Below, in pieces: positions 1 to 37,700 of a stretch of DNA of 37,700 bases. A model generated the notes under the pieces. The model was not told where the DNA came from and searched no databases. It saw only the letters and a program-made list of their open reading frames with translations. The translations under genes were made by a program, and so were the position numbers. Position 1 is the first letter of the stretch, and every line of letters begins with the position of its first letter. The DNA lies in IMG/VR virus record IMGVR_UViG_3300010938_000085, positions 1-37,700 of that record; one strand, written 5' to 3'. The stretch comes from a virus.

Positions 1-157
1 CGCCAGGGCCGCCGCCAGGGCCGCCGCCAGGGCCGCCGGGGACGCCGCCAGGGCCGCCGCCAGGGCCGCTGCCTGTGTCGCCAAGGACGCCGGCAAAAAG
101 AAAGCCTGGACCAGATACACGCGCATGCTCATGGACGCGGTTCTGGATGTGTCATGA
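1..157 (+). CDS. C-terminal part of Ala-rich repeat protein (continues from 37222..37700)
   Basis: The frame is open from base 2: repeated Ala-Arg-Ala-Ala units, then ACVAKDAGKKKAWTRYTRM and a stop at 155-157. The DNA is a tandem array of 9-nt units (gcc gcc agg and variants) up to about position 70. The gene at the right edge of the window ends in the same repeat. If base 37700 joins base 1, the frame is preserved and gives one protein of 211 residues. The stop overlaps the next start as ATGA (154-157). This is therefore one gene cut by the window edge; its function is discussed under the N-terminal part. The true repeat number may be wrong because assemblers collapse or break at such arrays. 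Confidence 0.75.
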   Translation, partial: ARAAARAAARAAGDAARAAARAAACVAKDAGKKKAWTRYTRMLMDAVLDVS

Positions 158-594
158 GAAGCATCCATTCCAGGCTGGCCCCGCCGAAACGAGGCGAAGT
201 CGCTATCCGAACGACGTGGGTACACGCTGGAGGCGACAGCGTTCGCGTCATCCGAGGCAGGTCATCTGCCTGGCAGATAGAGGAGCTGCGGGAGGCGTTC
301 CCGGACTGTTGCGAGGCATGCGTCGGCATCACTCTCATCGAAAGGTGCGAACAGTGGAAATGCGCCGGATGGTCTCTTATTCGCGGTTCCTTGAGTCCGC
401 GTTTAAGGGAGTGGGACGGCGTGCTGTGCCGCCACTGTATTACGAGGATCGCCGACGACATGGCGACTCGGATCAAGGAACGCCTGGAAAATCTTGGGTG
501 CCGCGTTGAAATCAAGATCAGGTTCCCGAAGCGAGGAACCATTGAGAATTACATGGAGAGATTTAGTTCGCGTAAATGCGAGGTGAGGGCGTGA
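154..594 (+). CDS. Cys-rich small early protein, unknown function
   Basis: 146 residues, not recognised. Seven cysteines fall in a central block (C52, C53, C56, C65, C70, C92, C95, including CCEAC and CRHC), which suggests a zinc-binding fold. The rest is mixed charged sequence with a helical segment (MATRIKERLENLGC) near residue 103. The ATG lies in an ATGA overlap with the upstream repeat protein, and the stop overlaps the GTG of the next gene (GTGA), so it is translationally coupled on both sides. No signal peptide or membrane segment is seen. Probably an early host-takeover or regulatory protein by position only. Confidence 0.7.
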   Translation: MRSIHSRLAPPKRGEVAIRTTWVHAGGDSVRVIRGRSSAWQIEELREAFPDCCEACVGITLIERCEQWKCAGWSLIRGSLSPRLREWDGVLCRHCITRIADDMATRIKERLENLGCRVEIKIRFPKRGTIENYMERFSSRKCEVRA

Positions 595-887
595 CCGCCT
601 CCTCGCCGCCCGGCTTCAAAGTCTGCACCCCATGCTGGTATCAGGATTTGAAGGACGTTGCCAGACAGTTCAAGGAAGCCGTTCCGGAGTTTTGGGAAGA
701 CTGGATGTGGACATGGGTTTCTACTATCGGGACCGAGCAGTTTGCCAAGATGTTCTACGGAGGATGCAGAGACAAGAAAGGCGGGATCAGATTGGAAAGA
801 AAGGGAGGGAATATATCAAGCACAGTATCTGTGCGAGGCTGGAGAAAGGAAAATGATGAGATTCAGGAAGAAGCCTGTGGTGATTAA
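591..887 (+). CDS. Small early protein with probable -1 frameshift (shifted product ends at 856)
   Basis: The GTG at 591 sits in a GTGA overlap with the previous gene and has a good purine-rich ribosome site (gaggtgag) just upstream. The zero-frame protein is 98 residues with a CTPC motif near the N-terminus and an aromatic-rich centre ([10 protein letters not shown]). In this frame the end overlaps the next gene by 35 nt and looks shadow-like. A -1 shift at the heptamer A AAG GGA (800-806) instead gives an 88-residue protein ending [17 protein letters not shown]. Its stop at 854-856 then forms an ATGA overlap with the next start at 853, the junction style used throughout this operon. A perfect 6-bp hairpin (820-834) follows the heptamer. 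This may be programmed frameshifting or a one-base sequence error; function unknown. Confidence 0.6.
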
Positions 888-1452
888 GGAGGTTCAATTG
901 CTGTGGTCAACGTGGTCCGAAATGTGCGACCACGCTGGAGTCGGGAAACTCTCGGATGGAAAGCCGGAAGGATGTTACCTCACGTTGGATGGCAAGGCAT
1001 CCGACGTACCGGTAGAACCTAAGCACGGGCCAGATGACCACGGCGCTCATGCCCGGATCGGTTTGAAAATCCCAACCCCAGAGGGTTTGATGCTCGGCCA
1101 GGAAGGGGACTGGATTATCCGAGGAGTAAAAGGCGAACTGTATCCCTGCAAGCCGGACATCTTCGCCGCTACCTACGAAGCCGTGGAGGAAGCCCCCTAT
1201 TCCCCCAACGACCGAGCGGAGGTGGAGGCTCTCCTGCACGCCAGCCGAAGTAAGTGTTTCGCCCTGGAAAATGCGCTCGCCGCTCACCGCGCATCCGCGA
1301 AGAAAGTAATGGAGTGCGACTGCTCCAACTCGACGATGTGCTCGGACTGTCTCTTCGAGTTGGAGACGCATGGCGGGATGGACGAGGATTGCGAGTGCCG
1401 CTCTGACGCAGACGAGCCGGTTAAGGGATGTCCGGTTCATGGGGGTGCGTGA
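853..1452 (+). CDS. PGDYG-domain phage protein with Cys-rich tail
   Basis: 199 residues from ATG 853. The opening [15 protein letters not shown] and the later [20 protein letters not shown] (residues 85-104) are the hallmarks of the PGDYG family (PF14083), common small phage proteins of unknown function. After this domain comes a helical segment and a Cys-rich C-terminus (CDC, CSDC, CEC, GCPVHG) that may bind zinc. A longer open frame from 658 exists, but the family N-terminus places the start at 853, preceded by ggagaaaggaa. The final GCPVHG resembles GCPTHG in the next gene, which begins within this stop codon (TGATG). Confidence 0.8.
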
Positions 1453-1742
1453 TGGCCGTAGGATGCGGTTGCACGATGTACGTCAATGGTTGCCCGACAC
1501 ACGGCGACCTTGGATCGGCGACTATGAAGGAAATGGTGGAGCGGATCATCGAATTGCATCGGGCGGTGGAAAAACTTGAATCGCTCCGCTGGCTGGTGTT
1601 TGTGATCGGCTCAACGGTTGACGAGCCTATTGCCGCGTTTAAGTTTTCCGACATGGCTTACAAATGGGCCAAGGAGAACTATCCCGGTAGATCCAGGATC
1701 ATTGACTGGCCCGGGACGAAAAGGAAAGTGACCAATGAATGA
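1452..1742 (+). CDS. Small protein with CxC...GCPTHG motif
   Basis: 96 residues, unknown function. It begins [19 protein letters not shown], a compact Cys/His cluster similar to the C-terminal motif of the preceding PGDYG protein (CEC...GCPVHG). A helical region follows (MKEMVERIIELHRAVEKLES) and then a segment rich in aromatic residues. The start overlaps the previous stop by one base (TGATG). The frame is also open from an ATG at 1428, but that would put 25 nt inside the previous gene. The Cys/His cluster could be a small metal site; that is inference. Confidence 0.7.
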   Translation: MAVGCGCTMYVNGCPTHGDLGSATMKEMVERIIELHRAVEKLESLRWLVFVIGSTVDEPIAAFKFSDMAYKWAKENYPGRSRIIDWPGTKRKVTNE

Positions 1743-1816
1743 GTGACTTCAATGGGAGTTCAGCGACGACATTAGACCGCAACCGCACCAATCTCAAGAA
1801 AGGCGGGGCATCGTGA
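1739..1816 (+). CDS. Coupled mini-ORF, 25 residues
   Basis: MSDFNGSSATTLDRNRTNLKK is followed by four more residues. The start codon overlaps the upstream stop as ATGA and the stop overlaps the next gene's GTG as GTGA. It fills exactly what would otherwise be a gap in a run of coupled genes. It may act only to carry ribosomes from one gene to the next and to bring them to the weak GTG start at 1813, or it may encode a functional peptide. No known motif. Confidence 0.45.
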   Translation: MSDFNGSSATTLDRNRTNLKKGGAS

Positions 1817-2043
1817 GTGATCCAAAGACCCTTGAGCAGTTCAACGCTGCGTGGCTCAAGCAGATGAAGGAGAAAGATGTGGAGCTCGCCACTCTCCGCG
1901 CTCGGTTGGCGTTGGCGGAGAAGTGCGTAGAGATTCTGCGCGGCGCAATCGAATACAGTGGGCGTCGCGGTGGTGCGTGGCATACAGACGAGGGGGAGCG
2001 GGCTGTCGCCGCCTACGACGCCAATCTCAAGGGGGGAGCGTGA
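1813..2043 (+). CDS. Small helical protein, unknown function
   Basis: 76 residues from GTG 1813, preceded by aaaggcgggg as ribosome site. The N-terminal two thirds is a predicted coiled coil with heptad-like spacing (EKDVELATLRARLALAEKCVE), followed by an acidic/aromatic tail (WHTDEGERAVAAYDANLK). The opening MSDPKTLEQFNAAW gives no family match that I know. The stop overlaps the next GTG (GTGA at 2040-2043). Probably a small early accessory protein. Confidence 0.65.
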   Translation: MSDPKTLEQFNAAWLKQMKEKDVELATLRARLALAEKCVEILRGAIEYSGRRGGAWHTDEGERAVAAYDANLKGGA

Positions 2044-2498
2044 AGAGTATTAGTCTCGGAGCATCAGAAGCGCTGAAACGCGCAGATGCCGAGTTAGCCG
2101 CCCTGCGTATTTTCCTCGCCGACGTCTCCGGGGCTCTCTGTGATGCCGGTGATGTGATGGTGCCGGAGGCGGCCAAGTACGGAGAGGCCGTGCGCGGAAT
2201 CGTCAATGAGCGGGACCGGCTCCGCGCTCGGTTGGAGTTGGCGAAGAAGTCCGACGCTGATTCGCTGCGCGAGGAAAACGCCTATTACCAAAGGCGCCTT
2301 CGCCGACTTGAGGACGACATGACTGTATTGTCCTGCCGTGTCGTTGAGGCGATCAGGGACATGGAATCGCTGCCCTTCGTAAGGGCGGATCTCGACAGGG
2401 CATTGAAGAATTTGGGGCGCCCGGAGCGGGAGTTCTATATCAGAGAAGGGATTGATCCGCAGTCAATTTACGCAAGGATCGGCAATGGTCAAGCCTGA
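2040..2498 (+). CDS. Coiled-coil early protein, unknown function
   Basis: 152 residues, starting at GTG 2040 behind a strong site (aagggggg). The frame is open further upstream, but that lies inside the previous gene, and the GTGA overlap fits the operon's style. Long helices occur around NERDRLRARLELAKK and SLREENAYYQRRLRRLEDD, so a coiled-coil dimer is likely. The C-terminus (GRPEREFYIREGIDPQSIY) looks globular. No catalytic motif is visible. Confidence 0.65.
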   Translation: MKSISLGASEALKRADAELAALRIFLADVSGALCDAGDVMVPEAAKYGEAVRGIVNERDRLRARLELAKKSDADSLREENAYYQRRLRRLEDDMTVLSCRVVEAIRDMESLPFVRADLDRALKNLGRPEREFYIREGIDPQSIYARIGNGQA

Positions 2499-2712
2499 AG
2501 AGCTGCGTCCCATTCTTGAATCGAACGCCGAGTTGTTCGGCTCCTGTAAAATATGCGGGACCGGGCGCATGCTCCTTTTCAACCGCGACTATGTGATGTG
2601 CCCCGCCGGATGCGAACCGATGTTTCCTTCTCCAGGTAAAGACATTACACTTGATTTCCGGGCGGACTCGCTTCGGCGAGCAAAGATTCGAAAAAGAGAC
2701 TTGGAGGCCTAG
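2485..2712 (+). CDS. Zinc-ribbon small protein next to the primase
   Basis: 75 residues from ATG 2485, with aagga eight bases upstream. The region CKICGTG...YVMCPAGC (about residues 21-44) is a treble-clef or zinc-ribbon type C-x2-C...C-x3-C cluster. A basic C-terminus follows (DSLRRAKIRKRDLEA). It overlaps the preceding gene by 14 nt, and its stop touches the GTG of the primase-helicase (TAGTG). Phage primases often carry an N-terminal zinc-binding domain; this one lacks it, so a separately encoded zinc module working with the primase is possible. That link is inference. Confidence 0.7.
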   Translation: MVKPEELRPILESNAELFGSCKICGTGRMLLFNRDYVMCPAGCEPMFPSPGKDITLDFRADSLRRAKIRKRDLEA

Positions 2713-5273
2713 TGAGCGTCGCAATCTACTCGCGCCTGATCGAGTTGGCCGCACTGTCGCCCGACGACAGGGCCGCGCTGAAGACCAAGAGGGGGTTTTC
2801 AGACGAGACGATCGACAGGTTTCGATTCAGGTCATGCGGCCCGGATCTCGGCAAGATCATTGACGGGGTGCTGAAGGCGGAGTTCCAGGGGTCGGAGCTG
2901 GTCGAGGCCGGTGTTGTGACGGAGACGCTTGAGCCGCACTTCGTCCTGACGAAGCCGAACATCCTGATCCCCTATCTGGACGGCGACAGGGTGATGCACA
3001 TCAGACCGCACAAGTACGGGATCCCGGAGAAGGCGCCGCAGATCTACAAGGCCGGGACCGCAAGCGCGATCGTCCTGACAGAGAGCGAGTTCAAGGCGGC
3101 GGCTTCTCATCAGTTCGGATTCCCGGCGTGGGGGATTCCCGGCATCTCTTCTTTTTCGCGCCAGCACGCGCCGCGCTTCATCGAAACGATCAAGGCGGCC
3201 GAGATCACGAACGTCTTCATCATCTTTGACAACGAGAAGAAGGACGATCCGACTCTCGCCAGCTACAAGCAGGATCCGGAAAAAAGATGGGACACGCAGT
3301 TCTACGCGATCGTGATGGCGAAGAATCTGGAAAAGGCCGGGATCAGCGCAAAGATTTGTACGTTGCCGTCCGACTGGATGCGCGACGGAAAGATCGACAT
3401 TGATGGGGCGCTGGCTCAAGGCCGAAAGCCTGACGAGTACAAGCGCGTGATCATGTCGGGGCTCCCGCAGAAAGAGTACCGCTATCGCCAACCCAAAGAG
3501 GCCATGCAGATCATCGCCCGCAAAGACAAAATCTGGTGGAGGAACCCGCTGGTTCGGAAGGAGTTCAATCGCTACGTTTCGACCAGGACCAAGGGGAAAG
3601 AATCAGTTGATGTCGACATCTCGAATTTCACGGTCAGTGTCCGGTCGAACTTCTACATCGAGAACGACGGCGGCGCGAACGAGATCACGAGAAGCGTCGT
3701 CCTGACCGATGAGTTCGGGCGCGAGAGTCAGCCCGTGATCATGACGAGCGAGGACATGACGAGCGAGGGATTCGCTGATTTTGCAAAGAAGCAAGGCCCG
3801 TATCTCTGGAAGGGCAACAAGGCCGAGATGGACGACGTATGGGAAGACGCCTTCCTGCGTGACACGGGCCGGATCATCTACCAGCCGAATCACATCGGCC
3901 GCATGAAGGACGGAAGCTGGCTCTTTGGAAACGTCGGGATCAACTCGGCCGGGGAGCTTGTGACGCCTGACGAGGAAGGTATCTTCTGGATCGACGGCAA
4001 GGGGTACAAGCCCAGGGGCATCGGCGATACGGAGCCCCCGGTCATGGAAACCAGGTACAAGGTTGACATCTGGGAGTACTCTCAGAAGCTCGCTCAATGC
4101 TACGGCAACCAGGGGGTGAAGGCCGCAATCGGCTGGGTCTTGGGGTCGGCCTACGCGGACGATATCCACAGGGAGGTGGGCCTGTACCCCCTCCTGTTCA
4201 TCGGCGGCAAGAAGGGATCCGGCAAGACGACGCTGGCTCGCTGGCTCATGAAGTTGGCCGGGCGAGACGAGCCGGTCCAGAGCATCGGGTCTGTCACAAC
4301 CGAGAACGCCATTATCCAGCGCCTCAAGTGGTCAAGCTGCATGCCATGTTTCTGGGACGAGTTCAGGAATTCCAAAGACATGGCCCGCCGGGAGGGGCTT
4401 CTGCGGGTGGTCTTCAATAGGGGCGGCGTCAGCAAGGCGATCAGGACCGGGGATGGCCTTCGGTCCGTCACCGCCAGGGGGACCGTCATGCTGGCCGGGC
4501 AGGACCGCCCCAATGACGAGGCGTTCTTTGACCGCATGATCGACATCAATATCTCGGAAGAGCGGCGAACCGGAGAGCATTACAAGTGGCTGGCGCAACA
4601 ATCCGGGATCTTGTCATCAGTGTACTTGGACGTGATCAGACGCAAGAAGGAATTCTTGCCTGGCGTCTTGGCCGGGATCGAGAAGTTTGCGCAACTGCTC
4701 TTGAAGCGCGGAGCCGGGGACCGGACGGCTGTAACTTACGGGGTGGTAGCGTCGTGCTACTGGACCTTCTGCGTCCCCCAAGAGAAGCCGGACATCGCGT
4801 TCACTGACTGGCTCGGCACGTCGTCGGATCAGAAGACGGAAGAGGTCAAGGACGACAGTCCGACGACGAAGTTCTGGGATTCCGTGATATCCTACGTTGA
4901 CAGGGGCGACATCGACAAGGCGTGTTTCAAGAGGTCCGGCGACGGCAAACTGATCTACGTCTACATGCGGCAGGTCTACGACAAGTGGGCCGAATGCGAA
5001 AGGAGGATCGGCCGCGAGCCGTGGAACGAAAACGCGATCATCCGGTACATGGACAACGAGGGATATCTTCACAGCAGATCGACAACGAACAGGTTCAACG
5101 GGAATATGCGGCGGTGCATCGCCATTGAATCCAGAACCGCGCCAAAATCGCTGCTGGATTACATGGAAGGAGAGTCGTCGAATGGCAACGGTGGACACAA
5201 TCCCCATGTCGATAGGACAGCGTCCGAACCAGAAGACTTATTCGATTCCGGAGGCGCTGAAGCGAGCGCATGA
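2712..5273 (+). CDS. Primase-helicase: TOPRIM-like domain (DUF3854 type) plus AAA+ helicase
   Basis: 853 residues, starting at GTG 2712 (site ggagg). The N-terminal third resembles a TOPRIM/DUF3854 primase module: LTESEFKAAA (122-131) supplies the acidic residue and NVFIIFDNEK (167-176) the second acidic motif. The C-terminal half is a P-loop NTPase: Walker A GGKKGSGKT (498-506), a Walker B-like stretch ending CFWDEF (546-551) and a sensor-like segment TVMLAGQDRP (591-600). This order fits phage primase-helicases that prime and unwind DNA at the fork. It has no zinc ribbon of its own; the upstream gene has one. It is the largest early gene, and the next gene starts inside its 3' end. Confidence 0.85.
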   Translation: MSVAIYSRLIELAALSPDDRAALKTKRGFSDETIDRFRFRSCGPDLGKIIDGVLKAEFQGSELVEAGVVTETLEPHFVLTKPNILIPYLDGDRVMHIRPHKYGIPEKAPQIYKAGTASAIVLTESEFKAAASHQFGFPAWGIPGISSFSRQHAPRFIETIKAAEITNVFIIFDNEKKDDPTLASYKQDPEKRWDTQFYAIVMAKNLEKAGISAKICTLPSDWMRDGKIDIDGALAQGRKPDEYKRVIMSGLPQKEYRYRQPKEAMQIIARKDKIWWRNPLVRKEFNRYVSTRTKGKESVDVDISNFTVSVRSNFYIENDGGANEITRSVVLTDEFGRESQPVIMTSEDMTSEGFADFAKKQGPYLWKGNKAEMDDVWEDAFLRDTGRIIYQPNHIGRMKDGSWLFGNVGINSAGELVTPDEEGIFWIDGKGYKPRGIGDTEPPVMETRYKVDIWEYSQKLAQCYGNQGVKAAIGWVLGSAYADDIHREVGLYPLLFIGGKKGSGKTTLARWLMKLAGRDEPVQSIGSVTTENAIIQRLKWSSCMPCFWDEFRNSKDMARREGLLRVVFNRGGVSKAIRTGDGLRSVTARGTVMLAGQDRPNDEAFFDRMIDINISEERRTGEHYKWLAQQSGILSSVYLDVIRRKKEFLPGVLAGIEKFAQLLLKRGAGDRTAVTYGVVASCYWTFCVPQEKPDIAFTDWLGTSSDQKTEEVKDDSPTTKFWDSVISYVDRGDIDKACFKRSGDGKLIYVYMRQVYDKWAECERRIGREPWNENAIIRYMDNEGYLHSRSTTNRFNGNMRRCIAIESRTAPKSLLDYMEGESSNGNGGHNPHVDRTASEPEDLFDSGGAEASA

Positions 5274-5508
5274 AATATTCGAAGGGACGATCTATATGGA
5301 TGGAAAACCAGTGATGGGAGATGACGTTGTGGCCGCCTGCAAGCTCGTCTTGGATCTATTGAAGATCCATCACCCGGAAGCCATTGTCTCGGGCGCCGCG
5401 ATGCTGCGGGATCCGGATACCAGGGCGAGGTTCTGCAAGAATTCCATGTCGCTCATACCGGCAACCGACTTACCTGAAGGAGTTGTTGAGGCATTAAATA
5501 AGTTCTAG
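5182..5508 (+). CDS. Small early protein downstream of primase, unknown function
   Basis: 108 residues. The ATG at 5182 has a good ribosome site (aaggagag) nine bases upstream and lies 92 nt inside the primase-helicase gene in another frame. An upstream in-frame ATG at 5125 lacks such a site. The central part is helical (SIPEALKRAHEIFE; DDVVAACKLVLDLLKIHHPEA). There are no catalytic motifs and no membrane segment. By position it may be a replication accessory protein; this is inference. Confidence 0.65.
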   Translation: MATVDTIPMSIGQRPNQKTYSIPEALKRAHEIFEGTIYMDGKPVMGDDVVAACKLVLDLLKIHHPEAIVSGAAMLRDPDTRARFCKNSMSLIPATDLPEGVVEALNKF

Positions 5509-5516
5509 ATTTTAAT

Positions 5517-5545
5517 TTGACAATCTACATCTAAAAGGTAAGTTT
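5517..5545 (+). promoter_or_regulatory. Weak candidate sigma70 promoter
   Basis: TTGACA (5517-5522) is an exact -35 consensus in a short AT-rich gap, one of the few non-coding gaps in the early unit. The -10 positions read taagtt or aagttt at 16-17 bp, a poor match, so activity is uncertain. It would drive the small protein at 5551 and the SNF2 helicase. The aaaagg at 5533-5538 may also serve as a distant ribosome site for the ATG at 5551. Confidence 0.3.
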
Positions 5546-5550
5546 AGCGC

Positions 5551-5769
5551 ATGAAATCAAGATACCAATACGAGTCGCAGACGCTCTACTTCGGAAAGAA
5601 GTTCGAGGGTCTTAGCGCGGCGATTACGGGCGCCGCAACCAGGGCTGGAATCAGTCCGAGTGAGTACATCTGCCGCGTCGTCGCCGATCGCCTCAAGTGG
5701 GTGAAGGAGCCCCCGAATCTCGATGGCACTACTGACAGGGGAACGGCCGAGACTCCGGCTGCACAGTGA
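5551..5769 (+). CDS. Small possible ribbon-helix-helix protein
   Basis: 72 residues. A short beta-like N-terminus (YQYESQTLYFGKKF) is followed by two helices around a turn (LSAAITGAATRAGISPSEYI; RVVADRL), the general shape of a ribbon-helix-helix DNA-binding protein, although the match is by pattern only. The C-terminal 15 residues overlap the start of the SNF2 helicase gene and look unstructured. It follows one of the few gaps in the early operon. Confidence 0.6.
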   Translation: MKSRYQYESQTLYFGKKFEGLSAAITGAATRAGISPSEYICRVVADRLKWVKEPPNLDGTTDRGTAETPAAQ

Positions 5770-7360
5770 CCGGATCCTTGTCACGCTCCCCTACGAGGAG
5801 CGCGACACGGTGAGGGCGATCGAGGGCTACCGATGGGACGCCAAGGAGAAGGCATGGTCCTTCCCGAAGTCCCACTTCTCGGCCCTTCGCCTGATCCGAG
5901 TGTTCAAAGACGTTGCGCTGATCGAGCCATCCGTCCTGGAGTTCGTCAAGGATGGGCTCGCCGAGAAGAGGATCATCGACGAGATTCGCCAAGGCCGGCA
6001 CATCGAGGACTGCCCCGCCTACCTGTACCGCCACCAGAAAATCAGCCTCGAAATAGCCAAGCGAGCCGAACGCTTTGCGCTGTACCTGGACACCGGCCTC
6101 GGCAAGACTGCCCTCTCGATTGAGATCATTCGCCACTGGCGCAAGCAATCCCTGACGCCCGATCCGTGGCTAGTCGTGTGCCCACTCTCGATCATCGAAC
6201 CGGCCTGGATGGAGGACATCGCCAAGTTCGGGAACGGCCTCCGGGCGGTATCTTTGTGGGCCGGGACCAAGGGTAAACGCCTCAATGCGCTGTCGAATCA
6301 CGCCGACATCTACATTGCCAACTACGAAACAGTGAAGATGCTGCTCCCGGAAATACAGGCTCGGACCTGGGGAGGAATGATCGTCGATGAAGCGTCAAAG
6401 ATCAAAGACCCGTCGAGCCAGATCACGAAGGCGGTTACAATTCTCTCTCGGTCCATCCGGAAAGTTTACCTTCTCTCGGGTACCCCGGCTCCGAACTCGG
6501 CGCTCGAATACTTCCCGCAAATGAAGGTGCTGGATGAGGGAATCTTCGGATCCTATACCGGGTTCAAGAACCGCTACTTCTACCGTGTCGGTTACGGAGG
6601 GTTCACCTTCAGGTTGCGGCCGGACATGCAGAACGAACTGATGGGCCTGATCCAGCAGCGCGCGATCTTCTTCCGGAAGGAAGAGTGCCTGGATCTTCCG
6701 GAACAGACGTTCGTCCACCGGGATATCGAGCTGGATCCCGAGAGCCGCGCCACCTACAACCAGATGAAGCGCGACGCCATCATCGAGTGGAACGAAGGCG
6801 GTGAAACCAAGGCGCAGTCGGTCGTCGTCAAGCTGATGAAGCTCCGTCAAATCACGTCAGGGTTCTCGATCGACTCGGAGGGAAACGTCCATGACATCCA
6901 CGACCAGAAGTACAGAGTGCTGCAGGAAGTTCTCGACCAGATTGGCGGCGAGCAAGCCATCATCCTCGCGCAGTTCAGGCACGAGATCGAGTGCTTCAAG
7001 GAGATGTTCGGCGACGAGGCTGTCTACATTTACGGCGACACTCCTTCTGATGAAAAGAATCATGGGATCAAGGAGTTCCAGCTCGGACACAAGCAAATTC
7101 TAGTCGGCCATCCGAGGTCAATGGCGCATGGCCTCACATTCGTCAACTGTTCCTACGTTATCTGGTTCTCTGCCAGCTATTCCCTTGAGGAGTGGTATCA
7201 GGCGAACCAGCGGATCCACCGGATCGGGCAGAAGAAGGCATGCACTTACATCAGCCTTCTCGCTAAAGACACCATCGACGAGCACATCTACGAGGCCGTC
7301 AAAAAGAAAAAGACCGTGAGCGATGCGTTGCTGGATATGCTTCGGGCGGAGGCGCGATGA
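5723..7360 (+). CDS. SNF2-family DNA helicase/translocase
   Basis: 545 residues with clear superfamily 2 motifs: YRHQ (102-105) before Walker A DTGLGKT (123-129), motif II DEAS (222-225), motif III SGTPAPN (252-258) and motif VI QANQRIHRIGQ (493-503). The Q-R-x-x-R-x-G-Q form of motif VI and the spacing identify the SNF2 branch. Residues 10-50 (RLRLHSDRILVTL...YRWDAKEKAWSFP) resemble the small HARP-like domain of annealing helicases and phage homologues. ATP-driven remodelling or branch migration during replication or recombination is the likely role. The start lies 47 nt inside the previous gene with aaggag upstream, and the stop overlaps the nuclease gene as ATGA. Confidence 0.9.
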   Translation: MALLTGERPRLRLHSDRILVTLPYEERDTVRAIEGYRWDAKEKAWSFPKSHFSALRLIRVFKDVALIEPSVLEFVKDGLAEKRIIDEIRQGRHIEDCPAYLYRHQKISLEIAKRAERFALYLDTGLGKTALSIEIIRHWRKQSLTPDPWLVVCPLSIIEPAWMEDIAKFGNGLRAVSLWAGTKGKRLNALSNHADIYIANYETVKMLLPEIQARTWGGMIVDEASKIKDPSSQITKAVTILSRSIRKVYLLSGTPAPNSALEYFPQMKVLDEGIFGSYTGFKNRYFYRVGYGGFTFRLRPDMQNELMGLIQQRAIFFRKEECLDLPEQTFVHRDIELDPESRATYNQMKRDAIIEWNEGGETKAQSVVVKLMKLRQITSGFSIDSEGNVHDIHDQKYRVLQEVLDQIGGEQAIILAQFRHEIECFKEMFGDEAVYIYGDTPSDEKNHGIKEFQLGHKQILVGHPRSMAHGLTFVNCSYVIWFSASYSLEEWYQANQRIHRIGQKKACTYISLLAKDTIDEHIYEAVKKKKTVSDALLDMLRAEAR

Positions 7361-7668
7361 GGCGAAATAGAGCGAACGAGTCCGATCTGCAGAAGAAAGT
7401 CATGTCGCGCCTCAAATCCTTCGGCGGCTATGTCCGCCGCAACGTGCAGGGGCCGTACTCCAGGGTCGGAACCCCGGATATCGAGGGCGTATGGCATGGG
7501 ATCTTCTGGGCGATCGAACTGAAGAGGAAGGGCAAGAAGGCCGACAAGTTGCAGGCTAAGGAATTAATTGACATCCAGACGAACGGTGGTATGGTTGCCG
7601 TGGTTGACGACATGAGCGCCCTTGAGGCGTTCCTGGGAAGCATAGAAAGGAGCCGCGAAAATGTCTGA
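7357..7668 (+). CDS. VRR-NUC family nuclease
   Basis: 103 residues, the usual size of stand-alone phage VRR-NUC proteins (PF08774). Catalytic elements of this PD-(D/E)XK fold are visible: an early Glu in the first helix (NESDLQ), GTPDIEG (38-44) with Asp41, and AIELKRKG (52-59) with the E-x-K pair Glu54/Lys56, followed by a helix with Gln66. Family members cut branched DNA. The ATGA overlap with the SNF2 helicase suggests the two act together on replication or recombination intermediates; SNF2 plus VRR-NUC is a recurring pair in siphophage replication modules. Confidence 0.9.
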   Translation: MRRNRANESDLQKKVMSRLKSFGGYVRRNVQGPYSRVGTPDIEGVWHGIFWAIELKRKGKKADKLQAKELIDIQTNGGMVAVVDDMSALEAFLGSIERSRENV

Positions 7669-8080
7669 GGAAACGGACCTCGCTATTGCCGTGGAGAGTA
7701 CGAAGATGCCGGCGCTGGCCGATGCGCTGGCCGACGTGAGGCGTCAGCTCGCCGAGCTTGAGCTTCAAGAGAAGGAGCTTGAGGCGACGCTTCTGGATGC
7801 GATGCTGAAGGCCAACTGTTCGAGCTTCAAGACGGATAACGGCGTTCAGGCTGTCGTCTCGAAGAGGTTCCACCTCGAAGGGATCACCGACGAGATCAAG
7901 GAGGAAATCTGCAAGGCGCTGATCGAGAACGGCCACGGCGACATGGTGCGGCAAATGTACAACCATGCGTCGTATCAGGCGCTTGAGCGCCAGCGCAACG
8001 AGCAGGGTCAGCCGACCCTGCATCCGGCTGTCAAGGCGGTGACGAGGCCCGGACTGTCGCTCCGGGGAGTGAAGGCATAG
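7661..8080 (+). CDS. Gp157-like coiled-coil phage protein
   Basis: 139 residues. The N-terminal half is a coiled coil (ADVRRQLAELELQEKELEAT), followed by a SFKTDNGVQAVVSKRF beta segment and a C-terminal PTLHPAVKAVTRPGLSLRG. This arrangement recurs in phage proteins encoded beside helicases and ssDNA-binding proteins, some called Gp157. Their function is not settled; a role with the recombination proteins is presumed. It overlaps the nuclease gene by 8 nt with its own site (aaaggag). Confidence 0.6.
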   Translation: MSEETDLAIAVESTKMPALADALADVRRQLAELELQEKELEATLLDAMLKANCSSFKTDNGVQAVVSKRFHLEGITDEIKEEICKALIENGHGDMVRQMYNHASYQALERQRNEQGQPTLHPAVKAVTRPGLSLRGVKA

Positions 8081-8107
8081 GGCCAAGGGCCCGGAAAGGA
8101 GCCAGCA

Positions 8108-8857
8108 ATGGCAGAGAACAAGGTGCCGATGGTGCGGGATGTCGATGAGGGGAACGACTACGCGGACCACTTCAGCGTGGCCGACAACGTGAAGGGGATC
8201 GACCTCAAGCTGCCAGCGATCAAGATCATCCACCCGGCCCAGATGTTCGAGATGCCGGACGGGTCGAGGGTCGGCGAGTTCGAGGGGTTGATCCTTGACT
8301 GGACCAACCAGAACTCCTGGTGGGAGAAGTCGCTGAACGACGGCGGAGAGCCCGGCAACCTGCCGGACTGCTACTCTTTGGACGGGATCAAGCCCGAAGA
8401 GTCGTCTGTCAAGAAGCAGTCCCGGTCCTGCATCGCGTGTCCGAAGAACAAGTTCGGGTCTGACAGGCGGGGCCGCGAAGGGAAGGATTGCGCCAACAAG
8501 CGGCTCTTTCACATTCTCGTCAACGGCAGCACGATCCCGTATCGGCTTCGAATCCCGGCGTCGTGCCTCAAACGCGCCGACAAGTACATGACCGAGCTTT
8601 ATGACCGGAAGATCCCGTACCAGGTGGCCGGTACGGTCTTCAAGCTGGCGAAGCATTCCAACAAGGGCAGCGTCGAGTCGTCCGAAGTGACGTTCACGAT
8701 GACCGGGAAGGTGGACAAGGCGGCGGTGCCGACTTTGGCCGCCCTGATAAGGAAGTTTCAGCCGTCGTTCAGGCACAAGGCCATTGAGGAAGCAGATGGT
8801 CCGGCGCCGGATTCCGCCGCAGAGGCCGAAATGGTGCTGAAAGAGGCAGGATTGTAA
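8108..8857 (+). CDS. Probable ssDNA-binding or recombination accessory protein with zinc-like Cys cluster
   Basis: 249 residues. The N-terminus is acidic and carries a compact domain (LKLPAIKIIHPAQMFEMPDG). Four cysteines (C88, C108, C111, C128) with KNKFGSDRRGREGKDCANKR look like a zinc-stabilised loop in an OB-like domain. The C-terminus is acidic and ends EAEMVLKEAGL, as in many phage ssDNA-binding proteins that use an acidic tail for partner contacts. I recognise the CP..KFGS....G.dC.n.R pattern from phage replication modules, but the SSB role is inferred from context (last gene after helicase, nuclease and Gp157-like gene). It has a good ribosome site (ggaaaggag) and is followed by a terminator. 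Confidence 0.6.
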   Translation: MAENKVPMVRDVDEGNDYADHFSVADNVKGIDLKLPAIKIIHPAQMFEMPDGSRVGEFEGLILDWTNQNSWWEKSLNDGGEPGNLPDCYSLDGIKPEESSVKKQSRSCIACPKNKFGSDRRGREGKDCANKRLFHILVNGSTIPYRLRIPASCLKRADKYMTELYDRKIPYQVAGTVFKLAKHSNKGSVESSEVTFTMTGKVDKAAVPTLAALIRKFQPSFRHKAIEEADGPAPDSAAEAEMVLKEAGL

Positions 8858-8872
8858 GGACTGTGAGTCGGA

Positions 8873-8914
8873 CCCCCGGCCGTCGTTCGACATGCGGCGG
8901 CCGGGGGATTTTTT
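8873..8914 (+). terminator. Strong intrinsic terminator of the early unit
   Basis: Arms cccccggccg (8873-8882) and cggccggggg (8898-8907) are perfect 10-bp complements around a 15-nt loop, followed by six Ts (8909-8914). It lies 16 nt after the stop of the ssDNA-binding-like gene. The opposite strand has no T run after the hairpin, so it acts only on rightward transcripts. Confidence 0.9.
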
Positions 8915-8939
8915 ATCTGGATCGGCTCGCTCCTTGATA

Positions 8940-9620
8940 ATGATGCACAAGTACGGATTCGTGGTCCCGACCTACAACGACGCCCACTTCTTGCCGGATC
9001 TGTTTCATTCGATCATGGCGATGACCGTCAAGCCCGACATCCTGACAATCGTTGATGACGGATCGGATCCTGACAATGCCGAGAAAGTGGCCGAGGCCGC
9101 CGGGATCATCATCGGGATCAAGACGCAACATATCAGGCAGGCCAACGGCGGGACGTTCTCGGCCATCAATAACGGCATCGACGCCACGGACGCGGAGTGG
9201 GTGAACGGCTTCTCGGCTGACGACATGGTGATGCCGAGCTACTTCGAGGAGGTATCGAGGCATGAAGACGCCGACGTGGTGGCGATCGGGTGGCGCGACT
9301 TCGGAACGGAGCGCGAGGGTCAGGGGTTCAGTCCCGCCATCACCATCGACGGCCTTCGGCGAGGCAACCAGATTTGCGGGCTGTCGCCTTTCAAGAAAGC
9401 GCTCTGGACCAGGATCGGCGGATTCGATCAGTCGGCTTCCCCATGCTCAGACTACGCCTTTTGGCTGGACGCCTGTCTTGGCGGCGCCAAGTTTTTCTGC
9501 TCCAGAATGATCCTGGCTGCCGTCAGGCTCAGAAAAGACTCACTCTCAAAAGCGACTCACGAAGAGAAGCAGCGCGAGATCGTTCGCGGGATCCTGACGA
9601 AGAGGGGGTTGCCGGTCTAG
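8940..9620 (+). CDS. Family 2 glycosyltransferase
   Basis: 226 residues of GT-A fold: FVVPTYNDAHFL (7-18), the nucleotide-binding IVDDGSDPDN (37-46), NGGTFSAINNGID (69-81), the metal-binding SADD (92-95), and an acceptor-side GGFDQS followed by SDYAFWLD. These are standard GT2 features for sugar transfer from a nucleotide-sugar. The frame opens at 8892, but that ATG lies inside the terminator, so ATG 8940 or 8943 is chosen; neither has a good ribosome site. The gene sits beyond the early terminator and runs convergently into the late unit with a 4-nt overlap of the two stops. It needs read-through or its own unseen promoter. The acceptor is unknown. Confidence 0.85.
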   Translation: MMHKYGFVVPTYNDAHFLPDLFHSIMAMTVKPDILTIVDDGSDPDNAEKVAEAAGIIIGIKTQHIRQANGGTFSAINNGIDATDAEWVNGFSADDMVMPSYFEEVSRHEDADVVAIGWRDFGTEREGQGFSPAITIDGLRRGNQICGLSPFKKALWTRIGGFDQSASPCSDYAFWLDACLGGAKFFCSRMILAAVRLRKDSLSKATHEEKQREIVRGILTKRGLPV

Positions 9621-12600
9621 TCTTTCAGGTCGCCGATCTGCTTCCTGAATTCACGGAGAACGTTCCGTCGCTCCTGCGCGAGACGCCTGACGGCCGTAAC
9701 CATGTCTTCGTCGAATTTCGTGAAGCTCTTGACCCACTCGCGCCGAAGATCGGCAGGAACGTCTGCGGCCTTGTCGATGATCCGATCGTTGATGTATTTT
9801 ACGACTTCGCCTGGAACGATCTTGGCTTCCTTGACGGCGGTCCACGCGCCTTTCATGTCTTCCAAGTTGCCGGAGTCGATGGCTCGCAGCATGTCGTTCT
9901 TGAGGCGAGTCTCACGATTGAACGACTGTTCGTAGATGCCGTGTTCCGCCTTGAAATCAGCCAGCTTCGAGCGCAGCAGACTCTCGTAGTTCCTGGCGAT
10001 ATCGACGTCCTTGAACTCCCGAAGTCCGGCCACTTGGGAAAAGAACTCCTTGGCGGCTTCGACGGTTCCTCTCCGCGTCAGGCTCTCGACAACCTTGGTC
10101 GGAGTCGTAGATGCAAGCTCTCCGGCAATGTGTCCAAGCCCTTGAGCGAATCCTTGCGGCGGCTCAAAGCCGATTTCCGGGAACGTCTTTATACCCATCG
10201 CCATCGCCGGACCACGAATAAGCGGCGTGACCGACTGAGCAAGCGTCTTTCCGACGCCGCCGGGGACGCTCTTCAGTTCCATCGCGCTCTTGGACAGGAA
10301 CTCCTTCAGGTTCAGGCGGCCGTTCCAGAGGTCGTAAACGTTGTCCTGCACTTCTTCGAGTCCGAAGTTGTCAATGAAGTCGGTAAGAGCGGACGGCTGG
10401 CCGAAGTACTTGATCTTGCCCTCATGCTCATACAGGATGTGCGGGCGTCGCTTCTGCCAGTCAGGAAGCGAGTCTTCCGCATCCGGATACATTTCCCGGT
10501 TCCATTTTTGGGTCATCCAGTAGGCGGCCGCGACACGAAGCGCCAACGTGGAAGCGAGCCTTGTTCCTTGAAGCGCTCCAAGCGCGATACCCTTGCCTCG
10601 ATACCCCTTGGCAACAGCAGCGGGCCACGCCGTCGAATTGATCTTGAGCCATGAGTAGAACGGGATAAGGCCGTCTCGAAGACCCTGCTCAAACTTCGTG
10701 AAATCGCCGTAATCGCCGAACGCCTCGCGGCTGACCTTCGATGCGATGTCATATGGATCGGACAAGCCGCGAATGTCGGAGATCCCCTCGAACGGCTTCT
10801 TGCCGGCGCGGATCCTATTCAGGTTTTCCTTGTAGGCGACATACCGAAGCATTCCTTCCCGGAACTCGGCGAAGTTTCTCGGCGATCCGAGCACCCTGCG
10901 GGCCCCGCGAAGCAGACCCTTGGCGCTGAATGTCGGCGCCTTGTCCAGAAACTCGACCATCTCTCGCATCTTGCGGATGTTGCCGAGCGTCTCCATCGTG
11001 GTGCGGCCCGACTGAAGAACGCCATGCTCTATGGCCGCCCGCACATCCGGAGTCAGTTGCCCTGTCTTCTTGTAGGCGATGTACTCTCGCAGGCTGTCAG
11101 CCATCCCTTTCCCGAACGCCTCCGGAATGAACGCGATCCCGCGCTCCATGTCACCCAAGAAATTCCGGATGTTGTACCGGAGGGGCGAGATGTTGATGAC
11201 GAGCGACTTCCAGGCGGGCGTGAATTTCGACATGACGCTCTTCTTGGCCGGCGGCTGAAGGAAGTCGTCGATGGCGACGGAAATTTCTTCCGGGATCACG
11301 AACGTCTTTGCAGACGCGCCGCGCCCAAGCACTTCTTCAAGGCCGGCCTTGCTCATGCCCGGAAAGACATCTTCCAGGTTCACCGAGTTTATGAAGTCCC
11401 GGATGCTCGACATGGTCGGCGAAGCCATCTCGTCGCGTCCGACGCCGAATACGCTGGACCGACCAACGTACATGCGTTCGCCGACCTTTAGCTTTTCTCC
11501 CGGCTTGATCGTAAGACCGCGCGGATCCCTACCGGCCAGATCCTCCGCGATATCGTACTTGGCCATTAGTTGGTTGATCTTGTCGTAGACCCTGATCCTG
11601 TAATTCGCATCCGCAAGATGCCGCGCAGCCACTTCGACGAGATCGGTGTAGTAATCCTGTGCGCTGCCCTTGCGCTTGATGCGGAACGAGTTTCTGGATA
11701 CCTGGTCGATGTAGTGCAGGACGTAATGCGGAACGTAGACGTTCTGTCCCATCACATCGCTGGTCAGGAGGTTCCTGGCGACAAGGGCATCTCGGGTGGC
11801 GTTCATAATCGCGTCGTAGCGGCCAACGGCCTCAGCTACCCTTGGATACTTGGCAACCTTCTCCATGCTCTCCTTGAGCGATTGCGTCAGGAATGAAATG
11901 TCAGTTCGCGTTCTCGGGGCCGGCTCGCCCGCAACCTCGATCTTCGGCGCGAAGTTCCTTGGTACCCCACCCGGATACGTCTCCGGATGAGATGCGACGT
12001 GGTGCATGTCGCGCATGAAGATATGCCTGCGAAGAAGCTCGCGCTCGGCAACTGACAAATCACCGTAGATGGCCTTGACTGACTTGACTGAATCTTCAAC
12101 GGCAAGCGTGTTGATTTCCTTGGCCGAGCGCAGGATCTCGACACCGGGAGCGTAGAACGGATCGTCTTTGAGTTTCCCGAGATGGCGGAACTTCTCGTCC
12201 CAGGCATTCTTGATCTGGCCGAGAATCCCGAACGGATTGCTCTTGAGTTTTTCCGTCTCGTCGAAGAACCGGTTGATCTCCGGATTCGATGCCTTGATGT
12301 CGTCCGGCGCGACGGTCTTGACCGTCTCTTCTTTCGGGCCGATGAACCCGGCCTGCTTGACGCGGCGCTGCTTGTTGGCCTGCTCCAGGAGCAATTGATC
12401 GGCGATCTCTGTAGCCGACGGCCTGAGCGCGAGTTGCCGCTGAACGTCAGAAACCGGCCCAATCGTCTCGGCTACCAGGGTTCCAGGCTCTTTTGGGGCC
12501 ACTGGAACGGGCTCTTTGGCCGGCTTGAACGTGCCGCGTTCGGTGATCTCCTTGGCCGAGACGCCCATCCCATGAAGCTCCGTGTCGATGTCGTCGATCT

Positions 12601-13753
12601 GCTTCTGGTATTCCTGAAGCCTCGGATTGACATATTCGGTGAACTCCTGCATGGCCTTATCACGAAGCTCCTGACGACCCTTTTTGCCGGTGAGCCTTTG
12701 AGCCGAGAACTCAAGGGCGCGGCGAAACCTGTCAAGCTCCGCCCGGCGCTCCATGAGAGCGGCTATCGGATCCTCATCCGGTGCGGCCTGACGTTTCTTC
12801 GGCAACGGCGCGATATTTTCGGCAGCAACCGCCTTCTTCTGCATGTCTGCGCCGATCTGTTCAAGAACCGGCGAATCAACCTCCCGGCCGATTCGACGAA
12901 GCTCCTGACCCACAAAGGCATCTCTGGCAATCGGATCCGCCTCCAGCGCGGCCCTCGCCTGGATATCCTGAATGGCCTTCTGGAAGTGCGCCCGCTTGCC
13001 TGATAGATCGGCGGCAGCCGCAACGCCCTTGCCGGCAGCCGCAGCGCCCTCGGCCGCCTTGGCGCCAAGGCTTGAAATGCTCTCGGCTCCGGCCGCAATA
13101 GCCGCGATCTCCGGCGAACGCTTGAACAGGAATCCAAGGGTCGCCTCAGCGCCTTTCTCCTGGAAAATCTTCGCGGCCTCGGTCCATATCGGAACCCCCA
13201 AGACGCCCTCAAGGGCGGCTCTCGGATTCTCCGGGGCAGACCTGATAAATTCTGGGATCGAGAACGGGGCACCGACGACTGTTCCGGCGCTCCCGAAGAA
13301 CTCGCCGACAGACTTCAGCTGCTCGTCGTCCATCTGGATGCCCCAGTCGCGATTGAATTTCTTCTGTCTCTCTATCCCGGCCCTGACGAAGAAATCCCTG
13401 ATGTTTTCCGATACGGAGGCGAAGCTCCGAGTGACGCCGGCGATGCCTGACGGCAACGGTTCAACGCGCTCTTTTCCGGTCGGGGCTTTCGGTAGCGGAC
13501 CCGGAATTTCCTCGCCTTCCCGGATGTCTTTGCCGCCGACACGCTGCGGCATGATGGCGAAGTGACCCGCTTTCGGCTTTGGCGTTTTTCCGGCTACGAC
13601 CTCTTCGAGCCTGGATTCGGCGGCGTCAGTCTCGTAGCGGGACAGCAGGGAATTCAGCTTGGCGCGGCTATTCTCGTCGAGCTGCGCGAGTTGTTCGGGC
13701 TTCAGAGCCTTGGCATCCTTGAGGATCCCAAGCTCATCTTCGGTGAGCGGCAT
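9617..13753 (-). CDS. Very large internal virion / DNA-ejection protein, LPD38-like
   Basis: 1378 residues, the largest gene, at the distal end of the late unit. The N-terminal 250 residues are low-complexity and Ala-rich; the middle is helical with charged repeats. Around residue 858, SPLRYNIRNFLGDMERG, and around 1018-1040, FGDYGDFTKFEQGL with LIPFYSWLKINS, resemble the region named LPD38 in large polyvalent phage proteins. Such proteins are packed in the capsid and leave with the DNA to help its entry. I see no lysozyme or transglycosylase motif, but a hidden catalytic domain cannot be excluded by eye. The ATG overlaps the upstream stop by one base. Confidence 0.7.
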   Translation of the reverse strand: MPLTEDELGILKDAKALKPEQLAQLDENSRAKLNSLLSRYETDAAESRLEEVVAGKTPKPKAGHFAIMPQRVGGKDIREGEEIPGPLPKAPTGKERVEPLPSGIAGVTRSFASVSENIRDFFVRAGIERQKKFNRDWGIQMDDEQLKSVGEFFGSAGTVVGAPFSIPEFIRSAPENPRAALEGVLGVPIWTEAAKIFQEKGAEATLGFLFKRSPEIAAIAAGAESISSLGAKAAEGAAAAGKGVAAAADLSGKRAHFQKAIQDIQARAALEADPIARDAFVGQELRRIGREVDSPVLEQIGADMQKKAVAAENIAPLPKKRQAAPDEDPIAALMERRAELDRFRRALEFSAQRLTGKKGRQELRDKAMQEFTEYVNPRLQEYQKQIDDIDTELHGMGVSAKEITERGTFKPAKEPVPVAPKEPGTLVAETIGPVSDVQRQLALRPSATEIADQLLLEQANKQRRVKQAGFIGPKEETVKTVAPDDIKASNPEINRFFDETEKLKSNPFGILGQIKNAWDEKFRHLGKLKDDPFYAPGVEILRSAKEINTLAVEDSVKSVKAIYGDLSVAERELLRRHIFMRDMHHVASHPETYPGGVPRNFAPKIEVAGEPAPRTRTDISFLTQSLKESMEKVAKYPRVAEAVGRYDAIMNATRDALVARNLLTSDVMGQNVYVPHYVLHYIDQVSRNSFRIKRKGSAQDYYTDLVEVAARHLADANYRIRVYDKINQLMAKYDIAEDLAGRDPRGLTIKPGEKLKVGERMYVGRSSVFGVGRDEMASPTMSSIRDFINSVNLEDVFPGMSKAGLEEVLGRGASAKTFVIPEEISVAIDDFLQPPAKKSVMSKFTPAWKSLVINISPLRYNIRNFLGDMERGIAFIPEAFGKGMADSLREYIAYKKTGQLTPDVRAAIEHGVLQSGRTTMETLGNIRKMREMVEFLDKAPTFSAKGLLRGARRVLGSPRNFAEFREGMLRYVAYKENLNRIRAGKKPFEGISDIRGLSDPYDIASKVSREAFGDYGDFTKFEQGLRDGLIPFYSWLKINSTAWPAAVAKGYRGKGIALGALQGTRLASTLALRVAAAYWMTQKWNREMYPDAEDSLPDWQKRRPHILYEHEGKIKYFGQPSALTDFIDNFGLEEVQDNVYDLWNGRLNLKEFLSKSAMELKSVPGGVGKTLAQSVTPLIRGPAMAMGIKTFPEIGFEPPQGFAQGLGHIAGELASTTPTKVVESLTRRGTVEAAKEFFSQVAGLREFKDVDIARNYESLLRSKLADFKAEHGIYEQSFNRETRLKNDMLRAIDSGNLEDMKGAWTAVKEAKIVPGEVVKYINDRIIDKAADVPADLRREWVKSFTKFDEDMVTAVRRLAQERRNVLREFRKQIGDLKD

Positions 13754-14565
13754 CAGTCAGGAATGTTCTTGAGGCGATCTGAAAGGCTTCGGACGGCAGC
13801 GTCTATCTCGGCGGATTCCGGCTTGGTCTTTTCTCCCCTGCCCAAATCCATCATGCGCTTCTTCAGGAGCGGCCCGATAGTCGGATGCTCACCATAGAGC
13901 CCGATCATGCGCTCGACTTCGGCCTTCGGCAACTTTGACAGGCTGGCCCTGAGGGCTGTTTCCCCGGCAATCTTCTTGGCTTTCGCGTCAATGAGCCTAT
14001 CCAGATCAGTCGATTGCTGCATCTCTTCGTATTGCTTCTGGAGGGCCGGTATTCCCTCGTCGGCTGCCATGATGTCGCCGATGGCCTTCTCCGCATCTTC
14101 GGTGAGCCCCTTCACTTCGGTCGTGGATCCGGGCACCCTGTATGTCAGGCCGCCTGGACCGATCGTTTCAGGAACAAGGCCGCCCTGCCCCGGCGCACCC
14201 TGAAGAAGGCGCGAAATCTCCTCCTGCTGCGCCAACCCGGTCTGCGCTTTCAGGAGGCCGGCAGCGGCAGCAGCCTGCTTGGCAGCCAGCGCGCGCTCAG
14301 TCATCTCAAGGAGGGGCGCCGGAACAATATCGAGCCTTCCCGGCGCCGTCTCGTTGAGATCGAGCCCCAACTGACGTAGATTGCCGCGCATGTCAGCGAC
14401 CTTAAGTTGAAGCTCTTGATCCCGTTCGCGCCTGCGCGTGACCTCCTGGAACGTCTTCTGGATGCCGGTCAGGGCCGTAACGGCCGCCTCGATCGGCATG
14501 ATCGTCCGTTGCGCGGCGATCTGGCCGGCCTGGGCGATGAGTTGAGGAGGAAGCGGGTCGGCCAT
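13753..14565 (-). CDS. Probable internal virion or ejection protein
   Basis: 270 residues, almost wholly helical and rich in Ala, Gln and Glu (e.g. TERALAAKQAAAAAGLLKAQ). A Gly/Pro-rich stretch occurs near residue 125 (GAPGQGGLVPETIGPGG), then another helical region. No enzyme motif, signal peptide or membrane segment. Position between two other internal-virion candidates, with one-base stop/start overlaps on both sides, argues for the same ejection complex, as with the adjacent gp14-gp15-gp16 set in T7. Function is by analogy of position only. Confidence 0.55.
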   Translation of the reverse strand: MADPLPPQLIAQAGQIAAQRTIMPIEAAVTALTGIQKTFQEVTRRRERDQELQLKVADMRGNLRQLGLDLNETAPGRLDIVPAPLLEMTERALAAKQAAAAAGLLKAQTGLAQQEEISRLLQGAPGQGGLVPETIGPGGLTYRVPGSTTEVKGLTEDAEKAIGDIMAADEGIPALQKQYEEMQQSTDLDRLIDAKAKKIAGETALRASLSKLPKAEVERMIGLYGEHPTIGPLLKKRMMDLGRGEKTKPESAEIDAAVRSLSDRLKNIPD

Positions 14566-15329
14566 TAGAAGCGGCTCCTGCTCGGATCGAGATAGTAGGA
14601 TCCGGATCCGCCGGAACCAGAGTTATCCTGCGTTCCGGTTGACCCGAAGTTGAAATTCAATCCAGGAAACCCGCCCTGACTCGGGAAGTTGAACGGGACA
14701 CCGAATCCCATCGCGCCACCGGCCAATGCCCCGCCAAATCCGCTGGCGATACCGGGGAAGCCGCCGAATCCTCCGGCCGCCGCAGACAGGCCGCCGATAG
14801 CGAGTTGAGTGTTGAACTGCTCACGAGCCGCCTTGGCCTGCGCCTTGGCATTCAACATGGCTTGGAGATTGGCGCCCCTTTGCTGTTCGATCCCGATGGC
14901 CGTGGCGAGATCAGGGGCCGACCTCTGGAAGAACTCCTGACCGGAACTGGTGCGAAGCATCGAAAGGGCCTGAAGGGCGCGATTCCTGACAAGCTCTCCG
15001 ATGCCAAGAGCCTCATTGAACGCCTGTTGCGGTTGACGAGCGCCAAGAGCCCCAAGACGGGCCGTGTCGCCCGATCTCAACGCCTGCTCGAAAGCTCTTT
15101 GCTGGCCACCGGCCAGCTCACCCCTCTGGGCCGCCTCGAACTCTTCGAGAGCGAAGGAGGTCTGTTCCGGGGCGCCGGCCCGAAGAAGGCTCAAGAGCCT
15201 CGGTCCGTACTGCTGTTCGAGATCCAGAGCGCGGCCAAAGGCCGGACCAAGAGCGCCCTGCGCGTCGGAGAACAATTGATCGGCTGTCCGGAACTGCTCT
15301 TGCGCGAAGCGGGGCCTACTCCTGCTCAT
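14565..15329 (-). CDS. Probable internal virion protein with hydrophobic Gly-rich C-terminus
   Basis: 254 residues. The N-terminal two thirds is helical and Gln/Ala-rich (EEFEAAQRGELAGGQQRAFE). Residues about 173-210 form a Gly/Ala/Phe-rich hydrophobic stretch (AIGGLSAAAGGFGGFPGIAS) that could insert in a membrane. The tail is Gly/Ser-rich and ends YYLDPSRSRF. Small proteins of this type next to giant internal proteins form the trans-envelope channel in podoviruses; that role here is inferred. The ATG overlaps the upstream gene by 14 nt. Confidence 0.55.
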   Translation of the reverse strand: MSRSRPRFAQEQFRTADQLFSDAQGALGPAFGRALDLEQQYGPRLLSLLRAGAPEQTSFALEEFEAAQRGELAGGQQRAFEQALRSGDTARLGALGARQPQQAFNEALGIGELVRNRALQALSMLRTSSGQEFFQRSAPDLATAIGIEQQRGANLQAMLNAKAQAKAAREQFNTQLAIGGLSAAAGGFGGFPGIASGFGGALAGGAMGFGVPFNFPSQGGFPGLNFNFGSTGTQDNSGSGGSGSYYLDPSRSRF

Positions 15330-15747
15330 GTTTCTCCCTTATCTTATACTGCCGGACACGATTGTCCAACCTCTCGAACGCAATGAACTTAGGACGCTCC
15401 TCGCAACTGTCGATGGCGTAGTCGAGCATGCCTCCGATCAGGTCCTGAAATTTGACGCGATCTTCCATCGCCAAGAACGCGATGTAAAGAAGCTGCCCTT
15501 CTCCCTCTACATCGTTCAGGATCTTCCTGTCTATGTCGGAGATGTCCTTGAGTTGCCAGTAAAACATGACGGCCGTCAGGCCGTTCCTGTCGAGGCGCCA
15601 TGTCACGCGGCGCCTGAAGATGTGCCAGGCAATCAGGCCGCGATCAGCCAGGTAGAGAGACTCTTCCGGCGCGTGCTTCCTCACGAATTCGATGATGCTC
15701 GTAAGGATGTCCGGAACTTCCGGTGTCGATTCCAGCCGGTTGATCAT
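15316..15747 (-). CDS. Small virion-associated protein, T7 gp13-like in position
   Basis: 143 residues. It contains DILTSIIEFVRKHAPEESLY, a Trp/Arg-rich centre (AWHIFRRRVTWRLDRNG) and a C-terminal PKFIAFERLDNRVRQYKI, a layout reminiscent of the GNAT-like small proteins encoded just before internal virion genes in T7-like phages (gp13 group). The similarity is to shape and place, not a firm match. The ATG shares one base with the stop of the adhesin gene (TAATG). Confidence 0.5.
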   Translation of the reverse strand: MINRLESTPEVPDILTSIIEFVRKHAPEESLYLADRGLIAWHIFRRRVTWRLDRNGLTAVMFYWQLKDISDIDRKILNDVEGEGQLLYIAFLAMEDRVKFQDLIGGMLDYAIDSCEERPKFIAFERLDNRVRQYKIREKHEQE

Positions 15748-17000
15748 TAGAAGAATTCCTCGACAATGACAAGACCGTTTGCTCCGGCTCCGCCAGTTTT
15801 CGAGGGGCTATTTTCGGGGTTGGAGGCTCCTGATCCGCCGCCTCCAAAATTACCACCGGCAAGGCCGTTTTCTCCAGAACCGCTCGACCTTGCTCCGCCA
15901 CCATACGCCGAACATCCTCCGGCCCCGCCAACCACAAGGACACCGCCGGCAGTCCTAAATCCGATTCCGCCGCCCTCTCCGGTATACCCGATATCGGTTG
16001 TTCCGGAAGCCGACCCTCCGTTTCCACCGGTGACAACTGCTGCAAGAGGTCCATTTGAGACCCTTCCACCTCCACCGCCGCCGGTAGCGACAACCAGGGA
16101 TCCGAAACTGGAACTTCCGCCGCCGGCTCCATCGGCATCACCAACACCGCCGGCGCCGCCGGCGCCGACAGTCACCGCCTCGGTGGCGCCGATTGACGAT
16201 GCGGCGAGATATCTCGTACTTGCTCCACCGCCGGCCCCACCAGCCCCCATCGACCCTTCTCCGGTACCGGTGGTCAAGGCGCCTCCGCCGCCTCCGCCGC
16301 CACCCAACACGGTCACAATCGCCCTGACCAGGCCGGCCGGTTTCGTGTAAGTACCAGATCCGGTAAACACTCGGACAAACGGACCGACGCCAAGCTCTGA
16401 ACCGCCCATAGCGCCGCCGAACAACAGAGCAGAGCAGGTTGTCGCCCCGCCGACGAGAACGCGCCCAAACACTTCACCACTGAACGTCGATGTTCCGGTC
16501 GCTTTGCCGGCTGTCCCGGTGGACAGCTTCAAATACTGCCCCCTCGTCACCGGGCCATCGACGTTGACGGTCTGCACATGGCCGCTGAACCGGACGGTCC
16601 TGATGGTATCCGTTGCGGCGGCTTCAAGAAGAACCCCGATCTCGCCGCGATAAGTTGCGCTCGTGGAAGTCGTGAAGGCGTTGTCGGTCGTCGAATCGCT
16701 GACAACCACATCACCCTTTGACCTGGCGTCGCCGCTCTTGTTGGCGAGGCGCCTGACAGTCGGGATATCGTGGAAGTTCGATCCGTCAAAAATCTGAGCA
16801 CCGATCTGGTCGGTCCGGAACTGGATCTCGCCGGCCACGGGCGAAGGCAGGTCGGATCCGGTTGCCGTCACCGGACGAGACACGGAATCGAATCCGTCGC
16901 GGTTGATGCTGTGAACGGTAGCGAGGTCGACGAGATCGTTGAGCATCTGCGCCGTCGCCTGCGTCGTAAAGGTCTGTCCACGAGTTACATTGTTTGCCAT
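15747..17000 (-). CDS. Tail adhesin with long glycine-rich domain
   Basis: 417 residues. The first 210 are a beta-rich attachment and shaft region (SPVAGEIQFRTDQIGAQIFD; YRGEIGVLLEAAATDTIRTV). From about residue 212 comes FVRVFTGSGTYTKPAGLV, then RAIVTVLGGGGGGGGALT and about 170 residues of Gly-rich repeats ending GANGLVIVEEFF. This start-and-repeat pattern is that of the glycine-rich domain seen in phage fibres (Gly_rich_2 type). Similar Gly-rich loops form polyglycine II sandwiches in adhesins such as gp38 of T-even-like phages, where variable loops bind the host receptor. It is thus the best candidate receptor-binding protein, together with the gene at 21960. Confidence 0.75.
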   Translation of the reverse strand: MANNVTRGQTFTTQATAQMLNDLVDLATVHSINRDGFDSVSRPVTATGSDLPSPVAGEIQFRTDQIGAQIFDGSNFHDIPTVRRLANKSGDARSKGDVVVSDSTTDNAFTTSTSATYRGEIGVLLEAAATDTIRTVRFSGHVQTVNVDGPVTRGQYLKLSTGTAGKATGTSTFSGEVFGRVLVGGATTCSALLFGGAMGGSELGVGPFVRVFTGSGTYTKPAGLVRAIVTVLGGGGGGGGALTTGTGEGSMGAGGAGGGASTRYLAASSIGATEAVTVGAGGAGGVGDADGAGGGSSSFGSLVVATGGGGGGRVSNGPLAAVVTGGNGGSASGTTDIGYTGEGGGIGFRTAGGVLVVGGAGGCSAYGGGARSSGSGENGLAGGNFGGGGSGASNPENSPSKTGGAGANGLVIVEEFF

Positions 17001-17002
17001 CT

Positions 17003-18535
17003 CTACTCCTTCTCGATATTCTCGACAAAAGCCGCCGTATGGATGGACGTGAGCTTCATCACATCGTCATCCCCTTGGTATTCGATCTTGTACTGGATAT
17101 CCCGGCCTCGACCCAACTGCTCCAGATCGAACTTCTTCCGGTTCAGGACGGCATTTGGAAAAATCATCGGAAGGCTAGCCGGTAAGGAAACGCCGCCGCC
17201 GGAGAGATCCTGCGTCCCTAGCTGCACATAGCCGCCGGCGTTGACTTGCGCCGAAAGAGTCGCCGTTCCGCTTGTCGCCTGGAACTCGAATTCAACGAAC
17301 TCGAAAATCTTGTCAGACATCGGCGCTTCAAGGTCGTCCCTGCGCGTCTCGATCAAAACCGGAATTGCCGTCGCGTTGTCATTCTCATCAGCGTCGAACA
17401 TCTTGTAGACCTTCGAATCGGCCCGGCTCTCGCCGCCATACAGCTTCTCACCGTCGTTCTCGATGTCCGAGACGGTGACGCTCAGGATGTTCATGTTGGT
17501 GAACCTGGTCCACCCCTTCGAGAGCGTGTCATACACAAAGGCGTCTGTCGGACTAGTGGCAACCCCGGTAGGCACGAAGAAGATGGCCTTGTTGTCGATG
17601 AAGACGGCGCAAGAGGTGTGGAGGTACTTCTTGTTGATCTCGTCGATCCACGACTGGATCTCGAACGACATCGGGATATCCGCCCCGGTCAGCTTGTTCT
17701 GCTCATTCCTCTGAATGGACCGGATGTGAGCGTCGTTTCCGAGAAACCAGATATCCGTCCCGACCTGGATGATCGTGCGCTTCGCGGAGCATCCGAACCG
17801 GATATCGACAGCCGTTGGAACCCAGTTGGCCGGAGAGGCGTCTGAAACGTCGATAATGTAAATCCCGACTTCCTTAAATACCAGAAGCTCGAACTCCCTG
17901 AATTTTCGCAAGCCGGTAATCCGGTAATTGTCCCCCGCGTTGACCTGCTTGAAGTTGTTGGTCCTGTCAAAGGTCTGCGGCGCCAACGAGTCAGAGAAAT
18001 AAACGCGGCTTTCGTTCCCGGCCCCCGACTCTCCGGCCACGAAGAGCCTGTTGATCATCCACTCTGCGTGGGTTCCACGCGGAGGATCCGCGTTCGTGTT
18101 TCCTTCGTCAGTGACCGTAGATCCGTCAGGCCCAAGGCTGTAGACGTTATCGGCCCCGTTCAGAAAGAAGGCCCTGTTGAAGGCTACGACGATATCGGTG
18201 ATCAGATTCGGCGTCGGTGTGAACGGCAGGGTCAAGCTGGACCACGATCCGGATCCGGTCCACTTCTGAACTGTAGAACCGAAGACGCGCAACAGGATCT
18301 GAGTCCCGCCTTCAGGGTCAAATCCGGAGAGTCCGACAATCCTGGAAGATCCTCCGTCGTCTCCGACTGTACTGAATCCCTGACGGCTCTGAAGAAGTCC
18401 AAGGGTCGTCACAACCGCATTCTCGATGTTTACCGCGAACCCCTTGGCGATCTCGGTCGAATGCTGACGATTATCCACGCCGCGCCATCCGCGCTCCGTG
18501 CTGATCGTGTAGACGTCGTCTAAAACGTCGGCCAT
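17003..18535 (-). CDS. Tail nozzle / stabilisation protein (beta-propeller type)
   Basis: 510 residues, nearly all beta strands with repeated blades, e.g. GGTQILLRVFGSTVQKWTG, TPNLITDIVVAFNRAFFLNG and TDAFVYDTLSKGWTRFTN. Such WT.F and f.D..Sk.Wt elements recur in tail-nozzle proteins of podoviruses (P22 gp10 and T7 gp12 functional class). It would close the tail tube and hold the packaged DNA. It lies directly downstream of the adaptor gene, the usual order. No enzyme motifs. Confidence 0.75.
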   Translation of the reverse strand: MADVLDDVYTISTERGWRGVDNRQHSTEIAKGFAVNIENAVVTTLGLLQSRQGFSTVGDDGGSSRIVGLSGFDPEGGTQILLRVFGSTVQKWTGSGSWSSLTLPFTPTPNLITDIVVAFNRAFFLNGADNVYSLGPDGSTVTDEGNTNADPPRGTHAEWMINRLFVAGESGAGNESRVYFSDSLAPQTFDRTNNFKQVNAGDNYRITGLRKFREFELLVFKEVGIYIIDVSDASPANWVPTAVDIRFGCSAKRTIIQVGTDIWFLGNDAHIRSIQRNEQNKLTGADIPMSFEIQSWIDEINKKYLHTSCAVFIDNKAIFFVPTGVATSPTDAFVYDTLSKGWTRFTNMNILSVTVSDIENDGEKLYGGESRADSKVYKMFDADENDNATAIPVLIETRRDDLEAPMSDKIFEFVEFEFQATSGTATLSAQVNAGGYVQLGTQDLSGGGVSLPASLPMIFPNAVLNRKKFDLEQLGRGRDIQYKIEYQGDDDVMKLTSIHTAAFVENIEKE

Positions 18536-19450
18536 TTACACCGCCTTCGGGGTGAGCTGCTGAATGCCATCATCGAACATCTCTTGAACCATCAGCGCCG
18601 CCAATTCGTTCTCGGCCGCCCGCTCCTCCTGCAGCGCCTTAGCGTACTGCTTCTGCTCCTTCAGGGCGTCGGCGTAGGCTGCCGAAATCAGATAGGCGCC
18701 GCAATCGAACTCCGGAACATCAAGGTCGTTCACGAGCCTCATCACCTGCTTGTTGTAGTAGATGGCAACCGTCGGCGCGGAATTCGGGACAAGATGCAGG
18801 CGAAGACGCTTGTACTTGACAGTGAATTCGTTCTGGACCAGCTTCGCCAGGACATTCGCTGAAGTCGTCTTTTCCCGAATCGTGACGACCCCGGTTGTGG
18901 TTGCATTCTTGGACACCCTGATGAACGTCCCGGCATCATAGGTATTCACGGAATCAACCGCAGTCGTTCCATTCATGGCAATCGTCTCGGCAACGTCTTC
19001 GCCGCCGACCGTGCCAAAGACCCTGACGCTGAAAGCGGAATTGTCCGAGTCCGATGAGGAAACGACTTGAACTTTATCGGCAACGCTCAAGGACGCGGCG
19101 GATCCAACCTCTCCGACGAGAGAGTATTTCACAGCGTTTCCGGAGCCGTTGATCGTATCGACGTTACGGCGCCAAAGCTCCGTAAAGGAGGAAACGTCAA
19201 GCAGCTTCTTGTTGGTCATTTCAGCGATCATGAATAGGCTGCCGACGCGCTTCGGGAGAATCAGGAACGCCGACCCGGAAACGAGGGTGACGCCGGTCTC
19301 CCTGGCATCGAAGAGGGCTGCCCACGGGTGGCGCTTCGCCAGCGTCTCGTAGCGAAGATTCACCCACCGCTTGATCTTGGCCTGAAAAACAGAATCTGAT
19401 TTCTGAATCTTGTCGGAGACGGTCCCGTAAATCTCGGCGAACGTGATCAC
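18536..19450 (-). CDS. Head-tail adaptor (tail tubular A-like) with inserted beta domain
   Basis: 304 residues from a GTG at 19450 that overlaps the upstream stop (GTGA). The N-terminal helices (DKIQKSDSVFQAKIKRWVNL; LAKRHPWAAL) and C-terminal helices (GAYLISAAYADALKEQKQYA) match the all-helical adaptor fold that docks under the portal. Between about residues 95 and 190 is a Ser/Thr/Val-rich beta segment (LSVADKVQVVSSSDSDNSAF), which looks like an inserted Ig-like domain. Paired with the nozzle gene next to it. Confidence 0.75.
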   Translation of the reverse strand: MITFAEIYGTVSDKIQKSDSVFQAKIKRWVNLRYETLAKRHPWAALFDARETGVTLVSGSAFLILPKRVGSLFMIAEMTNKKLLDVSSFTELWRRNVDTINGSGNAVKYSLVGEVGSAASLSVADKVQVVSSSDSDNSAFSVRVFGTVGGEDVAETIAMNGTTAVDSVNTYDAGTFIRVSKNATTTGVVTIREKTTSANVLAKLVQNEFTVKYKRLRLHLVPNSAPTVAIYYNKQVMRLVNDLDVPEFDCGAYLISAAYADALKEQKQYAKALQEERAAENELAALMVQEMFDDGIQQLTPKAV

Positions 19451-20139
19451 ACCGGCACCGCCTTCCTGAAGGTATCCGGCCTACCGGGGTGAAGATTCGT
19501 CATATCCGGCGTCCATGCCCTCCAAACCCTTTCGAGCCAATCGCTTGCGAATTCTCCCCTGTGACCATTATAGCGCAACTTATCGCGCATTGCAGAGTCG
19601 TCACCAACGTAGCTCATGTGGGCGCACTTGATGATTGACTCGGGAATCCTGACGACGGAACACCTTGCCGGGTCAAAATTTCTTTTGTCAGTAAACCTGA
19701 CGCCGTTCCTGACAACGGCAACTCCGGCATACCAGTGGTCCACCTCGATCTTGAAATTCCTCGTCTTCCAATAGATATCCTGAGCGATGTAGTAAATATC
19801 TGCGGCCTGATTCAACCTGATGAATTCGGTTGCCTCAAGAACGTCGTCGCGCTGATAAATCTCATCCGTGTCAACGACCCAAGAGAAATCACAGTCTCCA
19901 AGCATGTCGAGACATGCGTTCCGTTGTTCTTCTTCGGTTTCCCAGTACCCCTCGTAAACCTTGCAGCCGTTCCACCTGAGCCTTCCAAGAAGCTCGGAAT
20001 TGTCAATCCGCTCGCCCGGGATTCCCCAAGGCGCGGAGCTGACCATGACGACCTTCTTCTCGATAAACGAAAACGGCGCAAGAACCTCATCAATGAATCT
20101 GAAATCCTTCATGGCGACCATCGAAAAACCGAATTTCAT
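19447..20139 (-). CDS. Glycosyltransferase-like protein (second)
   Basis: 230 residues. MKFGFSMVAMKDFRFIDEVL opens a GT-A like core; FSWVVDTDEIYQRDD (86-99) supplies a D-x-D motif at residues 90-92 for metal and nucleotide-sugar binding; the C-terminal third has AHMSYVGDD and DKLRYNGHRGEF, typical of glycosyltransferases that act on surface or protein glycans. The family is uncertain (GT2-like). It lies within the tail genes, coupled on both sides by ATGA/GTGA overlaps, so it is made late and may modify a virion protein such as the neighbouring fibre proteins. The acceptor is inferred only. Confidence 0.65.
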   Translation of the reverse strand: MKFGFSMVAMKDFRFIDEVLAPFSFIEKKVVMVSSAPWGIPGERIDNSELLGRLRWNGCKVYEGYWETEEEQRNACLDMLGDCDFSWVVDTDEIYQRDDVLEATEFIRLNQAADIYYIAQDIYWKTRNFKIEVDHWYAGVAVVRNGVRFTDKRNFDPARCSVVRIPESIIKCAHMSYVGDDSAMRDKLRYNGHRGEFASDWLERVWRAWTPDMTNLHPGRPDTFRKAVPV

Positions 20140-20387
20140 TTGATCAGTTTTCCGATATCATCGGCGCTCTTTCCCCACCTTTTAATCGCCTCAGATTCGG
20201 TTCCACTCCATGTCGCCTTGGGTATAGGCGTATCAAGCGGATCATCGACGACAATTCTGCTCGGATCTCCGCCGACGACGGACCAACTCAACCCGGTTGG
20301 AACATCCGGTCTTACCGGATTTCCACTTGAATGGGCCGTTACGCCTGTTCCATCGCCGATAATCAGTACCTCGCAACACTTTCTCAT
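20136..20387 (-). CDS. Small structural-region protein, unknown
   Basis: 83 residues. It begins MRKCCEVLIIGDGTGVTAHS, then a Pro/Asp-rich middle (DPSRIVVDDPLDTPIPKATW) and a short helical end (SADDIGKLIK). The beta-turn-rich middle resembles an Ig-like or spacer segment of tail proteins. Both ends overlap the neighbours by ATGA. It could be a small fibre accessory; no family is recognised. Confidence 0.55.
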   Translation of the reverse strand: MRKCCEVLIIGDGTGVTAHSSGNPVRPDVPTGLSWSVVGGDPSRIVVDDPLDTPIPKATWSGTESEAIKRWGKSADDIGKLIK

Positions 20388-21052
20388 GGGCAGACGATTA
20401 TCTTAGTTTCCTGGTAAATTCGATTGACAATCATCGTACTGACAACGTCGTTAACGCCCAGGCGAAACATCTTGCCGTTCCCATCCCATGTAAAGCTGGC
20501 CGTGCCCATCAGGACCCAATTTGATTCTGTGTCAACAACCTGCTTGTACCAGTTCACGGTGGATCCAATCGTCTGTATCCGTAAGCGAACCGTTGTAAGA
20601 TTTGGAAATGCCGCAACGGTCGCAACAACCGAACTTGCCCCGTTCACAAGCTTTATCGCGCTAAGATCAGACCCGCTTCGCTCCCACCTTGCTCCGTCTA
20701 AATGCGACGGAGCATCAACTGCAAAGTATTGATCTCCGTTCTGTCCGAACCGAACCTCGGCAACCCAGTCTATGTCGGTTTCAGCCGATACATTCAAAAT
20801 TGAATTGTTGGCAAAAGACGGGGCTCCGCTTGGCCCGAGTGTGAGTGCGCCACCTGAAACAGAAATGGCTCCGCCCGATGTCCAATATGATGACAGGCCG
20901 GATCCGTCAAAATTATCTCCGTAAAAGCACTCTGGGCGACTTCCACCCCTCGTCCTGTATGTTCTGACGATTCTCATTCCGCGCCTCTTGCGCGCAATGT
21001 CGGAGGCGAACGATGCCGCTAGATCGCCTCTTAACGGAAACTGATCGCCCAT
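20384..21052 (-). CDS. LamG/concanavalin-like lectin-fold virion protein
   Basis: 222 residues. After a basic N-terminus comes a jelly-roll pattern: YGDNFDGSGLSSYWTSGGAI (44-63), then GGALTLGPSG, DIDWVAEVRFGQNGDQYFAV, TTVRLRIQTIGSTVNWYKQV and FRLGVNDVVSTMIVNRIYQE. This is the strand order of laminin-G/DUF1349-like carbohydrate-binding domains. Such domains on phage capsids or fibres often give weak binding to glycans. A good site (gggagg) precedes the ATG at 21052, inside the 9-residue mini-ORF. Confidence 0.65.
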   Translation of the reverse strand: MGDQFPLRGDLAASFASDIARKRRGMRIVRTYRTRGGSRPECFYGDNFDGSGLSSYWTSGGAISVSGGALTLGPSGAPSFANNSILNVSAETDIDWVAEVRFGQNGDQYFAVDAPSHLDGARWERSGSDLSAIKLVNGASSVVATVAAFPNLTTVRLRIQTIGSTVNWYKQVVDTESNWVLMGTASFTWDGNGKMFRLGVNDVVSTMIVNRIYQETKIIVCP

Positions 21053-21082
21053 CTAGAACCTCCCACCGATCCACACGGCCAT
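21053..21082 (-). CDS. Coupled mini-ORF, 9 residues
   Basis: MAVWIGGRF followed by TAG, which abuts the ATG of the LamG-like gene (TAGATG). It starts 1 nt after the lipoprotein stop. The GTGGGAGG coding for its VGGRF end region serves as ribosome site for the next gene. It is probably a leader that keeps ribosomes moving across the gap, and too short for a folded product. Confidence 0.3.
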   Translation of the reverse strand: MAVWIGGRF

Positions 21083-21083
21083 G

Positions 21084-21545
21084 TCAGACCCCCTTCGGGG
21101 CCGTGATGGACTCAACAACAGCCGTGAGCTTTGCGGCGTTGGAAGGCGTCAAAAGTTCATCCTTTGCCGCAATCAACTCGGCAACAATCACCTTGGCCGC
21201 CGGATCTCCGCTCGCCAGTTTCTTCTTGCCGCGCTCGACACCGACAATAAGAGCCTCGACTTGTTCCCTATTAGCCTTGGCAACGCTGTAAGCCCTGTAG
21301 GCCAGGCCCGCCCCGGGCACAAAGCCGATCAGAATCTGCATGCCGAGCTCGATCCAGGGAGAGGCGTCGATGGGCAGCCCGGCGTCCTTGCGCTCTTCGG
21401 GCGTGATCACGCCGTCCTTGTCGGCGTCGACCTGTTTCAGTGCGGCGTCGGATGGGCCGAACAGCATATCGGTGGCGACGCAGCCGCCCAAGACGGCGAC
21501 GCATCCGGCGAGAGTTGCTCCGGCGAACCATGCGGCCTTCTTCAT
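21084..21545 (-). CDS. Lipoprotein-like protein with EF-hand loop
   Basis: 153 residues. MKKAAWFAGATLAGCVAVLGGC is a lipoprotein signal with lipobox LGGC (Cys22; LAGC at Cys15 is an alternative). Residues 40-51, DADKDGVITPEE, form a textbook 12-residue EF-hand calcium loop. A hydrophobic stretch (MQILIGFVPGAGLAYRAYS, about 68-86) could be a second membrane contact, followed by a helical tail. It is coupled by ATGA to a holin-like gene, so a role in lysis (outer-membrane partner) or in envelope exclusion is likely, but no spanin match is clear. Confidence 0.6.
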   Translation of the reverse strand: MKKAAWFAGATLAGCVAVLGGCVATDMLFGPSDAALKQVDADKDGVITPEERKDAGLPIDASPWIELGMQILIGFVPGAGLAYRAYSVAKANREQVEALIVGVERGKKKLASGDPAAKVIVAELIAAKDELLTPSNAAKLTAVVESITAPKGV

Positions 21546-21766
21546 TTAGAACCTCCCATGTGAGATGTGATCCAGCCGGCTATGCCACCCAGTATAGATC
21601 CGGCACCAATGGCAAACGAGCGTGAGTTTTCAAGAGATCCGATGCGGCCATTCTGCTTCTTGAGGGCATCCCTTATCTCTGCGATGTCCATACGGATCTC
21701 TTTAAGCATCGCCTTCACTTCACCCTTCCACTCCGCGTCGGCCAATCTCCTGTCCCCGTCACTCAT
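21542..21766 (-). CDS. Holin-like / XhlA-like small membrane protein
   Basis: 74 residues. A charged amphipathic helix (GEVKAMLKEIRMDIAEIRDALKK is its core region) is followed by one C-terminal hydrophobic segment, SFAIGAGSILGGIAGWIT, and a short tail. This N-terminal coiled coil plus C-terminal membrane helix is the layout of XhlA-type hemolysin/holin accessory proteins. A strong site (aggagg) sits before the ATG. It lies next to the lipoprotein-like gene; no endolysin gene is seen nearby. Confidence 0.65.
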   Translation of the reverse strand: MSDGDRRLADAEWKGEVKAMLKEIRMDIAEIRDALKKQNGRIGSLENSRSFAIGAGSILGGIAGWITSHMGGSK

Positions 21767-21778
21767 GCCGCCTCCTGA

Positions 21779-21958
21779 TTATCCGCAACACCCTTCGGGA
21801 GGATTTTCGGCGCACGTCTCGCACCGGAACCCGATTTCTGTTTTCGCCGTCCACGTCGCCTCGTCCCATGCGTCAGGCTCCGGCTCCGTGACGAAAGCCG
21901 GGACGAGCGCAAGGCAACACTCGCACTTCGCCTGTCTGGTTTCTTTCTCGTCTGCCAT
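21779..21958 (-). CDS. Small Cys-rich (zinc-ribbon-like) protein
   Basis: 59 residues. It contains KCECCLALVP (11-20), then an acidic Trp-rich middle (EPDAWDEATW) and RCETCAENPPEGCCG at the end, giving two Cys pairs spaced like a zinc ribbon. The ATG starts one base after the stop of the adhesin-like gene, and its end is followed by the ribosome site of the holin-like gene. Its position in a run of tightly packed genes supports it as real. Function unknown. Confidence 0.65.
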   Translation of the reverse strand: MADEKETRQAKCECCLALVPAFVTEPEPDAWDEATWTAKTEIGFRCETCAENPPEGCCG

Positions 21959-21959
21959 T

Positions 21960-22901
21960 TTAGAATCTCTGCCCGGTCATGCGATTGTAGCGATACGCCT
22001 CGCCGTCGGAACCCGCGGCACCGGCCGACCCCGCGACACCCGTTCCTGACGCGGCCCCACCTGCGCCGCCGGAACCTCCGATTGACCGGAATGTCCCTGC
22101 CCCGGTGTAGATGTCGCAGACGAGGACGAGAAGGCCTCCACCACCCCCGCCGCCGCCGCCTCCGCCGCCAGCGTTTCCGGCCGGTGGAGTCCCTCCGTTC
22201 CCGCCGCTCCCGCCATCGACCTTGATGGTACCCTGATTCACGACTTCCTTGGCGAGGATCACGAGGCTACCCGATCCGCCGCCTCCGCACCCGCCGCCGC
22301 CGCCCCTGTTCGTACCGTCCCCGCCGCCTCCGGCCCCGCCCCCACCGCCAGCCCCGTGCCAGTCCGGAACCTGGTCGAAGAAGTCCGCCGAATAGGAGCC
22401 CTCCACCGCATACGGGAGAATCGTCAGGGTTCCGCCGGTCCCGCCGGTCCCTCCGGCCCCGGATGATCCGGCCCCGCCGTTCCCTCCGGCCCCGCCTTTT
22501 CCTCCGCGCCCGGCCCCACCGTTTCCATTATCCCCGTTCGATCCGGTGCCGGTCTGCCCTGCTCCGCCCGAAGACCTTTCGAATCCTGCTCCAGTCGAAG
22601 CGCCGACCGATAAGGTTCCCAGACTACACCGAGTCACGCCGGAAGCCGAGCCGCCGTTCGCTCCCCTCCGCCTGATGGTCCCGCCGGAATCGACCTGGAG
22701 TTTCGTCCTGACGCGGATACTCACGGCCCCGTTCACCGTGAGGGTTCCGCCGTTCTGCACCGTCACGTTGTCGTATTCCTTGCGCGTGCCGACTGTCGTC
22801 GATCCGGTGACGGTGAGGTCCCCGTCCGATCCGTCGCCGTAGGCCCCTTCGAGCGTTTCGATTGGCCGAAGTCCGCCAAACGATCCGTGAAGGCCGCGCA
22901 T
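21960..22901 (-). CDS. Second glycine-rich adhesin-like fibre protein
   Basis: 313 residues from ATG 22901, which overlaps the previous stop (TGATG); an upstream in-frame start at 22991 would lie deep in the previous gene. It opens with a fibre motif (YGDGSDGDLTVTGSTTV), a beta segment (YDNVTVQNGGTLTVNGAV) and then about 210 residues of Gly-rich repeats, with runs of up to 12 glycines, interrupted by hydrophobic strands (GSLVILAKEVVNQGTIKVDG; GLLVLVCDIYTGAGTF). The alternation of Gly-rich loops and strands fits a polyglycine-type adhesin tip. Together with the protein at 15747, the phage has two such candidates. Confidence 0.7.
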   Translation of the reverse strand: MRGLHGSFGGLRPIETLEGAYGDGSDGDLTVTGSTTVGTRKEYDNVTVQNGGTLTVNGAVSIRVRTKLQVDSGGTIRRRGANGGSASGVTRCSLGTLSVGASTGAGFERSSGGAGQTGTGSNGDNGNGGAGRGGKGGAGGNGGAGSSGAGGTGGTGGTLTILPYAVEGSYSADFFDQVPDWHGAGGGGGAGGGGDGTNRGGGGGCGGGGSGSLVILAKEVVNQGTIKVDGGSGGNGGTPPAGNAGGGGGGGGGGGGLLVLVCDIYTGAGTFRSIGGSGGAGGAASGTGVAGSAGAAGSDGEAYRYNRMTGQRF

Positions 22902-23932
22902 CACGCCACCTGCCAGAAGACTTTCGAGGCGGTCCCGCTCTCCGCGATGACGTAGACCTTGTTCGCGTTGTCCACCGGGACCATGACCCAATCGCCGGGG
23001 GCAAGCTCCACACCGTCCGTCGCGTCCGCGCTATCTGCCGTCACGTCGGAATTGCCGACGAATAGCCGAACCGAGTTTTTGACGCTTGACTTCACCAACA
23101 CTCCCTGCCTGGCGACGATGCTGGTCGTCGTGATCTGGACGGCAGTGGTCCCTATCGAGGATTTCCTGCCGTGGTCGAAGACGCCGACCGATCCGGCGGT
23201 GTGCTGATATCCCTTCTCATCGAGATAGGCCCTGACGCGGTCATTATTGGCGACAGCCGTGGGCTCCGACGTGTGCGCCCGACCGCCCATGAGAAGCGGG
23301 TTCCCGGCATCGACGGCATCGTGCGCCACATCACCGGCGATAGCCGCCGCGCTCTCCGCGCTGATATTGAGACCGCGTTCGTTCCCTGCGTTATCCCGGA
23401 GCCGGACGTACAGATTCCGGTTCGCCGACATTCGGACATTGCCGAACTGGTTTTCGATGATCAAGGTCGGGGCCGTGTCGTCGAATTGCCCGACGAGCCC
23501 TGACGCAAGGATGCCGGTCCCTGTGCTGTTGAGCGCGTTGGCTATCTCGCGGATGCGGCTCCAATCCGTGCCGTCCCAAACCATGCCGAACGCTCCGACC
23601 GCCGGTACCGTAGGATTCGCCGTGTTATCGGCGAGGGCCGCCGCCGGAGGAAGCTCTGTATCGACAGCCCCACCGATAGAGACAATGCCATCGACGGTCA
23701 GAGAGTTTCCGTTGTCGTTAACTGGCAGGACGACAGTGGAAACAATGTTTACGTCTTGAGTGCCGGACGGAGTAACCGAGGCGTTTACATGAAGGGTTCC
23801 GTCCGCATCAGCGAGAAGCGTGACTGGGACTCCACCGCTGGTAAGCGCCCTGAGAAGAACCTTCTTGGCGTGCGCCGGTTGGTCATGCTCTTCAATGGTG
23901 ATGATATTTTCGTTTCCGGGCGCCGGCATCAC
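22901..23932 (-). CDS. Fibre or head-decoration structural protein
   Basis: 343 residues from GTG 23932 (ATG at 23929 is an alternative). The first 110 residues are beta-rich with repeated Val-rich strands (VNIVSTVVLPVNDNGNSLTV); then FGMVWDGTDWSRIREIANAL, a motif common in phage fibre shafts; the C-terminus (VKNSVRLFVGNSDVTADSAD, then PGDWVMVPVDNANKVYVIAE) is a compact jelly-roll-like unit seen on many phage structural proteins. No enzyme motifs. It is followed directly by the glycine-rich adhesin gene, so it probably forms the shaft or base of that fibre. Confidence 0.65.
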   Translation of the reverse strand: MMPAPGNENIITIEEHDQPAHAKKVLLRALTSGGVPVTLLADADGTLHVNASVTPSGTQDVNIVSTVVLPVNDNGNSLTVDGIVSIGGAVDTELPPAAALADNTANPTVPAVGAFGMVWDGTDWSRIREIANALNSTGTGILASGLVGQFDDTAPTLIIENQFGNVRMSANRNLYVRLRDNAGNERGLNISAESAAAIAGDVAHDAVDAGNPLLMGGRAHTSEPTAVANNDRVRAYLDEKGYQHTAGSVGVFDHGRKSSIGTTAVQITTTSIVARQGVLVKSSVKNSVRLFVGNSDVTADSADATDGVELAPGDWVMVPVDNANKVYVIAESGTASKVFWQVA

Positions 23933-23976
23933 ATCATCCTGTATATTTTCGCCGCCTCTTTCCTCAGCTCGCTCAT
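23929..23976 (-). CDS. Coupled mini-ORF, 15 residues
   Basis: MSELRKEAAKIYRMM. The ATG overlaps the upstream stop as ATGA, and the stop overlaps the next gene's start (GTGATG). It spans the only gap between these two genes, so it may serve to pass ribosomes along. Its charged helical sequence could also be a small peptide product. Confidence 0.35.
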   Translation of the reverse strand: MSELRKEAAKIYRMM

Positions 23977-24536
23977 TGCCGATTCAATCGAATGATCTCT
24001 ATCGAGGTGCCATCGGAGGAAGGCTGTTGCTTTTGCGGCGTCGATCTCGGCAATAATCCCGTCCCGTTCATATAGGAGGGCGAACCGGACCCTCTCTCCT
24101 CCTGAGCAATCTGGAGGTTGATCTGGTTTCGATCCATCAGGAGTCTCGCGTATCGGTAGAGCTGATCCAGCTTCGTCTCCCCTATTTGTGGGGATCCGGT
24201 TTTCAGCATCAGCTCCTTGATCGCCCATGTGACTTCCTCCAGATCGCTCGACTGGACCTCCATTGACGCCGCCTCGACAATTCGCTTGAGTTTATTCTGT
24301 ACATCCTCGTCAAACAAATGACCGCGATCAACTCCAATGGCGAGCGCCGCCCTGATTTGATAGGCATCGACCATGCCTTCGGATGACTCCTGAACCTTTA
24401 CCGGCTTCGCCTGTTTGTCAACGATGACGGTCGGCTCTATGACCGGCTTCGCCTCGGCCTGGATCACCACCGGAGCCTCAGACGCTTCTGGAAAGGCAAA
24501 GTCCATTTTTCGTTTTCGCGCCTCCAGTAAAGACAT
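23973..24536 (-). CDS. Late-region protein, unknown, helical C-terminus
   Basis: 187 residues from ATG 24536; ATG 24506 is an alternative with a purine-rich stretch further upstream. An acidic/Val/Lys-rich linker (KPVIEPTVIVDKQAKPVKVQ) precedes a helical domain (QIRAALAIGVDRGHLFDEDV; LEEVTWAIKELMLK; KLDQLYRYARLLMDRNQI). The start overlaps the glycosyltransferase gene by 59 nt. No known family; a linker plus helical bundle suggests a structural or chaperone role. Confidence 0.55.
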   Translation of the reverse strand: MSLLEARKRKMDFAFPEASEAPVVIQAEAKPVIEPTVIVDKQAKPVKVQESSEGMVDAYQIRAALAIGVDRGHLFDEDVQNKLKRIVEAASMEVQSSDLEEVTWAIKELMLKTGSPQIGETKLDQLYRYARLLMDRNQINLQIAQEERGSGSPSYMNGTGLLPRSTPQKQQPSSDGTSIEIIRLNRQ

Positions 24537-26814
24537 CGTTCCATTCGGAAGCAACAGACTTCCACGAATAGTGATCGAGCGCCCATTTGGACATGGATTG
24601 CCTTGCACTTTCCGGCTGCGGATCAAGCAGCGCTCTGATTACCGCTTGCGTGAACAACTTTCTTTTTTCGGGATTCTGGATATCCGGCTCATCAACGGAA
24701 CTGTCAATCTTGCAGCCGAACTGGACTGTCTCATCCAAAGCAGCGAGTTTCGTGCAAATCGGGAAGGCGCCGGCCGCCTGCGCCTTCATGGCCGAGATGC
24801 AGGAGATTTCCTTGAAATTCGTCGGATAGGTCCAAAGTGACGCCTGCATCATCGCCTTCGCCACTTCCTTGTGGCCGACTCGGCCGTGATAAGTCACGCC
24901 CGGCTGACGCAGCATCGTCTGGACCTTCTCCTTCCACGACATCATGAATTTGTTGTTGTGGTGCATCGCATCAAAGGTCTTCGTGAACCCGTAGTAAACG
25001 TGCAGATTGGCCTGCGGAACGGCGGCCATGATTTCCGGCCAGCACTCAAGCAGGATGTCCAATCCGCGATCCGGGCTCGATCCGTAAAAGCACCTGAACG
25101 GATCCCGGTCAACCAAATGATCAAAGTGAGACGGTTCGATCCCGTTTCGACTCACCCACATCCGGTCATCCGGAATCTGCGACACATTGCGCCTGTGCCA
25201 TTGAGAAAGCGCGATGATCTTGTCAACCTTCTCCCATCGCTCTTTCCACCAGTACTCGGGCCGCTGGAGATCGTGCATCCACAGGTAAGTCTGATGCCCG
25301 CTGAATCCGGAATCCAGGAACGCGGAATTCCTCCAATAAATGAAAACATCTGGGACGAACTCTTTCTTGCATTGCCAGTACCCGGTATACCGGACTCCGT
25401 CCCAGTCCTTGTCGTCAACCTCGTCGCACATATTGAAAACGACAACATTCCACCCCATATCCCTCCAGTGGCGGGACATATTGATGACGGCTTCCTCGGA
25501 TCCTCCGATCCCGGTCTTTTCTTTGGCCGGGCTCCACATCTCATGCGTCGGACCGCAGTAGATGTAGATCCTCTTCGTCGGCTCCGGGCCCCTCTGGAGA
25601 TACGGACGGAGTGACGGGATATCCGAAACGGTATTCGGAACCGCCTTGGCCAAGTGATAAATTTTCTCGTTCTCTCCGCCGAGCTTGAGGTCTTTCTTGA
25701 TCTTCTCGACGCATCCGATCAATTCAAGATCCTCTATGTATTGCTGGCAAATCTGGCCCATCTCGATGAACGACTGGTCGTTCGGCTTGTACTTCAAAAT
25801 CTTGACGATCGCGAGCTGGCACTCCTTGTACCTGGCGAGATTGAAATAGGCATTGCAGAGAAGCATCAGCGGATTCAAATCGTAGTTCCTTGGATTGTAG
25901 ATGCACATTCCCTGCGGGCGCCCGCGCCTGAAACCCTCTTCACACCAGTAAAGAACGTTTTCCCATTGCTCGCTCTTGTGGGCCACTCTGGCCATTCCGA
26001 AATAAGCATCCGGCCGAAGCGGAAGGATCTTCATCGCGTCGAAGTGGGCATCCGTCGCCTCCTTCAACTTCCCCATTCTCCAGAAGTTTTCTCCGATCGT
26101 ATATTGGGCGATGTACTTCTCTTCGTCCCACCCTGAACACTCGATGTATTTCCTGAAAACGTCATTCGCCTCTTCGAGGCGGTTGTCGGCCTGGTACGCT
26201 TGGGCAAGACCAAAGAGAATCCTCGGATCGACGAACGGCTTGGTCTTCTCGATCTCCTTTTCAAGAATCCTCAAATTCCTCTCATTAGACGCCGCAATGT
26301 CTGATTCCTTTTTTCGATGCTTGATCCAGATGTCTGTGATTTTGACATTCGTTCCCTCGCGCAACGGAAGAAGATTTTCATGAACCGGGCCGCTCCATGA
26401 ATACCAATCTTTCCTGACAACGCGCTCGCGCCAGTGTTCAGTGATGCAGTTCCCGTCCTTATCAAATGCATACTGGTATACGAAGAAAATGGCCCCAACT
26501 CTTTCGTTGTCGAAGTGTTCCAGCGACTTCCTGAACAGGTGAGAATTCACCAGGATGTCATCTGCGTCAATCCAGAAAACAAGATCGTTGGAACACTTTG
26601 AAAAAGAAAACTGGCGAGCCGCAGAGAAGTCGTCAATCCAGTCGAATTTGTGAACGACAGCCCCGAACGACTCAGCGATGGCGACAGTTCCATCGGTCGA
26701 GCCGGTATCAACGATGACGATCTCGTCAACGACGCCTTTGATGGAATTGAGGCACGCGGCAAGATTGGCCTCTTCGTTCTTCACGATCATGGCGGCCGAA
26801 ACCTTATGCTCCAC
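24478..26814 (-). CDS. Two-domain glycosyltransferase: GT2 + TPR + GT4-like
   Basis: 778 residues from GTG 26814 (11-nt overlap with the upstream gene); the frame is open further upstream but within that gene. The N-terminal GT-A domain has SAAMIVKNEEANLAACL (6-22), VDTGSTDGT (36-44), the D-x-D-like WIDADD (84-89) and an acceptor-side GPVHE. Residues about 190-390 are helical repeats of TPR type (ILFGLAQAYQADNRLEEAND; DAYFGMARVAHKSEQWENVL). The C-terminal GT-B half shows YIYCGPTHEMWSPAKEKTG with IGGSEEAVI, ALSQWHRRNV and SSPDRGLDILLECWPEI. In its donor-site motif the usual E-x7-E reads EISCISAMK, i.e. Lys replaces the second Glu. The gene sits in the late unit just after the capsid region. 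It may build a two-sugar glycan on a virion or host protein; substrate unknown. Confidence 0.8.
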   Translation of the reverse strand: MEHKVSAAMIVKNEEANLAACLNSIKGVVDEIVIVDTGSTDGTVAIAESFGAVVHKFDWIDDFSAARQFSFSKCSNDLVFWIDADDILVNSHLFRKSLEHFDNERVGAIFFVYQYAFDKDGNCITEHWRERVVRKDWYSWSGPVHENLLPLREGTNVKITDIWIKHRKKESDIAASNERNLRILEKEIEKTKPFVDPRILFGLAQAYQADNRLEEANDVFRKYIECSGWDEEKYIAQYTIGENFWRMGKLKEATDAHFDAMKILPLRPDAYFGMARVAHKSEQWENVLYWCEEGFRRGRPQGMCIYNPRNYDLNPLMLLCNAYFNLARYKECQLAIVKILKYKPNDQSFIEMGQICQQYIEDLELIGCVEKIKKDLKLGGENEKIYHLAKAVPNTVSDIPSLRPYLQRGPEPTKRIYIYCGPTHEMWSPAKEKTGIGGSEEAVINMSRHWRDMGWNVVVFNMCDEVDDKDWDGVRYTGYWQCKKEFVPDVFIYWRNSAFLDSGFSGHQTYLWMHDLQRPEYWWKERWEKVDKIIALSQWHRRNVSQIPDDRMWVSRNGIEPSHFDHLVDRDPFRCFYGSSPDRGLDILLECWPEIMAAVPQANLHVYYGFTKTFDAMHHNNKFMMSWKEKVQTMLRQPGVTYHGRVGHKEVAKAMMQASLWTYPTNFKEISCISAMKAQAAGAFPICTKLAALDETVQFGCKIDSSVDEPDIQNPEKRKLFTQAVIRALLDPQPESARQSMSKWALDHYSWKSVASEWNDVFTGGAKTKNGLCLSRSV

Positions 26815-27148
26815 TCGGCACCACGATCTTTCTGACTCCGCGCTCAATTCTCGCTTTGTCGTATACCTTGAAGAAAATCTTCATGTTTTTCGGATCAGAA
26901 AAGAATTTCCTGTCTTGCCACTGGATGATCCTGAAAAGCCTCGTTGGAACGCTTCCGACCGCCACAAGATCCTTGCCGGTCTGACTTCCGCCATTGATCG
27001 AATTGACGTTGGCCATGTCGGCATCGAAGTTGGCTGCCTCGTCAGGATAGGCGTCCCTCCACAGCCTGAGAGCGGCGTCAACCAGCTCGTATGCGTTCTT
27101 CACGCTCTCGAAGTAGCTTTTCGGAACGTAGTGGATTTTCTCGATCAT
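26804..27148 (-). CDS. Small late protein after capsid, unknown
   Basis: 114 residues. Mostly helical (YFESVKNAYELVDAALRLWR) with basic C-terminal third (MKIFFKVYDKARIERGVRKI). It begins 6 nt beyond a hairpin, and no ribosome site is visible in between, so expression is probably low or depends on read-through of the hairpin. By place it could be a head-completion factor; this is inference. Confidence 0.6.
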   Translation of the reverse strand: MIEKIHYVPKSYFESVKNAYELVDAALRLWRDAYPDEAANFDADMANVNSINGGSQTGKDLVAVGSVPTRLFRIIQWQDRKFFSDPKNMKIFFKVYDKARIERGVRKIVVPSGA

Positions 27149-27154
27149 AAAAGT

Positions 27155-27187
27155 GCCCCGTGGCCGGGGTTGATCCGGCCACGGGGC
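27155..27187 (-). terminator. Hairpin after the capsid gene (attenuating terminator)
   Basis: A perfect 13-bp inverted repeat (27155-27167 and 27175-27187, gccccgtggccgg and its complement) with a 7-nt loop. In the leftward direction it is followed by ACTTTT, a short T run. It lies 7 nt after the capsid stop codon. It probably ends most capsid transcripts or protects their 3' end, and lowers expression of the following genes. Confidence 0.75.
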
Positions 27188-27193
27188 TTGGGA

Positions 27194-28090
27194 TTAGCCG
27201 GCAATCCCGTCGAGCTTTCCACTCGCCTTCTCGTTCAGACACTCAAGCGTCAACTCGGCCACATACTGCGCCTTCGTCGCATCGCCGGTCTTGGCGAGAT
27301 TCTGCAGGAACGGCCGCCGGAGCCACGCGGTCCGGAACTTGTCGTTCTGCAAGGCCACAAGCGTGTTGCCGTTTCCGGCCGCCTGGAGAACGTCACGGCT
27401 CAGATACACCTTCTGAAGGCCGAAATCGCTCTCGTACACATCAATGCTATTGACAAGCCGGCGGTCATCGGCAGCGATGTTCTTGGTCAGCCCGGACGTG
27501 AACGCGCTGATCTGGCGCTTCACGCGGCCGCCAACATACGTCTCATCCGGATCCCCACCGAGCGTCCAGATCGCCTGGAGCAGGGTGTTATAAATGTTCT
27601 CCGTCAGAGACGTTCCAGAGGCAACGGTCGTCGCCGTGGTCGTGATGCAGTTCTGGACGCCGCTCAACTGACGAGCAGCAGAGCCAGTCCCGGACGCCGC
27701 CGAGCCGCGAGTGATCGCATGCTCGATATCGTTGGACAGCTCCTTCAGCTTCTTGGACGCCTGATACATGAAGGCGTCCTTCAGTCCGGCATGTTTCACG
27801 CTGCGCTGAGTGTCTGAAACCGAGATCGGCTTCGTGAACACCTGGCAGATCCCGACTGAGCGCGTCGGGCCAGAAAGCGCCGGAAAGGAAGGATCCGCGC
27901 CCTCGACTGCGGCGTTATGCGCACGCGAAGCGAGCGTGTCAGTCAACCACTCATGCAGGGTGTTCATCGCCGTGGAAGTCCCGAAGCCGGAAAGCATCGG
28001 GGTTTCCGTCGGATCGATGTTCACGATGATATCGAGAAGGTCTTCCCTTCTCGAAGAATCGTCATACGTCACCATCGGAGCCTGTGCCAT
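27194..28090 (-). CDS. Major capsid protein, SU10-like (DUF5309)
   Basis: 298 residues. MVTYDDSSRREDLLDIIVNI, then DPTETPMLSGFGTS and MNTLHEWLTDTLASRAHNAA are the signature of the DUF5309 capsid family (type member: Escherichia phage SU10). Later FTKPISVSDTQRSVKHAGLK and TYVGGRVKRQISAF are shared by HK97-fold subunits of this group. A good site (aggagaa) precedes the ATG. It follows the scaffold gene directly, and a strong hairpin follows it, as expected for the most abundant virion protein. Confidence 0.9.
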   Translation of the reverse strand: MAQAPMVTYDDSSRREDLLDIIVNIDPTETPMLSGFGTSTAMNTLHEWLTDTLASRAHNAAVEGADPSFPALSGPTRSVGICQVFTKPISVSDTQRSVKHAGLKDAFMYQASKKLKELSNDIEHAITRGSAASGTGSAARQLSGVQNCITTTATTVASGTSLTENIYNTLLQAIWTLGGDPDETYVGGRVKRQISAFTSGLTKNIAADDRRLVNSIDVYESDFGLQKVYLSRDVLQAAGNGNTLVALQNDKFRTAWLRRPFLQNLAKTGDATKAQYVAELTLECLNEKASGKLDGIAG

Positions 28091-28103
28091 TCAAGTTCTC
28101 CTG

Positions 28104-29162
28104 TTAATCGGAAGGAAGCCCGGCGCCAATGCCCCTTTCAGCCAAAAGCGACTCAAGACTCGTCTTTCCAGCGACGTAATTCTTGAGCGATTTGTGCCTG
28201 TCAACATTTTGGGTTCTGACCGTGGCGGGACTTCTCCCGCCTCCATTCAGTAGCGCCGCGCCTGCCTTCTCGGACGGTGTGACAGGCGGTTTCTTTGAGC
28301 CATTCGGTTTCATCGCCTTCTCCTCAGCAAGCCTGGCGAATGCCTCCCTTGAAGCGATCAAGACGCCGCGCGGGTTGGACTGGAGATCCTTAGCCGAAAT
28401 CCCGAGTTCAGGGATTCCAGTCTCAGAATATATCTTCTCGGCGAGTGTTCGAAGCGGGGATCCCTGAATGGCGAGTTCGGGGTATTTCTTCTGCGCCTGC
28501 TGGCTGGCGATGGCGGCTTGCTCTCGCGCAGACAGCTCTTCCCTGACGCTCTTCACGGCGGCATCAGCTTCTTGGCGAATCATCTTCTTGAGCGCCAATG
28601 GCCGATACTGCTTCACTTTATCGGCATATTCCGGATGGTTGTCGGCAATGAAATCCAGTTCATCCACAGTCAAGTCTTCCCATGTCTTCGCAGAAGACTT
28701 CTCCTGTTGCGGTTCTTTGACGCGAGAGCTGATCTCGGAAACCTGGCCTTGCAGCTTCGCAAGCTCCAACTTGAGGGCGTTCTGAGCTTCCTCTGCCAAT
28801 CTGGCCCTAGTCTCCGCCTCCTTCGCCTTTGCGTTCAACTGCTTGATTCGCTTCTGAGCGCGATTCCCAAGCTGCTTATCGAGTTCTTCTTCACCGTCTC
28901 CGGCGTCTTCCGGATCGCCCGCAGCGGCATCCTCGGGTTCCTCTGCGGTGTCGGTTGCTTCAGGAGAAGTCTCCTCCGTCTTCTCCTTTTCCTCTTCAGA
29001 CGGTTGCTTCGGGAGGGTCTTGGACGGCTCCGCTGGAACCGAATCCAACTCCTCCGGGGCGTCTTGCGAGGCGCCCGCAGGCTCGTCAGCAGCCTGTTTC
29101 GTCGCGGCTTCCGGGAACATCTGTCCGAAACCGAGACGATTCGCAAGGTCTTTCTTCGACAT
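28104..29162 (-). CDS. Scaffolding protein
   Basis: 352 residues from ATG 29162 behind a consensus site (aaggagga). The first 90 residues are acidic, Pro/Glu/Ala-rich and disordered (EEEKEKTEETSPEATDTAEE); then a coiled coil (KQLNAKAKEAETRARLAEEA), a middle helical part and a basic C-terminal end (TQNVDRHKSLKNYV), the usual capsid-contacting end of scaffolds. The place just before the capsid gene supports the call; no protease motif is seen, so it is probably a scaffold without maturation protease. Confidence 0.8.
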   Translation of the reverse strand: MSKKDLANRLGFGQMFPEAATKQAADEPAGASQDAPEELDSVPAEPSKTLPKQPSEEEKEKTEETSPEATDTAEEPEDAAAGDPEDAGDGEEELDKQLGNRAQKRIKQLNAKAKEAETRARLAEEAQNALKLELAKLQGQVSEISSRVKEPQQEKSSAKTWEDLTVDELDFIADNHPEYADKVKQYRPLALKKMIRQEADAAVKSVREELSAREQAAIASQQAQKKYPELAIQGSPLRTLAEKIYSETGIPELGISAKDLQSNPRGVLIASREAFARLAEEKAMKPNGSKKPPVTPSEKAGAALLNGGGRSPATVRTQNVDRHKSLKNYVAGKTSLESLLAERGIGAGLPSD

Positions 29163-29171
29163 CAATCCTCC

Positions 29172-29360
29172 TTATCTCGTTTCGCCGGCCTGCTGAACCG
29201 GCGTCTTGTCCGCTCCGGCAGGTTTTCTCGGCGCCGCCCCGGGCTTCGCCGGATACGGATTGTGGACCTTCGTCGGAATCATCATCCGGGGACGCCCGTG
29301 AACATCGAGAGTTCCGGTGATGTTGTCGGCCTGATACCCCTTCGTGAAATGCTCTTTCAT
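29172..29360 (-). CDS. Small virion-region protein
   Basis: 62 residues, beginning MKEHFTKGYQADNITGTLDV, followed by a Pro/Lys-rich, probably unfolded tail (PYPAKPGAAPRKPAGADKTP). The ATG overlaps the previous stop (ATGA). The tail suggests a protein that binds along another partner, perhaps DNA or scaffold. Unknown family. Confidence 0.6.
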   Translation of the reverse strand: MKEHFTKGYQADNITGTLDVHGRPRMMIPTKVHNPYPAKPGAAPRKPAGADKTPVQQAGETR

Positions 29361-29542
29361 TGACTCACCCTCTTCGTTCTGTCGATATAGGAAAAGCGCT
29401 TGTTTGTCTCAACGACCTCCTTTGGATAAAAATCCTCCCCAAGCTCCGGAACAGGCAATTCCTTGCCGTACTCCAGTTCCTTCGTGTCATCAGTCAACAC
29501 CTTCTTGGTGTGCCGCGCAATGAACCGGCCGCCTCCCGGCAT
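29357..29542 (-). CDS. Small virion-region protein
   Basis: 61 residues: MPGGGRFIARHTKKVLTDDT, then an acidic, Pro-rich stretch (YGKELPVPELGEDFYPKEVV) and a basic end (RFSYIDRTKRV). Unknown function. It starts 1 nt after a 15-residue mini-ORF and is coupled to the next gene. Small proteins of this kind between portal and scaffold are common in podovirus-like genomes, but I recognise no family. Confidence 0.6.
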   Translation of the reverse strand: MPGGGRFIARHTKKVLTDDTKELEYGKELPVPELGEDFYPKEVVETNKRFSYIDRTKRVSQ

Positions 29543-29543
29543 A

Positions 29544-29591
29544 TCAATACCCCCTGGGCTTCTGCCCCTTTTTCGGCTTTCTCTTCTTCAT
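29544..29591 (-). CDS. Highly basic mini-ORF, 15 residues
   Basis: MKKRKPKKGQKPRGY: eight of fifteen residues are Lys or Arg. It lies exactly between two genes, with aaagga before the ATG and its stop 1 nt from the next start. Such a peptide could bind DNA or RNA, or it may only bridge translation. Confidence 0.4.
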   Translation of the reverse strand: MKKRKPKKGQKPRGY

Positions 29592-29597
29592 GTTCCT

Positions 29598-29966
29598 TTA
29601 CCCCACGGTTGGAGGGAACCCGAGTCTCTGATGCTGCTCCACCATGTCGGCAAGAGCGGCCTCCGACTGCTCATGTTCAGCCTGTAGTTTCCTTGCGTTC
29701 TCGACCTCAGCCTTCTTCTCATGGTAATTCTCGACGAACTCGATGATGAATCGAAGGCCCCTGGATTCAGCCGCAAGCGACAGCAGCTTTTCGTGGCTGG
29801 TGATCCTAGAATCCATGAGCCTGTGGTGGTGGAGCGCGATCATCGACTGGATCGAGTTCTTGATGAACTGCCACACATCACTGCGCTGAAAAATATCCAG
29901 CATGGCGATCTCGTAGTTCAACCTGTCTTCCGGAGTCATCCCGGCAATCCGCTCCTTGTAGGTCAT
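29598..29966 (-). CDS. Small helical protein after portal
   Basis: 122 residues, all helical: DRLNYEIAMLDIFQRSDVWQ, an internal HHHRLMDSRI, then a long coiled coil (VENYHEKKAEVENARKLQAE). No catalytic motif. ATGA overlap with the portal stop. Its place and shape suggest an assembly partner of the portal or capsid; this is inference. Confidence 0.6.
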   Translation of the reverse strand: MTYKERIAGMTPEDRLNYEIAMLDIFQRSDVWQFIKNSIQSMIALHHHRLMDSRITSHEKLLSLAAESRGLRFIIEFVENYHEKKAEVENARKLQAEHEQSEAALADMVEQHQRLGFPPTVG

Positions 29967-31996
29967 ACCGCCACCTTCATTCCAGGCTTCTTGTTCTTGA
30001 TCTGCCTCATGGCCGCCACGGCCTCCTCAACCGATATCGGCCCCTCATTCTCTTTCTGCGCGGCGGCGGCGACGGCGGCGGCCTCCCTTTGAAGCTCTTC
30101 AGGAGTCTTCATGAGCCGACCGGCCAGCCTATAATCCTCGGTGTCGAAGAAATCCTTCCTGAGCTGGTCCTGACGAATGAGCGGATCCCCATTGAACATC
30201 TGGAGGCGAGTCATCGCCTTCTGGTGCGCGAGCTGGCGATTGGCGTTCCCGGCGTTTCCGGTCGGAACAAGTTTGAACTTGCCCTGGATCTCATGCCGAG
30301 ACACAAACACGGGCTTGTCCTCCCCAAGCACCTGAACCCACATCTCGTCAGGCCCATACTGGTTGAACAGCGACCATACCTGATGGTAAATCTTCTTCAT
30401 CCCGTCCTGCCAAATCTGAGCATCAAGCGAGAAGGTCGCGGCGGCAATCTGACTGATGTCGTTGATCTCCGTGGCCGTCCTCGGCTCTGATGTATTCGAG
30501 AGCGGATTCGTCAGGCCGAAGTCCGTGACGCCGATGTACTCCTCGGCCCATTGGCGAGTGACGTTCTCTTCCATCTGGAAAGACGAATCCAGAACCGGGA
30601 TCTGGATCGGCTGAAGATCGTCCATGTTCATGACCGTCAGGTGCTGTCCGGGAATCCAGCGGAAGTTGCCGGCGTTCTTCAGGGACCCGAAGCGCGACTT
30701 GAACGTCGGCGCGTTCTGGATCGTCATGCGGTCCAGCTTGGCGTTATGCTGGACGTTGACGTTCTTCTGCATGTCCTCCAGCATCTCCGGGATCCCGCGC
30801 GAGGAGTACCACCGCATGTCGGTGATTTCGAGCGGTATCATCACGAAAGGCCACATCCCGTGGTCGTAATCGAACTCCTTCTCCAGACAAATCTTTCCGG
30901 TGTCCGGCTGGTAAATGATGACGACGCGCTCAGCGAATCCGTCTCCGTCGATATCGTACTCGCAGAACATCTCCCATATCTCGTAAAACCCGTCCTTGAT
31001 CGGACTCGACAATCCCTCCCTGGCTTCCTTCGTCTGGACCAGAAGCGATTTCTCGGAATCGAGTCTCTGCGAGGAAGCGGCGCCGGATTCAATGATCTCG
31101 TCGATATGCTTCCACCCATTGTCGCGCTGCTTGCCGCGAAGGTCGTTCTCGGTCATCCATATCTTCTGGCCGATCCATCGAAGGCCATTCACGTCGATCG
31201 TAGCCTCCTCTGGAACCATGATATCCTCTGCGGGGACAGGCACGACATCGGGGCAATCGTAAACGACTTCGCGGCGCTTGAAGGTAATCGTCTCTTCGCC
31301 GTTCCGATAGGCGGCAACGATCTTCTTGGCCTTGTCCAGATCGTTCTCATCTTCAAGATCGAGCCCCGCCTTCGCCGCGAAGAAGCCGACCATGTTGTCA
31401 TCGTTGAGCGGACGCCTGACTGGCTGTCCGTCCGGAGTCACATCAACGACTTCGCCGTTCTCCAACCTGTCGCGCTCTTCGGGCGTCAGGTCCGTCAGGC
31501 GGTAGCGCTCCTTCACGTCTCGCGTCTGGTAGCGCCAATGGATCTTGAAGACGACGAAGCCTTTTTCAAGCATCTGATCGACGCCGGAAACGATCTTGGT
31601 CAGATAATCAGGGATCGTGTTCCAGAGCAGATGATCGAACACGATCTCGGATTTCCTGGCCGCGTCCATCATCGCTTCGCTCTCGTACTGGAAGACGACC
31701 GTCGGGCGCGTATTGGTCGAGAGTCCGACGTAGTTCGGCTTGACGCGCCGCATGATCTTGTCGATCAGCGGCCACGACAAGTTCGAGCATCCAGGCCACG
31801 GAAATGTCTTCGTCGGCCGGATCCCCATACGAAGCTGATGGAGGCGCACCATCTTGTTGCGCCATCCCTCGCGGCTGTTCCTGGACTGATCCACCTCCGT
31901 CTTGATGGAGGTCATGAACATATCGAGGCCGGACTCGGGAACGGAAAGATCCGGCGCATCAGCTTCCGGCGACATCTTGGCGTCTTCGTCCGTCAT
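29963..31996 (-). CDS. Portal protein
   Basis: 677 residues, typical size for P22- or SU10-like portals. Conserved features include RPTKTFPWPGCSNLSWPLID (60-79), the wing region (IWEMFCEYDIDGDGFAERVV, ending in an Asp-rich loop) and the stem/clip helix region YSSRGIPEMLEDMQKNVNVQ, followed by a helical C-terminus with an Ala-rich stretch (EAAAVAAAAQ). It lies directly after the large terminase, as usual. The portal is the ring through which DNA enters and leaves. Confidence 0.85.
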   Translation of the reverse strand: MTDEDAKMSPEADAPDLSVPESGLDMFMTSIKTEVDQSRNSREGWRNKMVRLHQLRMGIRPTKTFPWPGCSNLSWPLIDKIMRRVKPNYVGLSTNTRPTVVFQYESEAMMDAARKSEIVFDHLLWNTIPDYLTKIVSGVDQMLEKGFVVFKIHWRYQTRDVKERYRLTDLTPEERDRLENGEVVDVTPDGQPVRRPLNDDNMVGFFAAKAGLDLEDENDLDKAKKIVAAYRNGEETITFKRREVVYDCPDVVPVPAEDIMVPEEATIDVNGLRWIGQKIWMTENDLRGKQRDNGWKHIDEIIESGAASSQRLDSEKSLLVQTKEAREGLSSPIKDGFYEIWEMFCEYDIDGDGFAERVVIIYQPDTGKICLEKEFDYDHGMWPFVMIPLEITDMRWYSSRGIPEMLEDMQKNVNVQHNAKLDRMTIQNAPTFKSRFGSLKNAGNFRWIPGQHLTVMNMDDLQPIQIPVLDSSFQMEENVTRQWAEEYIGVTDFGLTNPLSNTSEPRTATEINDISQIAAATFSLDAQIWQDGMKKIYHQVWSLFNQYGPDEMWVQVLGEDKPVFVSRHEIQGKFKLVPTGNAGNANRQLAHQKAMTRLQMFNGDPLIRQDQLRKDFFDTEDYRLAGRLMKTPEELQREAAAVAAAAQKENEGPISVEEAVAAMRQIKNKKPGMKVAV

Positions 31997-31998
31997 CG

Positions 31999-33324
31999 CT
32001 AAATACCGTACCCCGAACTCCCCCGCGACGCAACATCTTGTGTCTCACTGTTCGCATACCACTCACTCGGCGGGATGTGCCATGATCGGCTCATGACGAG
32101 GTAACGAAGAGCATCGCAGGCGTGGTCATTGACTTTCCTCGGCGCCTCCGGAGCTTCCCTGCGCTGCATCGCCGAAAGAGTCATCTCCTTCCACTTGTAG
32201 TCCTGGATCTCCCAGATCAGGTTCTTGCACCGGCTCGAAATCTTGACGCGGCCGCTCTTGAAATACTCGGCCACCCGGTTCACTCCGGCGGCCACATCAT
32301 TGTTGGCCCGCTGACAGATGATCCCGAAATCGGCGAATTCGTCGGCCACCGAGATCAGTTGCCCGTCCTTCTCCCTCGTCCTGTTGAAGCAGGACGGGTC
32401 GATGTACGTCACCATGAACTCCTGATCGTCGCCCTTACTCTTCGACTTCTCCTTGATCGCCGACGCATGCTCCTGAATGGTCCATCCGCTCTGGTAATGC
32501 TCGTCGTAGATGATCAGATTGCCGTCGAAGTCCTCGGTGGCGAAGAGACAGCATGTCGGGTTCCTGTAGCCGAAGTCGATCGAGCGGAACAAGACTTGCC
32601 CATCGCTCGGCGTGTAGTCCTCGATGACGTGCTTCTTCTCCGAAAAGTCGCTCCAGATCAACCCCTCGAAGGCGTCCCATGATCCGTAGACATATCGCTT
32701 GATCCATTCTTCAGGATAGCTGTCCAGAAGCGATTGAAGATACCCGTCCGGCAGATACGGGTTGTCGCCCGTGGCACCCTCGAACAGGACGTAGTCGGCG
32801 GGGTTCACATCCTTATGCATCTTCCATCGCTTATAAATGAAATTGTGGCCGGCGGGGTTGCCTGTCAGGAAGCATTGCCTGACCGGAATATTCTCCCTGC
32901 GAAGCCGCCCGATGATGGACAGGAACACCTCTTCCCCCACCTCCTCGCCCTGGTCAATGAAGGCGAATCCGAGATTGTGGCCGAGCTTCAGATTCTCGGC
33001 GTGCCTGAACAGAATCTCGCTTCCGTTCGGCATCACCAGCTTCATCTCCCCGGCAAAGTAGTACTGCTTCAGCGCAGGCTTCAAATCAAAGAAGCTCTTC
33101 ATGGTCGTGTCGCGCAGGTCCGGATAATTCTGCCTCATGATGAGCCCGAGGTTGCCGGGGAAGATCTCCGAAAGCAGCAGCGCCTTGACGCATCCGGCCA
33201 AGGTCTTTCCGTTCCCGATCCCGCCGAAGTAGGCCGGATACTTGGCCTCGCAATCCACAAACGCCATCTGCTTCGGCAGCAGCGCAATCTGCTTGAAATC
33301 GGCAAGCGGATCAGCGCCCGACAT
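31999..33324 (-). CDS. terL: Terminase large subunit
   Basis: 441 residues from ATG 33324; the open frame continues upstream into other genes. ATPase domain: Walker A GGIGNGKT (34-41), Walker B LGFAFIDQGEEV (118-129) with Asp124, motif III TGNP (154-157). Nuclease domain: FRSIDFGYRNPT with Asp250, TYIDPS with Asp309, and NDHACDALRYL with Asp400/Asp404. This is the DNA-packaging motor and headful or site-specific nuclease. It follows the small subunit and a small Cys-rich gene, overlapping the latter by 14 nt. Confidence 0.93.
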   Translation of the reverse strand: MSGADPLADFKQIALLPKQMAFVDCEAKYPAYFGGIGNGKTLAGCVKALLLSEIFPGNLGLIMRQNYPDLRDTTMKSFFDLKPALKQYYFAGEMKLVMPNGSEILFRHAENLKLGHNLGFAFIDQGEEVGEEVFLSIIGRLRRENIPVRQCFLTGNPAGHNFIYKRWKMHKDVNPADYVLFEGATGDNPYLPDGYLQSLLDSYPEEWIKRYVYGSWDAFEGLIWSDFSEKKHVIEDYTPSDGQVLFRSIDFGYRNPTCCLFATEDFDGNLIIYDEHYQSGWTIQEHASAIKEKSKSKGDDQEFMVTYIDPSCFNRTREKDGQLISVADEFADFGIICQRANNDVAAGVNRVAEYFKSGRVKISSRCKNLIWEIQDYKWKEMTLSAMQRREAPEAPRKVNDHACDALRYLVMSRSWHIPPSEWYANSETQDVASRGSSGYGI

Positions 33325-33541
33325 CGTCCAACCTGTCCGAGTGATCGCCGCACTCGCATTCAAAGCGATGCGTCTTCTGGTTGAAGAGGACTCCGCTCGG
33401 GTCGCAAATCCTGTTGTGATACCGAAGAAACTTTTTCGGGACTGAAGATTTTTGCGGCAACTCCTCAAAATCCGGCATGGCGTCGAAGTGTCTCGCACAT
33501 AACGGCTTTTCCTTACAGCGCCGCTTTTCAGATTTGCTCAT
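33311..33541 (-). CDS. Small Cys/His protein between terminase subunits
   Basis: 76 residues from ATG 33541, an ATGA overlap with the small terminase stop. It contains RRCKEKPLCARHFD, a basic middle (VPKKFLRYHNRICDPSG) and a final FECECGDHSDR, so Cys/His residues that could hold zinc. An intervening gene here is unusual; it may be an HNH-like remnant or a terminase cofactor, but no full nuclease motif is visible. Confidence 0.6.
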   Translation of the reverse strand: MSKSEKRRCKEKPLCARHFDAMPDFEELPQKSSVPKKFLRYHNRICDPSGVLFNQKTHRFECECGDHSDRLDDVGR

Positions 33542-34056
33542 TTCTCGGGTGTCTCCTTCTGCGGGAGGATCTTCTCGGGCACGATCTCGGCGTCCACAGG
33601 CTTCGCCTTCCTCTCCGCCCTGATCGTGTTCGCCCTCTTCACCAGCCCCGTCGCCTTGTAATCCGATGTCGCCAGCGTCACGATCAGCGGGTTCTCCTTC
33701 TCCGCCTGGATCACTTTCTGGGTGGGAGCGTAACCGGAATCCCATCGCTCCATGAACAGTTTCAAATCGGGCGCCTTCCCGAATTCCAATGCCTGCCGCA
33801 ACAACTGAAGACCCACCACCCCCACCGACCCCCGGCACACCGCCTCGCAGCGAGCGTTGAACCACTCCTCGAATTGCCGGTCTTGAAGCGCCGCCCACCA
33901 GTCCTCCGGTTGAATCCCGACCTTTCGGCAGCGGTCCGTGATCGTCATCTTCCCGTCCGCCAGGAAGCTCTCCGCGAATTTCTTGGCCCACACCGGCGGC
34001 TGGTAGGAGTTCAACTCCGCATCAACGATCCGGGCGAGGAGTTCTACTGAGGCCAT
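33538..34056 (-). CDS. terS: Terminase small subunit (probable)
   Basis: 172 residues. The first half has a helix-turn-helix-like segment (KMTITDRCRKVGIQPEDWWA), followed by a helical region (LQLLRQALEFGKAPDLKLFM) and a charged, unstructured C-terminus (VDAEIVPEKILPQKETPEK). This DNA-recognising N-terminus plus oligomerising core, right before the large subunit, is typical of TerS, which binds the packaging site. The tandem-repeat array just upstream may include that site. Confidence 0.75.
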   Translation of the reverse strand: MASVELLARIVDAELNSYQPPVWAKKFAESFLADGKMTITDRCRKVGIQPEDWWAALQDRQFEEWFNARCEAVCRGSVGVVGLQLLRQALEFGKAPDLKLFMERWDSGYAPTQKVIQAEKENPLIVTLATSDYKATGLVKRANTIRAERKAKPVDAEIVPEKILPQKETPEK

Positions 34057-34217
34057 TCCTTGACTCCGACTCTCAATTGCTTCAGCTTCGCAGAAATGAA
34101 CGCGTGAACCTTCTTTTCATCGGCCGAAAGAAAAGAGCGAATAAACTTCAGTGCGTCGATATAGCCGCGCTTGTAGTGTCGGCTCCAGTGGTTGTGGTTC
34201 TTGCCACGTTGGAACAC
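34044..34217 (-). CDS. Small basic helical protein, first gene of late unit
   Basis: 57 residues if started at GTG 34217; there is no ATG in a sensible place. It contains GKNHNHWSRHYKRGYIDALK and helices (IRSFLSADEKKVHAFISAKL). It overlaps the TerS start by 13 nt. The basic His/Lys-rich N-terminus fits a DNA-binding or terminase-partner role, but nothing firm can be said. The start is uncertain because no good ribosome site precedes it. Confidence 0.45.
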   Translation of the reverse strand: MFQRGKNHNHWSRHYKRGYIDALKFIRSFLSADEKKVHAFISAKLKQLRVGVKEWPQ

Positions 34218-34224
34218 TGCTATG

Positions 34225-34230
34225 AGTATA
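34225..34230 (-). promoter_or_regulatory. Weak leftward -10 candidate for the late unit
   Basis: On the minus strand the sequence TATACT lies in an AT-rich stretch just before the first late gene. The -35 positions are poor (gtttcc). It may be a late promoter that needs an activator; only the -10 is recognisable. Confidence 0.3.
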
Positions 34231-34340
34231 GAATGAGAAATGGAACAGGAAACGAAAAAGCAGAAAAAATATTTGCGATGGGTGGTGCCTCGTCGCGCGG
34301 CCACGAATCCCCCCTCCCCCCCCCGCCCCATTTTCGCGCG

Positions 34341-34372
34341 GCAACCGCGCAACCGCGCAACCGCGCAACCGC
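34341..34372. repeat. Four exact tandem copies of gcaaccgc
   Basis: Units at 34341-34348, 34349-34356, 34357-34364 and 34365-34372 are identical. An 8-bp unit cannot keep a reading frame, so this is non-coding. It adjoins the larger 8-bp array to its right. Confidence 0.9.
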
Positions 34373-34380
34373 GTCACGGC

Positions 34381-34600
34381 GCAGCATGGTTGACAGCGTG
34401 ACGGTGTGACTGCGTGACTGCGTGACTGCGTGATGGCGCGACATACCACACGCTGACTGCGTGACAGCGTGACGGTGTGATGACGTGGTGACGTGGTGAC
34501 GTGGTGACGTGACTGCGTGACGACGTGACAGCACGATGACGTGATTGACCACACGCTGACGGCGTGACGGTGTGACGGTGTGACGGCGTGACGGTGTGCT
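34381..34600. repeat. Degenerate 8-bp tandem array (gtgacNgc/gtgacggt type)
   Basis: About 220 bp dominated by gtgactgc, gtgacggt and gtggtgac units in phase, e.g. three successive gcgtgact and three successive gtggtgac. A 13-bp segment accacacgctgac occurs at 34445-34457 and again at 34548-34560, so the array also contains a second-order duplication of about 103 bp. No gene is present in it. Possible roles: packaging (pac) site next to terS, or part of the replication origin. Confidence 0.85.
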
Positions 34601-34640
34601 CGGATACTCGGATCTCATGGTCTCGGTGCGACGGTGGCGC

Positions 34641-34750
34641 GATCGTTCACGGATTGAACGGTTGCGTTTGAAAAATTGTTCGCTATGCAATTTCTGCATG
34701 GTTGCTTTGATCGTTCACGGATTGAACGGTGGCGTTTGAACATTTGTTTG
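34641..34750. repeat. Two 42-bp direct repeats each containing an operator-like palindrome
   Basis: Copies at 34641-34682 and 34709-34750 (period 68 bp) differ at four positions; their first 22 bases are identical. Each holds cgttca-cggat-tgaacg, a 6-bp inverted repeat with a 5-nt centre (34644-34660 and 34712-34728). This is a plausible pair of sites for a dimeric DNA-binding protein. Confidence 0.8.
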
Positions 34751-34772
34751 CAGGGCCTACAGCTTGGTAAAC

Positions 34773-35052
34773 GTTTCGCGAAACAGTGAAACGTTCGTGA
34801 AACGAATGTATTTGATGGTTTGTACCGGCCGTAAACCCTCTATGGATATAGATATATATACATATACATATATTAGTGAAACGGTGAAACGCTTTTTCGG
34901 GGAATATCATATGGTGGCGCGGCCGCGCGATTTTTTCGCCAACCTCCCTTCACCAAAAACCACCGTTTCACCGTTTCACTGTTTCTGCGTTTACAACTTC
35001 TTTATCTGCTAGACTTGCAACGCCAACCAATGTAACGCGAAACAGTGAAACG
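34773..35052. other. Putative replication origin or switch: GTGAAACG iterons and AT-rich tract
   Basis: Seven exact GTGAAACG octamers: forward at 34786, 34797, 34876, 34884 and 35045, and reverse (CGTTTCAC) at 34964 and 34972. The array starts with a perfect palindrome gtttcgcgaaac (34773-34784). Some octamers are spaced 8 or 11 bp apart. Between the pairs lies an AT-only stretch (about 34841-34875), the lowest-GC part of the window. Iterons beside an easily melted tract are typical of origins, and the region lies where the two transcription units diverge. No gene is seen in it. Confidence 0.6.
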
Positions 35053-35120
35053 CTTTCCAAAAAATCGTTTCGCTGTTTTCTGTCAGGAATCAGGTTGACT
35101 TTTTTGTTTTTTTTTCTGTT

Positions 35121-35149
35121 TTGCCCTTGCTTTTTCAGTCCGCTATATA
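35121..35149 (+). promoter_or_regulatory. Rightward sigma70-like early promoter
   Basis: TTGCCC (35121-35126), 17-bp spacer, TATATA (35144-35149). The -10 lies in an inverted repeat, tcagtc (35135-35140) and gactga (35152-35157), which could be an operator that blocks or modulates it. Transcription would start near 35156 and lead into a short untranslated region before the gene at 35223. Confidence 0.65.
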
Positions 35150-35164
35150 TAGACTGACGGCGTA

Positions 35165-35215
35165 GCTGGGATCGTCCCAGCAGCGAAACAGCAGAGAGCA
35201 GAGAGCAGAGAGGAG
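35165..35215 (+). promoter_or_regulatory. 5' leader hairpin and repeated ribosome-site region
   Basis: Hairpin gctggga-tcg-tcccagc (35165-35181) near the expected transcript 5' end, likely to protect the mRNA. It is followed by three tandem gcagaga units (35191-35211) that lead into the ribosome site gaggag (35210-35215), seven bases before the ATG at 35223. Confidence 0.6.
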
Positions 35216-35222
35216 ATCCGCA

Positions 35223-35585
35223 ATGGGATACGACAGTATCGATCGACTTTGCCGCTGGATCAGCGCCGGAAGGTCGGCGCAGCAGGTATCCGCGAGGTAT
35301 CGTAGCGCCCGGGGACGGAGCTACGTGGAGATGGACGAGGACTACGCCCGTATCTGGGCCGCCCGCTGCGAGAGACTGGCGGAGCTGCGCCATGAGCCGA
35401 CTACGGCGGAGCGACTGGGTCTGCCGGAGGGCTCACTCACGGCGCGAGACCTTGCTGCCGGGCTGATCACGCTGGAGGAGGCTCAGAGGCGAGCCGAGAT
35501 CATCACGCACAGGCACGAGCACACCGACTATGACGACCTGCTGAGGAGGGGTATCGACAGGGACACGGCCAGAGAGGTGATTTGA
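35223..35585 (+). CDS. First early protein, unknown function
   Basis: 120 residues. It is rich in Arg and Glu, with helical segments (DSIDRLCRWISAGRSAQQVS; YARIWAARCERLAELR) and a C-terminal RHEHTDYDDLLRRGID. No known motif. As the gene nearest the early promoter, with a strong leader, it is likely made first and most, as are host-takeover proteins. Nothing in the sequence shows a target. Confidence 0.7.
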   Translation: MGYDSIDRLCRWISAGRSAQQVSARYRSARGRSYVEMDEDYARIWAARCERLAELRHEPTTAERLGLPEGSLTARDLAAGLITLEEAQRRAEIITHRHEHTDYDDLLRRGIDRDTAREVI

Positions 35586-35615
35586 CATTTTGGGGATCAA
35601 ACAAAGGAGAGGACC

Positions 35616-35894
35616 ATGTACGCTAGACGGTTCGATCTCGGGCGAATCGTTGGGACGCCGGACGCCGTCCGGACTCTGTGCGAGCGGGGTATCCATCCGT
35701 CCGACCTGCTGGACAGGCACGTCATGGGGGACTGGGGGACGCTGAATCCGGAGGACCGGCAGGCGAACGAGGACGCATTGGCGCATGGCGACAGGATCAT
35801 GAGCGTGTATCCGCTGGACGAGGAGACGAAAGTATGGATCATCACGGAAGCCGATAGATCAGTGACGACGATCATGCTTCCGGAGAATTACTAG
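35616..35894 (+). CDS. Conserved small phage/plasmid protein of unknown function
   Basis: 92 residues. DLGRIVGTPDAVRTLCERGI, MGDWGTLNPEDRQANEDALA and VWIITEADRSVTTIMLPENY match a widespread small family found on plasmids and phages, often left unnamed or wrongly called a restriction subunit. Its function is not known to me. A site (aaggagagg) precedes the ATG. Confidence 0.8.
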   Translation: MYARRFDLGRIVGTPDAVRTLCERGIHPSDLLDRHVMGDWGTLNPEDRQANEDALAHGDRIMSVYPLDEETKVWIITEADRSVTTIMLPENY

Positions 35895-35923
35895 TCGGCC
35901 GTCGGTCGGGAAAGGATGCGTCA

Positions 35924-36193
35924 ATGCTGAAGTGTCAAGAATGTCAAGAATGTCAAGAATGCGACGGAGCGGGGCTCATGACAGATCACGGGAACGAGAG
36001 TGTCCGGCCGATGATCTGCGATTGTCGGGCGGGCGCGCGGATCCTGCGATGCGTCAAGGCAATTGACTCGATCAACCTGACTCTGCGCGAGGTAGACGCG
36101 ATGATGCTCGACATGAGTGATTGGGACGAGCTGACCGAAGAGGACGAAGCCTTGCGTCAACGGATAATCGAACTGCGAAAGGAGATTGCATGA
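35924..36193 (+). CDS. Cys-rich small protein with CQE tandem repeat
   Basis: 89 residues. The N-terminus MLKCQECQECQECDGAG comes from three exact 9-bp repeats (tgtcaagaa at 35933-35959), giving Cys-Gln-Glu three times. With CDC at about 32-34 and Cys43 this could bind metal, in a DnaJ-like CxxC...CDxG style. The C-terminal half is helical and acidic (LTEEDEALRQRIIELRKEI). The repeat can expand or contract without shifting frame. Unknown function. Confidence 0.7.
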   Translation: MLKCQECQECQECDGAGLMTDHGNESVRPMICDCRAGARILRCVKAIDSINLTLREVDAMMLDMSDWDELTEEDEALRQRIIELRKEIA

Positions 36194-36264
36194 GCTACGC
36201 CGCGCACTCCGAGATCGAAATGCCGAACCTGCCGTACGAGCGCCGCGAAAGAGGGGAAGCATGA
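36190..36264 (+). CDS. Coupled mini-ORF, 24 residues
   Basis: MSYAAHSEIEMPNLPYERRE and four more residues. Both ends are 4-nt ATGA overlaps with neighbours (36190-36193 and 36261-36264). It is likely a bridging ORF with or without a functional peptide. Confidence 0.45.
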   Translation: MSYAAHSEIEMPNLPYERRERGEA

Positions 36265-36464
36265 CCAGCGTAACCCTGTCGAACGTCAAAGATGCGTTGC
36301 CGTCGATCAGGTCGGACCTGCTCGGCCGTAAATGGTTCGAGCTGACGACCGACAAGGGAGAGGTTTCGATTTTTTTCGGATCGAACGATGCGGCCACGGA
36401 TTTTTTTCGATTTCTCGCTGAAATGCTAAAAAAAGAATTGGACGCGGAGAAAATCCGGGAGTAG
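36261..36464 (+). CDS. Small early protein, unknown function
   Basis: 67 residues, starting in the ATGA overlap with a strong site (gaggggaag). It contains VTLSNVKDALPSIRSDLLGR, WFELTTDKGEVSIFFGSNDA and a C-terminal helix FRFLAEMLKKELDAEKIRE. Mixed alpha/beta, with no catalytic motif. It is followed by the structured leader/terminator at 36478-36588. Confidence 0.6.
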   Translation: MTSVTLSNVKDALPSIRSDLLGRKWFELTTDKGEVSIFFGSNDAATDFFRFLAEMLKKELDAEKIRE

Positions 36465-36476
36465 AGTTCCGCGCAC

Positions 36477-36611
36477 ATGACCCCGCGACTCAAAAACAAG
36501 GATGACATTTTCCGGCTAGGTGAACTCACGTTCACCGAAAAGGGCCGCTGCTCTTCGCGGGGTCAAGCGGCCCCTGCCTTTTATTTTTCTGAAGGAAAGG
36601 AGGAGAGATGA
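36477..36611 (+). CDS. Possible 44-residue leader ORF through the structured element
   Basis: MTPRLKNKDDIFRLGELTFT and further residues, ending with an ATGA overlap with the ATG of the next gene (36608). Its start has no clear ribosome site, and its first codons lie in the 5' arm of a 10-bp helix. It runs in frame through the hairpins and T-rich stretch. If translated, it could couple ribosome movement to folding of the terminator; it may equally be chance. Confidence 0.3.
   Translation: MTPRLKNKDDIFRLGELTFTEKGRCSSRGQAAPAFYFSEGKEER
36478..36588 (+). ncRNA. Structured leader: pseudoknot-capable hairpins with terminator
   Basis: Helix A: tgaccccgcg (36478-36487) with cgcggggtca (36556-36565), 10 bp. 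Inner hairpin: ggtgaac (36519-36525) with gttcacc (36530-36536). Helix B: gggccgct (36542-36549) with agcggccc (36566-36573), followed by CCTTTTATTTTT, i.e. an intrinsic terminator shape. The 3' arm of A is the loop of B, so A and B form an A-B-A'-B' pseudoknot or exclude each other. Its likely role is to control the genes from 36608 on. Confidence 0.55.
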
Positions 36612-36841
36612 CGCTGCCATGCGTATCCGACTATCTCCCTGACGATAGCGTCGGCCCCGTGTGCCCCGAAGATCCCGCGCACGGGCCCATGCTCTGCATC
36701 GACGGCAAGTGGCTGTGCAACATGCCTATCGCCGTCGATCCGGACGGACGCGAGGTGTGTTGTGAGGGGTCTGCCGTGTCGGATGAAGACGCGAAAGAAG
36801 CTCATTTCGCAGACAGGCACGATGACGAACGAGCTGAATGA
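36608..36841 (+). CDS. Cys-rich small early protein
   Basis: 77 residues with a strong site (aaggaggag) before the ATG. PVCPEDPAHGPMLCIDGKWLC (18-38) contains three Cys and a His in zinc-finger-like spacing, followed by CNMP and VCC. The C-terminus is charged with His/Asp (AHFADRHDDERAE). Unknown function; its expression is probably controlled by the structured leader upstream. Confidence 0.65.
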   Translation: MTLPCVSDYLPDDSVGPVCPEDPAHGPMLCIDGKWLCNMPIAVDPDGREVCCEGSAVSDEDAKEAHFADRHDDERAE

Positions 36842-37069
36842 ATGAGTGATATCCCGGCAGCGCCCATCACGAGATCTCTCGGCCCGTTCATGGAGATCAT
36901 CGACTATGGTGGGTTCTATAGGATCAGGAACTCGAAGAGCAAGGGCCTACTGGGTATGATCGAGTTCCACCATCCGTGGAATCAGTTCGTGTTCACGCCG
37001 TCTCCCGGCACGCTCTTCAGCTACGAGTGCTTGGAGGAGATTGCCAAGTTTTTACGGGAGGTCCCATGA
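36842..37069 (+). CDS. Small early protein, unknown function
   Basis: 75 residues beginning MSDIPAAPITRSLGPFMEII, then beta segments (YGGFYRIRNSKSKGLLGMIE; WNQFVFTPSPGTLFSYECL) and a short final helix. It starts one base after the previous stop and ends in an ATGA overlap. Compact alpha/beta; no motif known. Confidence 0.6.
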   Translation: MSDIPAAPITRSLGPFMEIIDYGGFYRIRNSKSKGLLGMIEFHHPWNQFVFTPSPGTLFSYECLEEIAKFLREVP

Positions 37070-37225
37070 GTACCGACGACAAAGCCCAGAGCGCAGGCGC
37101 AGGATCTGATCCTGGCGGCCGCGGCGAAATACGGCGCGACGGACCGGACAGACGCCGCGGCCTCGATAGCGGCCGCGGTCCTGATGCACGGTGAGGGCGT
37201 GATCGCCGAAAGAGAGAACGCATGA
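37066..37225 (+). CDS. Small helical protein that needs a +1 frameshift
   Basis: The ATG at 37066 (ATGA overlap, site gggagg) opens MSTDDKAQ, but continuing in that frame gives a Gly/Arg-rich sequence ending at 37194 that resembles a high-GC shadow. The +1 frame from about 37088 reads AQAQDLILAAAAKYGATDRT, then DAAASIAAAVLMHGEGVIAE and ends with a stop at 37223-37225, an ATGA overlap with the next gene. That frame has no start codon of its own. A +1 shift near 37087-37100 joins the two parts into a sensible 52-residue helical protein. Either an extra base in the sequence or a true frameshift; no classical +1 site is seen. Confidence 0.5.
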
Positions 37226-37700
37226 AGACCATCGCATTGCCTCGTGGATTCAGGATCTTGAGCGGCTCGCACAAATCGCGCGAGGAAGGCATGTGCGCGA
37301 TGGAGGCGGTCAGTTGGCTTTCCGGCGAGCCTCACTCCGACATGCCCTCCTGCGCCTCTCCGGTAATCGCCAAGCTCGTGATCGCGCTGAACGACTCGGC
37401 GCCGGATGACGCGACGAGAACCAAGGTCTTGAAGCCGTACCTCAAGCGGATCATCGGCACGAAAGCGGACCTGGAAACCGACATGCGTCGCATGTACGCC
37501 GTCGTCGATCTGGCTGTCAGGACGATTGCGGCCGACGCGATGGACTACGCGAAACTCGCGGAACAGGCCAATGCCCTGCGATCGCTGAAGAGGATCGACA
37601 GCGAGAAAGATGCCAACGCCGCCAGGGCCGCCGCCTGGGCCGCCAGGGCCGCCGTCTGGGCCGCCTGGGACGCAGCCGGGGACGCCGCCAGGGCCGCCGG
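37222..37700 (+). CDS. Ala-rich repeat protein with conserved N-terminal domain (continues at 1..157)
   Basis: At least 159 residues here. The N-terminal 120 match a family I recognise from actinobacteria and phages: EEGMCAMEAVSWLSGEPHSD (21-40), SCASPVIAKLVIALNDSAPD (43-62), then a helical part with ALRSLKRIDSEK. From about residue 130 come AARAAAWAARAAVWAAWDAA repeats encoded by 9-nt units, continuing across the window edge. Similar proteins are sometimes labelled putative immunity proteins, but their function is unknown. The ATG lies in an ATGA overlap. Repeat number may vary between phages. Confidence 0.7.
   Translation, partial: MKTIALPRGFRILSGSHKSREEGMCAMEAVSWLSGEPHSDMPSCASPVIAKLVIALNDSAPDDATRTKVLKPYLKRIIGTKADLETDMRRMYAVVDLAVRTIAADAMDYAKLAEQANALRSLKRIDSEKDANAARAAAWAARAAVWAAWDAAGDAARAA

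Follow-up and report, generated by a model that had tools for sequence, protein, structure and literature searches.

Organization of the locus

The window, meaning the whole stretch of DNA analysed here, corresponds to an entire virus record, 37,700 bases long. Both of its ends lie in frame within a single alanine-rich repeat gene (37223-37700 plus 1-153), and because they share this one frame the map probably closes through that gene into a circle, the break in the assembly probably falling within a repeat, in a genome that is circular or permuted. Structural genes (TerL, SU10-type portal, capsid) run leftward on the - strand from about 34.06 kb; small early genes, together with those for a primase-helicase, an SNF2-type helicase and an endonuclease-like protein, run rightward on the + strand from 35.22 kb, across the record end, to 9.6 kb. 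The site does lie where early and late units diverge, as the original prediction had it. The gap between the units, about 1 kb long and with only short, unconvincing open reading frames inside, contains from left to right an 8-bp repeat array (34341-34598), two 43-bp repeats (34641-34751), and an octamer cluster enclosing an AT-rich tract (34772-35073). The features that concern us are these:

2712-5273, + strand: putative initiator, an 853-aa TOPRIM primase plus AAA+ helicase (Cch/SaPI Rep/P4 alpha-like)
31999-33498, - strand, leftward unit: TerL
33538-34056: likely terS, in front of TerL
34341-34598: imperfect 8-bp direct-repeat array, GCAACCGC four times, then variants of GTGACNGC
34641-34683: first 43-bp direct repeat, with the 17-bp dyad CGTTCACGGATTGAACG
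34709-34751: second 43-bp direct repeat, 91% identical to the first and starting 68 bp after it
34772-34804, + strand: octamer group 1, palindrome GTTTCGCGAAAC (34773-34784) running into GAAACAGTGAAACG, then a second GTGAAACG
34832-34875: AT-rich tract, a probable unwinding element
34876-34891, + strand: octamer group 2, GTGAAACGGTGAAACG, a tandem pair 8 bp apart that abuts the AT-rich tract
34964-34985, - strand: octamer group 3, inverted tandem pair CGTTTCACCGTTTCAC plus a degenerate TGTTTC
35037-35073, + strand: octamer group 4, GCGAAACAGTGAAACG (exact octamer at 35045), with the inverted degenerate CGTTTCGC at 35066

The phage stands apart from others in the collections searched. Comparison at the DNA level with other phages gave no match to the record, and scans with the primase, TerL, the SNF2 helicase, the portal and one further structural protein found no close relatives. 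The capsid protein led to distant phages only, at 38-46% identity; this primase was absent from those that were searched, which therefore could not be used to test the site.

The octamer cluster and the AT-rich tract

Exact copies of GTGAAACG number seven in the record, all within 34786-35052 and none elsewhere: five on the + strand (34786, 34797, 34876, 34884 and 35045) and two on the - strand (34964 and 34972), with start-to-start distances of 11, 79, 8, 80, 8 and 73 bp. The 11-bp step is that between the two exact octamers of group 1. Group 3 forms a perfect 17-nt inverted repeat with 34875-34891. When the motif is relaxed to GYGAAACR, 12 of its 16 genomic sites start at 34772-35066. When 34641-35052 was shuffled 5000 times with dinucleotides preserved, no octamer was seen in more than four copies, counted without overlap (counting overlapping words gave six once in 1000 shuffles), and in shuffles of the whole genome the best octamer cluster per 350 bp held two to four. 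Thus three of the features claimed for the site, namely seven octamers in both orientations, their excess over chance and a perfect palindrome, all hold, and the palindrome GTTTCGCGAAAC is unique in the record. At seven copies, in both orientations and beyond chance, the window clears a threshold of five identical octamers. A search of all IMG/VR contigs with the paired octamer returned 18 matches, about the number expected by chance on a rough estimate.

The 30-mer at 34846-34875, directly before octamer group 2, has 10% GC, the lowest in the record; the 50-mer at 34832, with 22% GC, is tied for lowest, and the tract falls within the lowest 0.01% of 40-mers. The tract is AT-rich and not AT-only, which corrects the original prediction. 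The cluster in the window thus has both an adjoining AT-rich tract and a non-coding location.

The remaining repeats in the gap are of other kinds. Both 43-bp repeats carry CGTTCA-N5-TGAACG, a motif present only there in the record; the pair and its dyad are as first described, with a length of 43 bp where 42 bp had been given. They may be operators, a second repeat class (P4 has its type 2 decamers) or degenerate octamer sites: the CGTTCAC in the dyad equals CGTTTCAC minus one T. The 8-bp array, which the original prediction left out although it lies in the same gap, has an autocorrelation of 0.62 at 8 bp, is the only period-8 array of such length in the record, and sits 285-542 bp upstream of the likely terS; it is possibly a packaging site.

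Other motif scans were run over the same DNA. No DnaA box (TTWTNCACA), the mark of a DnaA-dependent origin, occurs in the whole record; the record's single IHF-consensus match, at 28836, is outside the region; and a scan of the gap for sigma-70-like promoters gave no site. GC skew, proposed earlier as a check on the origin, is unable to decide the matter: it turns at 34.5 kb and 9.6 kb, where gene direction switches, and shows no turn near 16 kb, the point opposite the site. Being confounded with gene direction, it carries no independent information on the origin.

The primase-helicase as candidate initiator

The 2712-5273 protein is the only plausible replication initiator found in the record. 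It matches the PHROG 1139 DNA primase and is 21-29% identical to primases of very different phages. For a more sensitive comparison a family profile was made from 16 relatives collected by sequence only, with the window protein left out, and searched against six-frame open reading frames of the window, of phages P4, P2 and 186, and of two contigs, G023 and G024. Of the window's reading frames it matched just one, that of the 853-aa protein (E = 2e-63), and it recovered P4 alpha at E = 3e-8; no reading frame was matched in P2, 186, G023 or G024. With the window protein included in the profile, the match spans profile positions 88-879 of 881, so that membership in the TOPRIM primase plus AAA+ helicase family (PHROG 1139-like) is significant over most of the protein. 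A five-member profile that includes the window protein matches the SCCmec helicase Cch (5dgk) in the helicase part at E = 5e-13 and DnaG TOPRIM cores over the TOPRIM part. The ATPase motifs are in place—Walker A GGKKGSGKT at about 498-506 and Walker B WDE at about 548-550—as are the sensor and arginine motifs (GQD 596-598, R608), the key residues being invariant among relatives. An N-terminal zinc-binding domain, which several relatives have and which is not universal in the family, is absent: the alignment begins at profile position 88 and at most 19 further residues lie upstream in frame.

Residues 713-816 are modelled as helix-strand-strand-helix-helix-strand-strand, a winged-helix-like order. 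Their pLDDT, mostly about 50-74, places them among the better parts of an AlphaFold model that is poor overall (mean pLDDT 42). VIA-align pairs this segment with TcpK (5vfx), a winged-helix relaxosome accessory protein bound to oriT DNA, at Z 7.2; Cch and SaPI Rep align at Z 6.5 and 6.4 over the helicase and C-terminal parts, with large rmsd. Common arrangements can produce Z values of this order. The model thus suggests a possible C-terminal winged-helix domain at about 713-816. Among characterised relatives, SaPI Rep and Cch2 recognise iterons or short repeats via their C-terminal domain (PMC7581432), and P4 alpha recognises iterons through a winged helix (PMC4234260). The initiator had been called not obvious, with the primase-helicase as sole candidate. 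Sole candidate it remains, now as a good one by virtue of a family related to iteron-binding initiators and not by mere default.

Octamer clusters in phages that share the primase

Phages were chosen by primase family alone, blind to repeats, and subjected to one fixed scan for exact octamers on either strand, non-overlapping, within 350 bp. In eight primase-sharing phages this yielded a single best cluster of at least five copies: phi3 (9 copies), Porphyromonas 024a (8), Sirocco (6), and ev239, Mae-Yong924-1, Halomonas 4908, Mae-JY29 and laban6-1 (5 each). Mixed orientation is common to all eight clusters, and each has next to it DNA whose local GC is among the lowest 1%. By eye comparison of cluster positions with annotation tables, all eight are outside genes of assigned function, five being strictly intergenic and three overlapping small annotated open reading frames of unknown function; those of phi3 and laban6-1 directly adjoin the primase gene. 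Tandem pairs 8-11 bp apart recur: 11, 8 and 8 in the window, 9, 10 and 9 in phi3, 10, 8 and 8 in Porphyromonas, 8 and 11 in ev239, and 10, 11 and 10 in P4.

Run on P4 as a positive control, the scan picks out both the annotated origin and crr, reporting the origin as six copies of GGTGAACA at spacings of 10, 11, 22, 43 and 10. The phages without this initiator (P2, 186, HP1, D3112 and HK97), a small control set of five, gave no more than three or four copies; where there were four, they sat in coding DNA rich in GC.

Several records fall short of a clear result. Smp131 and PfPro reach four copies, in non-coding clusters that are tied with others; in FPSV-D35 a motif like that of laban6-1 occupies the same place, in three exact copies only. 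The scan found no clear unique cluster in Ingeline_1, nor in ZY1 and 2F_1, which are truncated or partial records. 2F_1 is titled a partial genome. The ZY1 record begins and ends within genes, and its missing cluster is probably due to these limits, since the record lacks the stretch in which its close relative Halomonas 4908 has a cluster.

Two of these cases merit a description of their own. Although they have diverged, the Flavobacterium phages laban6-1 (38194-38356) and FPSV-D35 (20713-20876) have the motif YTCTCAAC in common, in the gap immediately 3' of their primase genes. In phi3, fifteen TGTTCCGG-like octamers (at most one mismatch) occupy 320 bp at 7402-7720, directly downstream of the primase gene; this is the densest cluster found, and a candidate origin of a cultured Pseudomonas phage.

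A further phage type (G023/G024; IMG/VR 3300001419_002203 and 3300005611_000157) has its six GTGRAACGGT decamers all packed into 170 bp of a gap (about 3383-3560 of 3300005611_000157) beside primase-polymerase-like and SNF2-type helicase genes. The profile found no relative of the window initiator there, the only counterpart being a distant SNF2 helicase, and for want of a related initiator we regard the decamer cluster as unexplained and do not enlist it as support.

Interpretation of the site

We consider it highly likely that 34772-35073 is the phage's replication origin, of the iteron type, with an octamer of its own and working as the P4 and SaPI origins do. The anatomy supports this, the octamers being arranged around the lowest-GC 30-mer in a gap at the early/late divergence. 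Two further lines of evidence do not depend on the repeats: the primase-helicase family is related to iteron-binding initiators, and phages picked by their primase alone show similar octamer clusters. The original prediction of a replication origin with a new iteron set is accordingly strengthened on both counts. Its claim of novelty stands for the octamer sequence; it does not extend to the kind of origin, which is known from P4, and the 43-bp repeats are at most possible iterons. Counting against an origin here is the position of the initiator gene, about 5.5 kb from the site, whereas in SaPI and SCC elements the origin adjoins the helicase gene. The lack of a second octamer site like P4 crr, the primase-sharing records with few copies or no clear cluster, the three clusters that overlap small open reading frames, the poor structure model and the want of close relatives in the collections searched also weigh on that side.

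Initiation at such an origin might proceed as follows. The TOPRIM primase-helicase would bind GTGAAACG in both orientations via its C-terminal domain, as its family suggests, and oligomers would build on the octamers, whose four groups are spaced at 73-104 bp about the AT-rich tract. The tract at 34832-34875 would then melt, allowing the AAA+ helicase to be loaded and to unwind, and the TOPRIM domain would prime synthesis.

A different role for the octamers, as operators for a phage transcription factor controlling divergent early and late promoters, appears unlikely to us. The factor could be a ribbon-helix-helix protein, and a candidate exists in the 72-aa product of 5551-5769, whose helix-helix model has weak Foldseek matches that include many ribbon-helix-helix proteins, such as CopG, Arc and the MazE/VapB antitoxins; all E-values exceed 0.6. 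Ribbon-helix-helix binding of 8-bp tandem sites is known from MetJ, and the tandem spacing here is exactly 8 bp in two pairs, at a site between divergent units. Yet one octamer pair is 11 bp apart, the sites are spread over 300 bp with no sigma-70-like promoter found near, and operators would leave unexplained both the AT-rich tract and the recurrence of clusters with the primase family. The 72-aa gene itself lies between those of the primase-helicase and the SNF2 helicase, and is preceded by an AT-rich gap, 5492-5541.

It is less probable still, and in our estimation very unlikely, that the gap serves chiefly for packaging and regulation, with the 8-bp array as pac, the 43-bp dyads as operators and the octamers as part of this system. 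The array lies upstream of the likely terS, in front of TerL, a placement comparable with that of SPP1 pac, which overlaps both the late promoters and the beginning of the TerS gene (PMC6316719); the joining of the record ends in frame in one repetitive gene also fits a circular or permuted map. Packaging accounts for the array and not for octamers around an AT-rich tract. A centromere-like partition site can be practically dismissed: GTGAAAC does resemble half of the ParB site parS, TGTTTCACGTGAAACA, but the octamers are mostly tandem, not head-to-head, the proteins scanned yielded neither ParA nor ParB, and the best parS match in the record has four mismatches and sits elsewhere. The record has no parS-like palindrome, which contradicts a parS site.

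Taking the site as an iteron origin, we incline slightly towards a broader proposal: that phages with a TOPRIM-Cch-type primase-helicase in general use one octamer-origin design, the octamer varying with the C-terminal domain of the initiator. In this design, octamers of mixed orientation would form tandem pairs 8-11 bp apart and groups separated by tens of bp, around very AT-rich DNA. If this is true, one could tell from sequence where the origins of many unrelated phages lie, the window included, and which octamer goes with which DNA-binding domain. A probable origin and initiator are here assigned to a phage without known close relatives; it is the recurrence across the initiator family, more than the single origin, that is of interest, linking a P4-like origin design to a wider family of phage primases. 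A simple prediction follows for about ten sequenced phages, among them several whose hosts are in culture (Pseudomonas phi3 and Sirocco), and matched DNA-binding domains and octamers may provide a set in which to study site choice by initiators. A limited literature search, weak evidence of absence, gave no description of such clusters across the primase family.

Comparison with known origins

The SPP1 origins oriL and oriR also combine direct repeats with an AT-rich unwinding element (PMC6316719); they differ in employing an initiator, gp38, a separate loader, gp39, and a DnaB-type helicase, gp40. SaPI Rep and the SCCmec proteins Cch and Cch2 are initiator helicases with iteron origins, and it is Cch that the helicase part of the family matches; their origin, however, is directly downstream of the helicase gene, whereas that proposed for the window is about 5.5 kb upstream, and the Cch2 iteron, AAGTG, is unlike the window octamer. 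The eight phages share with the window the primase family and clusters of mixed-orientation octamers, often in tandem pairs 8-11 bp apart, whose groups are separated by tens of bp next to very AT-rich DNA. The octamer is particular to each phage, and all these clusters, like the window's, are predicted origins.

P4 (NC_001609) is the closest worked example. Its origin has 8-bp repeats, GGTGAACA, in both orientations with a tandem spacing of 9-11 bp and an AT-rich flank, and lies in a gap between divergent early and late units, kilobases from the initiator gene; P4 alpha has the same broad make-up of TOPRIM primase, helicase and C-terminal DNA-binding domain, the last being a possible one in the window protein. 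Against this, the window octamer is YGTTTCRC, not TGTTCACC, and the window lacks P4 type 2 decamers and a second cis region like crr, its octamer being confined to the cluster. The 43-bp dyads and the 8-bp array are further features of the window; its initiator is without the N-terminal zinc finger, and the element is a 37.7-kb phage where P4 is a satellite. The differing octamer and the lack of a crr-like region with the same octamers rule out a P4 origin in the strict sense: the site works like the P4 origin without belonging to it in the narrow sense.
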